Source: Tenuifilum thalassicum
GTDB lineage: Bacteria > Bacteroidota > Bacteroidia > Bacteroidales > Tenuifilaceae
Length of the DNA: 64,000 bases
Direction: 5' to 3'
Assembly: GCF_013265555.1 (NCBI RefSeq)
Contig: NZ_CP041345.1
Span: forward strand, 2,526,581-2,590,580
Made by a program: the position numbers and the translations under genes. The notes under the pieces are model-generated. The model made no database searches. It was not told where the DNA came from and saw nothing but the letters and a program-made list of their open reading frames with translations. How positions within the stretch are numbered: position 1 is the first letter of the stretch; each line of letters opens with the position of its first letter. Below are positions 1 through 64,000 of the stretch, one piece after another.

Positions 1-487
1 CACTACTAACCCTAATTTCCTGAAAAACTTCACCCTTGTACTCTTTGATCTCTTGTTTCAATTTCTCATAATTATGCAGAAACTTAACTCTGCCAAGGGT
101 TAAATGAGGGTTGAAGTTTGGCTTATCGTCTGAAAATCCAAACTCCAATAAGGCATCATCGATTTCATCTTTTAGCACCTTTAGCTCCTCAGGGAAATCT
201 ACACCTACCCAAATAACTTTTGGCATAGGACGACCAAATGCTCCTAATCCTTTTAACGTTAAAAAAAAAGCACTGCAATTCATTAAACGCTTTCTAAGTT
301 TCTGACTGATATCAGGTAATACATCTATCCTGGTGTCGCCCAAAAAAAAGAGTGTTAGGTGCATTATTTCAGGTTTTACCCACTTAATTTTATCGAGGCT
401 ATGAGATACCTTTAGCCTATCCATCAGAGAAACAACCTTTTGGTTGGGAATTACATCAACAGCAATAAAAGTTCTTTTCTTTTCCAT
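1..487 (-). CDS. thpR: RNA 2',3'-cyclic phosphodiesterase ThpR (3' end cut by window edge)
   Basis: This is the minus-strand reading frame from an ATG at 487 to the left window edge, 162 codons with no stop, so the C-terminus lies outside. Two H-L-T motifs typical of the 2H phosphoesterase family are visible: MHLTLFFLG around residues 42-50 (H43, T45) and PHLTLGRVK around 127-135 (H128, T130). Family members hydrolyse RNA 2',3'-cyclic phosphates or act as 2'-5' RNA ligases and are usually about 180-190 residues, so roughly 20-30 residues are missing. The gene is divergent from elbB with a gap of about 68 bases. The family call is firm; the in vivo substrate cannot be deduced. Confidence 0.88.
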   Translation of the reverse strand, partial: MEKKRTFIAVDVIPNQKVVSLMDRLKVSHSLDKIKWVKPEIMHLTLFFLGDTRIDVLPDISQKLRKRLMNCSAFFLTLKGLGAFGRPMPKVIWVGVDFPEELKVLKDEIDDALLEFGFSDDKPNFNPHLTLGRVKFLHNYEKLKQEIKEYKGEVFQEIRVSS

Positions 488-555
488 GCAATAGGGTATT
501 GTTTAGATTAAAAATTAAGATTATATTGTTTGGCAAATTTAAAACGTTTGCGAAA

Positions 556-1212
556 ATGGGTGCTAATAAAAAATTTGCCGTAATACTTTCAGGATGTGGC
601 GTGTTCGATGGTGCCGAAATCCACGAATCGGTCATGACCCTTTATGCCATTGCAAAGTATGGTGCTTCGTACGAAATTTTCGCTCCCGACATGGAACAGC
701 ACCACGTTATCAATCATCTTGATGGTAGCGAAATGAAAGAAAAAAGGAATGTGCTTATTGAAGCGGCACGAATTGCGCGTGGAAAAATCAAACCCTTAAA
801 TGAATTCAACCCGGAATTTTTTGATGGGCTAATCCTCCCAGGCGGATTTGGAGTTGCCAAAAACCTTTGCACTTGGGCTTTTGATGGTCCAAATTGCACC
901 ATACACCCTCAAGTTGAAAGTGTCATTAAAAAGATGCATAAGCTAAAAAAGCCAATTGGAGCTCTTTGTATCTCTCCAGTTTTACTAGCAAAAGTGCTTG
1001 GTAATGTTACTGTTACCATTGGTAAAGATGTTTCCACAGCACAAGCAATTGAGTCGCTAGGCGCAAAACACCAAAGCACAGGGCATGCTCAAGTGGTGGT
1101 TGATGAAAAAAACATGCTATTCACAACTCCCTGCTACATGCTTGACGCAACAATAGTTGATATTGCCGAAGGTGCCAAAGCAATCGTTTCTGAAATGCTC
1201 AAATGGATTTAA
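556..1212 (+). CDS. elbB: ElbB-like DJ-1/PfpI family glyoxalase
   Basis: The product is about 218 residues and matches the isoprenoid-biosynthesis-associated ElbB branch of the DJ-1/PfpI superfamily, seen in the opening VILSGCGVFDGAEIHE, the LPGGFGVAKNL turn and the nucleophile elbow GALCISP. I chose the ATG at 556 (MGANKKFAVILSG) rather than an in-frame upstream start at 499, because the extra 19 residues are basic, hydrophobic and not part of the family, and 218 residues is the usual length. Family members show glyoxalase-type activity. It is divergent from thpR. A GTG-started lipoprotein gene begins two bases after its stop, which suggests translational coupling. Confidence 0.9.
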   Translation: MGANKKFAVILSGCGVFDGAEIHESVMTLYAIAKYGASYEIFAPDMEQHHVINHLDGSEMKEKRNVLIEAARIARGKIKPLNEFNPEFFDGLILPGGFGVAKNLCTWAFDGPNCTIHPQVESVIKKMHKLKKPIGALCISPVLLAKVLGNVTVTIGKDVSTAQAIESLGAKHQSTGHAQVVVDEKNMLFTTPCYMLDATIVDIAEGAKAIVSEMLKWI

Positions 1213-1213
1213 G

Positions 1214-1690
1214 GTGAAAACATTCAAAACCTTAATCGCATTCGCTCTAATTCTCTTGGGTACTCAAGGGTGCATAGACAAATGTGGGAAAGATTGCATT
1301 ACGCCCCCACAGCCTATTTGGTTAAAAATTGTGGATAGTTCAAATGGAAGTAATCTAATTTCTGAAGAATATTTCCATAGAGATTCCATTAAAGTTTTTT
1401 ATTTTGAAAATGAGCAAAAACAGTTTGCTAACATAAAGTTTGTTGGGAATTTTAGAGTAAACGATATTATTGAAACTAACATCACCTTGCATCTTCCTAC
1501 CGATAAACTTAACACAGCATACCTTTATCTAAACCAATACGACATTGATACCATAACATTTAGGACAACTAAAAGCAGTGATGATTGCTGTACATCCTAC
1601 CCTCTCGATTCCATTTCAATTAATGGGAAGCCCGTTGATGTTGACCCTGTAGATTTCTCATTCCTAATCAAAAAGGAGGTTTTAAAGTAA
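1214..1690 (+). CDS. Small putative lipoprotein, function unknown
   Basis: The protein is about 158 residues if started at the GTG at 1214. That start immediately gives a lipoprotein signal, VKTFKTLIAFALILLGTQGC, with the lipobox cysteine at residue 20. A longer in-frame start at 1157 would lie inside elbB and put 19 polar residues before the signal, so I reject it. The mature part begins with a short cysteine cluster (IDKCGKDC) and later has a DDCC motif; it is otherwise beta-rich and not recognised. It sits one base beyond the elbB stop and overlaps the 3' end of the convergent DUF4294 gene by nine bases. I do not recognise a family. Confidence 0.65.
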   Translation: MKTFKTLIAFALILLGTQGCIDKCGKDCITPPQPIWLKIVDSSNGSNLISEEYFHRDSIKVFYFENEQKQFANIKFVGNFRVNDIIETNITLHLPTDKLNTAYLYLNQYDIDTITFRTTKSSDDCCTSYPLDSISINGKPVDVDPVDFSFLIKKEVLK

Positions 1691-2290
1691 TCCTTCCTCA
1701 TAAAGAAATATTAGCTCATTAAGTATTTTATCCTCACCATCTGGGTCGAACTTAGTTTTAAGGTTCGACCCAAATATTCTGGCAACACCTTGCCAAAAGG
1801 CTGCTGAGAAACCACCTTTCAACTCTTTTACAAGCTCGTAGGATGTCCTACCCGTTTCTCGGTCGATTAGTTTTATAAGCATTTTCCCTTGCGAAATAGT
1901 AAGCTTTCGTAGGTCCTTTTCAAATTGCTCTCGTAGCTCCTTCTCGGCTTGGTTAATATACTCCTTTCTCTCTTTCTCTGTTTTTAAAGTTTTCAGATGC
2001 TCATTCATTTCAATTAGCTTCTTTTTAGCAATCTGAGCATATGGGTAAGCTTTCTTAAGGTTATAAATCATTTTATAGTACCTATACATTTGCCTTCGGT
2101 TTTTGAATCTGCGCCTACCAACCTTTACAACGCGCTTAATCTTAACCGAAGGCACAAGCTCACCATCGAGCCTAACAGTTGGATAAAGCCGAAGACTATC
2201 GACTTGAATTTCCTGAGCAATGCCTCTATTGCTAGATAGAAGAACTACTAATCCTAGTATTATACAATATCTTACAAACCTCAACTTCAT
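1682..2290 (-). CDS. DUF4294 domain-containing exported protein
   Basis: The protein has 202 residues, with an N-terminal signal (residues 1-25, ending near GIAQ) and a DUF4294-type body. Recognisable features are the LYPTVRLDGELVPSVKIKRV opening, a basic stretch of arginines and lysines, a YPYAQIAKKKLIEMNEHL helix and the ISQGKMLIKLIDRETG segment. DUF4294 is a Bacteroidota family of unknown function that is probably periplasmic. Much of residues 75-150 is charged and likely helical. The gene is convergent with the upstream lipoprotein gene and overlaps its end. No function is proposed. Confidence 0.8.
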   Translation of the reverse strand: MKLRFVRYCIILGLVVLLSSNRGIAQEIQVDSLRLYPTVRLDGELVPSVKIKRVVKVGRRRFKNRRQMYRYYKMIYNLKKAYPYAQIAKKKLIEMNEHLKTLKTEKERKEYINQAEKELREQFEKDLRKLTISQGKMLIKLIDRETGRTSYELVKELKGGFSAAFWQGVARIFGSNLKTKFDPDGEDKILNELIFLYEEGLL

Positions 2291-2496
2291 ACAACCAAAA
2301 ATAGCATTTAGCTACTATATTTACATATGACAAAGGCGTAAAAAATGTTACAAAAACTATGCATAATAAATATTATAAGCAATCTTAAACAGTGACTCAT
2401 CAATATCATAATAAATATTTTACGAATAAAGTTGTATGGCTTGATGTATGGCCTATTTTTGTTAAAGCAATTGCAACCTTTAATCTTCTTATTTTC

Positions 2497-3369
2497 ATGA
2501 AAACTATACTGAGAGTATTTCTATACGTTTCGATACTTGCGTTACTATTCTATCTTATCAGGATTGATTATGTAGCATTTGAGAAGATTCATATTAACTA
2601 CTATTTAGCAGCAATTTCTGTTGTGCTTCTATATTTAGGATTTATTTTTTCTGCGATAAGTTGGAAAAAGATTCTAAACCTACATGATGTTAATATTACA
2701 ACAAAACAGGCGATTGTTTCGCACGGAATGCCAACATTTACTAAGTACATTCCGGGTAGGGTATGGACAATTCTAGGCCGAGCAGCATTAATACCTAATA
2801 ACAATAACATTAAATTGTTATCTTTTATCTCCTTAAAAGAGCAACTTATTTACCTAAACTTAGGCTTAATTATAAGCATTTATCCAGTAATTAGCACTCC
2901 TGGGTTAAAAAGATATTCAGTTCTACTTATCTTGTTGTCCTTTTTTATGCTCCTAACACTTTACCTAAAATCGCTGCATAAACTGATTGAAAAAACATGG
3001 AATAAACTCTTTCACAGAAAGATAGAACTACCATTAATTACTAAGAAGGAATTTATTAGCATCTCCTTATACATACTTACTTATTGGCTTATATGGACAA
3101 TGGCTTTTTATTTGCTACTCTGCTCTGTATTTGGGCAAATACCAATCTACTATTCATTTGCTTTCCCTTTAAGTGTATCGCTTGGATTGATGTCCTTAGT
3201 ATTGCCAGGCGGAATAGGCATAAGAGAGGGTGCAATAACGCTATTCTTGATTACAAATGGCATACAACCAGCACTAGCAGCTTCATTTTCAGTACTAAGC
3301 CGTTTATGGTTTATCGTTGGAGAATCATTAATATTCTCAACATCGCTTTTCCTAAGAAAGAGAAATTAG
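2497..3369 (+). CDS. Flippase-like membrane protein (LPG synthase TM / UPF0104 family)
   Basis: The product is about 290 residues from the ATG at 2497 (MKTILRVFLYVS). A longer frame from a GTG at 2392 adds 35 residues before the first helix and looks spurious. It is strongly hydrophobic, with about eight membrane segments, and carries the family signatures KYIPGRVW (about residues 84-91) and LPGGIGIREGA near the C-terminus. Relatives include the membrane part of MprF and proteins believed to flip lipid-linked molecules. Its 3' end overlaps by four bases the convergent polyprenyl-phosphate-type GT2 gene. That proximity suggests, but does not prove, a role in lipid-linked sugar handling. Confidence 0.8.
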   Translation: MKTILRVFLYVSILALLFYLIRIDYVAFEKIHINYYLAAISVVLLYLGFIFSAISWKKILNLHDVNITTKQAIVSHGMPTFTKYIPGRVWTILGRAALIPNNNNIKLLSFISLKEQLIYLNLGLIISIYPVISTPGLKRYSVLLILLSFFMLLTLYLKSLHKLIEKTWNKLFHRKIELPLITKKEFISISLYILTYWLIWTMAFYLLLCSVFGQIPIYYSFAFPLSVSLGLMSLVLPGGIGIREGAITLFLITNGIQPALAASFSVLSRLWFIVGESLIFSTSLFLRKRN

Positions 3370-4457
3370 TCCTTATATAGTCTTTCGTTATCTTGTATAT
3401 CCATCCACATGGCAAACAAAAGGAATTGAAAACCACTTATAAACAAAAGAGCAAAAGCTAATACCGTAACTGGGTTAGCATCAATTTGATTAAAAACCTT
3501 TACCAAAATCTTTATACCAAAAGGGATGGACAATAAAATTAACAAAAGTCCTAAATGATAAAGAACGAATAGCGGATGAAAACTTCTTTTTAGGTACTTT
3601 ATCCAAATTCGTTTAAAGAAACTTTTGGTCAACAACCACGAAATTTTTGGAATTACCTTGCCAATTCTCATCTTTGAGGTTTCACCTATAAAATATATTG
3701 GTTTTATTTCAACCTCTTTTATGGAACAATTTTCGATATTTAACTTTACGAGTATATCATTAGGCATCCCATATCTGGGATAAATTTTATACAAATCAAT
3801 TTTATTTAAAGCCCTGTTGGACATTGCTGTAAATCCAGTTTGAGTATCAGAAACACGCCAATAACCTGAGGCAACTTTGGTTAGAATCGAAAGAATTGAG
3901 TTCCCTATATACCTCTTTTTGGGCATAAGAAACCTAGCACTTTTATGCCAAAGCCTATTCCCTTTTACAAAATCGACTGACTCGTTAATAACAGGTTCAC
4001 AAATTGAGTAAAGTTCATCGGGGTCCATTTGACCATCGCCAGCCATTACTGCCGTGCAGTCGATATTGTTATCTTTAGCCCACTTGTAACCTCTGGCTAT
4101 TGCCCCTCCAACACCACTATTCTTAAGCAAGCTAATAATTACCAAACGGTCATTGGGGTTGTTGTGAATTACAGTTGATGGCGCAAAATATTTTATTTCT
4201 TCCCTATTAAACTGTGCAACTATTTCATTTGCCTTATTATAAAATGTGTTAACCTTGGGATTTTCCTTAATAGGTAAAGCCGATTGCCCAATCTTATTTA
4301 TATAGCTTAAAGCAACCTCTTCCGTTTTATCGGTTGAGCAATCGTTAACAACTATTATTCTATCAACAAAATCAGGCATTGATTCTAAAACTAGCCCAAT
4401 CTGGTTTTCTTCGTTATAAGCAGGAACAACAACAGCTACAGTCTTACTTCTTATCAT
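3366..4457 (-). CDS. Family 2 glycosyltransferase with C-terminal membrane segments
   Basis: The protein has 363 residues. The N-terminal GT2 nucleotide-sugar fold is clear: VAVVVPAYNEENQIG at residues 7-21, VVNDCSTDKT near 37-46, GGAIARGYKWA and the acidic DGQMDPDE motif around 140-147. Two transmembrane helices follow (about 295-355), as in dolichyl/undecaprenyl-phosphate sugar synthases. An unusually long insert of about 45 residues separates the STDKT motif from GGAIARG. It is the last gene of a tight operon (three bases after the 574-residue membrane protein). Likely role: transfer of a sugar to polyprenyl phosphate for use by the GT-C-like partners. The sugar is unknown. Confidence 0.85.
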   Translation of the reverse strand: MIRSKTVAVVVPAYNEENQIGLVLESMPDFVDRIIVVNDCSTDKTEEVALSYINKIGQSALPIKENPKVNTFYNKANEIVAQFNREEIKYFAPSTVIHNNPNDRLVIISLLKNSGVGGAIARGYKWAKDNNIDCTAVMAGDGQMDPDELYSICEPVINESVDFVKGNRLWHKSARFLMPKKRYIGNSILSILTKVASGYWRVSDTQTGFTAMSNRALNKIDLYKIYPRYGMPNDILVKLNIENCSIKEVEIKPIYFIGETSKMRIGKVIPKISWLLTKSFFKRIWIKYLKRSFHPLFVLYHLGLLLILLSIPFGIKILVKVFNQIDANPVTVLAFALLFISGFQFLLFAMWMDIQDNERLYKD

Positions 4458-4460
4458 GGG

Positions 4461-6185
4461 TTAATATTTATCATTTTCATAAAGCCAGATAGCATCTAGT
4501 TTAACCATTGAATCTAGGCTAATCCCTTTCTTTTTTGCCTTTTTTTCTATCAATTCTAAAAGGGAAGGATTATTCTTTATGCTTTTTTGGAGTTTCTCAA
4601 TGATAATGATTTTTGCGTAATTCGCAGAATCTTTTTTGAATAATTCTTCAGCTTTTTTTGATTGTAACTCTGAGTTTTCGCCATTTTTATATATTAAAAC
4701 ATTATCCTTAATATAACTAATGATTTCTTGTTTGGTTGGAACTATACTCTGTTTCATTTTTTGTCTCTCAGGTTTAACTTCTACATATACGCCTTGTCGA
4801 GCTTTTTCATAATCGGGAAGTGTTATCACATCCCAATACCTCTCTGTAGGATGTAATTTCAAAAACGTTTCCCAGTATGCATCTTTATTCATCCACCAGT
4901 AATGAATGGCCTGTCTGGTGTACTGTTGAATTTGAAAATTATTGAAACCAATCAGTAAAACTATTAGAGCAGCCAAAGAATAGTAAAATATTTTTTTACG
5001 TTTGAAAAAGGTAATTAAAGCCCCCAAAGGGATAGCCATAATGCCATATGAATCAATAAATGCCCTATTCCCAAACGAGCCACCAAACCACCAGCACCAC
5101 CATGAAGACAAAATAAAGATATTTAGTAGAGTGAAGGCAAATACAGGAATAAATTTCCCTTTTAGCACCTTGGGCAAGGTGAAGATGCCAATAAAAGCAA
5201 GAAACATAACAGGAGTGTAAACAAACCATCCCTTTTTATAGCTGATAAGGATATTCGTAATTTGTGGATTATTAAAAAAGAACTTCCCGCCTGCTTCGCC
5301 GTAGGTGAAATAAAAGATTTTTCCTGACACATAATACCAATAAGCGAATTGAGGTATCCATACAATAGTAAAACCTAATATCATCAGCAAGGTATACCTA
5401 TACCTGAGAAAGAAAAAAGCAACCCTATCTTTGAAATCTTTAATCGATTTCACATCCCACAAGAGGAGTAGTACTAAAACAATAATATTTGACGGGCGAA
5501 TTAATGTTATTAACCCACCTAACAGACCAATATAAAACGACTTTGAAAGGTTGGGCTTTTCGTAAAACACAATTATCAAAAAGATAAAAATGCTTATTAA
5601 AGAAAAATTATAGGCATGAGGCATAGGTGCTTCGTAGGTATAATAATAAAGCAGATTTGTTCCAACTCCAACGGCAAGAATTAGCATGGCCACAACCCCT
5701 TCGGTAAAAAACCTTCTAAGCACCCTTTGAAGAAAAAGCAAACCAATAATAACATAAAACAACGCACTGAATACAAGGGCAAATCGATAGGGTACAGAAT
5801 AGCCATCGGCTTCATATTGCGGGCTAATAAGGCTAAAAAGGTGAACAACCCCAAAAAATGGAGCATATAAAAAAGATAGCCCCATCGATGTTATGATGGC
5901 CTGTTTCCCAGTAGGGGTCTCAATAGGCCAAATCAAATCGCCAAACTTTTCGATGTTATCCTTTCTGAACTGAAAGGATAGGTCTTTATAAATTAAAGCA
6001 GCGGGCAAATATGCATAGTACGATTTTACATCCCATTGTATTACACTACCTTGCCGCATCCATTTATGGTGGCTAAAGTTTAAAAGGGTTGCTCCAACAG
6101 CAATGAGAACAATACATAATGTCGAAATTCTCCTTTTTAAGTAAAAGATTACTTCACTGGCAATTCTGCTCACATTCTTTTTCAT
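4461..6185 (-). CDS. Polytopic membrane protein, GT-C (PMT/ArnT-like) glycosyltransferase candidate
   Basis: The protein has 574 residues with roughly 11-12 membrane helices over residues 20-405, then a soluble charged tail of about 160 residues (from about 415). The first loop contains IQWDVKSYYAYLPAALIYKDL, resembling the acidic catalytic loop of family 39-type GT-C enzymes. Such enzymes move sugars from polyprenyl phosphates to acceptors outside the cytoplasmic membrane. It is the middle gene of the operon, 20 bases from the upstream membrane protein and three bases from the GT2. The family assignment rests on topology and context; the substrate is unknown. Confidence 0.65.
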   Translation of the reverse strand: MKKNVSRIASEVIFYLKRRISTLCIVLIAVGATLLNFSHHKWMRQGSVIQWDVKSYYAYLPAALIYKDLSFQFRKDNIEKFGDLIWPIETPTGKQAIITSMGLSFLYAPFFGVVHLFSLISPQYEADGYSVPYRFALVFSALFYVIIGLLFLQRVLRRFFTEGVVAMLILAVGVGTNLLYYYTYEAPMPHAYNFSLISIFIFLIIVFYEKPNLSKSFYIGLLGGLITLIRPSNIIVLVLLLLWDVKSIKDFKDRVAFFFLRYRYTLLMILGFTIVWIPQFAYWYYVSGKIFYFTYGEAGGKFFFNNPQITNILISYKKGWFVYTPVMFLAFIGIFTLPKVLKGKFIPVFAFTLLNIFILSSWWCWWFGGSFGNRAFIDSYGIMAIPLGALITFFKRKKIFYYSLAALIVLLIGFNNFQIQQYTRQAIHYWWMNKDAYWETFLKLHPTERYWDVITLPDYEKARQGVYVEVKPERQKMKQSIVPTKQEIISYIKDNVLIYKNGENSELQSKKAEELFKKDSANYAKIIIIEKLQKSIKNNPSLLELIEKKAKKKGISLDSMVKLDAIWLYENDKY

Positions 6186-6205
6186 TTACACTATCGTTTA
6201 AACTT

Positions 6206-7759
6206 TCATTTTGAGCATGTCAAATCAAATATTCTAAGGCCATTCTTACCATAAATTTGTTTATAACACAAATCGGCAGGCATTGAAAAATCATCATCGG
6301 CAACAAGGAGGTATTGAGCTCCCTTTCTATAAAAGTCCAAAATTGTTTTTGCTGTAAGTTCCGAAACTTCAGGTATAGCCCACCCCCTCCTATCAAGGTA
6401 TAGTAACGCACCATTTGCGCAATTCTCAGGTGCTACTATAAATTTTGCGTTTTTATCAATTTTAAGGCTATCAACCCCTTGCTTGTTCTCATTTATGAGC
6501 AGACCTAATCTAAACTTATTGTCGATTTTATTTTCAACTAATCGTTCATTCATCTTCTTTTGGGAATGGTTTATCCCAAAAGCTACTATGAGTAGAAGAA
6601 TAACCTTTGCAACAAGGTGTAAGCTCTTATTGGTTATAAACCTTTTGTAAATGTAAATAGAGTAGATGATTACAAGAAAAATGAGAGGGAAAAATGCCAA
6701 GAAATAGTAATCGTGGTCTTTAAACTGTTTGAAGAACAACATGAAGTACGACAAACTTCCCAGGGCTAGGAATATAAGAATAATGGCTGCTGATTTTCTT
6801 AATTTTTGATTGAAAACCAGAAGTGTTATTAATGAAAGATAGAACAGGTGAAAAGTAGTTTTGTATAAGTAGCTGCTATACCAGTAATGTGTAAAATACT
6901 CCCAAACCTGCAATATCCCGTTCTTTCTCATTAACCAAATGGGTAATGCCTTTGTGTTAAAAGAATGGGAATGGTTAACCTCGTTGTACCATAACATGTA
7001 CATATTCCAAAAACCAACAGTTAGCAGTGTAAGAAAACCGTATAGAACAATTCTACTATCAGTTTTTATAAGCTTCTTTTGCTTATAAAATACTTCTGAA
7101 ATTAACCCTAGCATTAAAACAGCAATGGGGTTGATAAGATAAGTGACTTTTATCAATCCGCTCAATGTAAAAAATACAAAACCAGGAAATACAAGTTTTT
7201 CAGATTCATCATCCAAAGATTTTATTATAAAAAACCACCCCATTAATGCAAACCCCAATGCCGGTGCATCGGGTAAATAATTGAACGAATAGTAGTTAAA
7301 TACTGATGAAGTAAAGAATATTAAGCTTATCAGAATAGAATACACATTGTCCTTTATGACAATTTTCGATAACTTAAAAGTATAGAATACGCCAAGATAG
7401 CTAATGACCAAATGGATAAAGCGAAGAACATAAAATTGTTTACCCACTATCTTATATATAAGTGCTGATAAATAGTAAGTAATAGGGAATTCGCATGCAG
7501 CACGGCCATCAAAATTATATAGAGTGTAAAGCTGTGGCTTAAAGAAATGGAAACCGTTATTGAAATAATTTGAAGCGAAGGAGAGGCTATCGGTTTGCCT
7601 CATAAAATGAACGCCAAAAGGACCTTTGTAAACAATAAAATCAAGGCCCAGATATAAAAACAAAATAATGAATAATCCAAGATAAAAAAGCATGTAAGGG
7701 TATGGAGAGTCCGAATTGTGATTCTTTACAGTCCTAACTATCTTATTCAACAACCTCAT
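6206..7759 (-). CDS. Polytopic membrane protein, family 39-like glycosyltransferase candidate
   Basis: The protein has 517 residues with about 11 predicted membrane helices. The first extracytoplasmic loop carries FMRQTDSLSFASN followed by ACEFPITYYLSALIY, resembling the PMT_2/GT39 pattern in which an early acidic residue is catalytic. The C-terminal about 110 residues are soluble and contain APENCANGALLYLDRRGW. It is first in a three-gene minus-strand operon with a second GT-C-like protein and a GT2, consistent with assembly of a surface glycolipid or protein glycan. Upstream is a 737-base gene-free region. The function is inferred from fold-level resemblance only. Confidence 0.65.
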   Translation of the reverse strand: MRLLNKIVRTVKNHNSDSPYPYMLFYLGLFIILFLYLGLDFIVYKGPFGVHFMRQTDSLSFASNYFNNGFHFFKPQLYTLYNFDGRAACEFPITYYLSALIYKIVGKQFYVLRFIHLVISYLGVFYTFKLSKIVIKDNVYSILISLIFFTSSVFNYYSFNYLPDAPALGFALMGWFFIIKSLDDESEKLVFPGFVFFTLSGLIKVTYLINPIAVLMLGLISEVFYKQKKLIKTDSRIVLYGFLTLLTVGFWNMYMLWYNEVNHSHSFNTKALPIWLMRKNGILQVWEYFTHYWYSSYLYKTTFHLFYLSLITLLVFNQKLRKSAAIILIFLALGSLSYFMLFFKQFKDHDYYFLAFFPLIFLVIIYSIYIYKRFITNKSLHLVAKVILLLIVAFGINHSQKKMNERLVENKIDNKFRLGLLINENKQGVDSLKIDKNAKFIVAPENCANGALLYLDRRGWAIPEVSELTAKTILDFYRKGAQYLLVADDDFSMPADLCYKQIYGKNGLRIFDLTCSK

Positions 7760-8365
7760 TTTACATTAATTTACTTACACACTTAATATTTTCAAGCTAT
7801 AGGAAATTTGATAAGTGAAATTTTACCATTACTTAATACTTTGTTTGTTCCCTAAGTCGGGGTAAATATTTACTGCTACATAATTCATTAATCTTTAAAA
7901 ATAATTAAATTATTCTTTAAGACAACTAGCAGTAAAAGAATAGACAATTTTTTCAAGTGATTAATTTTTGTTATGTTCCAGAACGGCAATAGTGTTCCTA
8001 CAATAATATTTGTCTAAATGCATGCATCCATTATCAACATTTTAGTAGCTTATCCCAAACGCAACTATCATAAAATTGTGATTCGATGTGGGGACACTCA
8101 GAGCAAGTGTGCACAAAAATTATAGTAAACCTTGGTATTATGACACTTAACCAATTTAGAACCTATTATATGCCAATAATTTAACAGTTACTTGAGCGTC
8201 AGTTACTACTTAGATAATTTACACCTTACCGGTGCAATCTAAATAGCTAACGGTTTAAAAAAGTTTATAGCGACCAAGGGATAAGGCAAAAAATTATTAA
8301 TAATTGATTTACAACATATTGACAAAAACAAAAACCATCGCTGATGAGCTTTTGTAGTAGTGAAT
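7760..8365. other. Gene-free intergenic region between the glycosyltransferase operon and the PUL
   Basis: This A+T-rich spacer separates two divergent units. No convincing gene is seen; a 79-codon frame at 8239-8478 on the minus strand has no recognisable features. Visible structure includes an imperfect 29-base palindrome at 7893-7921 (CTTTAAAAATAATT, a central A, and a near-complement, 12 of 14 pairs) and an ATGCATGCAT palindrome near 8017. The region should hold the promoters of both units, but I cannot place them with confidence. Confidence 0.5.
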
Positions 8366-8379
8366 CGAAAACGTTTTCG
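8366..8379. promoter_or_regulatory. Perfect 14-bp palindrome, LacI-family-type operator candidate
   Basis: CGAAAACGTTTTCG is a perfect palindrome with a central CG, the layout of LacI/GalR-family operators. It lies 117 bases upstream of the susC start. A possible -7 element GAAATTTG (one mismatch to TAnnTTTG) begins at 8397, which would put the palindrome over the -33 region; a second weak candidate, TATTTTAG, is at 8452-8459. No LacI-family gene is present in the window, so the regulator would be encoded elsewhere. The site is seen directly; its use is inferred. Confidence 0.5.
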
Positions 8380-8496
8380 GTTAATGAGAAAGTTTTGAAA
8401 TTTGCATGAGTAAGGTATGAAGCCCTTATAAAATTGACCCTCTATTTTTAATATTTTAGCTTGCACTCCGAAAACCATTTCTAAACCTTAAAAAGT

Positions 8497-11400
8497 ATGA
8501 AAAAAATCTTCGGATTCATTAGCTTAATCCTTATGTGCGGAAACCTGCTTGCACAAGAGATCACTGTTAGCGGGACCGTTACATCGAGCGATGGCACCAC
8601 ACTACCTGGTGTAACAGTCGTGGTAAAGGAGAACCCTAGCAAGGGTACAGTAACAGATGTAGATGGCAAATACACAATTAAAGTATTGCCAGATCAAACA
8701 CTTGAGTTCAGCTTTGTAGGCATGGAAACCCAAACCATACCTATTGAAGGCAGAACTCTAATAAATGTAACCATGAACGAAGCCTCCCAAATGATTGAAG
8801 AGCTAGTTGTGGTAGGTTATGGCGTTCAAAAGAAAAGCTTAGTTTCATCCTCCGTATCAAAAGTTTCGAGCGAGGACATTGAAAAAGCAGCTCCTTTACG
8901 TGTTGAACAGGCCCTTCAGGGTAGAACCGCTGGTGTTCAAGTTATTTCAAACTCGGGTCAACCTGGCGAAGGTTTTACAGTTCGTATCCGTGGCGTTGGT
9001 ACAAACGGAACGTCCGACCCACTTTACATTGTTGATGGAATGCCAGTAGGAGGTATTGATTATCTTAATCCCAACGACATCCAATCAGTTGAAATCCTAA
9101 AGGATGCATCTGCCTCGGCTATTTATGGTGCTCGAGCAGCAAACGGGGTTGTTCTAATCACCACCAAGCAGGGCGAAAAGGGCAAATTCAGCGTTAACTA
9201 CGATTACTCCATGGGTTTCCAAAACGCATGGAAAAAGGTATCGCTTCTTAATGCTAAAGAGTATGCCATTATTATGAATGAAAGCTATGCCAACGATAAC
9301 AAGGCAATCCCTTTCCCAGACATGGCTGTAATTGATTCTCTAGGGAACGGTACTGATTGGCAGGATGAAATTTTCTACAAAAATGCACCAACTTACAACC
9401 ATCAATTCTCGGTAAGCGGTGGCAATGAAAACTCAACCTTCATGTCATCGCTTTCTTATACATATCAAGATGGTATTGTTGCAAAAGGTAAATCGAACTA
9501 CGAAAGGTACACCTACAGGTTAAATTCAACTCACAAAATTGGCAAGTTTAGCATTGGTAATAGTATTGCTTACACCAATAAGATAACAAGAGGTATTGAT
9601 CCTAACGAGGAATTCGGTGGGCCACTTTCCAAAGCTATTAATATGGACCCAATAACTCCTGTTAAGAATCCCGATGGAACTTGGGGTGTTTCTAACTATG
9701 CTACACAAGAAGTAGTTAATCCTGTAGCATACCTTAGCATCCTGAACTCCAAATATGTGGAAAATAAAGTTGTAGGAGGTGTTTGGGGTGAGCTTGAAAT
9801 TATTAAAGGTTTAAAAGCCCGAACCAGCTTCAACGTTGACTACGCAAATGGGTCTAGCAGATCGTTTATTCCAATATATGATTTAGGTGGTAATGTTCGT
9901 ACATCAACTTCCGAAGCTAACGGAACTGTTAACAAATGGTTTACCTGGCAAAATGAGAACACACTCACCTACACCAAAGCATTTGGCGATCATAACGTAA
10001 GCGCAATGATTGGTATGACCGCTAACAGATACTACCATGAATACATTGGAGGCAAAAAGAACGATTTGCTATTTAACGATTTCGAGCACGCATGGATTAA
10101 TAATGGTACTGATGAGGATAGCTACAAAGCATGGGGTGGTGCCGATGAACATGCACTTCTATCCTATTTTGGTCGTGTAAATTACGACTTTAAAGGGAAG
10201 TATGTTTTTGAAGGTGTTCTTCGTGCTGATGGTTCTTCAAACTTTGGTGTAAATAATCGTTTTGGGTATTTCCCAGCATTTTCTGCAGGATGGTTACTTT
10301 CTAAAGAAGATTTCTTACAGGGCGTTAATGCAATCTCTTTCTTGAAGTTACGTGCTGGATGGGGACGTAATGGTAATGAAGCAATTGGTGCTTTTAGGTA
10401 CACTTCGCTCATTGGTGCTGGAAGCAAGTACACATTTGGAACCGATGAGGTTATAACCGTAGGATCAAATCCAATTGCAATTTCTAACCCCGACCTTAAA
10501 TGGGAAACATCTGAGCAAACTAACATTGGTATTGATGCAAGATTTCTATCCGATAGGCTATCAGTAACTATTGATCTTTACAACAAGCTTACAAAAGATC
10601 TACTTGTTGTTGCCCCCATTCCTGCATTTATTGGTAATGGCGCCCCATACGTAAATGGTGGATCGGTTAGAAATAAAGGCGTTGAGTTAGAACTTGGTTA
10701 TAAAACTCTCTGGAATGGTATTGGCATCAATGCTAACCTATCGGGTTCATATAACAAAAACGAAGTTATAGATATAAACAACAGTGAAGGAAGAATTTAC
10801 GGAACATCGCTTGCTGTAGGTATGTATAACATTACCATGATGGAAGAAGGCTATCCAATTGCCTATTTCTGGGGTTACAAAACTGCAGGTGTATTCCAAA
10901 ACCAAGAGCAAATACTTAACTATAAGTCATCGGACGGAACCGTTATCCAACCAAACGCAAAACCTGGAGACCTAATTTGGGTTGACCAAAACGATGATGG
11001 TAAAATTGATGACAACGATAGAACTCAGATAGGAAATCCTTATCCTGACTTTACTCTAGGTCTAAACCTTGGCCTAAGCTGGAAAGATTTCGATTTTAGC
11101 ATGTTCTGGTATGGTGCATTTGGACAAGAAATATTCAATGGAACAAGAAGGTACGACCTCCCAATGTCGAACTGGAACTCATCTGTTCTTGATCGTTGGA
11201 CAGGTGAAGGAACTAGCAATAGCCATCCAAGAGTTACCATTGACGACCCTAACCAAAACTATTTCAAAGTATCAGATTTCTATGTTGAAGATGGATCATT
11301 CCTTCGCTTAAAGAACGTTACACTTGGCTATACCTTACCAACTTCAATTAGCCAAAAAGTTAAGGTTCAAAAGTTAAGAGTATTCGTTACCGGAACAAAT

Positions 11401-11532
11401 CTATTAACATTCACCAAATACTCTGGATTTGATCCTGAGATAGGAGCAAGAAGTTCGCTTGATATAGGAATTGATAGGAATATCTATCCACAAGCAAGAA
11501 CTTTCCTGTTTGGTGTAAACCTCAGTTTTTAA
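8497..11532 (+). CDS. susC: SusC/RagA-family TonB-dependent outer-membrane transporter
   Basis: The protein has 1011 residues, a usual length. Order: signal peptide (1-19, ending NLLAQ), a carboxypeptidase-D-regulatory-like domain (about 22-105, SGTVTSSDGTTLPGVTVVVK), the SusC signature EELVVVGYGVQKKS at about 102-115, a plug domain (about 115-220, including IRIRGVGTNG-like and DPLYIVDGMPVGG motifs), then a 22-strand barrel ending in an aromatic-rich strand (FLFGVNLSF). With SusD it imports glycan oligomers in a TonB-dependent manner. The neighbours (SusD, PKD lipoprotein, GH3, GH16) point to beta-1,3-glucan. It is the first gene of the unit; susD begins 20 bases after its stop. Confidence 0.96.
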   Translation: MKKIFGFISLILMCGNLLAQEITVSGTVTSSDGTTLPGVTVVVKENPSKGTVTDVDGKYTIKVLPDQTLEFSFVGMETQTIPIEGRTLINVTMNEASQMIEELVVVGYGVQKKSLVSSSVSKVSSEDIEKAAPLRVEQALQGRTAGVQVISNSGQPGEGFTVRIRGVGTNGTSDPLYIVDGMPVGGIDYLNPNDIQSVEILKDASASAIYGARAANGVVLITTKQGEKGKFSVNYDYSMGFQNAWKKVSLLNAKEYAIIMNESYANDNKAIPFPDMAVIDSLGNGTDWQDEIFYKNAPTYNHQFSVSGGNENSTFMSSLSYTYQDGIVAKGKSNYERYTYRLNSTHKIGKFSIGNSIAYTNKITRGIDPNEEFGGPLSKAINMDPITPVKNPDGTWGVSNYATQEVVNPVAYLSILNSKYVENKVVGGVWGELEIIKGLKARTSFNVDYANGSSRSFIPIYDLGGNVRTSTSEANGTVNKWFTWQNENTLTYTKAFGDHNVSAMIGMTANRYYHEYIGGKKNDLLFNDFEHAWINNGTDEDSYKAWGGADEHALLSYFGRVNYDFKGKYVFEGVLRADGSSNFGVNNRFGYFPAFSAGWLLSKEDFLQGVNAISFLKLRAGWGRNGNEAIGAFRYTSLIGAGSKYTFGTDEVITVGSNPIAISNPDLKWETSEQTNIGIDARFLSDRLSVTIDLYNKLTKDLLVVAPIPAFIGNGAPYVNGGSVRNKGVELELGYKTLWNGIGINANLSGSYNKNEVIDINNSEGRIYGTSLAVGMYNITMMEEGYPIAYFWGYKTAGVFQNQEQILNYKSSDGTVIQPNAKPGDLIWVDQNDDGKIDDNDRTQIGNPYPDFTLGLNLGLSWKDFDFSMFWYGAFGQEIFNGTRRYDLPMSNWNSSVLDRWTGEGTSNSHPRVTIDDPNQNYFKVSDFYVEDGSFLRLKNVTLGYTLPTSISQKVKVQKLRVFVTGTNLLTFTKYSGFDPEIGARSSLDIGIDRNIYPQARTFLFGVNLSF

Positions 11533-11552
11533 CCTAAATGTTCATTACTACT

Positions 11553-13136
11553 ATGAGAAAAATTAAAAATATATCAATAATCCTTTTTCTAGCAATAGGA
11601 TTTGTTGCTTGTACAAAGGATTTCTTAGAGCTGGAGCCGTTAACCGACAGGTCGGAGGACAACTTTTATAAAACAGAGCAAGACGCCTTCGAAGCTATTG
11701 TATCAATTTATGACGTACTCCAATGGCAAACTGGTGGTGGATACCATCCATGGGATCTTGTTTGCAATATACTTTCCGACGATGCTTTTGCAGGTGGTTC
11801 TGGCCCTGGCGACAGACCAGGTCTTGTTCGTATGGGTAAATTTTCAAACTTTACAAATGACGAGGAACCACTTGGACTCTGGAAAGATAGATATGCTGGT
11901 ATTTACAGGGCAAATCTATTTTTAGATAAGGTTGAAAACATTCAATTTGAGAACGAAGACCTAAAAACTAGATTTATTGCAGAAGCAAGGTTTTTAAGGG
12001 GATATTTTTATTACGAACTAGTTCAGTTTTATGGACATATTCCCCTAATACTAAAACCCCTAAGTCCAACTGAAAATCAACAAGTTGCTGCAGATCCAGC
12101 AGATGTTTATGATCAAATAGCAGACGACTTGTATTATGCCTATCAGAATCTTCCTGAAAACATACCTGCAGCGGAAAAAGGGAGAGCTTCAAAATGGGCG
12201 GCAGGTGCTTTACTTGCACGAGTTTACCTTTTCCACAAAGGCTATGGCAAAGGAGTATTAGGAATTACTAGGGATCTTAAAGCTGGCGACAAGACTCTAG
12301 CTGAAACCGATATTGAAGCCATAATTGACGATATTGTTAATAATAGTGGTCATGCCCTAGTTCCCAACTATGCCGATTTATGGGGTGTGGGTAATGAAAA
12401 TAATGTTGAGTCGATATTCGAGATTCAGCATACCCAAAAGGCCGACTGGGGCGATTGGAATTGGAGGAATGGTACAGAAGGTAACTGGGCGGTAGTAATG
12501 ACCGGTTTCCGAGGCGTTGAAGATCCTATATACGATATCGGGTGGAGTTTCCAGCCTGCCAGCAAATCATTAGCCGATGAATTTGAAACTGGCGACCCAC
12601 GTTACTCAGTATCAATACTTGACGCAGCCGCCGAAGGATTAGTATACAAACCACAAGACTGCTATCAGCACACAGGTTACGCATTTAAAAAATTCTACCC
12701 TAGAAAAGCTGATAAGCCAGCAACAAACGACGCGCTAAACTGGCCATACAACCGTCCTGTAATTCGTTTCGCCGACGTTCTTCTTATGGGTGCTGAGTTA
12801 AATCTTGACAATGACCTTGGCAAAGCACAAGACTACTATAGCAGAGTTCGAAAACGTGCGTTCGGCGATAGCCATGTGCCTCCTACTCTAACTAACGATG
12901 CTGATGGTCTTGACTTGATCTACCATGAGCGTAGAGTGGAATTTGCAGGGGAAGGATTACGTTACTGGGATCTACTTCGTAGAGGCTTAACATACGCTGA
13001 AGAAAAAATCAATGCAGCTGCAGGTGCTGCACCTCTAGACGAAACATTCAACTCAGCTACTCTAGGTCTTCTACCTATTCCACAAACCGAAATAACATTG
13101 TCGGGTAATAAGTTAACTCAAAATGCAGGTTACTAA
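11553..13136 (+). CDS. susD: SusD/RagB-family surface glycan-binding lipoprotein
   Basis: The product is about 527 residues from the ATG at 11553 (MRKIKNISIILFLAIGFVAC), which gives a clean lipoprotein signal with cysteine at residue 20. An in-frame ATG five codons earlier is less likely. Typical SusD features follow: LELEPLTDRSEDNFYKTEQDA, the TPR-like helices around RFIAEARFLRGYFYYELVQFYG, and the C-terminal VEFAGEGLRYWDLLRRG and LLPIPQTEI motifs. It forms the lid of the SusC channel at the cell surface and captures oligosaccharide. It lies 20 bases after susC and 12 bases before the PKD lipoprotein gene, in one operon. Confidence 0.95.
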   Translation: MRKIKNISIILFLAIGFVACTKDFLELEPLTDRSEDNFYKTEQDAFEAIVSIYDVLQWQTGGGYHPWDLVCNILSDDAFAGGSGPGDRPGLVRMGKFSNFTNDEEPLGLWKDRYAGIYRANLFLDKVENIQFENEDLKTRFIAEARFLRGYFYYELVQFYGHIPLILKPLSPTENQQVAADPADVYDQIADDLYYAYQNLPENIPAAEKGRASKWAAGALLARVYLFHKGYGKGVLGITRDLKAGDKTLAETDIEAIIDDIVNNSGHALVPNYADLWGVGNENNVESIFEIQHTQKADWGDWNWRNGTEGNWAVVMTGFRGVEDPIYDIGWSFQPASKSLADEFETGDPRYSVSILDAAAEGLVYKPQDCYQHTGYAFKKFYPRKADKPATNDALNWPYNRPVIRFADVLLMGAELNLDNDLGKAQDYYSRVRKRAFGDSHVPPTLTNDADGLDLIYHERRVEFAGEGLRYWDLLRRGLTYAEEKINAAAGAAPLDETFNSATLGLLPIPQTEITLSGNKLTQNAGY

Positions 13137-13148
13137 ACAACAACAACT

Positions 13149-14908
13149 ATGAAAAGAAAAAATATAATAATAGCTGCTCTCGCTCTAATTGGCTTTGCCT
13201 GGTATGGATGTGAGCCAATGGAGCCAGATAAACCATCAATTGGGAATGCTCCCACAGAGGATCAACTAGATTTTCAGATTATTCCTGGAGACGATGCATT
13301 TCACTATATACTAGTAAATGCTTCCAGCATTCCAGGTGTACCCAACTGGGATCTTGGTAATGGTAATAAGTATGTTGGGGACTCCGCCGTAGCATATTAT
13401 CCAAGCCCAGGAACCTATACCATTAAACTCACATTATACGCTAAAGGTGGTTCAACAACCATCTCAAAAACACATGAGCAAACCGAAACGGATTGGGAAT
13501 TCTTTGCAAATCCATTGATCACAGCACTAACAGGTGGTGCTGATGCTCCCAATGGTAAAACATGGGTAATAGATAGTTTGAGTGATGCTCATCTAGGTGT
13601 TGGGCCTGCAGATTCATACTCACCAGTTTGGTGGGCTGCTGCCCCTCTTGCTAAATCGGGCCATCACCTATACGACGATGAATTTACCTTTAAACTTGTT
13701 GGTTTTGAGTACAACATAAACACTCATGGATCAACTCATGTTAACCACGATGGCAATGCTGATGAAGACGGAATAGCAGGCGGCTACTATATCTCAGAGT
13801 TATGGAGTGATGCATACGATATTGATCTCACAACTAACGATGCTGCCCGTGGGCCCCTCACATGGTCGATCGTTGAAGAGGATGGCAAATCTTACATTGT
13901 AATATCGAGCCAATCGGGTAACATTTCATACGACGATGGGAACCCTGTAAGTATGAAATCCTTGAATGGAACGAAAATTTCATACATCTTCGCACTGTTG
14001 GTGGAGCTGCTCGCTACCATAAACTAATCCCTAAGGGATATGTTAAACCAACCATCTCATACGATCTTGGCGTTACAACAACTGCCAATCCGAATGAGTA
14101 TCAATTTACAATTGACAACTTAGATGTTCCCGCTAGTTTTACAATTTCTAACATCAAATACACCTTTGGCGATGGAACCTCTTACGAAACAACAGACCCC
14201 GCCGAAACAGTTTTACATACATATATGCGTAAAGGCTCTTATTCAGTAACAGCAACTGTTTACGCAAACGGTCAAGAGTTTACAAAATCAACGACTGTTA
14301 CAGTTGCTGCCAACCACCCTTCCTATCAGGAATACCTGCTCGATGCAATGGTCATGTACAACGATTTTGGTGAAACCACTTTAGTACCTATGGCTGTAGA
14401 CCAAAGCGATGGTGGCGCAACCCTTGAAATTGTGAATAACCCCGACAACAGCCTATATCCTAACCGAAGCGCTCATTGCGCCCTTTTCACAAAGTATAAC
14501 GCTCAATGGGCGAATGCATATACCAAACTACCCGATGGCTACAGATTCGACCTAACGCTTCAGCCAGTATTTAAAGTTTTAGTTTACGGTAAAGCTGGTG
14601 ATAAAGTTTTACTTAAACTTGAAAACACCGACCGTGGTGGTAATGCTTGGCAAACTGGTACAGCTGATTTGATTTACACCATTCAGGAAGACAACAAATG
14701 GGAAATCGCAGAGTTTAACTTCACTGGTGTAAGTGCAGGTTGGGATTGGACTGGCGATATTTTTACCAATGACGTAACAACCGACCCTAATTTTAATAAG
14801 GATTTCTATAATGTTGTTCGCATAATGGTTAACCCAGGCGACAACAGCGGAACCTTCTCTGTATACCTCGATGATTTGGCTGGCCCACACGTTGAAGGGC
14901 TCAAGTAA
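13149..14908 (+). pseudogene. PKD-domain surface glycan-binding lipoprotein, interrupted by a frameshift
   Basis: The first frame (13149-14027) gives a lipoprotein signal (cysteine near residue 21), a PKD-like domain (about 35-115) and a beta-rich region, then runs into a TAA at 14025. In another frame the family sequence continues without pause: KYEILEWNENFIHLRTVGG from about 13952, then a second PKD domain (TYTFGDGTSYETTD onward) and a C-terminal jelly-roll-like, CBM-like region ending at 14908. One missing base near 13946-13953, just after NPV, restores a product of about 586 residues. It resembles the SGBP-B-type third component of laminarin loci. Real mutation, phase variation or sequencing error cannot be told apart here; no long homopolymer marks the spot. 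Confidence 0.8.
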
Positions 14909-14920
14909 CTATTTTAATTA

Positions 14921-14950
14921 ACAGGGTGGCATTATAATGCCCCCTGTTTT
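14921..14950 (+). terminator. Hairpin terminator or attenuator between the SGBP and GH3 genes
   Basis: ACAGGGTGGCAT and ATGCCCCCTGT pair over 11 base pairs with one bulged base around a four-base TATA loop, followed by TTTT. It starts 12 bases after the SGBP stop and ends 21 bases before the GH3 start. It could end most susCD transcripts and lower expression of the two hydrolases, or act as an RNA-processing or stability element. Confidence 0.65.
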
Positions 14951-14971
14951 AATCAAAAAAAACAGAAACTG

Positions 14972-17215
14972 ATGAAGTTAAGAGTTATTGCAGTAATTCT
15001 AGTATTGGCATTTTGGTCGTGTGGGAATAAAGATAAAATTGCAAAAGATTCTAGCAGTAAATTATGTATTGATCCAGTAATAGAACAAAAGGTAGACTCC
15101 GTGCTTAAACTAATGACCATTGATGAAAAGATTGGTCAGCTAAACCAGCTAACTGGTAACGGAGAAACAACTGGACCTATAACGTTTGCCACCGAGTACC
15201 AAGATGCTATTAGGAGAGGCGAAGTAGGTAGCATGCTCAATGTTAATGGTGCATCGTATACCTATAAGGTTCAAAAAATTGCAATAGAAGAAAGCCGACT
15301 CGGCATACCCCTTCTTTTCGGCTATGACGTAATTCACGGCTACAAAACCATATTTCCCATTCCGCTTGGCGAATCAGCATGCTGGGATTTAGACGCCATT
15401 GAAAAATCGGCACGGATTGCTGCCATTGAGGCTTCGGCTGCAGGCCAACATTGGACTTTTGCGCCAATGGTTGATATTGCTCGAGACCCCCGCTGGGGTA
15501 GAGTTATGGAAGGAGCAGGTGAAGATCCTTTTTATGGCTCAAAAGTTGCAGTTGCCCGAATTAAGGGTTTTCAAGGTGAAAACCTGGCCGACTCTAATAC
15601 TATTTTAGCCTGTGCAAAACACTTTGCCGCTTATGGAGCAGCAATGGGTGGGCGCGATTATAACACTGTAGATATTTCCAAAAGGACCTTATACGAAGTT
15701 TACCTACCACCTTTCAAAGCAGCCGTTGACGCTGGGGTTCTTTCATTCATGGCATCATTTAACGAAATAAACGGTATACCATCTTCGGGAAATAAAGACC
15801 TCATGAACGGTATACTTAAAAGTGATTGGAATTTCAAAGGTTTTATTGTATCGGATTGGGCTTCGATTCGTGAAATGCTTGTCCATGGAATAGCTGCCGA
15901 CGAGTATGAAGCCGCAAACCTGGCCATGAATGCAGGTATCGACATGGACATGGAAGGACACATCTACATTAACCAGCTTAAAAAGCTACTTGCCGATGGC
16001 AAGATAACTGAAAAACAAATAGATGATGCTGTACGCCGTATTTTACGCGTCAAATTCATGTTGGGACTTTTCGACGACCCATACAGGTACTGCGACACTG
16101 CTCGGGAAAAGGAGATGATTCTTAATCCACGCCACCTAGAAATAGCCCGTGAAGTTGCACGTAAATCCATGGTACTTCTAAAAAACAACAATGTTCTTCC
16201 GTTGAGCAAAAACATTAAGTCTGTTGCTGTTATTGGTCCACTAGCTGATAATAAAGATGAAATAATTGGAACATGGTCGGCACGTGGTGAGGGGAAAGAT
16301 GCTATTTCAGTACTAACAGGAGTCAAGCAAAAGGTTCCCTCAGCAAAGATTCTCTATGCAAAAGGTTGTGATATTGCTGGGGAGTCAAAAGCAGGCTTTG
16401 CTGAAGCAATTGCAAAAGCAAAAAGTGCTGATGCTGTAATTGTTGTGGTTGGTGAAGCAGCCATGATGTCGGGCGAAGCGCTTAGCCGTGCATTCCTCGA
16501 CTTGCCAGGCGTTCAAAAAGACTTAGTGCTTGAAATCAACAAGTTAAATAAACCCATGGTAGTGGTTCTTATGAATGGTCGTCCATTAACAATTGAGTGG
16601 ATGGATAATTCCGTTCCTGCCATACTTGAAGCTTGGCTACCTGGCACCATGGGGGGACCTGCAGTTGCCGATGTGCTATTTGGCGACTACAATCCATCGG
16701 GTAAACTTCCAATAACCTTCCCTCGCAACGTAGGCCAAATTCCTCTCTTCTATTACCACAAAAACACTGGCAGACCCAGGGATGAAGCTGAACGATACAC
16801 ATCAAAATACATCGACAGCCCGAACACCCCCTTGTACCCATTTGGTTATGGTTTAAGCTACACAACCTTTGAATACAGCAACTTTGGCATTAGCGCGAAA
16901 GAGATTGGAATGAGCGATACGCTAAAGGTTTGGGTTGATGTAACCAACACTGGTAAATACGATGGCGAGGAAGTTGTTCAGCTATATATTCGCGATATAG
17001 TTGGTTCTGTTACACGACCAGTTAAGGAGTTAAAAGGATTCAAGAAAGTGTTCATAAAATCTGGCGAAAAAGTTAGAGTTGAGTTTACTCTTACCGCAAG
17101 CGACCTGGCTTTTTATACACGCACCATGGAATTCAAACCTGAGCCAGGCGATTTCAAGGTGTTTGTAGGTGGCAACAGCCGCGACTTGCAAGAGTTGAGT
17201 TTTAGGTTAAACTAA
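14972..17215 (+). CDS. Glycoside hydrolase family 3 beta-glucosidase (lipoprotein)
   Basis: The protein has 747 residues with a lipoprotein signal (MKLRVIAVILVLAFWSCG, cysteine 17). The GH3 N-terminal barrel spans about 40-380, with the catalytic aspartate in GFIVSDWASI (D295) and the KHFAAYGA and RDPRWGRVMEGAGEDP motifs. The GH3 C-terminal alpha/beta domain runs about 395-620 (including VVVVGEAAMMSGEALSR), and a fibronectin type III-like domain closes the protein (about 660-740). Family members remove terminal glucose from beta-linked oligomers. Placed between the SusCD unit and a GH16, it probably finishes laminarin oligosaccharides in the periplasm. It resembles BglX, but the exact linkage preference is inferred. 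Confidence 0.93.
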   Translation: MKLRVIAVILVLAFWSCGNKDKIAKDSSSKLCIDPVIEQKVDSVLKLMTIDEKIGQLNQLTGNGETTGPITFATEYQDAIRRGEVGSMLNVNGASYTYKVQKIAIEESRLGIPLLFGYDVIHGYKTIFPIPLGESACWDLDAIEKSARIAAIEASAAGQHWTFAPMVDIARDPRWGRVMEGAGEDPFYGSKVAVARIKGFQGENLADSNTILACAKHFAAYGAAMGGRDYNTVDISKRTLYEVYLPPFKAAVDAGVLSFMASFNEINGIPSSGNKDLMNGILKSDWNFKGFIVSDWASIREMLVHGIAADEYEAANLAMNAGIDMDMEGHIYINQLKKLLADGKITEKQIDDAVRRILRVKFMLGLFDDPYRYCDTAREKEMILNPRHLEIAREVARKSMVLLKNNNVLPLSKNIKSVAVIGPLADNKDEIIGTWSARGEGKDAISVLTGVKQKVPSAKILYAKGCDIAGESKAGFAEAIAKAKSADAVIVVVGEAAMMSGEALSRAFLDLPGVQKDLVLEINKLNKPMVVVLMNGRPLTIEWMDNSVPAILEAWLPGTMGGPAVADVLFGDYNPSGKLPITFPRNVGQIPLFYYHKNTGRPRDEAERYTSKYIDSPNTPLYPFGYGLSYTTFEYSNFGISAKEIGMSDTLKVWVDVTNTGKYDGEEVVQLYIRDIVGSVTRPVKELKGFKKVFIKSGEKVRVEFTLTASDLAFYTRTMEFKPEPGDFKVFVGGNSRDLQELSFRLN

Positions 17216-17224
17216 TCGTTGGTT

Positions 17225-17311
17225 AAAGGCTTTCAGAAAAGTTGTCCAAAAAGATATTTTTATCGTATAAATTTATGGTTAGGTTATTTTGGGCACTTCC
17301 TGGAAGCCTTT
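17225..17311 (+). promoter_or_regulatory. Long-range inverted repeat in the GH3-GH16 spacer
   Basis: AAAGGCTTTCAG (17225-17236) and CTGGAAGCCTTT (17300-17311) can form a 12-bp RNA stem, all Watson-Crick except one G-U pair, around a 63-base loop. The right arm ends 16 bases before the GH16 start and is followed by TTTTTC. The loop holds a weak promoter-like pair (TTG at 17242, TAAATTTA at 17268). It may sequester the GH16 5' region or act as a weak terminator. Confidence 0.4.
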
Positions 17312-17327
17312 TTCTAAATCTTTGATT

Positions 17328-19142
17328 ATGAAGAAGATAATATTTTTCTCAACAATATTACTCCTAGTTAGCCACTTTGCCGCAGGGCAGGTTAAAGTTC
17401 TAGTCTGGAACGATGAGTTTGACTACAGTGGCCTCCCCAATAGCGACAAATGGGGTTACGATGTTGGAGGTGGTGGTTGGGGTAATAACGAGTTACAATA
17501 CTACACCGAATCTCGAACTGAAAACGCTAGAGTTGAAAACGGCAAGTTAATAATTGAAGCACGCAAGGAACAGTACGAAGGTAACGAGTACACTTCTGCC
17601 AGACTAGTTACCCGCCAAAAAGGCGATTGGCTCTATGGCCGAATTGAAGCTTACGCAAAACTACCATCTGGTACTGGTACATGGCCTGCCATTTGGATGC
17701 TTCCTACCGATTGGGCTTATGGGAATTGGCCCAAAAGTGGTGAGATTGATATAATGGAATACGTTGGCTACGATCCCGGAGTAGTCCACGGTAGCATTCA
17801 CACCGAAGCATACAACCATGTTTTGGGCACGCAAAAAACCGCAACATTTTCAGTTCCCGATGCCGAAATGGCCTACCACCTTTATGCTGTTGAATGGTCT
17901 GAAGAAAAAATAGATTTCTATGTTGACAACACCAAATACTTTTCTTTTAGTAATGAACATACCGATTACACAACCTGGCCATTCAACAAAGCCTTCCATC
18001 TTATTCTGAACATTGCAGTCGGCGGAAACTGGGGAGGTGTTCAGGGTGTAGATCCTAACATCTGGCCACAAAAAATGTATGTGGATTATGTTCGTGTATA
18101 CCAATACCTGAATGTCTCCGAGTTAGCGGTTTCCGGGCCCGATTTAGTCAACCCAAATCAAACCAATTTAACATTCAGCGTTCAAAATGTTGCAGACGCC
18201 TCATTTAACTGGATAGTTCCTGCCGATGCTACCATCGTTAGCGGCCAGGGAACCAACTCAATAGTGGTAAACTGGGGGACTACTCCGGGTAATGTATCGG
18301 TTCAAATTACCCATCCACAAGCTGGGGGAACATACTCCAAAGAGGTTAAAACAACCATAACTCCCACTGGCGAGAAGTTTAGCGTTCTTAATATCAAGGA
18401 GAATGGATTAATGGGTTGGGTCGGATTAGAATCCGCACCCAACACCATAACCCTTACCCAAGAGGACACCCTGCTGCGAATCGACTACCAAATCACCCAA
18501 CCCAACGACTATCCCTACATAACTTATACTTTCCCTAATCCAGTTGATATGAGTAATCATACCGTTTTTAATGTTGACATGAAAACATTTAACCAGAGCA
18601 GCTCCGTAGTTCTACGTGCCGACCTTTTTGACTCAGAAGGGCGATTGACCGATGCCTCGCCAGTTTTCAAATTCTACGCAATTGCACCCCATGGTGAGTT
18701 TCACACCTACTCCTTTGACTTCAACAATAACTGGGGCTCAAATACTCCTAGCTATGGTAGCCAAGCAAACTATAAGCAAATTGCAGGCGTACGTTTATAC
18801 ATCGACTACGGATTATATGGAAAACCTGCTAGCGACTCCCTATGGATTTCGGACTTGCTTGTGAGCAATAAGTTACTATCGGTATTTAATCAGGACAGAT
18901 GGCACTATAAACAATTGAGTATCTATCCCAACCCTTCAAAACATAGCATTAAATTAGGGATAGAAGAGCAACAAGATGAGGTTTATAGAGTTCAAATTAT
19001 AGATATATCGGGAAGCATAATCAAAGATATAAAGTGTGAGCTTTCCAAGCAAATTTCAATTTCAGATCTTCCTAATGGATTCTATGCAATTAGAGCATCT
19101 TCTAATAGAAACCTATTTGTTGGAAATTTTATAAAGCTATAG
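17328..19142 (+). CDS. GH16 endo-beta-1,3-glucanase (laminarinase-like) with T9SS sorting domain
   Basis: The product is about 604 residues from the ATG at 17328 (MKKIIFFSTILLLV); an upstream in-frame start at 17289 would add 13 polar residues before the signal peptide. The GH16 domain covers about 22-260, with the active-site motif GEIDIMEYVG: E139 as nucleophile and E144 as acid/base. A PKD-like module (about 270-345), a beta-sandwich module likely to bind carbohydrate (about 355-510) and a type A T9SS C-terminal domain (YPNPSKHSIKLG to the end) follow. The enzyme should be surface-exposed or secreted and cut beta-1,3-glucan for the SusCD importer. Its 3' end overlaps the convergent regulator gene by six bases. 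Confidence 0.93.
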   Translation: MKKIIFFSTILLLVSHFAAGQVKVLVWNDEFDYSGLPNSDKWGYDVGGGGWGNNELQYYTESRTENARVENGKLIIEARKEQYEGNEYTSARLVTRQKGDWLYGRIEAYAKLPSGTGTWPAIWMLPTDWAYGNWPKSGEIDIMEYVGYDPGVVHGSIHTEAYNHVLGTQKTATFSVPDAEMAYHLYAVEWSEEKIDFYVDNTKYFSFSNEHTDYTTWPFNKAFHLILNIAVGGNWGGVQGVDPNIWPQKMYVDYVRVYQYLNVSELAVSGPDLVNPNQTNLTFSVQNVADASFNWIVPADATIVSGQGTNSIVVNWGTTPGNVSVQITHPQAGGTYSKEVKTTITPTGEKFSVLNIKENGLMGWVGLESAPNTITLTQEDTLLRIDYQITQPNDYPYITYTFPNPVDMSNHTVFNVDMKTFNQSSSVVLRADLFDSEGRLTDASPVFKFYAIAPHGEFHTYSFDFNNNWGSNTPSYGSQANYKQIAGVRLYIDYGLYGKPASDSLWISDLLVSNKLLSVFNQDRWHYKQLSIYPNPSKHSIKLGIEEQQDEVYRVQIIDISGSIIKDIKCELSKQISISDLPNGFYAIRASSNRNLFVGNFIKL

Positions 19143-22025
19143 GTTAAGCATAAAATCCACAAGATTAGTATCGCTATCAATTTTAAGTTTTTTCCTCAGC
19201 CTATACCTGCTAATTTCAACCCCTCGGACGCTTATATTGAGTATTTGGGCAATATCCTTTGTTGTCATATTCAATCTAAGATATGCGCTTAGGCGGAGCT
19301 CATTAGGTGTTAAGTCGGGATACATCTCCTTTAACCTTTTAAGGAAATTGCCATGAACCTCATCAAAATGATACTCAAAACGTTCCCACTCATTATCCAT
19401 CTTCAAATCACTGTCGATATTTCGAATGAGCTCTAGTACCTCCTTCTGCGACACCGGATTAATCGCCTTTGAAATCACTTCCAGTCGCTGCTTTAACTTG
19501 CTAAGAAACTCATTCTTATGCGCAATGTGAAGAGCTATTGATGCAAGTTCCCTGTTTTTATGCTCAACCTGATTTTGGAGATTCTCAGCCTTTAACCGCA
19601 TGATTTCACTTTCGGCTTCAAGCACTTGTCGTTTATGTGCCTCTTCCTGAATTTTAAGCTCTATATCTTTTTGCTCTTTAATTTTTTCAGTGGCCATTCG
19701 GACTCTTCGCCTAACAAGAACTCTGACAACAATCAAACCTAAAACAAGAATTACCAGATATAAAACGAAGGCATGCCAGCTTAAATACCAAGGGATTAGC
19801 ACTTGGATTGATAATGGGTCTGAGTAGTAAATCCTTCCCATGGCATCCTTAGCCTGAACTTTAAGCTCGTAATTGCCATAGGGTAGACGATTAAAATCTA
19901 TTACCGGTTGCTCTGTCCAATCGGTCCATCCGTTAGAATAACCTTTTACTAAAAATCTAAAAGAGATGGTGCCAGCACTATAAACCGGTGCTGCAACCTC
20001 AACCCTGATAGAGTTTTCGCTGAAAGGAATTTCAATCCGCTTTGTACTGGCAACGCTATAGTCATTAAAGACCAGCCGATTTTTTTTTCCAAGAGTCGAG
20101 ACTGACTTTATCAAGCAATTGCGCTGTTTTGAATCTGGAGTGCTACTAAACTGGCTATTGTAACAGGCCAAGCCATCCTCGGTGCCAACAAATACTAATC
20201 CCGAATTATCAACATAAATGTTCTCAAAAGATGAAACAAACGACCTCCCAAACCTGTTTAGGGGTGTTGCTTCGGCAACCCTTGTTCCATCCTCGTTTCG
20301 TTTTAGCTTAAGCACCTCATCGAACCTAACAACCCAAATATTTCCTTTGCTATCCTCCACCATGCGCCGAATCCCAGTTACATCACCTATTATTGAGTTA
20401 AGTTCATGGTACGGCTCCATTTTATCGGTCAATGAATTATACCGATAAATGCCTTTTAGCGTTAGAAAAAGAATTTGGTTTCCAACCCTTTCAACATTAA
20501 CTCCAATTCTTTCAGGGAATCCTCGTGTATCGTCATAGAGTGAAACAAACCTGGCGCTATCTTTCTGCTGATTTAGAATGATTTTAAAGACTCCCTTATA
20601 CCCATGTGCAACCCAAATGCTCTCGTTATCATCTTCGGCAATAATTCTTGACGATTCGTTAAAACCCGCAATCATTCTATCATGCTTCCACTCACCATTG
20701 CTAAATTCGTAGAGATGCATTCCGTTATACTTCCCTACAATCAGCTTATTAGGATAATTTCGCAGAGGTAGGAAACACCAGGAGCCTTCAACTGATGAAA
20801 TTTGCGATACGTTAAGATTTTTATCGATGACAAAAGTCCCAAAATTATGACCACAGTATAGCTTCCCTCTGCTCTCAAATAGCGACCAAACCTGACCTTT
20901 GGTTTGAGGTAATAACCTGAAGGGCTTTCCCTCATCAAAACTGCTCCTAAGGGGCCAATCGGCATAGTAAAGCCCCTGATTTGTTCCAACAAATATTTTG
21001 TTTGCAAAAATGATTGAAGCATACACCACTCCTTCGAGCCCTAGACCCTCGCCAATAAATCCTAAGGAAGAATTAAGTTCAACATAATCGATACCCTTAT
21101 CCAGGCCAAGCCATAAGTTGTTATCGGCATCAACAAAAGTGCTAAGAACCGTATTGTTTTGCAAACCCAATGATTTATTAATAAACCTAACAAGGTTTCC
21201 CTGCTCATCGGTTATAACCAAACCATTCTGAATGGTTCCAAAGGCAATATACCCACCTTTAATTTGTGCTGCGGAAAATATTTGATACTGCTTTAAAAAC
21301 TCATTGGCCTTGCCTCTCCAAGGCATAAACTTTTCACCGTCGTATACCCATACACCATGGTTTATAGTTGCAAAAAAGGTATTCCCATTTGTCAGCTTAA
21401 AACTTGCCCATATCTGCTTTCCGTTGAAGACACCCTTATCGTCGTAAGGATAAAATTCACCTTCCCGGAATCGATAAATTGAACCATCTTTAGATTGGAC
21501 ATAAAACGCAGTATCAATTATAAAGGAGAACTGTAAGGCCTCAGGAGCCTTGTAGGAGTTTACCTTTCCATTATTAAGAACGATGACGTGAGTAAAGGTT
21601 TGGAAAACAATTGAAGAACCAATGCGGTAAATGCGCCATGCCTCATCAAAATTCTTATCCAACTCAGAAATATTGGGCGTTAACGTATTGTAAACCAAAT
21701 CCTGTTTTGCGTCGTATGTAAAATACCCTATCTCCTCAAATGCTCCCACATAAATGGTATCGCCACTGCACAAAACACTCCTTACCAGCTGTTCCTTAGG
21801 CAATTGAAAGAGATTCCACCTTTGACCATCGAACCGAAGCACCCCCCTGTTATTTGCAATGTATATAAATCCTCTCTTATCCTGATCAATAGACCAGTTC
21901 TGGGTTCCACCACCATATTCCGACTTTTGAAAATGCTTGATAACAGGTAATCCAACTGTATTTATCTGCGAGTGAAGTTCTAAGCCTAAGAATGCAAATA
22001 CGATGAAAGCAAATCTTCTCATCAA
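19137..22025 (-). CDS. Propeller/Y_Y_Y sensor with LuxR-type HTH, likely PUL regulator (no kinase)
   Basis: The protein has 962 residues. Order: signal peptide (1-19), periplasmic two-bladed-array beta-propeller built of Reg_prop-type repeats (about 30-650, such as DADNNLWLGLDKG and EDSKGNIWVVRFDE), a Y_Y_Y domain (about 660-740, with LPYGNYELKVQAKD), one membrane helix (about 745-768), a long coiled coil (about 775-850) and a LuxR/GerE-like HTH (about 890-955, TPNELRLSAYLRLNMTTKDIAQILNIS). No histidine kinase, ATPase or receiver is present, so it differs from classical hybrid two-component systems: ligand sensing would be passed straight to a DNA-binding tail, perhaps by dimerisation. Its position tail-to-tail with the GH16 gene suggests it senses glucan fragments and controls this locus. 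Confidence 0.85.
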   Translation of the reverse strand: MMRRFAFIVFAFLGLELHSQINTVGLPVIKHFQKSEYGGGTQNWSIDQDKRGFIYIANNRGVLRFDGQRWNLFQLPKEQLVRSVLCSGDTIYVGAFEEIGYFTYDAKQDLVYNTLTPNISELDKNFDEAWRIYRIGSSIVFQTFTHVIVLNNGKVNSYKAPEALQFSFIIDTAFYVQSKDGSIYRFREGEFYPYDDKGVFNGKQIWASFKLTNGNTFFATINHGVWVYDGEKFMPWRGKANEFLKQYQIFSAAQIKGGYIAFGTIQNGLVITDEQGNLVRFINKSLGLQNNTVLSTFVDADNNLWLGLDKGIDYVELNSSLGFIGEGLGLEGVVYASIIFANKIFVGTNQGLYYADWPLRSSFDEGKPFRLLPQTKGQVWSLFESRGKLYCGHNFGTFVIDKNLNVSQISSVEGSWCFLPLRNYPNKLIVGKYNGMHLYEFSNGEWKHDRMIAGFNESSRIIAEDDNESIWVAHGYKGVFKIILNQQKDSARFVSLYDDTRGFPERIGVNVERVGNQILFLTLKGIYRYNSLTDKMEPYHELNSIIGDVTGIRRMVEDSKGNIWVVRFDEVLKLKRNEDGTRVAEATPLNRFGRSFVSSFENIYVDNSGLVFVGTEDGLACYNSQFSSTPDSKQRNCLIKSVSTLGKKNRLVFNDYSVASTKRIEIPFSENSIRVEVAAPVYSAGTISFRFLVKGYSNGWTDWTEQPVIDFNRLPYGNYELKVQAKDAMGRIYYSDPLSIQVLIPWYLSWHAFVLYLVILVLGLIVVRVLVRRRVRMATEKIKEQKDIELKIQEEAHKRQVLEAESEIMRLKAENLQNQVEHKNRELASIALHIAHKNEFLSKLKQRLEVISKAINPVSQKEVLELIRNIDSDLKMDNEWERFEYHFDEVHGNFLKRLKEMYPDLTPNELRLSAYLRLNMTTKDIAQILNISVRGVEISRYRLRKKLKIDSDTNLVDFMLNL

Positions 22026-22195
22026 TCCTATTATTTAAAAATCGGATTAATTTATGAATTTTAAACGGCAATATCAAAAACTTAATAGTTTCCCGTTACT
22101 TTAAACTCAAATCTACCTGTAACACAAAACAATCGATTTCGGTAATCAAGCCGTCAATTAACGTGAATTAACAGGAAACAATCATTTAAAAAGGG

Positions 22196-22203
22196 TAAAT
22201 TTG
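22196..22203 (+). promoter_or_regulatory. Possible -7 promoter element for gpmI
   Basis: TAAATTTG matches the Bacteroidota -7 consensus TAnnTTTG exactly, 93 bases before the gpmI start. No good -33 partner is seen at the usual 19-21 base spacing, so this is a weak call. The rest of 22026-22295, between the divergent regulator gene and gpmI, shows no gene. Confidence 0.3.
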
Positions 22204-22295
22204 TGCTTTATATGGCTAAACAATAGCTAGTTTAGAATGTTATTGTAGCATATTAACGATAAAAAAATCATAACTAATCTTAAGTAATTCAAAGT

Positions 22296-23819
22296 ATGAC
22301 AAAGAGTAAGGTTTTATTGATGATTCTCGACGGATGGGGAAAAGGGAAACAGGATAAATCGGATGTTATTTTCAGTACTCCAACCCCAAATATCGATGCG
22401 CTAACGGCCAAGTACCCCAACTCGGAACTTCTTACCTGTGGTGAAAATGTGGGCTTACCCGAAGGACAAATGGGGAACTCAGAGGTTGGGCACCTAAATA
22501 TTGGTGCTGGTCGTATTGTTTATCAGGACTTAGTCCGCATAAACAAGGATATCAAGGAAGGCCGATTTGGCCAAATGCCTGTTTTGGTTAATGCTTTGAA
22601 CTACGCCAAGCAAAACAACAAAGCCGTGCATTTTATCGGTTTAGTTTCCGATGGTGGAGTGCACTCCCTCGACAAGCATCTTTACAAGCTATGTGACATC
22701 ACTAAAGATTACGGTTTAGACAAAGTATACATCCACGCGCTAACCGATGGCCGTGATACCGACCCACAAAGTGGACTCGGTTTTATTAAAAACCTTGAAG
22801 AGCACCTTAAGTCCAGCAATGGAATAATAGCCTCTTTGGTTGGACGTTACTACACCATGGACCGCGACAAACGTTGGGAGAGGATTAAGGAAGGATACGA
22901 CCTAATGGTTCACGGCAAAGGCAAACCCACTACCAACATGGTTAAAGCCATTGAGGAATCGTATGCCGAAGGCGTAACCGATGAGTTTATCAAACCTATC
23001 GTTAGAGTTGATGCCGACGGAAAGCCTGTTGGTGTTATTCGCGAAGGCGATGTGGTAATCTGCTTTAACTTTAGAACCGACCGCTTACGCGAAATCACTA
23101 TTGCGCTCAGCCAAAAAGATATGCCAGAATTTGGCATGCAAACACTTCCGTTACATTACGTAACCATGACCCGCTACGACGATACCTTTAAGAACGTTAA
23201 TGTAATATACGAAAAAGACAACCTAGTTAACACGTTAGGCGAGGTAGTTAGCAATAATGGACTGAAGCAACTCCGAATTGCTGAAACAGAAAAGTACGCT
23301 CACGTAACCTTCTTCTTTTCTGGTGGTAGGGAACAAGAGTTTCCTGGTGAAAGCAGGATCCTAATCCCATCTCCAAAAGTTGCAACCTACGACCTTCAGC
23401 CCGAGATGAGCGCGCCTTTAGTAAAAGATGCAATTGTTGCTGAACTTCACAAAAAAACTCACGACTTCATCTGCTTAAACTTTGCCAATGGCGATATGGT
23501 TGGACACACAGGAGTGTACAGCGCCATCCAGAAAGCAGTACAAACTGTTGATACTTGCGTTGGCGAGGTGGTTGATGCAGCAACAGCAAATGGTTACGAA
23601 GTAGTTATCATTGCCGACCATGGTAATGCCGACTATGCCCTCAACCCCGATGGCTCTCCAAACACAGCCCACTCGCTAAACCCAGTACCCATCATTCTTG
23701 TTTCGGATAGGTATAAGCAGGTTGAAAAGGGAATCCTTGCCGATGTGGCACCTACAATACTAGATATGATGGGACTACCCATCCCTCAAGAAATGACTGG
23801 CAAAGTTCTTTGCAAATAA
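22296..23819 (+). CDS. gpmI: 2,3-bisphosphoglycerate-independent phosphoglycerate mutase
   Basis: The protein has 507 residues, full length for the family. It interconverts 3- and 2-phosphoglycerate in glycolysis, using two Mn ions and a phosphoserine. Visible motifs: [10 protein letters not shown] (first metal aspartate), the catalytic serine in [14 protein letters not shown] (S62), [23 protein letters not shown], and the C-terminal metal motifs [11 protein letters not shown] and [10 protein letters not shown]. It begins a probable three-gene unit: the DUF3109 gene starts 16 bases after it and the M20 gene 17 bases after that. The assignment is firm. Confidence 0.97.
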
Positions 23820-23835
23820 TAAGCACCAATAATTT

Positions 23836-24420
23836 ATGATGATAGAAATTGACAACAAGGTGGTTAGCAGCGAAATTTTTGAAAAGAAATTTTGCTGCGA
23901 CCTGCCTAGTTGTATGGGCATGTGCTGCGTTTATGGCGATTCTGGAGCGCCATTAACACCAGACGAAGCCATTACCCTTGAGAAAATACTTGAACAGGTT
24001 AAACCCTACATGACCTCTGAAGGCATTTCTGCCGTAAACGAACAGGGAGTTGCAATAACCGACACCGATGGTGACCTAGTAACCCCCTTAATTGATGGTA
24101 AAGAATGTGTGTTCACCATTTTTGAAAACGGCATTGCCACCTGTGCCATTGAAAAGGCTTGGAACGATGGTAAAATTGATTTCCGAAAGCCAATTTCGTG
24201 CCACCTTTATCCAATTAGAGCAAAAGAGTACTCCACCTTTACTGCTATCAACTACAACCAGTGGGACATCTGCAAACCTGCCAGAGATCTAGGAAACAAA
24301 CTAGGAATCCCAGTCTATAAGTTTCTCAAGGATGCTCTCATTCGTGCCTATGGCGAAGAGTTCTACCATCAGCTAGAAGAGGCTGAAAAATTGCTATCTT
24401 TACAATCAAACGAAAAATAA
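23836..24420 (+). CDS. DUF3109 family cysteine-rich protein
   Basis: The protein has 194 residues and belongs to DUF3109, a cysteine-rich family of unknown function. The cysteine pattern is clear: FCCDLPSCMGMCC near residues 18-30, further single cysteines in GKECVF, ATCAIEKAW, SCHLYPIR and DICKPARD. The spacing suggests a bound metal or Fe-S cluster, but this is inference. No signal peptide or membrane segment is seen, so it is probably cytoplasmic. It is tightly packed between gpmI (16 bases) and the M20 peptidase (17 bases). Confidence 0.85.
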   Translation: MMIEIDNKVVSSEIFEKKFCCDLPSCMGMCCVYGDSGAPLTPDEAITLEKILEQVKPYMTSEGISAVNEQGVAITDTDGDLVTPLIDGKECVFTIFENGIATCAIEKAWNDGKIDFRKPISCHLYPIRAKEYSTFTAINYNQWDICKPARDLGNKLGIPVYKFLKDALIRAYGEEFYHQLEEAEKLLSLQSNEK

Positions 24421-24437
24421 CTCTAAAATCAAACGCT

Positions 24438-25808
24438 ATGGATAATATCAAAGCCTACATCGAGGAGAATAAGGAACGCTTTCTCGACGAGCTTTTTGGG
24501 CTGCTTCGAATTCCTTCAATCAGCTCAATTTCTGAACACAAACCCGACATGGTAAAAGCAGCTGAGTATTGGCGCGACACCCTACTAAAAGCAGGTGCCG
24601 ACAAGGCCGAAGTTATGCCCACACCTGGGAACCCAGTTGTTTACGGGGAAAAGATCACCGATCCTAAACTACCAACAGTTCTTGTGTATGCCCATTACGA
24701 TGTAATGCCAGTAGACCCAATTGAGCTTTGGAAATCTAATCCTTTTGAGCCAGAAATCCGCGATGGCAAAATCTATTGCCGTGGAGCAGACGACGATAAA
24801 GGGCAAGGCTTTATGCATGCCAAAGCTTTTGAGCTTATGGTTAAGACCAACAGCCTACCCTGCAATGTTAAATTCATGATTGAGGGCGAAGAAGAAATTG
24901 GGTCACCCAACCTTGGCAAATGGTGCCAGGAAAACAAGGAGATGCTTAAGGCCGATATCATTCTTGTTTCTGACACATCGATGATTGGTAAGGATGTTCC
25001 ATCAATCACTACTGGCCTTAGAGGTTTAGCCTATGTTGAGGTTGAGGTTACAGGACCTAATAAAGACCTACACTCCGGACTATTTGGCGGCGCGGTAGCA
25101 AACCCAGCAAACATACTTGCTAAAATGATTGCTTCGCTTCACGACGAAAACAATCGTGTTACCATCCCTGGCTTTTACGATGATGTTCTGGAGGTAGCCC
25201 CCGAAGAGCGTGCCGAAATGGCTCGTGCACCATTTGACTTAGAAGAATATAAGAAATCACTTGACATTGATGATGTGCATGGCGAGGCTGGCTACACAAC
25301 AATGGAACGAACAGGTATTCGTCCAACCCTTGATGTGAACGGAATATGGGGAGGTTACATTGGCGAAGGTGCAAAAACCGTATTACCATCAAAGGCTTAC
25401 GCCAAAATATCTATGCGTCTTGTTCCTAATCAAGATCACGAGAAGATTGCCCAGCTCTTTAAAAAACATTTTGAATCCATTGCACCAAAATCTGTTAAAG
25501 TTAACGTAACCATTCACCATGGCGGGCAAGGATATGTTGCACCAACAAACACACCTGCTTATCAGGCAGCTAGCAAAGCAGTTGAAGATGTATTTGGAAT
25601 CAAACCCGTACCATTCCGTAGTGGCGGCAGCATTCCTATCATTAGCACTTTTGAGCAAGTGCTTGGCATCAAATCTATTCTGTTGGGATTTGGTCTCGAA
25701 TCAGATGCCATCCATTCTCCTAACGAAAACTACCCATTAGAACAGTTTTTTAGAGGCATTGAAACCATTCCTCGATTCTACAAGTACTTTAGCGATAGCA
25801 AAAAATAG
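24438..25808 (+). CDS. M20 family dipeptidase / metallopeptidase
   Basis: The protein has 456 residues and matches the M20 family (PepV/CNDP-like branch). Metal and catalytic signatures are visible: VYAHYDVMPVD (metal histidine and catalytic aspartate), YCRGADDDKGQG, and EGEEEIGSPN with the catalytic/metal glutamates. An inserted dimerisation domain occupies about 195-330, including the conserved DLHSGLFGGAVANP, and the C-terminal IHSPNENYPLEQF holds the last metal histidine. It is cytoplasmic, hydrolyses dipeptides or small amide substrates, and lies last in the gpmI-DUF3109-M20 unit. A strong terminator follows its stop by 11 bases. The exact substrate is unknown. Confidence 0.93.
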   Translation: MDNIKAYIEENKERFLDELFGLLRIPSISSISEHKPDMVKAAEYWRDTLLKAGADKAEVMPTPGNPVVYGEKITDPKLPTVLVYAHYDVMPVDPIELWKSNPFEPEIRDGKIYCRGADDDKGQGFMHAKAFELMVKTNSLPCNVKFMIEGEEEIGSPNLGKWCQENKEMLKADIILVSDTSMIGKDVPSITTGLRGLAYVEVEVTGPNKDLHSGLFGGAVANPANILAKMIASLHDENNRVTIPGFYDDVLEVAPEERAEMARAPFDLEEYKKSLDIDDVHGEAGYTTMERTGIRPTLDVNGIWGGYIGEGAKTVLPSKAYAKISMRLVPNQDHEKIAQLFKKHFESIAPKSVKVNVTIHHGGQGYVAPTNTPAYQAASKAVEDVFGIKPVPFRSGGSIPIISTFEQVLGIKSILLGFGLESDAIHSPNENYPLEQFFRGIETIPRFYKYFSDSKK

Positions 25809-25819
25809 TAAATAATCTT

Positions 25820-25844
25820 GGGGAGCAAATTGCTCCCCATTTTT
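25820..25844 (+). terminator. Rho-independent terminator after the M20 peptidase gene
   Basis: GGGGAGC and GCTCCCC form a 7-bp G+C-rich stem around AAATT, followed by ATTTTT. It lies 11 bases beyond the M20 stop and should end the gpmI-DUF3109-M20 transcript. Confidence 0.9.
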
Positions 25845-26037
25845 CTATTAAGAAGCCAGATTTCTTTTCAACTCCTAGGAATAAACATTCATTTTCACCA
25901 AAACCTCACTATTTAAAAGCATTTCAGCAAATCCTCATTTAACACAAAACATTCTTTTTTGTTAAAAAATTTATTTTGGTTAAAATAAGTAGTAACTTTA
26001 CTTAAAGGATTTTATCAACTTTTAATTTTTATCAGCT

Positions 26038-26541
26038 ATGAAAAAAGCACTAAGCATTTTCATTCTAACTATTGTTGTTTTCTCAATTTTATCGTGCAAT
26101 CAGGAAACAAAAGATAAGCTTGCAAAAGAAGATAAAAAGGCACAAGAATCAATAAAAAAATGGATTGAGAATAGAGCCGATGAATACCCATACTACACGC
26201 CATTAGAATTTGGCGAGCTTACACCTCGTTATAGATTCAATAGCAGAACTCACAGTATTGCAACTGCAATAGAAAAGGAAAACAACGCAGAACAACCCGA
26301 CATTAAAAAGTTAGATAGCCTAAAAAACATGCTTAAAACCAATAAGGAAGATTTTCTTGGCTATACAATCACCCATAGGTTTACCACAAAGGGAATCGAC
26401 GGGCAAATTACAACCCACGAAAAACTATTCTTTATCGATGGCGAATATAGAGTGATTACCGTTCTTAATGTTGACGCTTGGGATTTAATCATGGATAAGG
26501 AGCTGTTTTTCAAGCCCGAATCGCCTGATTCTGTTCAATAA
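26038..26541 (+). CDS. Putative lipoprotein, function unknown
   Basis: The protein has 167 residues with a lipoprotein signal (MKKALSIFILTIVVFSILSC, cysteine 20). The mature part is very rich in lysine and glutamate at first (about 21-50), then a mixed alpha/beta region with DFLGYTITHRFTTKG and FFIDGEYRVITVLNVD, reminiscent of small periplasmic cystatin- or NTF2-like folds, though I recognise no family. It stands alone, with a terminator upstream and the convergent tRNA-Phe terminator touching its stop codon. No promoter could be placed with confidence in the A+T-rich leader. Confidence 0.75.
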   Translation: MKKALSIFILTIVVFSILSCNQETKDKLAKEDKKAQESIKKWIENRADEYPYYTPLEFGELTPRYRFNSRTHSIATAIEKENNAEQPDIKKLDSLKNMLKTNKEDFLGYTITHRFTTKGIDGQITTHEKLFFIDGEYRVITVLNVDAWDLIMDKELFFKPESPDSVQ

Positions 26542-26567
26542 AAAAGCCCCCTTTTTTTTGGGGGGCT
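26541..26567 (-). terminator. Terminator of the tRNA-Phe gene
   Basis: Read on the minus strand, AGCCCCC and GGGGGCT form a 7-bp stem (plus one extra C) around an A-rich loop, followed by TTTTTATT. It begins two bases after the tRNA discriminator base. On the plus strand there is no T-tract after the hairpin, so it should work one way only. It abuts the stop codon of the convergent lipoprotein gene. Confidence 0.8.
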
Positions 26568-26568
26568 G

Positions 26569-26641
26569 TGGTGCCACGTGGAATCGAACCACGGACACAA
26601 GGATTTTCAGTCCTTTGCTCTACCAACTGAGCTATGGCACC
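26569..26641 (-). tRNA. tRNA-Phe (anticodon GAA)
   Basis: The minus strand reads GGTGCCA TAGCTCAGTTGG..., a complete cloverleaf of 73 bases. The acceptor arm is GGTGCCA/TGGCACC, the D arm contains AGCTCAGTTGGTAGAGC, the anticodon stem-loop is AGGACTGAAAATCCT with GAA as anticodon, and the T arm is CGTGG-TTCGATT-CCACG. The discriminator base is A and the CCA tail is not encoded, so it must be added after transcription. No integrase or att duplication is seen beside it. Confidence 0.97.
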
Positions 26642-26912
26642 ATCGCTCAATTGCGGTGCAAATATATATGCATTTTTTTATTCTTACAAGGCATTATAAT
26701 AATTTTTTCTCGCTTTTTTTCTACGCAGCTAATACTCAACGCATTTTATTTGTTCATTTTTTTCAGTCGAGATTGCTGCCTAAACAATTCACATAAGTTT
26801 ATAGCTTATTTTTCCTGCTATTTTCTTTTTTGGGGAGAACATGACATTGATATTTTCACAAACTCTCAACATCAAAATCATTCAAAATGTCAATAAAAAA
26901 AGCATTTAAAAC
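26642..26912. other. Gene-free A+T-rich spacer upstream of the peptide operon
   Basis: No gene, repeat or clear hairpin is seen here. Short frames on the plus strand overlap the tRNA and look spurious. The tRNA-Phe promoter should lie in the first part (reading leftward). Confidence 0.5.
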
Positions 26913-26944
26913 TTGACTTTCTTGCATAAATAATGTTAAATTTG
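26913..26944 (+). promoter_or_regulatory. Bacteroidota-type promoter of the cysteine-peptide operon
   Basis: TTG (26913-26915) is followed after 21 bases by TAAATTTG (26937-26944), an exact match to the -7 consensus TAnnTTTG with near-ideal spacing. Transcription would start near 26950, leaving a leader of about 90 bases before the ATG at 27043. Confidence 0.6.
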
Positions 26945-27042
26945 TTAGCATTAATATTAATCACAAGCAACTTTTTTATCATTCACACTTATACTGAGGA
27001 TCATATTGTTTAACTAGTTTATTACACTTAAAACTAAATGCT

Positions 27043-27258
27043 ATGAAAAGGAAAAGTCTCTTTTTTACAACTGTTGCTCTACTAGCAATAGTATTATCAA
27101 GTGCTTCAAGGCCAAAACAAGTAAATGCAAACATGCCTATTGACCCTTTTTGTCCATCGGTTTGCATGAAAAATGGCAAGTACTGCTTCTGTTATAGAGA
27201 AATTCCAAACACAAAGCCTGCAGGTAAAACATCAACACGACCATCAGACAGAAGATAA
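27043..27258 (+). CDS. Small exported four-cysteine peptide (NVEALA-like precursor)
   Basis: The precursor has 71 residues. Residues 1-29 form a signal peptide with a possible cleavage after VNA, leaving a mature peptide of about 42 residues with four clustered cysteines, FCPSVCMKNGKYCFC (C37, C41, C48, C50), and a basic, proline/threonine-rich tail. Size, layout and the gene pair downstream resemble NVEALA-type small exported peptides of Bacteroidota, which often sit beside six-bladed propeller lipoproteins, but the NVEALA motif itself is not present. The function is unknown. The cysteines could form two disulfides or bind metal. It starts a probable three-gene operon; the propeller gene begins 64 bases later. 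Confidence 0.7.
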   Translation: MKRKSLFFTTVALLAIVLSSASRPKQVNANMPIDPFCPSVCMKNGKYCFCYREIPNTKPAGKTSTRPSDRR

Positions 27259-27322
27259 TTTGAACATTAGTTATAACTATCATTTCGACAAGAATTGTTT
27301 CTCCTTTTATAAAACCTAAACA

Positions 27323-28411
27323 ATGAAAAATAGATTATTATATTTTGCGAGCCTAATTTTCTTATTATTAAGCTGTAACAAAAACAACACAGAAAAAATT
27401 TTTAATCCAGATGAAAATGTAATATCAGTAAAAAATAGGCTTACAGAAGTTGCATTTGAAAAACCTATAACAATAGGGAATATTGAGGTTTTAGATTCGT
27501 TTATAGTACTACAGGATATAAGTAATTATTACGATAAGGCACTATATCTACTCAATAGGAACGCCTTCACTTTAAATTCAAGCGTACTTAAGTTAGGCAA
27601 AGGCCCTGGTGAAATAGCGTACATGGGGTATTTTACAGTTAACAGGAGTAAACGGTTGATATATGTAAATGACCATGGTAAAAATGTGGTTTGGACAATA
27701 CCTTTCGACAGCTTGCTAAAAAACCCCGATTATCTACCTAGCAACAAGCTCACAAGAGACCCCAAAAAATTGCTACAGGAATATGGCAACCTAAACGATA
27801 GTGTCATGTTAGGTATTGCTATGTATCCATTAACGGTCAACTCTTTTGAGATAAAAACTACAAAGTGGGACCTAAAAAGTAACACCATTACAGAATTTGG
27901 ATACGAAAATCCCGATGCACAGGGAGAGTATCTATCTACCTCAACATTTGCCATTTTTCCTGAACTAAACATCTACTTAAAAGCCCATTACTGGGTTGAT
28001 TTGTTAACAATTTGTAATCTCGATGGAACCTTAAAATGCAACATCCATGGGCCTAAATGGAATGATAATGATAATTTTGACGACCTAATCTTCTTTTTTG
28101 GTGGAGTAAAATCATACCATGGTTATATTTTAGCGGCTTATGTAGGTGACAAAGGAACTATTCTTGATGAAAACAAGAGAGAAGTAGGCAATACTCCTAA
28201 TAAAATTCTTGTATTTGACTCAAATGGGAATTACATTGCTACTATCGACGTGGGTATAAAATTCTTGTCATTCACTGCCGATGAACAAAACAACCGTATC
28301 ATCCTAGGTTCTGCCGAGGCTACCAATAGTCTTTTACAGTACTTTAATTTAGACCCCAAAGAACTTTCAAGTAAAACCAATAACCTCAAAACCAAAGCCA
28401 AACAGTTATGA
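27323..28411 (+). CDS. TolB-like six-bladed beta-propeller lipoprotein
   Basis: The protein has 362 residues with a lipoprotein signal (LIFLLLSC, cysteine about 18). The remainder is made of beta-propeller blades: LDSFIVLQDISNYYDKALYLLNR, LGKGPGEIAYMGYFTVNRSKRLIYVNDH and the closing NKILVFDSNGNYIATIDVG. The pattern G-K-G-P-G-E and the overall form are typical of the Bacteroidota TolB-like/DUF4221-DUF4934 propeller lipoproteins, whose role is unknown. It is likely on the periplasmic or outer face of a membrane. It follows the cysteine-peptide gene and overlaps the next gene by four bases (ATGA), so the two lipoproteins are translationally coupled. Confidence 0.8.
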   Translation: MKNRLLYFASLIFLLLSCNKNNTEKIFNPDENVISVKNRLTEVAFEKPITIGNIEVLDSFIVLQDISNYYDKALYLLNRNAFTLNSSVLKLGKGPGEIAYMGYFTVNRSKRLIYVNDHGKNVVWTIPFDSLLKNPDYLPSNKLTRDPKKLLQEYGNLNDSVMLGIAMYPLTVNSFEIKTTKWDLKSNTITEFGYENPDAQGEYLSTSTFAIFPELNIYLKAHYWVDLLTICNLDGTLKCNIHGPKWNDNDNFDDLIFFFGGVKSYHGYILAAYVGDKGTILDENKREVGNTPNKILVFDSNGNYIATIDVGIKFLSFTADEQNNRIILGSAEATNSLLQYFNLDPKELSSKTNNLKTKAKQL

Positions 28412-28998
28412 CAAAAACCCCAATTAAAATCTTTGCCTACTTTTCTCTACTAATCATTTCTATTTTTTTATCATGCACAAGGTCAAACCAGAACAAGAAC
28501 AAATATCAAAACTACCAAACAGAAGAGGCTGACACCATTATTGGCAAATCAATTTCATTCCCTAAAGCGCTCAAAAACATCAAAAATGGCTCTATAACCC
28601 AAGCCGACTCAATTATCGACATTCTTAACAACTCTGAATGCATAGTTAGCATTATTGACGCCACTTGCTTAAAGTGCATTTACTTTAGACTAAATCTGCT
28701 TGATAGTATTTTTAGAGTTAACCTACCCCCTAACATTGAAAGAGTATTTGTAATCAACATAGAGAATAGAGCCGTACCATATTTTCTCAGAGAAATGTAT
28801 CCTGCCATAAATGCAAAAGGGACACTGCTTTTAGATACAGCATATGTGTTTGAAAAAAGCAATCGAATTCTTTCACCTAATGAAAATCACAGAATTTTCT
28901 TTATCGACTCCAATGGCAAAATTGCACAGTATGGCGATCCTCTTATAGACCAATCAATACTTTACAAATACGTTTCATTATCCACAGAAAGTCACTAG
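28408..28998 (+). CDS. Thioredoxin-like lipoprotein with a CXXC motif
   Basis: The protein has 196 residues with a lipoprotein signal (IISIFLSC, cysteine 23). A thioredoxin-like region follows: a hydrophobic strand CIVSIIDATCLKCIYF with a CXXC pair (C87, C90) at the start of a helix, then RVFVINIENR, a strand GTLLLDTAYVFEK and FFIDSNGKIAQYGDP, a typical TlpA-like end strand. The CXXC is followed by I-Y-F rather than the usual helix start, so redox activity is likely but not certain. ATGA overlap with the propeller gene implies co-translation. Acting on the cysteine-rich peptide two genes upstream is an attractive inference. Confidence 0.7.
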   Translation: MTKTPIKIFAYFSLLIISIFLSCTRSNQNKNKYQNYQTEEADTIIGKSISFPKALKNIKNGSITQADSIIDILNNSECIVSIIDATCLKCIYFRLNLLDSIFRVNLPPNIERVFVINIENRAVPYFLREMYPAINAKGTLLLDTAYVFEKSNRILSPNENHRIFFIDSNGKIAQYGDPLIDQSILYKYVSLSTESH

Positions 28999-29204
28999 GA
29001 GTGCTACAAAACAAAAGTGGCTGATTAACGCAGATTTTCATTTTATTAAACCAATGCCTGGTTATGGTTGTGATATTTTCTCTTTCACAACTTTGTTTAT
29101 CACTCTATCATTCACAAAATAAATTGGACCTTCCTGATCATTAGCAATTAGTGAGCATCAGAGACCGCCACTAACGGAGTTAAATTGTATGTAAGGTAAT
29201 GCTC

Positions 29205-29235
29205 TTGACTTTTCACTTCGCATTAGGTAAATTTG
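29205..29235 (+). promoter_or_regulatory. Promoter of the AmmeMemoRadiSam operon
   Basis: TTGACT at 29205 is followed, 20 bases after the TTG, by TAAATTTG (29228-29235), an exact TAnnTTTG -7 element. The start of transcription would be near 29241. This places the TTG codon at 29233 inside the promoter and supports translation from the ATG at 29260. Confidence 0.65.
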
Positions 29236-29259
29236 GGGAAATGGCAAACTATTAACAAT

Positions 29260-30789
29260 ATGGAAAAGCTGCCAAGTCGATGTAGAAGACTATTTTCTTT
29301 TACATTGATAATTTTAACACTAACCGAGATTTCGTGTAATGGACAGGATATGAATAAACCAAACCAACTCGACAGGCAGCCGGCTGTTGCTGGTCAGTTT
29401 TATCCCGATTCAAAAGCGTTGCTTGAAAAGGAGCTAAAGAGCTATTTTGATAGTGCTAAACAGACACTAGCTGAGCAGCCTTTGGCATTGATTGTCCCCC
29501 ATGCCGGATATGTCTTTTCCGGTTTAGTTGCCGCATCGGGCTATCGTCAACTCGATAGAAACAAGAAATACAAGCACATCTTTCTGATTGGGTCAAGTCA
29601 TACCATGTTTTTTAACGGTGCGGCAGTATATACCAAAGGAGCATTTATCACTCCCCTTGGGAGAATCCCCATTGACCCATTGGCAGAAAAGCTGGTTAAA
29701 GAAAACAGCATACTAACCGATAATCCGGAACCTCACCTAAAAGAGCATAGCCTTGAGGTTCAGCTACCATTTCTACAGTACTGGCTAAAAAAAGAGTTCT
29801 CAATAATACCAATTGTTATAGGAGGCGAATCGCAAACAACCCCTACCCTATTAGCTGAGGCTCTTGAACCCTACTTTACACCTGACAACCTGTTTATTAT
29901 TAGCTCCGATTTCTCTCACTACCCCAGCTACGACGATGCTAAGAAAACCGACGACGACATGGCTCACGCCATTGCTACGAATTCCCCTGTTGAATTCATG
30001 AAAGCGAAAATCCGTAATGAAAATGCAGGAATCGACGACCTGGCAACGGCCATGTGCGGTTGGACATCGGGACTTACCCTACTGAAAATTACAGAAAACA
30101 AACCCCAAATCAGCTACAAAACCATTATGTACCGCAACTCTGGCGATTCGCCTTATGGTGGAAAGGATCGCGTGGTGGGCTACTGGGCAATTGCAGCCGT
30201 ACAACAAGTCACACAAGGCAATGAGTTCAACCTTACCGATAGCGACAAGCACGAACTACTAATCCTGGCCCGCAAAACCATCACCAACCACTTAAATGGT
30301 AGGCCTCTTTACACACCCGATGAGGCTAAACTATCCGATGCGTTAAAAACTAATGCGGGTGCATTCGTAACTCTACACAACCATGGTAGATTAAGGGGAT
30401 GCATTGGAAACTTTTCTACTTCTACGCCGCTTTACAGGGTAGTAATGGCTATGGCCATCTCAGCTGCTACAGAAGATTATAGGTTCGAATCCGTTACTGC
30501 TGAGGAGTTAAAAGATATCGATATCGAAATTTCGGTACTTACACCTATGAAACGGATTAACCATGTTGAAGAGATAGAGCTGGGACGACATGGAATTTAC
30601 ATCAAGAAGGGGATACACTCGGGAACATTCTTGCCACAAGTGGCAAAAGAAACCAATTGGTCACTCCAAGAGTTTTTGGGACACTGTGCCCGCGATAAAG
30701 CAGGGATCGGATGGGACGGCTGGCGCGATGCCGAAATATACACCTACGAAGCCATCGTTTTCGACGAGAAGCAAATGGGATTAAGGTAG
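29260..30789 (+). CDS. Exported MEMO1-AMMECR1 fusion (AmmeMemoRadiSam proteins B and A)
   Basis: The product is about 509 residues from the ATG at 29260. An N-terminal export signal (RCRRLFSFTLIILTLTEISC) ends in a possible lipobox cysteine. The MEMO domain spans about 35-320: PAVAGQFYP, PHAGYVFSGLVAASGYRQL, GSSHT, EHSLEVQLPFLQYWL, SSDFSHY and ATAMCGW, covering the expected metal-site histidines and cysteine. The AMMECR1 domain spans about 330-505, with the diagnostic LRGCIG motif and LPQVAKE. In most organisms these domains are separate cytoplasmic proteins; here they are fused and carry a signal. The membrane synthase-like gene follows after 10 bases, then the radical SAM gene. The biochemical function of the system is not known to me. 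Confidence 0.88.
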   Translation: MEKLPSRCRRLFSFTLIILTLTEISCNGQDMNKPNQLDRQPAVAGQFYPDSKALLEKELKSYFDSAKQTLAEQPLALIVPHAGYVFSGLVAASGYRQLDRNKKYKHIFLIGSSHTMFFNGAAVYTKGAFITPLGRIPIDPLAEKLVKENSILTDNPEPHLKEHSLEVQLPFLQYWLKKEFSIIPIVIGGESQTTPTLLAEALEPYFTPDNLFIISSDFSHYPSYDDAKKTDDDMAHAIATNSPVEFMKAKIRNENAGIDDLATAMCGWTSGLTLLKITENKPQISYKTIMYRNSGDSPYGGKDRVVGYWAIAAVQQVTQGNEFNLTDSDKHELLILARKTITNHLNGRPLYTPDEAKLSDALKTNAGAFVTLHNHGRLRGCIGNFSTSTPLYRVVMAMAISAATEDYRFESVTAEELKDIDIEISVLTPMKRINHVEEIELGRHGIYIKKGIHSGTFLPQVAKETNWSLQEFLGHCARDKAGIGWDGWRDAEIYTYEAIVFDEKQMGLR

Positions 30790-30799
30790 CAAATAGCTC

Positions 30800-33217
30800 A
30801 TGAATTCACCATACTTTTTAATACCCATTTCCGTAGCCATAACACTTTTCTACCTGCTTGGCCGCATCCTTGTTCAGGCAGGGATTACTTCAACTACTAC
30901 CCATCGAAAATTCTGGAATTTCATTCTACTTTTTGTATTCTTAGGATGCTCAGTACTTGGCATCCTGCTAACAGTAAACATCAACTACAAGTTAGAATGG
31001 GATTTTATTAAAACATTACTGGCATGGCATGTTCAACTTGGTATTGCTATGAGTGTTATTGCTCTTATCCATACGCTTTGGCACAGCAACTACTTCAGCA
31101 AGTATTTGTCGATTAAACGATTTAAAACTTTCAGGAACGAAAGACATAACAAAAATCAACCCATAATTGCTGCCTTTACCCTTGGAGTGCTCTCCGTTTC
31201 CTTGCAGGTTCTTTTAATCCGACAGTTCACTAAGGTTTTTCAAGGAAACGAATTTCTAATTACCTGGACAATTGGCATCTGGATGATTTTATCGGGCGTA
31301 GGTGCATACCTTGGTAGCCGATCAACCAGCAACACAAATGAAACCAACAAGTTAGCTGTAAACGCCTTATGGTTCATGTATTTTTCAGCAGTCTTATTCA
31401 TCTTTCTATCAGGTGAAATCAAACAAACCTTTTTCCCATCGGGAGTGCTAATCCCACCTCACTACATAATTCTTATGGTAACGCTAATGATGGCCACAAC
31501 AGCTATCCCATCGGGCTTAACATATGCGTTACTTTCCAATCAGGTTAAATCAAAATACCCAACCATTTATGCATTCGAAGCATTGGGAAGCCTACTTGGC
31601 GGACTCTTACTTTCGCTTGTTATCATTTGGTTTTTAAACACATACCTGGCAGCAATTTCAATTGGAGTCATCGCAGGTATCATTCTAGCTTACCCCTATA
31701 ACAAAGCAGGAAGAATAATAATTCCTGTCGTAATTTTAGCCATAGGTGTTAGTATAAAAATATTTAATGCTGATATTTATGCTGAATCAATCCTCCTGCC
31801 AGGACAAAACATACTATCGGTAAGCGACTCACCATACGGCAGCCTTACGGTTACTGGCTCCGAGGATCAAATTAACTTTTTTGAAAATGGTTTGTTGCTT
31901 TTTAGCACGCAAAACACCATCTACTGCGAGGAAACCATCCACTACATCATGGCACAACGACCAAATCCCCAAAAAGTGCTACTGATCTCTGGCGGATACA
32001 CTGGACTAATTTCTGAACTTGAAAAGTACAGTCATGCTGAAATTGATTACATTGAGCCCAACCCGCACATATTAAAACTTAGCCAAAGGTTTTGCAGACA
32101 ACCTTCTTTACAGAATGTCAATATAATAAAAGGAAATGCTCGAAATTATCTGCGAAAATCAAAAAGCAGCTACGACATAGCCATAATTGCCTCCGCAGAG
32201 CCAACATCGATTGCACAGAACCAGCACTTCACGCTTGAATTTCTCAAGTTAGCTAAAAAATACCTAAAACCTTCAGGCGTTATAGGCTTTAACCTTAACG
32301 GTATTGGTAACTATCCATCGGCACCAAAGCTTAGAGCCTATACTTCGATTGTAGTTACGCTTAAAAAGGTTTTTAAACACGTTGAAGTTATAACTGGTGA
32401 GCGAGACTACCTTCTTGCTTCCGACAGCGCCTTAAGAATCGACATAGCTCAGCTTCTTACCGAGCGCCACATAGGCGACTCAAATCTATATGTTCGTCCC
32501 GATTACATTAACGACGAGCATATAGCTAAGCGAAACCAGTTCTTTCATGAACAAACAGTCACCCCCCAAAAGTTGAATACCGACAACCATCCCTGGCCAA
32601 TACTGCAGAGCACAATTGGCTACCTATCGATGTTTGGCAATAGGTTATGGCTTCTGTTTTCAATCGGGTTGGGAGTGCTAATCATCCCAATCGCTTTTCT
32701 AAAAAAGAGCACTCGCTCAATGTATGTAATAGGTTTTGCAGGATCAGCCATTCAAACACTTTATCTGCTCACTCTACAAGTTGGTGCTGGTATCCTTTAT
32801 GGAGCACTAGGCGCCATGATAGCAATATTCATGGGAGGTTTGGCAGGTGGTTCCTTATTGCATGATAGATCAAAGAAAGTTAACCCCCTCCATTCAAAGC
32901 TCCTTCTTATAGTTTCATTCATCCTTCTCATTTCACTATGGCAATTTATGCTAGGAATCCCCATTTGGTTGACAATAGCAATACTCTGTTTAGGAACACT
33001 TATGGCATCATTTGCCGTTGGCTACCTTTATGTTAACATCACAGGCAATGACGTGTCCGAACTTCAACCAGCAAAAACATATGCTGCCGACCTTTTAGGT
33101 TCGGCTACTGGCGTTGTAATTGTTACCCTATTGCTTGTCCCCTCTGTGGGATTCATTGCCACTGCAACCATTTTGGTTATTAGTGTAAGTTTATACTTGG
33201 TACTAAGCAAACTTTAA
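30800..33217 (+). CDS. Polytopic membrane protein with a spermidine-synthase-like domain
   Basis: The protein has 805 residues. About nine membrane helices (about 5-345) precede a soluble Rossmann-type domain (about 350-600), and about six more helices follow (610-805). The soluble part follows the spermidine synthase plan: DSPYGSLTVTGSED, FENGLLLFSTQN, VLLISGGYTG, IDYIEPNPHILKL. Key positions are altered: the G-G-G-D-G nucleotide loop reads SGGYTG and the YHE motif reads YCE, so ordinary aminopropyl transfer is doubtful. SAM-type ligand binding remains possible. It lies between the MEMO-AMMECR1 fusion (10 bases) and the radical SAM gene (4 bases), so it is a core member of this operon. Confidence 0.8.
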   Translation: MNSPYFLIPISVAITLFYLLGRILVQAGITSTTTHRKFWNFILLFVFLGCSVLGILLTVNINYKLEWDFIKTLLAWHVQLGIAMSVIALIHTLWHSNYFSKYLSIKRFKTFRNERHNKNQPIIAAFTLGVLSVSLQVLLIRQFTKVFQGNEFLITWTIGIWMILSGVGAYLGSRSTSNTNETNKLAVNALWFMYFSAVLFIFLSGEIKQTFFPSGVLIPPHYIILMVTLMMATTAIPSGLTYALLSNQVKSKYPTIYAFEALGSLLGGLLLSLVIIWFLNTYLAAISIGVIAGIILAYPYNKAGRIIIPVVILAIGVSIKIFNADIYAESILLPGQNILSVSDSPYGSLTVTGSEDQINFFENGLLLFSTQNTIYCEETIHYIMAQRPNPQKVLLISGGYTGLISELEKYSHAEIDYIEPNPHILKLSQRFCRQPSLQNVNIIKGNARNYLRKSKSSYDIAIIASAEPTSIAQNQHFTLEFLKLAKKYLKPSGVIGFNLNGIGNYPSAPKLRAYTSIVVTLKKVFKHVEVITGERDYLLASDSALRIDIAQLLTERHIGDSNLYVRPDYINDEHIAKRNQFFHEQTVTPQKLNTDNHPWPILQSTIGYLSMFGNRLWLLFSIGLGVLIIPIAFLKKSTRSMYVIGFAGSAIQTLYLLTLQVGAGILYGALGAMIAIFMGGLAGGSLLHDRSKKVNPLHSKLLLIVSFILLISLWQFMLGIPIWLTIAILCLGTLMASFAVGYLYVNITGNDVSELQPAKTYAADLLGSATGVVIVTLLLVPSVGFIATATILVISVSLYLVLSKL

Positions 33218-33221
33218 GGCC

Positions 33222-34346
33222 ATGAAAAAGATATCGCGGCGCGAATTTTTAAAACGCAGCCTTTTTACAGCAGGAGGCATAATGGCATTACGATATTTTA
33301 GCATACCAGCTTTTGCTTTCAACGACAAACCATGGCGTTGGAGTCGTGAGGCTATGTTCTACACTCCTACTGCACGAGGCATGCGTTGCAACCTCTGCCC
33401 AAATGAGTGCAATATCCGTCCAGGTGAAACAGGTGACTGTAGGAATCGCTTAAACCATAATGGTAAGCTCTATAGCATTGCCTATGGTAATCCCTGTGCT
33501 GTTCATATCGACCCAATTGAGAAGAAACCGCTTTACCATTACCTACCTGGAAGCAAGTCATTCTCAATAGCAACTGCTGGTTGCAATTTTGGATGCTTGA
33601 ACTGTCAGAACTGGGAGATTTCGCAGTCGAGCCCCAAGGAAACACGCAATGCCGAACTTTTCCCAGAACAGGTTGTTCAGCAAGCCATCCGTAATGGCTG
33701 CAAGAGCATCGCTTACACCTACTCGGAACCCATCACCTTTTATGAGTACATGTACGAAACTGCCAGAATAGCCAATGCCCATGGAATTGGTAACGTTCTA
33801 GTATCAAATGGCTACATAAATGAGGAACCGCTTCGGAAGCTAGCCCAGAGAATTGATGCCGCCAATATCGACCTAAAATCGTTTAGCAACGATATCTACC
33901 TTAAACTAAACGCCGGAACATTAGAACCGGTTCTTAACACACTACGCATCCTACTCGAGATGAACGTTTGGATTGAAATAACAAATCTAGTTATCCCCAC
34001 CTGGACCGATGATTTTGCTATGATAAGGAAGATGTGCCAATGGCTTGCAAACAACGGGTTCACAGAGTTCCCATTGCACTTTAGCAGGTTTTTCCCGCTC
34101 TATAAGCTAACGCAGCTTCCTCAAACGCCAACATCAACACTAATAAAAGCAAGGGAAATTGCACAATCGTGCGGACTAAAACATGTTTATATCGGCAATG
34201 CAGCCCTTCCAAGTGCGGGTGACACCCTTTGCCCGGCTTGCGGAAAGACAGTGATAGAACGTAAGGGCTTTAACGTCACTATTACTAACCTAAAAGATGG
34301 CAAGTGTAAATGGTGTGGTAGGGCTATTAATGGAAGATGGGGGTAA
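33222..34346 (+). CDS. AmmeMemoRadiSam radical SAM enzyme with a Tat signal
   Basis: The protein has 374 residues. A textbook twin-arginine signal opens it: SRREFLKRS (R6, R7), then a hydrophobic stretch ending IPAFAF near residue 30. The radical SAM cluster motif is CNFGCLNC (C121, C125, C128; CX3CX2C). An N-terminal cysteine group lies at MRCNLCPNEC and GDC, and the C-terminus has a zinc-ribbon-like CPACG...CKWCG. IDLKSF and a TNLVIPTWTDD stretch fit the AmmeMemoRadiSam/PflA-like family. Tat export implies the protein folds with its cluster in the cytoplasm and then crosses the membrane, which is unusual for a radical SAM enzyme. It is the last gene of the operon. Confidence 0.9.
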   Translation: MKKISRREFLKRSLFTAGGIMALRYFSIPAFAFNDKPWRWSREAMFYTPTARGMRCNLCPNECNIRPGETGDCRNRLNHNGKLYSIAYGNPCAVHIDPIEKKPLYHYLPGSKSFSIATAGCNFGCLNCQNWEISQSSPKETRNAELFPEQVVQQAIRNGCKSIAYTYSEPITFYEYMYETARIANAHGIGNVLVSNGYINEEPLRKLAQRIDAANIDLKSFSNDIYLKLNAGTLEPVLNTLRILLEMNVWIEITNLVIPTWTDDFAMIRKMCQWLANNGFTEFPLHFSRFFPLYKLTQLPQTPTSTLIKAREIAQSCGLKHVYIGNAALPSAGDTLCPACGKTVIERKGFNVTITNLKDGKCKWCGRAINGRWG

Positions 34347-34938
34347 TGCTACATGTCGTTAATTATAGGTTTGACTTAACTAATTAACTTGAAAAAAACT
34401 ACTACTTGAAACCAACACTATGCATTTTGTAAGGCTGACAGGAATAAGCCCGCGCCTTTGCCAATTATGCAAAACCTAACGGATGGTTGTTGTCAGGGAA
34501 CTACCCAAGATAAGGTCCCCGGCATGGAACCCGTTGAGAAAATTATCACAATCATAATCAACTACCAGATTTGCGCTTTCGGCGCTACAGGGAAAGGTAT
34601 GACCAAAAGCCAATAAAAAGGGCAAAAAAGCAGTGCATAAACACCAACTTGTTTGTGCCAGAGACGCAAAAAAGCATAAAAACCTGCAATAAGTCAAATG
34701 GTCTCGATCTGTTTACTTCCTGAAAAATCAAAAACCTCCGATAAGTACATAACTTCGAGCCAGGCGGGTGTAGTTCAACACCGACTCATCGCTGGGTCGT
34801 GCCGACCGCTCAGAGTCATATTTATTGTGCAGTCGCACTTTTTCTTCAATCAGGGCTGGCAATGCATACTCTTTTGCAGTTTCTGGTCTGAGCGTTGGCT
34901 TGTGCAAATTGCAAATGTGTATGCCTTATACGGTGGTT
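34347..34938. other. Gene-free, relatively G+C-rich spacer at the left edge of the efflux block
   Basis: No supported gene is seen in this 590-base stretch. Parts of it are richer in G+C than other spacers here (31 of 60 bases in 34741-34800 by hand count). Frames at 34476-34697 (minus) and 34698-34952 (plus) have no recognisable protein features. A 15-base GCGGGTGTAGTTCAA at 34764-34778 resembles the start of some tRNAs but no cloverleaf follows. It may be a relic of an element or gene lost when the neighbouring A+T-rich block arrived. Confidence 0.45.
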
Positions 34939-36114
34939 TTATTTCCACTTAATACTATAACCAATATTCCATTCTACAAAGTCTGAAACATGAAAATCAT
35001 AACCTCGCAGTGTTATCCCAACAAGAAAGTCTTCGGTAAAGTGATATTTTAGGCCGATTCTTTGATGAAATACCGGTGTTTGACTTACTAATTTTTTGCG
35101 GTAAGTGTAGAATGCTGGTTGTAAAATTAAGGAAAAACGGTTTACAACAAACTCATAGGATGGAAAAATACTAATTTGTATTTTATCGGTAAACAAGCCA
35201 TCCTTAACCTCTAACTCATTATTATCAACAGCAACCTGAGCATTCACCGAACCATTATATGTAAACGCCATTCCAATACCAAATTTAGACTTTCTCCAGA
35301 TATGCCAGTTTAAGGTTGTAGTTATCCCTGCAACAGGGAAGGTTATCCCCTCATATTTTTCTTTGATATCAACAGCTACAGAATCAAATATTACGTTTGT
35401 TCCACCAATAAATGTGGAAATAATCCATTCTTTTTCCGGCTGAAATTCTGAGATTTTGTGTTTAATAAAATCATGTCTTTCGTCAAAATTGTATTTTATA
35501 CTGATTTTAGGAGCCACAGTATTTAATCCAAAATTAGGTTTTTTTAGAGCACCATTAGAAAAATGAGTTAATGAAAAGCCTGTTTCAACCTCAAAATGTT
35601 CAGTTAATTCATAATGTAAATTTAAACCAGCATCTATATAGAAAGATTCTCCTGCACCAATTGCAATATTGCTGCTGTTAGTTACGGGGTCAAAACGTTT
35701 CCAATTAAACGTTGCCCCGAAACCAATTTCATAATTAAAACTTAACCTATCCCATCTTTTGAAAGGAGCATCAAAGAATCCATATAAAGCAATTGGATTT
35801 CCTATTTCTTCGGGGTTGTAGAAATCATAAACAGATAAACCTATACCCCAATGTGGATAATTATAAATTTGCTCCCAAGCGTTTTTTCCATATGATTGCT
35901 GTGAGAATCGGATTGAAAATGTTTGAAAGGCATTTATTAATTCCTTCTCCGCATTGCCACCTCTTACAAAATCATTTGTAGGAAATACATACCCATTTTG
36001 ATACAGACCACTGATTGAGTAATTATTTGTTGTTTTAAGTAGAGATGTATCCACTGATTGAGCTAATGAAAGCAAGGGCAAGATACACAAAAGCACAAAA
36101 ATATACTTCCTCAT
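34939..36114 (-). CDS. PagL-like acyloxyacyl hydrolase (outer-membrane lipid A deacylase)
   Basis: The protein has 391 residues with a signal peptide (1-18, ending SLAQ) and beta-barrel-like alternation. The segment LTHFSNGALKKPNFGLN matches the PagL active-site region (catalytic H and S of the H-x-S-N motif). PagL-type enzymes remove an acyl chain from lipid A in the outer membrane. The protein is longer than classical PagL (about 150-180 residues); an extra barrel-like C-terminal half follows from about residue 220. It overlaps the RND permease gene by four bases and is the last gene of the efflux operon, so it may adjust the envelope together with efflux. Confidence 0.75.
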   Translation of the reverse strand: MRKYIFVLLCILPLLSLAQSVDTSLLKTTNNYSISGLYQNGYVFPTNDFVRGGNAEKELINAFQTFSIRFSQQSYGKNAWEQIYNYPHWGIGLSVYDFYNPEEIGNPIALYGFFDAPFKRWDRLSFNYEIGFGATFNWKRFDPVTNSSNIAIGAGESFYIDAGLNLHYELTEHFEVETGFSLTHFSNGALKKPNFGLNTVAPKISIKYNFDERHDFIKHKISEFQPEKEWIISTFIGGTNVIFDSVAVDIKEKYEGITFPVAGITTTLNWHIWRKSKFGIGMAFTYNGSVNAQVAVDNNELEVKDGLFTDKIQISIFPSYEFVVNRFSLILQPAFYTYRKKLVSQTPVFHQRIGLKYHFTEDFLVGITLRGYDFHVSDFVEWNIGYSIKWK

Positions 36115-39100
36115 TCTTTATTAATATTTGGTGTAATTTTTACAAACTTATATATGAGTGTCGGAAGTACGATTAGTAATAAAGGCAAACCGAAAATGAA
36201 GCCACCAATAACTGCTATAGCCAAAGGTTGATGCATTTGCGCACCGGTTCCTATTCCTAATGCCAATGGTGTCAATGCAACAATTGCACTAATAGCGGTC
36301 ATTAATTTGGGACGTAATCTTGCCGAAATTGAATGAATAATCGCCACATCAGTAGACATTTTTTTCGCATCGTCCAAAAACAAATAGATAGTAAAAATGG
36401 AGGCTTCCCCAAGAATTCCAATAATCATAATTATTCCTGTATAGCTGCCAACATTTAATGGTGTTTGAGTTAGGTATAATGCCAAAACGCTACCTGAAAT
36501 TCCTAAAACACTTGTAAATATTACAATTATCGAAAGTAGCAAATTGCGAAACATAAAAAGCACCACAGTGAATATGAGCATACCTCCAAGAATTAGTATC
36601 ATCAAAAGCTCATTGAATGATTTTTGCTGTTCAGCAAAGGAACCACCATATTCAATCTGATAAGATGGTGGAAGGTCGATTTTCGACAATTCACTTTTAA
36701 TATCTTTCATTACGCTCCCTAAGTCCCTGTTATTAAGTCGGGCAGTAACAACACCCATTGTTTGGAGGTTTTCCCTTTCAATTTCAGCTACTCCATTTAA
36801 TATTGTAAAATCTGCAAAAGTGGACAATGGAAAGTAATCACCTGACAAGGTGCATATTTTCAAGTCTTTAATGGCTTCAATAGGAGTCTTGTAATTTTCA
36901 GGAAACAATACATTGATATCTGTCAATTGTTCTTTTTCAAGAATAGAACCTGAAATAGTCCCTTGTAAATAGGTTTGGATTTGGTTTTGCAAATCACTGT
37001 CTGACAAGCCAAACTGTTTTAAGATGGATTCTTTTGGATGAATACTAAACATAGGACCCGCAATTACAACCCCATCAAAAACATCAGCTGTGCCCTGTAT
37101 TTGTTCCACTTTTGATGCAACTTGCCGTGATATTTCTTTTAGTTTTTCGTGATTTGTACCAAATATTTTAATTTCAATTGGCTGTACACTACTCATTAAA
37201 TCACCCAACATATCGCCAATTACTTGTCCAAAATCTACGGTTAAAGCAGGTACGGACGATTCTACCTTTTTTCTGATAATATCTGATACTTGTTCGGTAG
37301 TGAGCTTCCTATTGTTTTTTAATTCAATTAAATAATCACCTCTGTTGGGCTCGGTTATAAAAAAGCCCATTTGTGTACCAGTTCTGCGTGAATAAGTTTT
37401 TACTTCAGGGATTCCATCTAAAATTTCATCCACTGCATTCAGCATCCTGTCAGTTTCTTCCAGAGAAGTTCCGGGTGGACTATTGTAATCCAGGACAATT
37501 GAACCTTCGTCCATTTGTGGTAAAAAACCCGTTTCTAATTTTGGAAGAATCAGATAAGTGCTTAATCCAATAAGACCAATAAACACATAGCTGATTAATG
37601 GCTTTTCAATAAAAAAACGCACCCATTTTCGTTCTTGTACTGTGTGTACCTTTATCGTCTTATTTTTCTTTCCGGAAAACAATAAATAAATTACCGGAAG
37701 ACCTATCCATGTTACAAAAAATGAAACAGTAAGTGTAATAATCATTGTTTCGGTCAATATCTTGAAATATGCACCTGCTACGCCTGTCATTAATACAAAA
37801 GGAAGAAAAATAACGATTGTGCTTAATGATGAACTAACCATGGCAGGGAATAAAAATTGAATAGCTTTTCCTACTAACTCATTCGGAGCTTCCTTCGGAT
37901 TTTCTTCGTGTGTCCTGTGAATCTGCTCTATCACAATCACAGCATCATCAATTATTAATCCTATGGCTGCGGCAATAGCTCCAATTGTCATAATGTTTAA
38001 ATCATATCCCAGTGCTTTAATCAAAATAAAGGTGAGACTCAGAGTAATAGGAATAGTTACAAATAAAACACTACTGGCTTTAATGGATTTTAGGAAAATA
38101 ATTACCACAATAATGGCAAGTAAAAGTCCAATCCACAGCACATCAATAATACTTTTTAAACTATTCCGCACAAAATCTGCCTGATTGTAATATTGCTTTA
38201 ATTCAACTCCACTTGGGAGTGTTTTATTGAGTTCTGTAATTCGTTGGGTAACCTGATTGGCTACATCAATTAAATTGCTTTTAGGTTGTTTTAAAATGGC
38301 AATAAGCGGCACATTTTTTCCGTCAGCTTTAATTTTTATAAATTCAATTTTTTCAGCAATCTGAACTGTGGCAATATCCTGAATGGTAATTTTTCTTTTT
38401 GAATCGTTAAAAACGACTAAATTCTCCAAAGCTTTTTTGTTTTTAATTGAAGCGTCAGTTACCGTTAAATAAAGCCTTCTGTAGTCAATTACATAGCCAT
38501 TAGATTTAATAAAATCAGACTGTTGAATGGCGTTGATAATTTGTTGAGGATTTAATTTTAGAAGGCTTAGCTTTTGTTGGTCTAATAGGACTTGATATTC
38601 TTTTGTTTTACCACCTATAACCTCTACCGCTGCAACACCTTCGATTCTTGATAAGTAGGGCTTCACAATATATTCGCCTATCATTTTTAGTTCTACTTGA
38701 TTCTTGTTGTCGGATTGCAATGAATACCCCATAATAGGCAAAATGGAGGGATTCATTTTTTCAACAGTTATATTTACATTAGGTGGTAAATCGTTTTTAA
38801 TTTGTGCTATTCTCGATTCTATTTGCTGCTTGTCAATATCAATATCGGAGCCCCAATCCATAAATGCTGAGATCTCGCAACTCCCCATACTCGTAGTACT
38901 ACGAATCAGCTTTAGGTTTTCGACCCGTTTTATTGTGTTTTCTAAAGGTTTGGTAACTGTTACCATCATTTTATCAACGGGTTGTTGCCCGTTTTCAGCA
39001 ATAATTTTGATTTTCGGAAATGTTACGTTCGGGAATAGGGATGTACCCAAATTTTTATAAGTATACGCACCTCCTATTAAAATAAGCAATAAGATAAGGG

Positions 39101-39137
39101 CAACAGGACTCTTGTATTTAAAAAATAATTTATTCAT
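36111..39137 (-). CDS. RND efflux permease (AcrB/CzcA superfamily)
   Basis: The protein has 1008 residues and shows the RND duplication: helix 1 at about 10-30, large periplasmic loops (about 35-330 and 550-830), and helix groups at about 335-540 and 840-1000. TM4 carries the proton-relay pair in AAIGLIIDDAVIVIEQ. This DD form, and absence of the DFG typical of CzcA/CusA metal pumps, argues against a firm metal assignment. It works with an adaptor and a TolC-like channel encoded directly upstream (2- and 10-base gaps). The substrate is unknown. It is slightly short for the family but appears intact. Confidence 0.9.
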   Translation of the reverse strand: MNKLFFKYKSPVALILLLILIGGAYTYKNLGTSLFPNVTFPKIKIIAENGQQPVDKMMVTVTKPLENTIKRVENLKLIRSTTSMGSCEISAFMDWGSDIDIDKQQIESRIAQIKNDLPPNVNITVEKMNPSILPIMGYSLQSDNKNQVELKMIGEYIVKPYLSRIEGVAAVEVIGGKTKEYQVLLDQQKLSLLKLNPQQIINAIQQSDFIKSNGYVIDYRRLYLTVTDASIKNKKALENLVVFNDSKRKITIQDIATVQIAEKIEFIKIKADGKNVPLIAILKQPKSNLIDVANQVTQRITELNKTLPSGVELKQYYNQADFVRNSLKSIIDVLWIGLLLAIIVVIIFLKSIKASSVLFVTIPITLSLTFILIKALGYDLNIMTIGAIAAAIGLIIDDAVIVIEQIHRTHEENPKEAPNELVGKAIQFLFPAMVSSSLSTIVIFLPFVLMTGVAGAYFKILTETMIITLTVSFFVTWIGLPVIYLLFSGKKNKTIKVHTVQERKWVRFFIEKPLISYVFIGLIGLSTYLILPKLETGFLPQMDEGSIVLDYNSPPGTSLEETDRMLNAVDEILDGIPEVKTYSRRTGTQMGFFITEPNRGDYLIELKNNRKLTTEQVSDIIRKKVESSVPALTVDFGQVIGDMLGDLMSSVQPIEIKIFGTNHEKLKEISRQVASKVEQIQGTADVFDGVVIAGPMFSIHPKESILKQFGLSDSDLQNQIQTYLQGTISGSILEKEQLTDINVLFPENYKTPIEAIKDLKICTLSGDYFPLSTFADFTILNGVAEIERENLQTMGVVTARLNNRDLGSVMKDIKSELSKIDLPPSYQIEYGGSFAEQQKSFNELLMILILGGMLIFTVVLFMFRNLLLSIIVIFTSVLGISGSVLALYLTQTPLNVGSYTGIIMIIGILGEASIFTIYLFLDDAKKMSTDVAIIHSISARLRPKLMTAISAIVALTPLALGIGTGAQMHQPLAIAVIGGFIFGLPLLLIVLPTLIYKFVKITPNINKE

Positions 39138-39139
39138 CC

Positions 39140-40045
39140 TTAGTTCATTTTAATCTTAGTACTGTCAGGAAGTTCGTATCCACCTGTAACTATAATCTCA
39201 TCTGATATATTTAGTAAAGGGTTTAATATTTCAATTTTGCCATCAGTTTCAATTCCTTTTATAATAGGCACTTTAATAGCTAAAGAATCTAAGGTAACTT
39301 TCATTATCCAAAATTTATCCTGTGTTTCATTTGTCAATACAGCATCTTTAGGCAATAATAGGCTTTCCCTTTTTTTATTGATAGAAAATGTTACCAGTAC
39401 GTTCAGGTTTTCGGGCAGTGTGGTTTGTTTTTTTAGTTTAAAGTAAATCTGTTGTGTTTGTGAAATGGGGTCAACCAATGGAATTGCTTTATAGAAAACA
39501 GCATGAAGCACTTCTTTATTTGGCAATTCAATTACAATATCTTGCCTATTATCAAGGATGCTGGCGTATTCAAAGGGAGCATTTACCTGAATGATTAAAT
39601 CCGTATTTTTTACGATTGTTGCCATCGCATTTCCTTCAGATATAAAAACATTCGCATCGGTTACATTAAGGGTATTTATAAAACCCGAAACGCTTGCAAA
39701 AACCGGAATAACACCAAACTGATTAGGCACTGACACATCAGAATTTTGCAGGGCCTTGCTCTCTTTTGTTTGTATTTTAAACAAAAGTTCATCTTTTACA
39801 ACCCAGTTTCCAACTCCTGTATTTACCTCAGTAATATAACCTGAAATGGGAGCTGTAATAGTGGTTTTATTCAGATAAATAACTTGCCCGTTCAATTGTT
39901 TACTTTCTTGAATATTTCCACGAACAGGATGAATAGTGCTAACAGAAGGGCATGGAGACGTATCATTTGTGGTTTCTTTTTGATTGCACGAAATCAGAAA
40001 TACCAAAGCAACAAATAGGATGGTGGATTTTAGTATTTTCTTCAT
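39140..40045 (-). CDS. RND periplasmic adaptor (membrane fusion protein, lipoprotein)
   Basis: The protein has 301 residues with a lipoprotein signal (FVALVFLISC, cysteine 20). The biotinyl/lipoyl-like half-motifs are visible: ITAPISGYITEVNTGVGNWVVKDELLFKIQ (about 67-97) and the paired FASVSGFINTLNVTDANVFISEGNAMATI. The alpha-hairpin between them is reduced to about 15 residues, which is very short, so contact with the channel would be direct. A beta-barrel domain and a membrane-proximal domain (LLLPKDAVL) follow. It bridges the RND pump and TolC partner; gene order is TolC, adaptor, pump. Confidence 0.88.
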   Translation of the reverse strand: MKKILKSTILFVALVFLISCNQKETTNDTSPCPSVSTIHPVRGNIQESKQLNGQVIYLNKTTITAPISGYITEVNTGVGNWVVKDELLFKIQTKESKALQNSDVSVPNQFGVIPVFASVSGFINTLNVTDANVFISEGNAMATIVKNTDLIIQVNAPFEYASILDNRQDIVIELPNKEVLHAVFYKAIPLVDPISQTQQIYFKLKKQTTLPENLNVLVTFSINKKRESLLLPKDAVLTNETQDKFWIMKVTLDSLAIKVPIIKGIETDGKIEILNPLLNISDEIIVTGGYELPDSTKIKMN

Positions 40046-40055
40046 TTAAGTATTT

Positions 40056-41339
40056 TTAAAGATTCCAATAATTGTAGGAGTTAATTAAAATTTCTTTAGC
40101 CATCAACGTATTTGTTTTTATTTGCTGTTTCATTGAGATTTCCCTAATGAGTGTTTTTAGTTCCAACACAGAAATCAAACCTTGATTAATTTCAATTTTA
40201 TACAATTCAAGAAGATTGTTGTATTCTGATAGTTGCTTGTCAATTAAACGAAGTTGCTTGTCCAAATTGGTTATTTGGCTTAGAATGTTCTTTTTCCTTA
40301 TATCGTTTTGGTTTTCAAAGTATTTTCGGTCTGTTTCAATATTTGATAACTGAATTATTGTTTTTTCATCATTCGTTTTTCGTTGATGCCCGTCAAACAA
40401 ATTCCATTTTAAAAATACCCCAACACTAAATCCCAAACGATTTAGAGCAGGCTGGTAAGTGGCATTTAGCCCGGCATCTCCAAAAACTCCGACTTGTGGC
40501 AAATATTTAAGGTTGAATATTTTTTGTTCAACTATCAGAGTTAAACTGTCAAATTTGAACTGAGAAGCAAATAACGAAGATGTTTGAGTTGGAGAATTTA
40601 AAACCAAATTTACTTCGTCCAATCGAACTAAAGTTGAATCATTGATGCCACATAGTAATTTAAGGGAATTAAAATTATCGAGGTATGAGCCGTTAAGACG
40701 TTCTTCTTCAATCTGATCATTTTCTAATTCAATTTCCAATAATTTTAAATCAATCAGTTTATAAATTCCCGCATTTACAAGCGCTTTCATTTGTTGTATT
40801 TGCTCCTCCAAAACCTGAATGGTATTTCGGATATTTTCTTTCTGCTTTTGAGACTGGACACAGAGTATATATTGATGCGTTACAACTTGTTTTAATTCAG
40901 CTTTCGTTAATTCTGTCAAACTTAAATTTCGTTCCTGTAAAATATCTGTTTTGTTTTGCTGTGCAGCAATATACTTATGCGTAAATAAGGGTTGATTTAT
41001 GGAAATTATTGCCTGAAACTGACCGCCATTAGTTGCTCCTAAATCATATCCCAAATATTCAGAGCTACCCGAAGAAACCCATTCTAATTTATTGGTATTA
41101 CCATCTTTAGAAATAATTGGTAAAAAAATGGCATTGCTGTTTAGATTTATATTTGGGGCTTTGTAAATAGCGTTGAATTGCTTTAAATCTAAATCAATTA
41201 TTCTTTTATTATTTTCCTGTTTTTGCAATAAAGGGCTGTTTTGCTCTGCGAGTTCAATATAGTTTTGCAGACTATTTTGAGAAAATGCTACCGTACAAAA
41301 ACAACTTGCTACTGCTAATATTATGATGTTTATTTTCAT
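40056..41339 (-). CDS. TolC-family outer-membrane efflux channel
   Basis: The protein has 427 residues with a signal peptide (1-20, ending TVAFSQ). Two TolC-like repeats of long alpha-helices are visible, with LQNYIELAEQNSPLLQKQENNKRIIDLDLKQF at the start of the first and SQITNLDKQLRLIDKQLSEYNNLLELYKIEINQG in the second. The FLKWNLFDGHQRK motif is a typical beta-strand to helix turn. It provides the outer-membrane exit for the RND/adaptor pair. A hairpin terminator or attenuator lies between it and the upstream PepSY-like gene, so it may be expressed by read-through. Confidence 0.9.
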   Translation of the reverse strand: MKINIIILAVASCFCTVAFSQNSLQNYIELAEQNSPLLQKQENNKRIIDLDLKQFNAIYKAPNINLNSNAIFLPIISKDGNTNKLEWVSSGSSEYLGYDLGATNGGQFQAIISINQPLFTHKYIAAQQNKTDILQERNLSLTELTKAELKQVVTHQYILCVQSQKQKENIRNTIQVLEEQIQQMKALVNAGIYKLIDLKLLEIELENDQIEEERLNGSYLDNFNSLKLLCGINDSTLVRLDEVNLVLNSPTQTSSLFASQFKFDSLTLIVEQKIFNLKYLPQVGVFGDAGLNATYQPALNRLGFSVGVFLKWNLFDGHQRKTNDEKTIIQLSNIETDRKYFENQNDIRKKNILSQITNLDKQLRLIDKQLSEYNNLLELYKIEINQGLISVLELKTLIREISMKQQIKTNTLMAKEILINSYNYWNL

Positions 41340-41354
41340 TACTTATACACAAAT

Positions 41355-41387
41355 GAAATAAAAAGAGGAGACTTGTTTTAAGTCTCC
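41355..41387 (-). terminator. Hairpin between the PepSY-like gene and the efflux operon
   Basis: On the minus strand, GGAGACTT and AAGTCTCC form an 8-bp stem around a five-base AAAAC loop, followed by TCTTTTTATTT. It would end PepSY-like transcripts, with partial read-through into the tolC-adaptor-RND-pagL genes. No separate promoter could be found for the efflux genes in this 70-base gap. Confidence 0.75.
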
Positions 41388-41409
41388 CTTTTAACTTTAA
41401 CAATTATTA

Positions 41410-41868
41410 TTAGTCATTATCTTCTTCGTCTTCTTTTTTTACTTCTTTTTTTACCACTTTTCCATCAGGCGTAATGGCAACCTCCATTTTTGTTTCACCT
41501 TTTTCTAAAGCAAATTCATAGACTTTCCCATCTGTTGTTTCAGATATCTCAGCTTCTTCTAAGTCGTAACCTGCAAACTCATTATCTAAAGTTTGCTTCA
41601 CTGCCTGGGGAATTTCTGATTTTTCTATTTCATATTCTGTTTCCATCCATTTTCCATCAGAGCTAAAATTTGCAGAATATTCCTTGCCATTCATTTTAAA
41701 TTCTGCTTCCCACTCTGTTTCGTTTTCTTTGTCCCATTTAACTTTTTGGGCAGTAGGGAATTTTTGTTCAAAAGCAGTTTTTATTTTTGCGGGAACATCT
41801 TTTTTTTGTCCGCAGGCTGAAAAACTGAAAACAGCCAGAATCATTGAAATAAGAATTAAGTTTTTCAT
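41410..41868 (-). CDS. PepSY-like domain lipoprotein
   Basis: The product is about 152 residues from the ATG at 41868 (MKNLILISMILAVFSFSAC). A frame open further upstream would begin at 41994 inside the PAP2 gene and is rejected because the lipoprotein signal starts here. Two PepSY-like/DUF2874 repeats follow: PAKIKTAFEQKFPTAQKVKWDKENETEWEAEFKMNGKEYS and IPQAVKQTLDNEFAGYDLEEAEISETTDGKVYEFAL. The C-terminus is strongly acidic. Such periplasmic proteins are often found with two-component systems and may sense or buffer cations or inhibit proteases. Its promoter carries the same repeat pair as the RR gene. Confidence 0.85.
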   Translation of the reverse strand: MKNLILISMILAVFSFSACGQKKDVPAKIKTAFEQKFPTAQKVKWDKENETEWEAEFKMNGKEYSANFSSDGKWMETEYEIEKSEIPQAVKQTLDNEFAGYDLEEAEISETTDGKVYEFALEKGETKMEVAITPDGKVVKKEVKKEDEEDND

Positions 41869-41911
41869 CGTATTAAATATTAAGTGAATATAAATTTCAC
41901 TGTAAAGGTGT

Positions 41912-41936
41912 AATTTGATTTTGAAGGAATTTTGAA
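41912..41936 (-). promoter_or_regulatory. Response-regulator box of the PepSY-like gene
   Basis: The minus strand reads TTCAAAA-TTCC-TTCAAAA (41936 to 41919), two identical 7-mers 11 bases apart. Eight bases later comes CACCTTTA (41910 to 41903), which fits the -7 element at four of six conserved positions. The proximal half-site ends 51 bases before the ATG. The same layout precedes the PAP2 and RR genes. Confidence 0.65.
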
Positions 41937-41956
41937 TTTTAAGGAGTGAATTAATT

Positions 41957-42697
41957 TTAAAAATTATAGGCAAAATAGAAACCGTAATTATCACTTCCTA
42001 TTTGTGGTACGAAGGTGATATTTTTCGTTTTCGTGAAAGGGTTAAAGTTTTTGAACGGCTCAAAATGATAGACCAATTCTGCTGAAATAATTCCGATACC
42101 TGCACCAATAAGTACATCGGAAATCCAGTGTGCATTATTAATCATTCGAAACGAACCTGTCGTTACAGCAAAAGCATAACCACTATAAGCTAAAGCAGGT
42201 GCAGTTTCGTGGAACTCGTTATACAAAACACAAGCATTTGTAAATGCTAATGTTGTGTGCCCAGATGGAAAAGAGTGAAACCCGCCGTTTGGGCGTTCTT
42301 TTTGTGTAATTATTTTTAGACTATGGGTTATCGTTGATGAAATCAGGTTGGCAATTAACAAATATTTAGTTTGGTCGAACCAATGATTCCTGGCTTTTAT
42401 ACCCCAAAAATCTGCGGTGTACATTTCTACAATAGGAGCATATTGAAGATAATCGTCAATGGGAAAATGAAAGTCGTTGCCAACTTTGTTGCGCAAGTTG
42501 GTTTGAAAATTCTTCTCAAAAATGCTGTTATTTACGATTATACCAAGTCCTATCAGGGAAGCAGGAACTATACTTTTTTTGAGCAACGAAACCGATTTAA
42601 TACTATCGTTATTTGAAGCATTTAATGTTTGTCCTTTAGCTTTGCAAATAGAGAGCAGAAAGGTTAATACAATTAACAGGTTTATGGAAATCCTCAT
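41957..42697 (-). CDS. PAP2-family phosphatase (membrane or periplasmic)
   Basis: The protein has 246 residues with a signal peptide (1-22) and the three PAP2 signature motifs: KERPNGG (the K-x6-R-P part), FPSGHTT with the catalytic histidine, and RMINNAHWISDVLIGAG (R-x5-H-x3-D). Members dephosphorylate undecaprenyl pyrophosphate, phosphatidic acid or lipid A phosphates; the substrate here cannot be told. The PagL-like lipid A deacylase in the same block suggests lipid A or other envelope lipids. It has its own repeat-containing promoter between it and the kinase gene. Confidence 0.9.
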   Translation of the reverse strand: MRISINLLIVLTFLLSICKAKGQTLNASNNDSIKSVSLLKKSIVPASLIGLGIIVNNSIFEKNFQTNLRNKVGNDFHFPIDDYLQYAPIVEMYTADFWGIKARNHWFDQTKYLLIANLISSTITHSLKIITQKERPNGGFHSFPSGHTTLAFTNACVLYNEFHETAPALAYSGYAFAVTTGSFRMINNAHWISDVLIGAGIGIISAELVYHFEPFKNFNPFTKTKNITFVPQIGSDNYGFYFAYNF

Positions 42698-42719
42698 TTT
42701 GCCTTTTTTGAATTTTAGG

Positions 42720-42753
42720 CAAAAGAATTACTCAATATTGAAGAAATTTTGAA
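42720..42753 (-). promoter_or_regulatory. Response-regulator box and promoter of the PAP2 gene
   Basis: The minus strand reads TTCAAAA-TTTC-TTCAATA (42753 to 42736), 11-base spacing with one mismatch, starting exactly after the kinase stop codon. After TTGAGTAA (8 bases) comes TTCTTTTG (42727 to 42720), matching TAnnTTTG at all but one conserved position. The leader would be only about 16 bases. Confidence 0.7.
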
Positions 42754-44022
42754 TTACTTGAATTGTACGGAGAAAGTGTGTTTGTTATCTGAAAAAGAAT
42801 AAGCAATACTCCAATTATTTAAATCTGCTATTTTCTTCACTATCGCTAAACCTAATCCATTGCCTTGCACAGATTCATTTGATTTTGAAAAGCGATTAAA
42901 CAATTTTTCGGGTGGCAATTCTTCGGCTTTTCCTGTATTTGTAATAATTAGTTCTTTTTTGGCAAGCCTGATGATTATTGCTCCGTATTGTACATTATGA
43001 CTGATGGAATTTAACAATAAGTTGTTAAGCATTATTTCGGTTAAGCCTTTATTGGAGCTTATATTAAAATCAGTTTTAAAATCAGTTTTAATTTCAATGG
43101 ATTTTTGTTTTGCCTGTTCTATAAAAAAGTCTAATTGCTTTTCAATTAGTTCCTTCATTGAGAATGTTTCGGGCTCACTAAAATAATGTTTATCAATTTT
43201 TGAGAGCAATAATAAATTTTTATTTAACCTATTTAGTCTTGAAATAGTATCGCTGACCGAATTAAGTATTTCCCATTGCCCTTGGGTTACATCAGTACGT
43301 TGAATAAGCGTATCAATTTTTGCTTTAAAAATGGCAATAGGTGTTTGCAGTTCGTGGGCTGCATTTTCAACAAATTCACGCTGGTTATTGTAGATAATCA
43401 AGTTTCTTTCAATCAATTTTTCAATACTTTTATTCAGCCGGTCGAATTCCTCAATATCAGAATTAATAAAATCAGGTTTACTGTGTTTATCTATTTCAAA
43501 AGTTTCAATTTGTTGCAAGGTTTGGTAAAAAGGTTTCCATAAACGTGTGGATATAATCTTATTTATGAAGTAAATTCCTGAAAATAGCAGAACAAGAATC
43601 ATTGCAAAAAGGAGAGCAATGGTAAAAATCAAATCTTGCGATTCCAATAAATTCGTTTTAACCAAAAGCGTATAGGGCTTTCCCTCAATGCAAACAGGGG
43701 CTTTTAAAACTCGATATGGCTGATCCTCATTTTCAATTGGATTAAAATATGATGCATTAAACAACGTATCAGATTTTAATCCGATCGAATTTTGTATTTC
43801 AATGTTGTTATTAAACCGATTCCAACTTGGAATGTCGTTTACCTTTATTTCCGAAACCGAATTATTTAAAAAATCTGCCTTGGTAAGCAATAGAGATTCA
43901 TCAATTTCACTCAAATAAAGTCTATTGACAAGGAAAGAAAATAGTGGTGCTGCAATTACAAAAAGCAGGATTGAAATGTAGAAGTATATCCTTTGTGTTC
44001 TATCAAGTAATTTTTTATTCAT
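42754..44022 (-). CDS. Sensor histidine kinase
   Basis: The protein has 422 residues. Two membrane helices (about 13-35 and 133-157) enclose a periplasmic sensor of about 95 residues; a linker leads to the HisKA domain with HELQTPIAIFKAKID (catalytic histidine about 219) and the HATPase with the N box (LNNLLLNSISHN) and the G box (GNGLGLAIVKKIADLN). It phosphorylates the OmpR-type regulator encoded just upstream (the genes overlap by 8 bases). The signal is unknown; the neighbouring efflux, PAP2 and PagL genes suggest envelope stress, cationic peptides or metals. Confidence 0.93.
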   Translation of the reverse strand: MNKKLLDRTQRIYFYISILLFVIAAPLFSFLVNRLYLSEIDESLLLTKADFLNNSVSEIKVNDIPSWNRFNNNIEIQNSIGLKSDTLFNASYFNPIENEDQPYRVLKAPVCIEGKPYTLLVKTNLLESQDLIFTIALLFAMILVLLFSGIYFINKIISTRLWKPFYQTLQQIETFEIDKHSKPDFINSDIEEFDRLNKSIEKLIERNLIIYNNQREFVENAAHELQTPIAIFKAKIDTLIQRTDVTQGQWEILNSVSDTISRLNRLNKNLLLLSKIDKHYFSEPETFSMKELIEKQLDFFIEQAKQKSIEIKTDFKTDFNISSNKGLTEIMLNNLLLNSISHNVQYGAIIIRLAKKELIITNTGKAEELPPEKLFNRFSKSNESVQGNGLGLAIVKKIADLNNWSIAYSFSDNKHTFSVQFK

Positions 44023-44692
44023 TTTGCCATTTGTAACCTAAGCCATATACCGTTTTGATGTAATTTCTACTTCCGGCGCTTATTAGTTTCCTTTTAAGAT
44101 TTTTAATATGAGCATACACAAAATCGTGGTTATCCAACATGTCTGCCATATCTCCCGAAAGGTGTTCTGCAATAGCACCCTTTGATAACACTCTGTTTTT
44201 ATTTCCAACAAGAAATAGCAATAAATCAATTTCCTTTTTGGTTAGCTCAATTTCTCGATTATTGACTTTTACAACTTTCGAGAGTGTGTCAATTTCTATT
44301 TCGTTAAAGATAATTTTATTATTTCCATGGAATTGTTTTCGTCTGATCAAGGCTTGTATTCTTACCAACAACTCTGACAAATGAAATGGTTTTATCAGGT
44401 AATCATCAGCACCCAGATTGAATCCTTCAATTCTGGTTTCCAAAGTTTCCTTGGCAGATATAATGATAACTCCATCTGTTTTATCCAGCTTTTTTAGTTC
44501 CGTCAACAAGTCAAATCCATCACCATCAGGCAACATTAGGTCAAGTAAAATGCAATCGTAATTATAGATAGCAATTTTATCTACTGCTGACGAAAAGTTT
44601 TCAGCCCATTCACACACAAAGTCGTTACTATTCAAATAATCTTGAATGCTTTTTGCTAAATCTATTTCATCTTCAACTAGTAACAGTTTCAT
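44015..44692 (-). CDS. OmpR/PhoB-family response regulator
   Basis: The protein has 225 residues. Receiver domain 1-115: acidic pair E7/D8, phospho-acceptor D51 in ILLDLMLPDGDG, and the K of LIKPFHLSEL. DNA-binding winged helix 128-225, with ELTKKEIDLLLFLVGNKNRVLSKGAI and the recognition helix region VYAHIKNLKRKL. It is co-transcribed with the kinase (8-base overlap). A paired repeat of 11-base phase, suited to an OmpR-type dimer, precedes its own start and recurs before the PAP2 and PepSY-like genes, so autoregulation and control of the block are inferred. Confidence 0.94.
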   Translation of the reverse strand: MKLLLVEDEIDLAKSIQDYLNSNDFVCEWAENFSSAVDKIAIYNYDCILLDLMLPDGDGFDLLTELKKLDKTDGVIIISAKETLETRIEGFNLGADDYLIKPFHLSELLVRIQALIRRKQFHGNNKIIFNEIEIDTLSKVVKVNNREIELTKKEIDLLLFLVGNKNRVLSKGAIAEHLSGDMADMLDNHDFVYAHIKNLKRKLISAGSRNYIKTVYGLGYKWQNE

Positions 44693-44696
44693 ACTG

Positions 44697-44730
44697 CAAA
44701 TTTACTTTTCAATTTTGAATAATTTTTGAA
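44697..44730 (-). promoter_or_regulatory. Response-regulator box and promoter of the RR/HK operon
   Basis: The minus strand reads TTCAAAA-ATTA-TTCAAAA (44730 to 44713), then TTGAAAAG (8 bases), then TAAATTTG (44704 to 44697), a perfect -7 element. Only four bases separate it from the ATG at 44692, so the message would be essentially leaderless. Confidence 0.75.
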
Positions 44731-45322
44731 CTTGGCGTTGGCTAAAAATTAGCTCTTTTATTTTTTAATGTGCTGGCTTTCGTGTCGGGAAAAACCAAAT
44801 CCCGAAGAATCGGGACAAGTTGTGCTGTTTACGCGTAGGCTCTCTTTTACAGTTTGCTACTCAACTCATTTATATACGCTACTCTATTTCGCTTTATTTC
44901 CATTATTGGATGTATTCACGCTATAAAATAGCGTTTTATCTCTTAAATCAAATGTAAGAAAAAAATTATAAATCATCAATCGGCAATTTGTTTTTGCGGA
45001 CCTTTTAAGTTTACACTGGGGTTAAATTAGGCTGGGCATATTCACATGTAACCGAATTGGATTATATGCAACTAAAACCAACCCTTTCGGCAATAGTTTT
45101 TTTTAGGTATACCAAGCACTTATACACCAGCGTGTAACCGTTTTTACCATCATAGCAATGTCATATTGTGGGATCCCAGTTATAACATCTAACTACCTAA
45201 TTGTCAATTCCAATAAAAAAAACATTGATATGACTTGACCATAATTTAAAACGTATGCAAAGACAACGGGAATGACAGAAAAAAGCCCCACCGCTGCCAT
45301 TCCTGCCACAAATGCTGGAATC
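44731..45322. other. Gene-free spacer right of the efflux block with two orphan hairpins
   Basis: No gene is seen. TCCCGA-AGAA-TCGGGA forms a 6-bp hairpin at 44800-44815. ACGCTAT-AAA-ATAGCGT (44918-44934) is a 7-bp hairpin running into TTTT on the plus strand, terminator-like, though no plus-strand gene lies upstream. These may be relics or the end of a small RNA. Confidence 0.4.
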
Positions 45323-45378
45323 CTGACAGGCGCATGTCAGTTTTAACCTGCAAAAAAGTCAGTTTTAAGTTTTGGCAC
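45323..45378 (+). promoter_or_regulatory. Repeated operator and promoter region of groESL
   Basis: CTGACAGGCGCATGTCAG (45323-45340) is an 18-bp palindrome with one mismatched pair. The 11-mer GTCAGTTTTAA occurs twice, at 45336-45346 and 45358-45368, exactly 22 bases apart, and is followed by TTTTGGCAC (45370-45378), a possible -33 element. No CIRCE element is present. The arrangement suggests a heat-shock control site of a different kind; function is inferred. Confidence 0.5.
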
Positions 45379-45445
45379 AGGTTATGATAAATACCTAACG
45401 TAAAAATTCAGAAAAAAAGTTTTAACCTAAAAATTATAAAAAGCT

Positions 45446-45724
45446 ATGTCGAACGTAAAGGTGAAACCACTGGCCGATAGAGTGCTGGTAGAGCCCATGG
45501 AGGCCGAAGAGAAGACTTCAAGCGGAATCTACATTCCTGACACCGCCAAGGAAAAACCACAAAAAGGAACTATCATTGCTGTTGGTCCTGGTACCAAGGA
45601 CATCACCATGGAAGTAAAAGAAGGCGATGTTGTGCTCTATGGCAAGTATGCCGGTACTGAAATTACCATCGACGGTAAGGATTACCTTATCATGAAACAA
45701 TCCGACATCTTGGCTGTTATCTAA
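45446..45724 (+). CDS. groES: Co-chaperonin GroES
   Basis: The protein has 92 residues, standard length. The GroES fold is plain: [36 protein letters not shown] contains the mobile loop ([11 protein letters not shown]) that binds GroEL, and [30 protein letters not shown] is the typical C-terminus. It caps GroEL in the cytoplasm during assisted folding. It is followed by groEL after 35 bases and preceded by a palindrome and repeated GTCAGTTTTAA elements. Its codon use is like the host's highly expressed genes. Confidence 0.98.
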
Positions 45725-45756
45725 TCGTCAAAGTGTAAACAATTAAAAAACAATAA

Positions 45757-47394
<1,638 letters not shown>

Positions 47395-47416
47395 AAGACG
47401 CATCATAAATATGCCG

Positions 47417-47446
47417 ACGGAGGGAGGTATTCCCTCCGTTTTTTTT
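47417..47446 (+). terminator. Rho-independent terminator of groESL
   Basis: ACGGAGGGA and TCCCTCCGT form a 9-bp stem around a five-base GGTAT loop, followed by an uninterrupted run of eight T (47439-47446). It is among the strongest terminators in the window. Confidence 0.95.
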
Positions 47447-47516
47447 ACAATCATTAGAATACTCAACTTATAAAAGTTGACTAATTTTGTGAAATAAGCA
47501 ACAAACACCTAATAAA

Positions 47517-47975
47517 ATGACGTTAGAAGAGAGAATTAACCAGGATATCAAGGCAGCCATGCTGGCAAAGGATAAGGTACGCCTTGGAGTTCTAAGAGCG
47601 ATAAAAAGTGCAATTCTTCTTGCAAAGACCGAAGGAGAACACAAGGACCAGCTCACACCAGATGTTGAAATGAAAATCCTTCAGAAACAATATAAGCAAA
47701 GGAAAGATTCAGCCGAACAGTATATGCAGGCGGGTCGGCCAGAGTTGGCCGATAATGAGTTGGCCGAGGCCTCAGTAATAGAAGAGTACCTGCCTAAAAT
47801 GTTAAGCGAAGAGGAACTCAAAGAAGAAGTAAAAAAGATAATAGCCCAGGTTGGTGCAAAATCGCCTTCCGATATGGGAAAGGTTATGGGAGTTGCTACC
47901 AAAACCCTTGCGGGTAAGGCCGAAGGCAAAGCTATTGCCGACATGGTTAAAAGCATGCTGGCTACAGGCGCTTAA
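47517..47975 (+). CDS. GatB/YqeY domain-containing protein
   Basis: The protein has 152 residues and matches the stand-alone YqeY family, related to the C-terminal tRNA-contacting domain of GatB. Visible motifs: DIKAAMLAKDKVRLGVLRAIKSAI, LAEASVIEEYLPKMLSEEEL, and the closing GKVMGVATKTLAGKAEGKAIADMVKSML. The family may bind tRNA, but its cellular role is not established. It is a single-gene unit after the groESL terminator. Its 3' end overlaps by four bases the convergent DUF2185 gene. Confidence 0.92.
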   Translation: MTLEERINQDIKAAMLAKDKVRLGVLRAIKSAILLAKTEGEHKDQLTPDVEMKILQKQYKQRKDSAEQYMQAGRPELADNELAEASVIEEYLPKMLSEEELKEEVKKIIAQVGAKSPSDMGKVMGVATKTLAGKAEGKAIADMVKSMLATGA

Positions 47976-48313
47976 TCCTGAACAGGCCTAAATTCATCGG
48001 TTCCTTCTACTCGCTCCAACTCCAACCCGGTTTTTGATTTCAGGTAAGGGATAATAGCCGGGTCGCAGTTGGCTATGTAGTTCAAATCGAACATCATAAA
48101 GTGATAAGGGTTCTCTACGTACTCCTCATCCTCTGTACCCGAATAAAACCGCCAACCGCTATCTTCAGCCTCCTCGGGAGTTTCACGATGCATATAGCCC
48201 ACAAGCTCGCCATCAACAGTTATCTTATCGGAAGCATAACAGTATCGCCCCGAAGGAATCAAATCCTTAACCTCCTCTGGTTTAACCTTATATTTAAAAT
48301 TAGCCATAATCAA
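47972..48313 (-). CDS. DUF2185 family protein
   Basis: The protein has 113 residues. DUF2185 signatures are visible: GWRFYSGTEDEEYVENPYHF followed by FDLNYIANCDPAIIPYL. Two codons downstream there is a second ATG (MANFKYKV), an equally likely start. Some DUF2185 relatives act as immunity proteins of the Imm33 type, but no toxin gene is nearby, so housekeeping is as likely. It is soluble, acidic and probably cytoplasmic. The hemolysin III-like gene lies three bases upstream and is probably co-transcribed. Confidence 0.8.
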   Translation of the reverse strand: MIMANFKYKVKPEEVKDLIPSGRYCYASDKITVDGELVGYMHRETPEEAEDSGWRFYSGTEDEEYVENPYHFMMFDLNYIANCDPAIIPYLKSKTGLELERVEGTDEFRPVQD

Positions 48314-48316
48314 TCC

Positions 48317-48952
48317 TTATATCAGAAAGTACAACGCAAAAAAGTGGCACGCACTGCCAAGTATAATGAAAAGATGAAAAACCCCATGTGCAAAAGGGAA
48401 CCTATCTTTTAAATAGAAAATAACACTGGCACTATAAGCCAAACAGCCCGATAAAAGAAACCATAACGAAAGGTTTGGTGTATTCTGAATAATAGGGACT
48501 ACAGCAATAATACCTATCCATCCCATTGCCACATAAAGCCATGCTGACATGCTACGAAATTTAGCCGAATAGAACCAAACCTTGAATATCACACCAGCAA
48601 CTGCCATTGCCCAAACCAATCCAAAAATGGTCCATCCAAGCCAACCCTTAATGCTAAGCAGTGCAAAAGGGGTATAAGTTGCTGCAATTAAAATATAGAT
48701 TGATGAATGATCAAACTTATTCAGGTTATACTTAATTCGCGGATTTACCGCTGAATGAAACAGTGTTGATGCAGTGTATAAGTTGATAAGCCCAGCGCCA
48801 AAAATTGAGTAGGTTACAATATGCCAAACGGTACCATGATATGCCCCTCGAATTATCAATAAAGCTGTTGCTGCAATAGCCAGAAATATTCCTACTCCAT
48901 GACTAGTACTATTAACTATCTCTTCGTGCTTTTTAAATTTTGATGTATTCAC
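48317..48952 (-). CDS. Hemolysin III (PAQR) family membrane protein
   Basis: The protein has 211 residues with seven predicted helices. The family's metal-site motifs are visible: EEIVNSTSHGVGIFLA at residues 10-25 and the C-terminal FAHGVFHLFIILGSACHFFAL, together with STLFHS in helix 2. PAQR/HlyIII proteins may be Zn-dependent hydrolases of membrane lipids; the haemolysin name is historical. It stands just upstream of the DUF2185 gene, with three bases between. It is divergent from the ClC channel gene, with a 270-base gene-free gap. Confidence 0.92.
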   Translation of the reverse strand: MNTSKFKKHEEIVNSTSHGVGIFLAIAATALLIIRGAYHGTVWHIVTYSIFGAGLINLYTASTLFHSAVNPRIKYNLNKFDHSSIYILIAATYTPFALLSIKGWLGWTIFGLVWAMAVAGVIFKVWFYSAKFRSMSAWLYVAMGWIGIIAVVPIIQNTPNLSLWFLLSGCLAYSASVIFYLKDRFPFAHGVFHLFIILGSACHFFALYFLI

Positions 48953-49222
48953 TTCTTTTACAATTTGCGTGTAAAATTATAAAGAAAAACGGCTAAGGAG
49001 GCAAAATCAATATAAAAAAGGCTGTTAAGAAAATAATATTACCAAAACAAGGCTAAACCTGCGTATTCAATTTGTTCAAGCAAACACATAAAATTTAAAA
49101 GTTGCATTGAAAACCCTATCAACAAGTAAATCACACAAATTAGCAAGCAATCAGTTTTTGAAAAACATATACTTGTATTATCTTAGTAAGCGCATAAATC
49201 TTCAAATACCAACAAATTGTAA

Positions 49223-50998
49223 ATGGGCAAATTTGCATTTAGAAAGCGTTTCATACGTTGGCAAAGCAATTTAAACAACTCTTACTATTTCATCCTTTTA
49301 CTGAGCCTTTTAACCGGATTTGGGAGTGGAATAGTTGCGGTTATCATAAAAAACTTAGTACATTTTATTGAGTCATCCCTACAAAACTGGCATCTTGTTA
49401 AAGAAGTAAAATTTCTATACGTTTTGCTACCAGCTGCAGGTATAAGTTTGGTTGTAATTTTCATCAGATATATTTTAAGACAAGAGGTTGGCGATGGTGT
49501 TCCAAAAGTTTTACATGCCATATCGAGTAATCATGCAAACATAAAGATGCACAACCTCTTCTCTTCAATTATAACGAGTGCGTTAACTGTTGGATTTGGT
49601 GGTTCGGTGGGACTAGAGGGACCAACTGTTGCCACGGGTGGTGCGGTTGGTTCTAACCTAGGGCGCTTTTTTCGTATTCCCTACCGAAAAAAAATTATCC
49701 TGCTGGGAGCAGCATGTGCTGGTGCAATGGCTGCAATCTTTAAAGCACCCATTGCAGGGATAGTGTTTGCAGTAGAGGTGATAATGATTGACCTAACATC
49801 GCTATCGGTTGTTCCTATACTGTTAGCTTCAATTGCTGGCTACACAACATCATTCCTTTTCCTTGGCAGAAATGTACTATATCGGTTTGAACTTAAAGAT
49901 GCCTTTGAACTTAACCAAGTTGGATATTTTGTTATCCTAGGCCTAATTACTGGATTTGTGGCACTTTATTTTACCTCTACCTATGAACGCATCATGAAGC
50001 GATTTGAAGGTATGAAAAGCAGGCTTAAAAGACTTGTCATAGGAGGAGGTTTACTTGGAATAATACTGTTCGCCTTTCCATCGCTTTATGGTGAGGGTTA
50101 CGAATACATAAACGCATCGCTTAAGGGCGATTATAGCCTAGTGCTTAAGAACAACCTTTTTAACCTTGACCCCGATTCTGTAGTTGTCCTTTTTAGCCTT
50201 TTCTTTTGTTTGCTCCTGCTTAAAATCGTGGTAACATCGCTCACTTTTGGCGCAGGCGGCATTGGTGGAATTTTCGCTCCAACACTTTTTACAGGAGCAA
50301 ATACAGGACTCTTTATTGCTCTTCTTGCATCTCAACTCGGATTTCATATATCTGTCAGCAACTCAGCTCTTGTTGGTATGGCTGGATTAATAGCTGGCGT
50401 TCTGCACGCTCCCCTTACAGGCATTTTCCTGATTGCTGAAATAACAAATGGCTATCAGCTTCTTTTCCCTCTTCTTATTACATCATCTGTTTCCTACATT
50501 ACAGTAAGAATATTTAAACAGCATAACATCTACTCCATACAGTTGGCAAAGAGGAAACAGCTCCTAACTCATAATGCCGACAAAAATGCATTATACCTTA
50601 TTGATTTAAAGAAAATTATTGAAAAGAATTTTGTCACCATTCACCCCTCATCGAGCTTGGGCGATTTGGTTAATGCTATTTCGAAAAGTACAAGAAACCT
50701 ATTCCCTGTTGTTGATAATGACAACCACCTAATTGGCGTGGTTAACATGAACCAGATCAGGCAAATAATGTTTAACTCTTACCTTTACAACAAAGTTTTT
50801 GTAAAAGAAATAATGGAAATACCAGAAACCACAATTTCACTGGAGGACGATCCAGAGGTAATAGCCGAAAAACTTTTGCATAGCGACAACTTCAACCTAC
50901 CCGTAATTGATCAGAATGGCAAATACTTAGGATTCATTTCCCGTGCTAACTTCTTTGCCAACTATCGTAAACTTTTAAGAGAATTCTCTGCGGATTAA
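49223..50998 (+). CDS. ClC-family chloride channel/antiporter with CBS domains
   Basis: The protein has 591 residues. A ClC membrane domain (about 20-440) contains the ion-pathway motifs: GSVGLEGPTVATGGAVGS with the gating glutamate, GAGGIGGIFAPTLFTGA, and QEVGDGVPKVLHAI in place of the usual G-S-G-I-P. A pair of CBS domains occupies about 455-585 (VTIHPSSSLGDLVNAISKS, and the second at KEIMEIPETTISLEDDPEV), probably binding nucleotides for regulation. With the gating E retained, a Cl/H antiporter is as possible as a channel. It has no operon partners. Confidence 0.93.
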   Translation: MGKFAFRKRFIRWQSNLNNSYYFILLLSLLTGFGSGIVAVIIKNLVHFIESSLQNWHLVKEVKFLYVLLPAAGISLVVIFIRYILRQEVGDGVPKVLHAISSNHANIKMHNLFSSIITSALTVGFGGSVGLEGPTVATGGAVGSNLGRFFRIPYRKKIILLGAACAGAMAAIFKAPIAGIVFAVEVIMIDLTSLSVVPILLASIAGYTTSFLFLGRNVLYRFELKDAFELNQVGYFVILGLITGFVALYFTSTYERIMKRFEGMKSRLKRLVIGGGLLGIILFAFPSLYGEGYEYINASLKGDYSLVLKNNLFNLDPDSVVVLFSLFFCLLLLKIVVTSLTFGAGGIGGIFAPTLFTGANTGLFIALLASQLGFHISVSNSALVGMAGLIAGVLHAPLTGIFLIAEITNGYQLLFPLLITSSVSYITVRIFKQHNIYSIQLAKRKQLLTHNADKNALYLIDLKKIIEKNFVTIHPSSSLGDLVNAISKSTRNLFPVVDNDNHLIGVVNMNQIRQIMFNSYLYNKVFVKEIMEIPETTISLEDDPEVIAEKLLHSDNFNLPVIDQNGKYLGFISRANFFANYRKLLREFSAD

Positions 50999-51064
50999 TA
51001 GCCTACAGATGAAACCTTTTATGACTTTTACAGTAAATAATGTCAACCACAACCAAATTATCTT

Positions 51065-51673
51065 ATGAAAAAGATTATCTTATTTTTACCACTTGGATTA
51101 GTAATTCTTCAATCCTTCTTGCTTACAAATATTTCACATGCACAACGTCAGCGTTCAAACTGGATTCAGCAAAAAAATGCCTACAAAGGCAGATGGCGTG
51201 TTGGATTTGGTATTGACGTAACCGACCCAACTGGTGTCGACATGCAATTCTACCGCCTTAACGGAGTTTGTGATAGATCATTCTCTATTACAAAGAAAAT
51301 TGCCATTGGAATTTGGGCTGGAATGGAAGGGATTGTTACTGGACCAATAATTGAAAAGCAGAACAACGATGCCAATTGGGAAAGCGGGAGCATTCGTTTT
51401 GGATCCGATATCAAATTTTACTTACCAATGGCACTTAACCCCTATATTGGAATTGGGTTCGAAAGTGGAAAAAGAAAATATTTCGGGCTAAACGAAATGT
51501 CGACAGACATTGTAGCCAGATTGGGCATTGAACATAAAATCGTTGGGACCAAATTATCAACTCAGTCCGGACTTAATATAACCCTATTTATCGATGGCAA
51601 GCTAAATAAATCCATCGATAAGGATTTTATGTACATAACACCTTCAGTAGGTTTACGATTCCATTGGCTATAA
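51065..51673 (+). CDS. Exported outer-membrane beta-barrel-like protein, unknown
   Basis: The protein has 202 residues with a signal peptide (about 1-26, ending SHAQ). The mature region alternates polar and hydrophobic residues, WRVGFGIDVTDPTGVDMQFYRLNG, IRFGSDIKFYLPMALNPYIGIGFESG, and ends with the barrel-like strand TPSVGLRFHWL. This pattern fits a small (8-strand) outer-membrane barrel. I recognise no specific family. It stands alone 66 bases after the ClC gene and faces the convergent T9SS cargo gene 13 bases from its end. Confidence 0.7.
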   Translation: MKKIILFLPLGLVILQSFLLTNISHAQRQRSNWIQQKNAYKGRWRVGFGIDVTDPTGVDMQFYRLNGVCDRSFSITKKIAIGIWAGMEGIVTGPIIEKQNNDANWESGSIRFGSDIKFYLPMALNPYIGIGFESGKRKYFGLNEMSTDIVARLGIEHKIVGTKLSTQSGLNITLFIDGKLNKSIDKDFMYITPSVGLRFHWL

Positions 51674-51686
51674 ACCCCTAGAAATA

Positions 51687-54134
51687 TTATTGCTTTATAA
51701 GCTTTACTATTTTTGAGTGCCTTCCCTTGGTTATTCTAGCAAAGTAAATACCCTTAGTATAACTCGACAAATCGATTGATACAGTTTGAGACAAATTCGA
51801 TTTGCTATAAACAACATTACCTATTACATCAATTACCTCAATGCTTGAAAAATCGTTACCGGCAAAATCAACCATGAATATATCGCGAAACGGATTTGGA
51901 TAGACTCTTACCGAGTTTAACTCATCAAAAGAATCAGAATTAATAGTTGAGAACTGCGCCTCAAAAGAACGGCATTCAGTAACAGTGAACGTCAAAGTTG
52001 GATTAGTTGAAACTTGGTTACCATTCTCAAGCCAAGCTGTAAATTCAAAACCAGACTCGGGAACTGCAGTTAGGGTACATGTGCTATTGAAGGTATAAGT
52101 TCCTGTTCCACTAACAGTACCACCATTTGCTGGATTTACAGTTGCCGATATCTCAAAACTTTTTAACGAAAACCTTGCCTCAAGCAAACGATTCCCTGTT
52201 ACAGTAAATGATAGCGTTGGGTTAGTTGATACTAAGCTCTCTCCTTCGTACCAACCATTAAAGTCGTACCCAGTATTCGAAGATGCAGTTAGCGTACAGG
52301 TGCTTCCATAATTATACGTACCTGTTCCAGAGACGGAACCTGAGCCAGAAGGAGTAACCGTTGCCGATATGGTGTAACTTGTAGATTGCACCTTAGCTGT
52401 AATAGCAACATTATCAACTGACCAGTACGCTGCAGAACCACTAGTAGTACCAGATGATAAGTATTGAAATGCTATGTAAGCATTTTGGGCGCTTGCATCA
52501 GACAAGTCAATATCTCCAGACGAGGTCCAGACTTGCGAGTTTTCTGCAGGATAATTGTACGATAGTTCAGTCCAAGTGTAGTTCTCGGGGTTGCCACTAC
52601 CTGGATAATCAGTAGAGTAGAAAACCTTGACTTCAGGATTAGGGATATTAGTATCGGAATACTTTGTCCACGAATCAAAAGTTAACGTTATGTTTGAATA
52701 GCCACCAAGATCAAGCGCTGGTGAAATTAACCAATCATCGGAAGCAACATCCCCATTGTAGCCATTTATCTCAATGTATCCTTGAGAATTACATGTCCAA
52801 TCCTTATTACTAGTAACAGAAAACACTTGCCAACTTGCAGGTAGACAGCTAGCAAAATCTTCGGTAAGAATTGTCACAGTGCTACTCACTTCTCCATTAA
52901 GACTAATACTCAAGTCTGACGCACTCCCATTGTCGGTTATCGCTAGGGTTTCATTATAAACACCTTCGGCTAGCCCAGCTTTAAGGCGAACAAATATATT
53001 TTTTGATGGGAGCGTTGGAGCGGTATAGCTTACTTCAATTGAGGCAGCATAGTTTATGTTATCAGCAGAAACCTCATAGGAAGCAGGAGCAGTAATGGTA
53101 ACCTTACTCCCATCTAAATTTTCACCGGAAATGCTAAAACTCTGCTGAGCAGATGGTCCATTTCCAGGAGTGTATGAAAAACCCGAAAGCGCGCTTTCAC
53201 TCGAACTTAGCATTGGGCTACTAGTTGACTCTGTTAGCCAAATTGTTGCATTAGTAACAAAAACTCCATTATCGCCAGTTGCATTTCCAGCATTAAATGG
53301 CTGAGACCATCCAGGGTATGTATTTGAATTATCGTGAGCAGTTTCGTCTTCAGGAACAGAACTATCGCCAACTGCCACTACCCTACCACTTCCATAAGTA
53401 GCGCAAACTGCCATTACGCCTGTTGTACCACTATTTGAGTACCCATCGTTGTAAACAAGTCCAATAGCAGTTGAGTTAGCACTTTTGTCAATTGTGAAAG
53501 TTCCACCATTGTAAAAGGCTAAACCATCAACATCGCCTGCGGGACCATGGAGTATTGGATTATCGGGCAAGTTTGCCACATTGGTTGCCGGGTCAATTGA
53601 AATATTGCTACCAGGATCTAAAGTAAAACCAAAAGGGTTGTTGTATGTAGAGAAAAAATCGTTCCAAACCTCGAGCGCATCCCATCCATCACCATCCCTA
53701 TCAGCTACAGCATGGTCGGCCACAATAAAAAGTCCACCACCATTCTGAACAAAGTCAATTATTGCTTGCTTTTCTGCTGCAGAGAATGGGTTGTTAGGCT
53801 CACAAACCACAAATACATCGTATTTGGACAAATCCTGGCTATTTGATGAATTCCCATAAGTAATTGAACCCGAAGCGGGAAGCGTTTCCACATAAAACCC
53901 ACGCTTAACCATTTCTACGCCCCAACTCGACAATGCTCCTTGCCAGTATGTTTCTGTGGTACTTTGCGTTATACCCGATTGAGCAGGGGAAGGAATGGGC
54001 TCATCATCATCAATAATCCAGTCGGCATTGCTTGCCGTTTCACTTTTAGTATTATCGAAAAGTATCTTTTTTTGTGCTTGAGCAGAGACTACAACAACTA
54101 GTGTGGTTAATACTAGCAGAAATCTTTTCACCAT
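51687..54134 (-). CDS. Large T9SS-secreted multidomain protein
   Basis: The protein has 815 residues. Order: signal peptide (1-20); a GATase-like/DUF4350-type alpha/beta domain (about 22-300, DVFVVCEPNNPFSAAEKQAI and GGGLFIVADHAVAD), ending at TIWLTE; an Ig-like domain (about 310-415); a cleaved-adhesin/choice-of-anchor-J-like jelly roll (about 418-580, DDWLISPALDLGG); two tandem InlB B-repeat-like modules (about 585-655 and 656-725, with near-identical STNPTL(S/T)FTVT); and a T9SS type A C-terminal domain (YPNPFRDIFMVDF to the end). It is secreted and surface-attached. Adhesion or substrate binding is likely, but the enzyme-like N-terminal domain has no assigned activity. Confidence 0.85.
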   Translation of the reverse strand: MVKRFLLVLTTLVVVVSAQAQKKILFDNTKSETASNADWIIDDDEPIPSPAQSGITQSTTETYWQGALSSWGVEMVKRGFYVETLPASGSITYGNSSNSQDLSKYDVFVVCEPNNPFSAAEKQAIIDFVQNGGGLFIVADHAVADRDGDGWDALEVWNDFFSTYNNPFGFTLDPGSNISIDPATNVANLPDNPILHGPAGDVDGLAFYNGGTFTIDKSANSTAIGLVYNDGYSNSGTTGVMAVCATYGSGRVVAVGDSSVPEDETAHDNSNTYPGWSQPFNAGNATGDNGVFVTNATIWLTESTSSPMLSSSESALSGFSYTPGNGPSAQQSFSISGENLDGSKVTITAPASYEVSADNINYAASIEVSYTAPTLPSKNIFVRLKAGLAEGVYNETLAITDNGSASDLSISLNGEVSSTVTILTEDFASCLPASWQVFSVTSNKDWTCNSQGYIEINGYNGDVASDDWLISPALDLGGYSNITLTFDSWTKYSDTNIPNPEVKVFYSTDYPGSGNPENYTWTELSYNYPAENSQVWTSSGDIDLSDASAQNAYIAFQYLSSGTTSGSAAYWSVDNVAITAKVQSTSYTISATVTPSGSGSVSGTGTYNYGSTCTLTASSNTGYDFNGWYEGESLVSTNPTLSFTVTGNRLLEARFSLKSFEISATVNPANGGTVSGTGTYTFNSTCTLTAVPESGFEFTAWLENGNQVSTNPTLTFTVTECRSFEAQFSTINSDSFDELNSVRVYPNPFRDIFMVDFAGNDFSSIEVIDVIGNVVYSKSNLSQTVSIDLSSYTKGIYFARITKGRHSKIVKLIKQ

Positions 54135-54182
54135 AATTCAATTGATTTAAACCTATTCGTGAGGATACGTGTATTTAGCCCA

Positions 54183-54190
54183 CAAAGGTA
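54183..54190 (-). promoter_or_regulatory. Possible -7 element of the T9SS cargo gene
   Basis: The minus strand reads TACCTTTG, an exact TAnnTTTG, 49 bases before the ATG at 54134. No good -33 partner at the usual distance was seen. The rest of the 235-base gap up to the DUF5723 stop shows no gene. Confidence 0.4.
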
Positions 54191-54369
54191 TCCTAAATAG
54201 GCAAAAAAGTTTTTGAATTAACTTTTTTTAGAAACAATTCATATTTACACAGGTAAATGGCAAACGCTTTTCTACAACACCTTAAATATAACATAGAAAA
54301 AGTATGAATTTTCTATAAGATTAAACGTCAATCTAAGAAACCTTAAAAAAATCTAATGAATTTTGTACC

Positions 54370-55797
54370 TCATTTAATCTTCCGCCTTTTCTGCTCTAGG
54401 CTCCAAGTCCAGTAACAGTTCCCACTCATGGAAGGAGGTGCATTAGGTTTCCTACTTTTATTTGTACAACCAAAAAACAGATTAAACCCAAAACGGAGAT
54501 TAGCATTACGTGCTTTTTCTGGATAAAATGCTGCAAGAATGTTGTCGGAAAGCATGTAGAATTGAAATCGTTTTCCACCAAGATTAAACGCAGCCCCAAC
54601 ATTCCTAAACGAGCCATTCATAACTGAGTAGGTAAGAGCTAATGAGTTCCCCTTGTTAGCTAATGCAATAGCCGACAGAGTTAAACCAACTACAGGCCTA
54701 CCAGGATACCACTCAGCTCTTAAATGTGCACCTGCCAACAGATTTTGAGAGAGGTTATATGTTGCGCCAAAATATGCTTTGGGGTTAAGAAAAGTAACAA
54801 AACTTGAAGGAGCATGGGTGAACTGTATCTGGTTATTTATTGAATCGGCAAGCATGGCAACATAGTCATCGGGGTTTGCAAGGTCGGCAGGAGTTGCCCC
54901 ACGATATACAAAATGGCCATCGTTTTCAAACCGATTTGTATTTTTTAACCACCAAATAAAACCTAGGTCTAATACGCTACCACTCCAAGTAATTGGGTCG
55001 CCTGGTTTGACAAAACCAAGGTCAAAAGCCAATCCAGGATTGTTAAAATTCAAGAAGAATGGCAATGGGCTAAATTGTCCAGCAATTACTCCTGTTACAT
55101 TTCCAGCTGCATCGGTCGTTACAGAAAGAGGATAAGCAGCATCAATCTGAGGATTCCAACTAGCATCAATGTTATAAGTAAGCGCATCAACCTCGATATT
55201 TACTGGATTCCGACGGGTAAAAACACCAGCCAAACCGAAAAGAACTTTTGCATGCAGCCCAACTAGCATCTCATTTTGTAACTGCTGCGAATAACCAAAA
55301 GAAAATTCACGATAATAGAAGCCATTCAACCCAGGGTTTGCTGTTGAAAGTCCACCTCCGACATACTGTGTGTTACCATCGGCAAAAAGCGACATCAAGT
55401 TTTTGGAAACAAACATTTTACTCTCTACCCGCTCGGTCAAGCTAAAGCTGAAGTATCGTTCATTGTCGTACATAAAACCAAACGAAACTGGGGTATAATG
55501 AAACTCTCCCGACAGGTAATCCCAGCTATGCATTTGCGACACAAGCGACGAAAAGTTAACACTTGCCCCACCAGCTATATTATTATAAGAAAACCCTGTT
55601 GAGTTAAAATTCAAATGTAAAGATGAAAGGAGTGGCAAACCTACATAAACTGGGCAATCAATCTGAACAGCAGGATTTATAAAATTCGACTGTGGAATTC
55701 GGTGCATGAAAAACAACGAATTGCTTTGCTGGGTATATGCTGAGCCAGCAAGGAAAAAAATGAATAAAAACAGAATCGATAGCCTCTTTGTCGTCAT
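54370..55797 (-). CDS. DUF5723 family outer-membrane protein
   Basis: The protein has 475 residues with a signal peptide (1-22, ending AYTQ). The opening NSLFFMHRIPQSNFINPAVQ is typical of DUF5723, a Bacteroidota beta-barrel family related in form to PorV/FadL-like barrels, function unknown. Further barrel-like strands follow, such as VSFGFMYDNERYFSFSLTERVESKM and LLAGAHLRAEWYPGRPVVGLTLSAIAL, up to a C-terminal region with NLRFGFNLFFGC. The start overlaps almost directly with the preceding lipoprotein gene (one base apart), so they form an operon and may act as a barrel-lipoprotein pair. Confidence 0.82.
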   Translation of the reverse strand: MTTKRLSILFLFIFFLAGSAYTQQSNSLFFMHRIPQSNFINPAVQIDCPVYVGLPLLSSLHLNFNSTGFSYNNIAGGASVNFSSLVSQMHSWDYLSGEFHYTPVSFGFMYDNERYFSFSLTERVESKMFVSKNLMSLFADGNTQYVGGGLSTANPGLNGFYYREFSFGYSQQLQNEMLVGLHAKVLFGLAGVFTRRNPVNIEVDALTYNIDASWNPQIDAAYPLSVTTDAAGNVTGVIAGQFSPLPFFLNFNNPGLAFDLGFVKPGDPITWSGSVLDLGFIWWLKNTNRFENDGHFVYRGATPADLANPDDYVAMLADSINNQIQFTHAPSSFVTFLNPKAYFGATYNLSQNLLAGAHLRAEWYPGRPVVGLTLSAIALANKGNSLALTYSVMNGSFRNVGAAFNLGGKRFQFYMLSDNILAAFYPEKARNANLRFGFNLFFGCTNKSRKPNAPPSMSGNCYWTWSLEQKRRKIK

Positions 55798-55798
55798 C

Positions 55799-56452
55799 CT
55801 AATTATTCAGATTTAATGAGAAATCGACACGAGCCGCAAGTTGAACCCGCAAAGCGTAATCGTCAAAGTATTGTATGTTTTGTTCCGTAACACCCTCCTC
55901 TGTAACTTTTAGCCCTGCACGAACAATCACATTAGTTGCACTCCTAAGCAGCTCTACCCTTTCCTTATCCCATGTTGATTTGTATGATTCAAACTTTGTC
56001 CCAACAACTGTTCCATTGGAATATATTTCAGCAGCGGGAACTGTTGCCCTCTCCGTTGTAAAGAGGGAATCGATTTTGTTATAGGTATCATCTACGAACC
56101 AAACCTGTGCCTCACCAGCCAAGGGAAACTCATTCCAGATATTCACCTTGAACATTATCAGCTCAATGTTATCGGATTGGTCAAAAACCTCGTCGATATT
56201 CAACGTGAACGTATCCTGAATGTAAACATCGGCATATTTAGCCCAACCTGGAACATTTTCAGTAAGGTTAACAACTGGAATACCAAGTGTTACTAGCGAT
56301 TTAGAAAGATTAAACTCTCCCTCGCCAATAGGAAACGACAACGATGGCGATAGATTTGCCGAATTGGGAACTGGCTCAATATTTTTGGTGCATCCCCACA
56401 CCATAAACATCACCAAGCATATTAAGCAATTTCGATTTAAAAAAAATTTCAT
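55799..56452 (-). CDS. Putative lipoprotein co-transcribed with the DUF5723 gene
   Basis: The protein has 217 residues with a lipoprotein signal (LICLVMFMVWGC, cysteine about 21). The mature part is beta-rich, with SPSLSFPIGEGEFNLSKSL, NIELIMFKVNIWNEFPLAGEAQVWFVDD and a closing YALRVQLAARVDFSLNL. This looks like a small beta-sandwich partner of the DUF5723 barrel, found in the same order in related organisms as far as I can judge, though I cannot name the family. One base separates the two genes. It is divergent from the mutL cluster. Confidence 0.72.
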   Translation of the reverse strand: MKFFLNRNCLICLVMFMVWGCTKNIEPVPNSANLSPSLSFPIGEGEFNLSKSLVTLGIPVVNLTENVPGWAKYADVYIQDTFTLNIDEVFDQSDNIELIMFKVNIWNEFPLAGEAQVWFVDDTYNKIDSLFTTERATVPAAEIYSNGTVVGTKFESYKSTWDKERVELLRSATNVIVRAGLKVTEEGVTEQNIQYFDDYALRVQLAARVDFSLNLNN

Positions 56453-56590
56453 TTTTATTCGTTTACATTAATAACGAAAAACCACAAACCTTGTTGTTTC
56501 ACCATGCTAAATCATTGTAATTTACAAAAAAATAACTAAAAACCGCCAAAGTGTTTCAAGCAAAATAATCGTAAAGTTTAACGAAATGGC

Positions 56591-56598
56591 TAACTTTG
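56591..56598 (+). promoter_or_regulatory. -7 promoter element of the mutL cluster
   Basis: TAACTTTG matches TAnnTTTG exactly and lies 24 bases before the ATG of the 92-residue protein, giving a short leader. A clear -33 element was not found. Confidence 0.45.
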
Positions 56599-56622
56599 TA
56601 GAATTATATAAGAGGATAGCAA

Positions 56623-56901
56623 ATGGCAGGATTCAAATTTTTTCATATTCCCAAACCCAAAGGGTTTAACTACAAACCCATGTACTACGACGAGAGTAAG
56701 GAGGCGATGCGTGAGCGCGAAGAGCGCATTCGTAAGGAGTTGGGTTTAAACAGCAAGGACAAACCCTTTGTGCCAACCATTAAAGGCCAGTTTCACAAGG
56801 CACGCAAACGCCCTTCGGGGTCGAGCCGGCAATCGAACATTCGTGTACTCATAATTCTTTTCATTCTATTGTTAATAGTTTATTTTTTATTTTTCCGTTA
56901 A
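56623..56901 (+). CDS. Small tail-anchored-like protein, unknown
   Basis: The protein has 92 residues: a charged N-terminal part (FKFFHIPKPKGFNYKPMYYDESKEAMREREERIRKELG in its first half) and one C-terminal membrane helix (about 74-91, VLIILFILLLIVYFLFF) ending at an arginine. The arrangement is that of a tail-anchored protein whose soluble part stays in the cytoplasm. I do not recognise a family. Three bases separate it from mutL, so it is co-transcribed with it, though no mismatch-repair link follows from that alone. Confidence 0.75.
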   Translation: MAGFKFFHIPKPKGFNYKPMYYDESKEAMREREERIRKELGLNSKDKPFVPTIKGQFHKARKRPSGSSRQSNIRVLIILFILLLIVYFLFFR

Positions 56902-56904
56902 ACC

Positions 56905-58731
56905 ATGGCCGATGTTATTCAACTACTTCCCGATTCAATAGCTAATCAAATTGCTGCTGGAGAGGTTGTTCAACGCCCTGCGTCGGTAGTTAAGGAGTTG
57001 CTTGAAAACTCAATAGATGCAGGTGCGCGAAACATTACACTTATTGTTCGCGAGGGAGGTAAATCGCTAATTCAAGTTATCGACGATGGCATAGGCATGT
57101 CGGAAACCGACGCAAGGCTTTGCTTTGAGCGGCATGCAACCTCAAAAATACGCACTGCCGACGACCTCTTTAACATTCGCACCATGGGATTTAGAGGCGA
57201 AGCACTTGCCTCAATTGCTGCAGTTGCAGAGGTTGAACTCAAAACTCGACGAACCATCGATGAGGTAGGTACAGAGGTTAACATTTCTGCCTCGGAACTG
57301 GTTAGCCAACAACCCATTGCCTGCCAAGCAGGAACACAAATTTCAATTAAAAACCTCTTTTTCAATGTCCCAGCACGAAGAAAATTCCTTAAAAGCGATT
57401 CGGTTGAACTAAAACACATCATTTCTGAGTTTCAAAGAGTCTCACTCGCCTATCCTGAAGTCGCTTTCACCTTGAATCATAATGGTAATGATTTATATAA
57501 ACTACCGCCTTCGGGTCTTAAACAACGAATAGTTGGTCTATTTGGGAAAAACATTAATCAGCATCTTATTGATATATCAACCCAAACCAGCATTGTTAAA
57601 CTTGGTGGCTATATAGGAAAGCCTGAGTGCGCAAAAAAGAGCGCCGGTGAACAATTCTTTTTTGTAAATGGGCGCTTCATGAAAAACCCGTTCTTACATA
57701 AGGCCATAATGAATGCCTACGACAGGCTTTTACCCTCAGGGGCTTATCCATCGTATTTTATTTACTTTGACATTGACCCCCAATCAATAGATGTGAACAT
57801 TCATCCTACAAAAACCGAAATAAAGTTTGAGGATGAGCGCATGATATGGCAAATCCTTCATGCTGCTGTTAGGGAATCGCTTGGCAAATTTTCCGTTACC
57901 CCCTCAATCGATTTTGATACACCTGGATTCGACATACCATACCTGCCCAAAAATGCTCCTATAACTTTTCCCTCAATTGATATCGACCCCACTTATAACC
58001 CCTTCGATGAGCAACCAAAAGGAGCACCTACGCATAAAAGTGGCGGAAACAAACAGTCGGTTACTGGCTGGGAGCAACTTTTTGGCGACATGCCCGAAGA
58101 ACCCAACCCCGTTCAAACCCGAATAGAGACTTTTGAATCGGAAGGAATGAAAGCAACCACTTCCGACACTTCAAATCGATTTTACCAGCTAAAAGGTAAA
58201 TACATACTGACTAATGTAAAGTCGGGATTAATGATTATCGACCAAAAACGCGCCCACGAACGAATTCTGTATGAGCAGTATATGGCTGGAATGCAAAGTA
58301 ACACCAACATAAAACAGAAGGAACTTTTCCCTAAAACCATTGAACTTTTACCAGCCGACTACGAACTTCTTATCAGCAATGCCGATGAGCTAGCTAAGTT
58401 TGGAATGGAGATAAGCAACCTTAACCATAATACAATTAGCGTAAATAGCTTGCCAGCAAGCTCTTCGGTTACCGACCCCGCCAAGCTCATTGAAAATCTT
58501 CTTGCCATTATGAATGAAAACCACGCGCTGCCTTTTTCCGATGCTAAACATCGCATTGCCCTAAGCATGGCTAAAGCCTCGGCAATTGGATACGGAAAAG
58601 TGCTCAGCAACTTTGAAATGCAAGAAATTGTTGACAAGCTATTCGCATGTAGTGAACCAAATATCACTCCTGATGGTAAAAAGATTATTGACATCTTGGA
58701 ACTTGACGAAATTGAACGGAGATTGAAATAG
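56905..58731 (+). CDS. mutL: DNA mismatch repair protein MutL
   Basis: The protein has 608 residues. The N-terminal GHKL ATPase (1-330) is complete: NQIAAGEVVQRPASVVKELLENSIDAGA, DDGIGM, TSKIRTADDLFNIRTMGFRGEALASIAAV. A linker (about 350-420) leads to the C-terminal dimerisation domain. The endonuclease motif D-Q-H-A-x2-E reads DQKRAHERILYE, keeping D and the first E but changing H to K, and the C-terminal C-P-H-G-R-P reads CSEPNITPDG. Nicking activity is therefore uncertain. It couples MutS mismatch recognition to downstream repair. Confidence 0.96.
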   Translation: MADVIQLLPDSIANQIAAGEVVQRPASVVKELLENSIDAGARNITLIVREGGKSLIQVIDDGIGMSETDARLCFERHATSKIRTADDLFNIRTMGFRGEALASIAAVAEVELKTRRTIDEVGTEVNISASELVSQQPIACQAGTQISIKNLFFNVPARRKFLKSDSVELKHIISEFQRVSLAYPEVAFTLNHNGNDLYKLPPSGLKQRIVGLFGKNINQHLIDISTQTSIVKLGGYIGKPECAKKSAGEQFFFVNGRFMKNPFLHKAIMNAYDRLLPSGAYPSYFIYFDIDPQSIDVNIHPTKTEIKFEDERMIWQILHAAVRESLGKFSVTPSIDFDTPGFDIPYLPKNAPITFPSIDIDPTYNPFDEQPKGAPTHKSGGNKQSVTGWEQLFGDMPEEPNPVQTRIETFESEGMKATTSDTSNRFYQLKGKYILTNVKSGLMIIDQKRAHERILYEQYMAGMQSNTNIKQKELFPKTIELLPADYELLISNADELAKFGMEISNLNHNTISVNSLPASSSVTDPAKLIENLLAIMNENHALPFSDAKHRIALSMAKASAIGYGKVLSNFEMQEIVDKLFACSEPNITPDGKKIIDILELDEIERRLK

Positions 58732-58784
58732 ATTAAACTTTTATCGATTTTTTTGGTTTAAGAAAATACTTTAAAAAGAAAGAG

Positions 58785-59606
58785 ATGTACGGAAACAGAA
58801 ATATTTTTAGCTCAACTCCACCCGTGGTGATGAACCTAATTATGATAAACGTGGTGATGCTTGTTATTACCTGGGTGCTTGGAAATACTTTTGGTATTGA
58901 CCTGAATAGGATTCTTGGTGTTTATGTCCCTGGCTCACCAAACTTCAGACCGTATCAGATAGTAACCCACATGTTCATGCATGGCGGCTTAACACACCTA
59001 TTTTTCAACATGTTTGCTCTTTGGATGTTTGGTCGTGTTTTGGAACAGGTTTGGGGAAGTAAACGATTCTTAATTTACTACTTAGTAACAGGCCTAGGAG
59101 CGGTTTCTATCCACCTACTGGTTAACTATCTTCATATTCTTTCAATCCAACATGATGCTGCGGCTATGCTAAACACCCCTTCACCCGAGGCATTTGCAGC
59201 ATTCGTTACACGTCATTTTCCCGAATACTACGACCAGGTTTATGCCAAGTTTCTCGACAAATGGTACCTTTTCCCCGAGAGCCCAGTTTATATTGACCAA
59301 GCTGCCGAATATATTCGTCAGCTAATTGCTCTTCAGCAAAGCATTCCTACTGTTGGAGCATCGGGAGCTGTTTACGGAGTTTTATTAGCATTTGGGATGC
59401 TTTTCCCTAACACTGTATTGATGCTAATTTTTCCTCCAATCCCAATAAAAGCCAAGTGGATGGTAATAATTTATGGCGGTCTTGAACTATACCTTGGTTT
59501 AACTCAACCAGGAAGTAGCATTGCGCATTTTGCACATCTTGGAGGTATGATTTTCGGTTTTATCCTTATAAAACTTTGGCAACGCCGAACCGATATCTTC
59601 TACTAA
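58785..59606 (+). CDS. Rhomboid-family intramembrane serine protease
   Basis: The protein has 273 residues with about six membrane helices. Rhomboid signatures are visible: HMFMHGGLTHLFFNMFALWMFGRVLEQ, catalytic serine in VGASGAVYG, and the partner histidine in IAHFAHLGGMIFG. An extra soluble insert of about 60 residues (about 125-185, SIQHDAAAMLNTP to YIRQLI) separates the helix pair from the active-site helix; such inserts occur in Bacteroidota rhomboids. It cleaves within membrane helices; its target is unknown. A second rhomboid lies 70 bases downstream, and mutL lies 53 bases upstream. Confidence 0.93.
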   Translation: MYGNRNIFSSTPPVVMNLIMINVVMLVITWVLGNTFGIDLNRILGVYVPGSPNFRPYQIVTHMFMHGGLTHLFFNMFALWMFGRVLEQVWGSKRFLIYYLVTGLGAVSIHLLVNYLHILSIQHDAAAMLNTPSPEAFAAFVTRHFPEYYDQVYAKFLDKWYLFPESPVYIDQAAEYIRQLIALQQSIPTVGASGAVYGVLLAFGMLFPNTVLMLIFPPIPIKAKWMVIIYGGLELYLGLTQPGSSIAHFAHLGGMIFGFILIKLWQRRTDIFY

Positions 59607-59609
59607 CAG

Positions 59610-59640
59610 TTGATACTATAAATGTTTTCTTTTAAATTTA
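59610..59640 (+). promoter_or_regulatory. Promoter candidate for the second rhomboid gene
   Basis: TTG at 59610-59612 and TAAATTTA at 59633-59640 (one mismatch to TAnnTTTG) are 20 bases apart, the expected spacing. The start would be near 59646 and the leader about 30 bases. This suggests that the second rhomboid and the phosphatase-family gene can be expressed apart from mutL. Confidence 0.45.
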
Positions 59641-59676
59641 CATAAGCCAAGAACTTTTAAAAAAGAAATTTGGACT

Positions 59677-60552
59677 ATGCCAATTTGGGATGAAATAAAA
59701 AGTTCGTTTAGGTTTGGGAGCAACCTCACCAAACTCATTTACATTAATCTTGCTGTTTTTGTCATTTTTGGATTATTGCGTGTTTTCCTTTTTATTGCGG
59801 GGGCCTCATCGGAATGGATTACTGAAATGATGTCTGTACCTGCCAGCCTTTCGGTTCTGATTTTAAGGCCTTGGACTTTGGTAACCTACATGTTTTACCA
59901 CGAGGGGTTCTTGCACATTCTTTTTAACCTTTTATGGCTCTACTGGTTTGGCCAGCTATTTTTGCAGTTTTTTGCTCAAAGACAGCTAACTTGGGTTTAC
60001 ATTCTTGGTGGCATTAGCGGTGCAATTCTATACATCCTTTCGTATAACATATTACCCGCATTTAAAGGTTATGCTGATGTTTCAATTGCTTTTGGAGCTT
60101 CTGCCTCAGTATTGGCTATTGTGGTGGCGGTGGCAACCCTACAGCCAAACTTTACCATTTACCTATTATTCCTTGGCCCTGTTAGGCTTAAATACTTGGC
60201 ACTTGCAACCATTATTCTTGATGTCATAAGCATCCCCGTTTCAAATGCTGGTGGGCATATAGCCCATTTAGGTGGCGCTCTTTTGGGCTTCGTTTATGTT
60301 ACCATGCTACGCCAAGGTACCGATATGGCCAAATACTTTTACTGGATTGGTAGGCTGAAATTCCCAAAACGTCGGAAGATGAAGATAACCTACACCAGGC
60401 CTGAGTCGGACTACGATTACAACTACCGTAAAGCCCAAAAACAGAAAAGAATCGATGAAATTCTTGATAAAATTGCACGTTCTGGTTACAACAGCCTCAC
60501 AAAGGAGGAAAAAGAAATCCTCTTTAAAGCAAATAACCGAAATATAAACTAA
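59677..60552 (+). CDS. Second rhomboid-family protein
   Basis: The protein has 291 residues. Six helices carry YMFYHEGFLHILFNLLWLYWFGQLF and the histidine motif NAGGHIAHLGGALLG. The active-site loop reads FGASASVLAI, so the usual G-x-S-G is G-x-S-A: the serine is kept but the following glycine is lost, which may lower activity. A C-terminal cytoplasmic tail of about 65 residues is strongly basic and ends in a SHOCT-like helix (RIDEILDKIARSGYNSLTKEEKEILFKAN). Its stop overlaps by one base (TAATG) the start of the next gene, so they are coupled. Confidence 0.88.
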   Translation: MPIWDEIKSSFRFGSNLTKLIYINLAVFVIFGLLRVFLFIAGASSEWITEMMSVPASLSVLILRPWTLVTYMFYHEGFLHILFNLLWLYWFGQLFLQFFAQRQLTWVYILGGISGAILYILSYNILPAFKGYADVSIAFGASASVLAIVVAVATLQPNFTIYLLFLGPVRLKYLALATIILDVISIPVSNAGGHIAHLGGALLGFVYVTMLRQGTDMAKYFYWIGRLKFPKRRKMKITYTRPESDYDYNYRKAQKQKRIDEILDKIARSGYNSLTKEEKEILFKANNRNIN

Positions 60553-61634
60553 TGCTTCTTGTTCGACTAATACATCGACTTTTGGTTTGGTTCAACGTGC
60601 TATTTGCACTCGCCCTTGTACTTACCTACCTTAGCGTATATGTAAATCCAGAAAATTTCTGGTTTGCTGCAGTTTTAGGGCTTTTCTACCCTATGTTTTT
60701 ATTAATCAACCTCCTATTCCTTGTTTACTGGATATTCCGTTGGCGAAAGTTTGTTTTTATTTCACTTATTGCAATCATATTGGGGTTAAATCATTTTAAC
60801 TCTTTTATTCAGCTACCCTTTGGAAAAACTAAAAAAGACAATGCCGACCTAAAGGTGATGAGCTATAACGTAAATCTTTTCCGCTTGTACTCTTGGTCGG
60901 ACCAAAAAGCCTCATTCCATGATATTCTAAAATACATAAGCAACAACCAAATAGATGTGGTTTGTCTGCAAGAGTATTTCACCAAGAACGATGGCTACAA
61001 CAAAGAAGATGCTGAAAGGATATCAGGCATGCGGGTTTACCCATCATATCTTCTAAAACGAGCAACCACAGCCTACGGTCTCGCCATTCTAACTAACCTG
61101 CCAGTTATAAACAAAGGAGAAATTGCTTTTAGTAATTCACTAAATGCCTGCATGTATGTTGATTTGTTAACAGGCAATGATACTATCAGAATTTACAATC
61201 TACACCTGCAATCGACACGGCTTAAAGAGCGAAATTTTAACTTTTTGCTTCGCAATGAGTTCAAGATTGATAGCAAAAACTATGATGAGTTCAGGGATTT
61301 AGTATCGCGTTTGGGCGTAGCTTTTCAAAAACGGGCCAAACAGGTTAATCAGGTTCTGGAGCATATAAATGATTGCAAATACCCGGTACTTATTTGTGGC
61401 GATTTTAACGACTCACCTATTTCGTACACATACCAAACGCTAACAAAACAACTTCACGACACCTTTAAGGATGCGGGCATTGGTGTTGAAACTACATTTA
61501 GCGGCATATGGCCATCGTACCGTATCGACTACATTTTAAGAAGCAACCACTTTTTAACAACCCAATATTCAAGCCCACGCCTTAACTACTCCGACCATTA
61601 CCCAATTATTGTGGGAGTAAAACTAAAAAGATAA
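60552..61634 (+). CDS. Membrane-anchored endonuclease/exonuclease/phosphatase family protein
   Basis: The protein has 360 residues. Three membrane helices (about 5-25, 35-60 and 68-90) precede an EEP domain (about 100-358). Catalytic motifs: VMSYNVNLFRLY (metal asparagine), VVCLQEYF (metal glutamate), YNLHLQSTR, CGDFNDSP (catalytic D and N) and the closing SDHYPIIVGVKL (catalytic D-H). Substrates of this superfamily range from DNA to phospholipids; membrane anchoring favours a lipid or envelope substrate. It overlaps the second rhomboid gene by one base and ends the cluster. Confidence 0.9.
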   Translation: MLLVRLIHRLLVWFNVLFALALVLTYLSVYVNPENFWFAAVLGLFYPMFLLINLLFLVYWIFRWRKFVFISLIAIILGLNHFNSFIQLPFGKTKKDNADLKVMSYNVNLFRLYSWSDQKASFHDILKYISNNQIDVVCLQEYFTKNDGYNKEDAERISGMRVYPSYLLKRATTAYGLAILTNLPVINKGEIAFSNSLNACMYVDLLTGNDTIRIYNLHLQSTRLKERNFNFLLRNEFKIDSKNYDEFRDLVSRLGVAFQKRAKQVNQVLEHINDCKYPVLICGDFNDSPISYTYQTLTKQLHDTFKDAGIGVETTFSGIWPSYRIDYILRSNHFLTTQYSSPRLNYSDHYPIIVGVKLKR

Positions 61635-61835
61635 TCACCTGATTCTAAATATTTTCACTTGTAATTTTATTATCCCATTATGGTTGATTAAATAATAAGA
61701 TTTGTCAACCAAACTATTTAGAGAATTCGCAATTAGTAAAAAATATTTTGGATGATTTGAGAAAAGCCAGAATTCTTTTTAACCAAAAACCATAACAAAT
61801 TGCGACAGGTCTACCTACCCCAACACACAAATAAA

Positions 61836-62354
61836 TTAATGAGTTGACACTTGTATCTCACTTTTATTGTCCAACAATTTCGTGTGATATACTTCCATTC
61901 TTGCATATGCTGTTCCATCTATCAGCATAATAATTGTCAGCATGGCAATGGTGGTGATGCCAATGGCCCGCCAGGTTGGTGTATTCAGGAATAGAATAAT
62001 CAAAGCAGCTACGATTATCAGAATAGGAATGACTTTAAAAACAACCGTGTACTCTTTTAACGTGCTTTCGGTTCGTTCTATTTCTGATTTGTAGAAAGCA
62101 GTTGCATCTTCCCGATAGGCTTTTTCGAATTGTACGACTCTGGATTTATTGGTATAAAACAAGCCCAACCCGATAGTCATCAGCAGCACACCTGCCACCA
62201 GTGTTGGAATCACATAGGCTTTGGCCAATTCAGTTTTACCTAACTGCCAAAAACCAATGCTTGTAGCGAAAAATAAAATGGCAAAAACAATGAAGAATCG
62301 GGTAGAAAGCACCTCGGCTTTTGCCCATTCGGTGGATAGTTTCAATAGTTCCAT
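61836..62354 (-). CDS. Small four-helix membrane protein, unknown
   Basis: The protein has 172 residues with four predicted membrane helices (about 17-36, 45-68, 105-124 and 128-150), and a polar linker (NKSRVVQFEKAYREDATAFYKSEIERTESTLKEY in part) in the middle. I do not recognise a family. It is separated by three bases from the AraC-family gene upstream, so the two are one transcript with the hydrolase gene before them, and it may be a target or partner of that unit. Confidence 0.75.
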   Translation of the reverse strand: MELLKLSTEWAKAEVLSTRFFIVFAILFFATSIGFWQLGKTELAKAYVIPTLVAGVLLMTIGLGLFYTNKSRVVQFEKAYREDATAFYKSEIERTESTLKEYTVVFKVIPILIIVAALIILFLNTPTWRAIGITTIAMLTIIMLIDGTAYARMEVYHTKLLDNKSEIQVSTH

Positions 62355-62357
62355 GGT

Positions 62358-63269
62358 TTAATTAAGTTTATATTTTTCGCGGTATTGAGTTGGACTTATC
62401 CCCTCTTTCTTTTTGAACAATCTAGAAAAATACTGCGGGTATTCGAAGCCCAGGTCGTAGGCAACTTCTGCCACACTCTTTTCGGGTTGTAACAGCATGT
62501 TTTTGGCCTCGTTAATCAAATATAGTTGCAGGTGCTCATGGGCTGTCTTGCCTGTTTCCTTCTTTAAAGCATCACTTAAATAACGCTGCGAAACCTTTAA
62601 CTTTTCTGCTATTTGTTCAATGCTCGGGATGCCCTTTTCCTGAAACTGCCCGGATTCGAAATAATCATCCAGGTATTGATTAAATTGTTCGAGCAGGCTG
62701 TTAGTTAGCTCCTTGCGGTTGATAAACTGCCGCTGATAGAAACGGTTGGCATATTTTAGTAGCGTATCTAAATGAGCAATAATGATATCCTTGCTGAAGT
62801 CATCCTGGGTATTTTGATATTCGATTTCGATATTCTTAACAATCGACTCAATTTGTTTTTCCTCCTTGGGTGAAAGGTGCAATGCTTCTTTGGTGGAATA
62901 AGAGAAGAAACCATATTTCTTGATTTGCTTCTCGAGTATTGTTCCTTTTAGAAAATCTTCATGGAATAGAATGGAAAAGCCTTTGGGCTCGAAAACAATA
63001 CTACTGTTCCATTGCAGCACCTGCCGGGGAGCCATAAAGATTAAGGCTCCGTTGGTGAAATCGTACTTGGTACGGCCGTAGTTTAAATCACCCTCCACGT
63101 ACTTTTTAAAACTAATGGTGTAACAGTCGTTGGTAATGGGTGGCGAACTTTCTCTCGGACAGGGAATTGCTTTATCACCATCAAAAACAATTACGCTGAG
63201 CATGGGATGTTCGGGACGAGGTAGCCCTAAATAGTCTAGGTAGGCCGATAATGTTTTAAAGTGTTTCAT
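62358..63269 (-). CDS. AraC-family transcriptional regulator
   Basis: The protein has 303 residues. A cupin-like N-terminal domain (about 20-150, with GALIFMAPRQVLQW) is followed by the two HTH motifs of AraC regulators (about 215-300): IEQIAEKLKVSQRYLSDALKKETG and the second, VAEVAYDLGFEYPQYFSRLFKKKEGISPTQYR, which is the family signature. It probably senses a small molecule and controls its own operon. It sits between the metallo-beta-lactamase-fold gene (11 bases) and the small membrane protein (3 bases), all on the minus strand. Confidence 0.94.
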   Translation of the reverse strand: MKHFKTLSAYLDYLGLPRPEHPMLSVIVFDGDKAIPCPRESSPPITNDCYTISFKKYVEGDLNYGRTKYDFTNGALIFMAPRQVLQWNSSIVFEPKGFSILFHEDFLKGTILEKQIKKYGFFSYSTKEALHLSPKEEKQIESIVKNIEIEYQNTQDDFSKDIIIAHLDTLLKYANRFYQRQFINRKELTNSLLEQFNQYLDDYFESGQFQEKGIPSIEQIAEKLKVSQRYLSDALKKETGKTAHEHLQLYLINEAKNMLLQPEKSVAEVAYDLGFEYPQYFSRLFKKKEGISPTQYREKYKLN

Positions 63270-63280
63270 AAGTTACAAAG

Positions 63281-64000
63281 TTAGAAATTCCACCATTCGG
63301 AAAATTTTTGATTTATATCATTCAAAAGTACCATCTCTCCAATCATAGGTGTTATAACTCTATACCTAAATTTCATTGCCTTTTCGGCTATTTTTTGAAG
63401 TGGTTCATTCCAGTTATGATTGGCCAATGTGAACTTTGAAGAATGAACAGGTAGAACGGTTTTTGCTTTTAAATCGGTTGCGGCTTTAAGCTGTTCTCCA
63501 GGGAGCATATGTATATACTTCCACTTTTCATCGTATTGCCCATTTTCCAGCACAGCTAAATCAAAGGGGCCGTATTTTTCACCAATCTCCTTAAAATGTG
63601 TACCATACCCGCTATCTCCTCCAACATAAACGGAGTAGTTGGGGAGTTTTATAACAAACGATGCCCACAATGTTTTGTTGCGTTGAAGCCCACGACCTGA
63701 AAAATGTCGTGCAGGAGTAACATGAATCTTCAGTTCCTCATTAAAGGTTAAGGAATCGAACCAGTCCCCTTCGTAAATTACATCTGAACTAAATCCCCAA
63801 CGTTCTAAATGGGAACCATTCCCAAGTCCGGTAATTATTCTTTTTACTTTATGTTTAAGTCGTTTTAGTGTTCGATAATCCATATGATCCCAGTGGTCGT
63901 GCGTTAAAATAAGATAATCAATTTTTGGAATATCATCAGCGGTGTAAATGTCAGCGCCATCATATGCTTTTGTTGTAAAAGTAACTGGTGAGGCATTTCC
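63281..64000 (-). CDS. Metallo-beta-lactamase-fold hydrolase (5' end outside the window)
   Basis: The frame runs from the stop at 63281 to the right edge and stays open to 64000, so at least 239 residues are seen. The metal motif THDHWDH lies at 63886-63920 in the part nearest the edge. Further features are HVTPARHFSGRG, VYVGGDSGYGTHF and LPVHSSKFTLANHNWNEP, matching the UlaG/RomA/NAPE-PLD-like branch. An internal ATG at 63883 is not the start, because it would remove the metal motif. It precedes the AraC gene in the same operon. The substrate is unknown. Confidence 0.88.
   Translation of the reverse strand, partial: GNASPVTFTTKAYDGADIYTADDIPKIDYLILTHDHWDHMDYRTLKRLKHKVKRIITGLGNGSHLERWGFSSDVIYEGDWFDSLTFNEELKIHVTPARHFSGRGLQRNKTLWASFVIKLPNYSVYVGGDSGYGTHFKEIGEKYGPFDLAVLENGQYDEKWKYIHMLPGEQLKAATDLKAKTVLPVHSSKFTLANHNWNEPLQKIAEKAMKFRYRVITPMIGEMVLLNDINQKFSEWWNF

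Follow-up and report, generated by a model that had tools for sequence, protein, structure and literature searches.

Within the window, a 64,000-nucleotide stretch of Tenuifilum thalassicum DNA, positions 29260-34346 carry three genes that encode a MEMO-AMMECR1 fusion, an MFS-type membrane protein in the middle position and the radical SAM enzyme AmrS. The genes are separated by gaps of only 10 and 4 bases and therefore very probably form a single operon. The open reading frames and family profiles bore out the frames, coordinates and protein types that had been proposed for this segment in a sequence-only reading, and the match of the middle protein to NF037959 ('fused MFS/spermidine synthase') was marginal. 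A scan of the operon for promoters and terminators yielded matches at chance level only, as did the Bacteroidetes -33/-7 promoter pattern, and no fourth gene was found to recur close to the module, around which there were only scattered neighbours. The features of the operon, all on the forward strand, are as follows.

29260..30789 (+): MEMO-AMMECR1 fusion (AmmeMemoRadiSam B+A), 509 aa (TIGR04336, 229.7 bits, cut-off 26; TIGR04335, 172 bits, cut-off 99; PF01875; PF01871)
29260..29334 (+): predicted Sec lipoprotein-type signal MEKLPSRCRRLFSFTLIILTLTEIS before Cys26 (sequence; homologous signals in relatives, many ending in Cys)
29374..30195 (+): MEMO domain with the metal-site residues H81, H114 and C266 kept (8 exported homologues; alignment to MEMO1 7kq8)
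30253..30762 (+): AMMECR1 domain with LRGCIG motif (family profile; homologue alignment)
30800..33217 (+): polytopic MFS-type protein with an inserted spermidine-synthase-fold domain, 805 aa (PF01564; NF037959, 40.6 bits, cut-off 40; AF2; MFS structure matches)
31805..32629 (+): spermidine-synthase-like domain, predicted to lie on the periplasmic side, with the catalytic Asp replaced (Foldseek and VIA to 1uir; positive-inside; alignment)
33222..34346 (+): AmrS radical SAM enzyme, 374 aa (TIGR04337, 352.9 bits, cut-off 220; AF2 pLDDT 92.8)
33222..33317 (+): Tat signal MKKISRREFLKRSLFTAGGIMALRYFSIPAFA with an A-x-A site before F33 (TIGR01409, 18.0 bits; separate helix and low-confidence linker in AF2)
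33582..33605 (+): CX3CX2C [4Fe-4S] cluster motif, C121/C125/C128 (sequence; aligns with the PFL-activating enzyme)

Leader sequences of AmrS and its partners

The MEMO-AMMECR1 signal reads ...LTLTEISC followed by NGQD, and the residue that is lipidated is probably Cys26. Its n-region, hydrophobic stretch and lipobox Cys were recognised by eye rather than with a predictor, and the E at -3 departs from a classical lipobox. In AmrS, the motif SRREFLKRS occupies residues 5-13, and the first 60 residues scored above the cut-off of 16.7 bits for the NCBI-curated profile TIGR01409 (TAT_signal_seq). The AlphaFold model presents this leader as a separate helix over residues 6-25, which a low-confidence linker joins to an ordinary radical SAM fold. 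Among the 24 radical SAM reading frames of this genome only the operon AmrS contains a twin-arginine motif, which, together with the conservation of the leader in relatives, makes the motif more than a chance occurrence. The export signal that had been read at the N-terminus of the fusion is thus confirmed and can be refined to a predicted lipoprotein-type signal, while the twin-arginine signal and the intact cluster motif ascribed to AmrS were both present, the latter at exactly the cysteine positions given. The genome, which comprises 3.2 Mb in one contig, also encodes a second AmrS that is 46% identical and has no leader. Neither MEMO nor AMMECR1 was found beside this second copy, and the sole AMMECR1 domain in the genome is that of the predicted exported fusion.

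Conservation of the leaders was surveyed in 395 Bacteroidota genomes, 148 genomes from the phylum of a Desulfobacteraceae relative, and the best 80 relatives in named genomes, which belong to Bacteroidales, Ignavibacteria, Desulfobacterota and Elusimicrobiota along with a few archaeal MAGs. The leader calls rest on our own motif-plus-hydropathy rule, and sixteen loci were set manually after inspection, so the values below are not SignalP counts. The exported arrangement was conserved in Bacteroidota, Ignavibacteria and Desulfobacterota. Wherever a leadered AmrS had a MEMO or AMMECR1 partner with a readable N-terminus, that partner bore a signal (66/66), whereas a leaderless AmrS was accompanied by a leaderless MEMO in 13 of 19 cases and by a signal-bearing MEMO in the other six. 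The corresponding Fisher p of 4e-11 is overstated, since there are few independent origins: about six changes on the AmrS tree suffice to explain gain and loss of the leader, which points to deep conservation within a small number of lineages and not to many independent events, and the 2-3 phylogenetically independent pairs are too few for a test. At one locus (L165), both signals seem to have been lost. Nine Desulfobacterota modules consist of AMMECR1, the MFS protein and AmrS without an adjoining MEMO; a signal-bearing MEMO was nonetheless encoded elsewhere in the genome for eight of the nine, and 7/8 of these genomes also have a separate leaderless MEMO copy. Within the Bacteroidota survey, the MFS/spermidine-synthase gene adjoined a leadered AmrS in 7/7 cases and a leaderless AmrS in 0/53.

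At the sequence level, the earlier proposal that all members of the set are made for the periplasm was upheld by the leader counts (66:0 versus 6:13), by the unlinked signal-bearing MEMO genes and by the topology of the middle protein described below. Homologues lacking a conserved leader would have refuted it, and the AmrS leader proved to be conserved in relatives. The accompanying statement that such sets are usually thought cytoplasmic applies to one branch only, because both branches are common.

The 99 leadered AmrS proteins share the pattern [ST]-[KR]-[RK]-x-F-[LI]-[KR], with F present in 97, S or T ahead of the basic pair in 78, and no more than one charge among the 12 residues past the pair in 98. 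This matches the Tat consensus apart from the first position of the pair, where K is the commoner residue. Across 102 leadered loci, the pair was KR in 56, RR in 33 and RK in 11, and the remaining two homologues (L172 and L173) have a plain transmembrane stretch in place of the motif. The proposed check of whether R-R is kept whenever MEMO has a signal was passed as regards the co-occurrence of leaders, with the qualification that the pair itself is mostly KR. Since model Tat systems are described as tolerating Lys in the twin-Arg pair poorly (PMC7317946), Tat export of the KR and RK homologues is less sure than that of the operon AmrS. When applied to ten test leaders, TIGR01409 matched RR leaders only (5/10), three of them at or above the cut-off.

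TatC is encoded in this genome (E 1.6e-53). It had no match in the genomes of L172 and L173, nor in two further genomes with a leaderless AmrS beside a membrane-anchored MEMO, all of which are incomplete. Overall, TatC was missing from four of the eight module genomes with a motif-less AmrS versus 6/66 of those with the motif (Fisher p 0.0096); because many of these genomes are incomplete, its absence is only suggestive. We rejected TatC co-occurrence as discriminating evidence, as 43 of 44 Bacteroidota with a leaderless AmrS have TatC.

Catalytic sites and a haem-like insertion

Eleven core cysteines of AmrS (four N-terminal, three in the cluster motif and four C-terminal) are invariant in both exported and cytoplasmic proteins. 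In both, E169, K219 and H286 are invariant or nearly so; these three residues align with the SAM site of the pyruvate formate-lyase (PFL)-activating enzyme. Among solved structures, too, that enzyme (3cb8/3c8f) comes nearest to AmrS (Foldseek E 1.3e-15, TM by target length 0.81). The corresponding profile, TIGR02493, gave 54.4 bits and did not meet its cut-off of 231.75, so the likeness is one of fold only. In the MEMO domain, H81, H114 and C266 are invariant across 8 exported homologues and align with H49, H81 and C244 of human MEMO1 (structure 7kq8), which are the metal ligands of a protein that binds iron or copper (PMC11081632). Nothing in AmrS or MEMO suggests a dead enzyme, their activity being an inference.

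A sister clade of 22 AmrS proteins from Bacteroidota and Desulfobacterota (SH-aLRT 100), nearly all of which are encoded in an AmrS / MEMO-AMMECR1 / MFS operon, has a further, new feature. Between the Tat-like leader and the core, 17 of the 22 contain a CxxCH followed 12-17 residues on by an invariant His. The two Cys and two His residues are invariant in all 17, whereas the intervening residues are variable; of the others, four are missing the entire insert and in one the first Cys is replaced by Y. Attachment of haem c, by the Ccm and Ccs systems, takes place outside the cytoplasm. The sister-clade arrangement looks like a haem-c site, although zinc is not excluded and there are no haem data. 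If haem is bound there, the site would confirm an outside location and would also offer an electron route to the cluster. The operon AmrS of this window does not have the N-terminal insert. It should be noted that only the N-terminal CxxCH was counted for the sister clade; a CxxCH also occurs in the C-terminal ribbon, but was discarded as haem evidence, since leaderless proteins have it there too.

Fold and predicted topology of the middle protein

The AF2 model of the middle protein (pLDDT 88.6, pTM 0.89) has ten membrane helices before a soluble domain and seven after it, in agreement with the polytopic character that had been read from its sequence. These include a 7+7 core, and short homologues do not have the first three helices. 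Residues 113-805, the membrane part, match MFS proteins, namely NarK (Z 22.8 over 337 residues, rmsd 3.8), SV2A (22.3) and FLVCR1 (21.4). This relation comes from a second structural alignment (VIA), the Foldseek top list having contained no MFS match. The soluble domain resembles spermidine synthase 1uir (Z 27.5; Foldseek, VIA). MFS proteins have both termini in the cytoplasm, and with seven helices per half the soluble domain would therefore be on the periplasmic side. The charge distribution provides independent agreement with this placement, as the predicted cytoplasmic loops contain on average 15.0 K+R against 1.3 in the others, with the same bias in both halves of 74/74 homologues. From the charge bias and the MFS fold together, we predict that the spermidine-synthase-like domain too is on the periplasmic side, which is new here.

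Alignment revealed that the catalytic Asp of the D-x-x-D-P motif is A in the operon protein and mostly N in the family, and that the nucleoside-site Asp, conserved in 97% of the family, is N446 in the operon protein. Given these replacements, the middle protein is probably not a polyamine-making enzyme. That it binds SAM or SAM products is a guess, which is weakened in this organism by the loss of the nucleoside-contacting Asp.

A probable extracytoplasmic module and its alternatives

We interpret 29260-34346 as a new, predicted extracytoplasmic form of the known AmmeMemoRadiSam module. A location outside the cytoplasm is highly likely, and it is here that support from the sequence exists, export itself being inferred: MEMO-AMMECR1 would be exported by Sec and held at a membrane as a lipoprotein, AmrS would be folded and loaded with its iron-sulphur cluster in the cytoplasm before export by Tat, and two extra helices would put the spermidine-synthase-fold domain on the periplasmic side of the MFS-type protein. 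That the module is assembled at the inner membrane, on its periplasmic side, is, in our judgement, probable. The remaining steps are inferred. AmrS may keep its SAM-dependent radical chemistry outside, an inference that rests on the cluster and SAM-site residues being kept as in cytoplasmic relatives and that seems to us as apt to fail as to hold. The MFS/spermidine-synthase protein might supply SAM to AmrS or retrieve methylthioadenosine, 5'-deoxyadenosine or methionine, its spermidine-synthase fold acting as a binding domain rather than in aminopropyl transfer; that it handles SAM or its breakdown products at all is tentative and open to considerable doubt. Electrons would come from periplasmic carriers, and in the sister clade a haem c that is part of AmrS itself might relay them, a route to which we give an even chance. 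The full combination of an extracytoplasmic radical SAM enzyme, an MFS protein that supplies SAM or clears products via its periplasmic domain, and electrons from an AmrS-borne haem c in one lineage is somewhat unlikely to be correct in every part. The closest likeness of AmrS is to glycyl-radical activases, which makes a partner protein that receives a radical, or else a membrane lipid, the first candidate substrates.

The simplest alternative is an ordinary cytoplasmic set whose start codons were misread. The leaderless AmrS in the same genome would suit it, but leaders persist across phyla in homologues with 40-80% AmrS identity, and paralogues in the same genomes do not have them, so that this alternative is refuted as far as sequence allows and is barely conceivable. 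The leader might instead be a membrane anchor only, leaving AmrS on the cytoplasmic face to meet MEMO-AMMECR1 solely via the membrane protein. The KR pair of most homologues, poorly used by model Tat systems, and the plain transmembrane stretch that replaces the motif in L172 and L173 both fit such an anchor. We nevertheless consider it quite unlikely, as the operon leader passes TIGR01409 and includes an A-x-A site, the S/T-K/R-R-x-F-L-K pattern is preserved in full, TatC was undetected in both plain-anchor genomes, the AmrS of some relatives has the haem-c-like site, and the fusion is lipoprotein-like, so that its active sites would face the periplasm.

Two other explanations accept export but not radical chemistry outside. 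We know of no established source of periplasmic SAM, and an exported AmrS might thus do without radical SAM chemistry, its cluster serving in electron transfer, which the haem-c-like site of the sister clade would fit, or in metal delivery to MEMO, human MEMO1 being a binder of iron or copper (PMC11081632). This is possible though doubtful, given that the exported proteins retain E169, K219, H286 and the eleven core cysteines of cytoplasmic AmrS and that the module has a second protein of SAM-related fold. Alternatively, AmrS could act on some substrate in the cytoplasm, with export being mere delivery; SAM and electrons would then be available, because Tat substrates fold and gain their cofactors there (PMC7317946). 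Sec, however, exports proteins unfolded, which leaves AmrS no folded MEMO-AMMECR1 to act on before export, and we regard this explanation as very improbable. The extracytoplasmic module remains our preferred interpretation.

Radical SAM enzymes have, to our knowledge, always been studied in the cytoplasm, with no established case outside it, and the SAM and low-potential electrons that they need are both cytoplasmic as far as we know. Nor do we know of a radical SAM enzyme among the Tat-exported iron-sulphur proteins. Those proteins, e.g. Rieske (PMC7317946), are similar to AmrS in combining a Fe-S protein with a Tat signal. The module has the three domains, the AmrS cluster and SAM-site residues and the MEMO metal site in common with the cytoplasmic AmmeMemoRadiSam set (TIGR04335/TIGR04336/TIGR04337), but differs in the signals on both soluble proteins, the dedicated MFS/spermidine-synthase partner and the fusion of MEMO with AMMECR1. 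Unlike the single-domain human MEMO1, which has similar metal ligands and no signal, MEMO is here fused and predicted to be exported. AmrS and the PFL-activating enzyme have a similar fold and cluster motif and an aligned DLK and His, whereas the N-terminal four-Cys element, the C-terminal CxxC..CxxC ribbon and the Tat signal set AmrS apart. The middle protein has the spermidine-synthase fold of NF037959 and the polyamine aminopropyltransferases (1uir), but its catalytic Asp is replaced and the domain lies between two MFS halves, on the predicted periplasmic side. Burroughs et al. 2019 reportedly linked Memo to nucleotide-base and isoprenoid modification and extended its gene contexts. No exported or periplasmic radical SAM enzyme was found in the open full-text literature, the coverage of which did not extend to that study. 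In that literature five papers name AmmeMemoRadiSam, and the only one to bring AMMECR1, MEMO and radical SAM together, PMC7159879, cites Burroughs et al. 2019 for 'Memo-Ammecr1 systems'.

An exported module would narrow the search for its substrate to periplasmic or membrane-bound ones and would make location a genetic switch through tat mutants. It would also bring two components that can be tested, the haem-like site and the MFS/spermidine-synthase protein, to a set of MEMO, AMMECR1 and radical SAM proteins whose function has been unresolved for years and two of whose members, as MEMO1 and AMMECR1, matter in human disease.

AmrS copies outside the module and a tRNA gene

The T. thalassicum genome (G000) also carries an AmrS paralogue that lacks a leader, and the sole AMMECR1 of this genome is the exported one.

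G000:C1:875421-876395, minus strand: leaderless AmrS paralogue

Further Tat-leadered AmrS subfamilies were observed in Desulfobacterota (loci L236, L241, L242, L243, L245, L250, L251, and L265), and no MEMO, AMMECR1, or MFS gene was found adjoining the AmrS of any of these loci. The window itself includes a tRNA gene, and a 112-aa reading frame lying over it is spurious.

Window 26568-26641, minus strand: tRNA-Phe (gaa)

Membrane anchors and TatC

At loci L237, L238, and L240, a leaderless AmrS adjoins a MEMO bearing a transmembrane anchor, with AMMECR1 likewise anchored at L240; TatC had no match in two of these three genomes. A plain transmembrane stretch replaces the Tat motif in the AmrS of L172 and L173, and TatC was not detectable in either genome. 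As the genomes are incomplete, these absences are only suggestive.

A CxxCH insert in AmrS relatives

Seventeen AmrS proteins of a sister clade (L299, L304-L314, L316-L319, and L321) contain a CxxCH motif and a second invariant His in their N-terminal region, placed after the Tat signal and before the radical SAM core. This insert is possibly a built-in haem c site, or else a zinc site.

A second MEMO-like protein

The genome encodes a second MEMO-like protein (L009), which has its own lipoprotein signal and lacks AMMECR1.

G000:C1:2800680-2801258, minus strand: second MEMO-like protein

It shares 47% identity with a gene near the module in another surveyed locus (L120:13538-14701), and a similar gene is also close to the module in L146. 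Proteins of this type may constitute a separate exported MEMO family.
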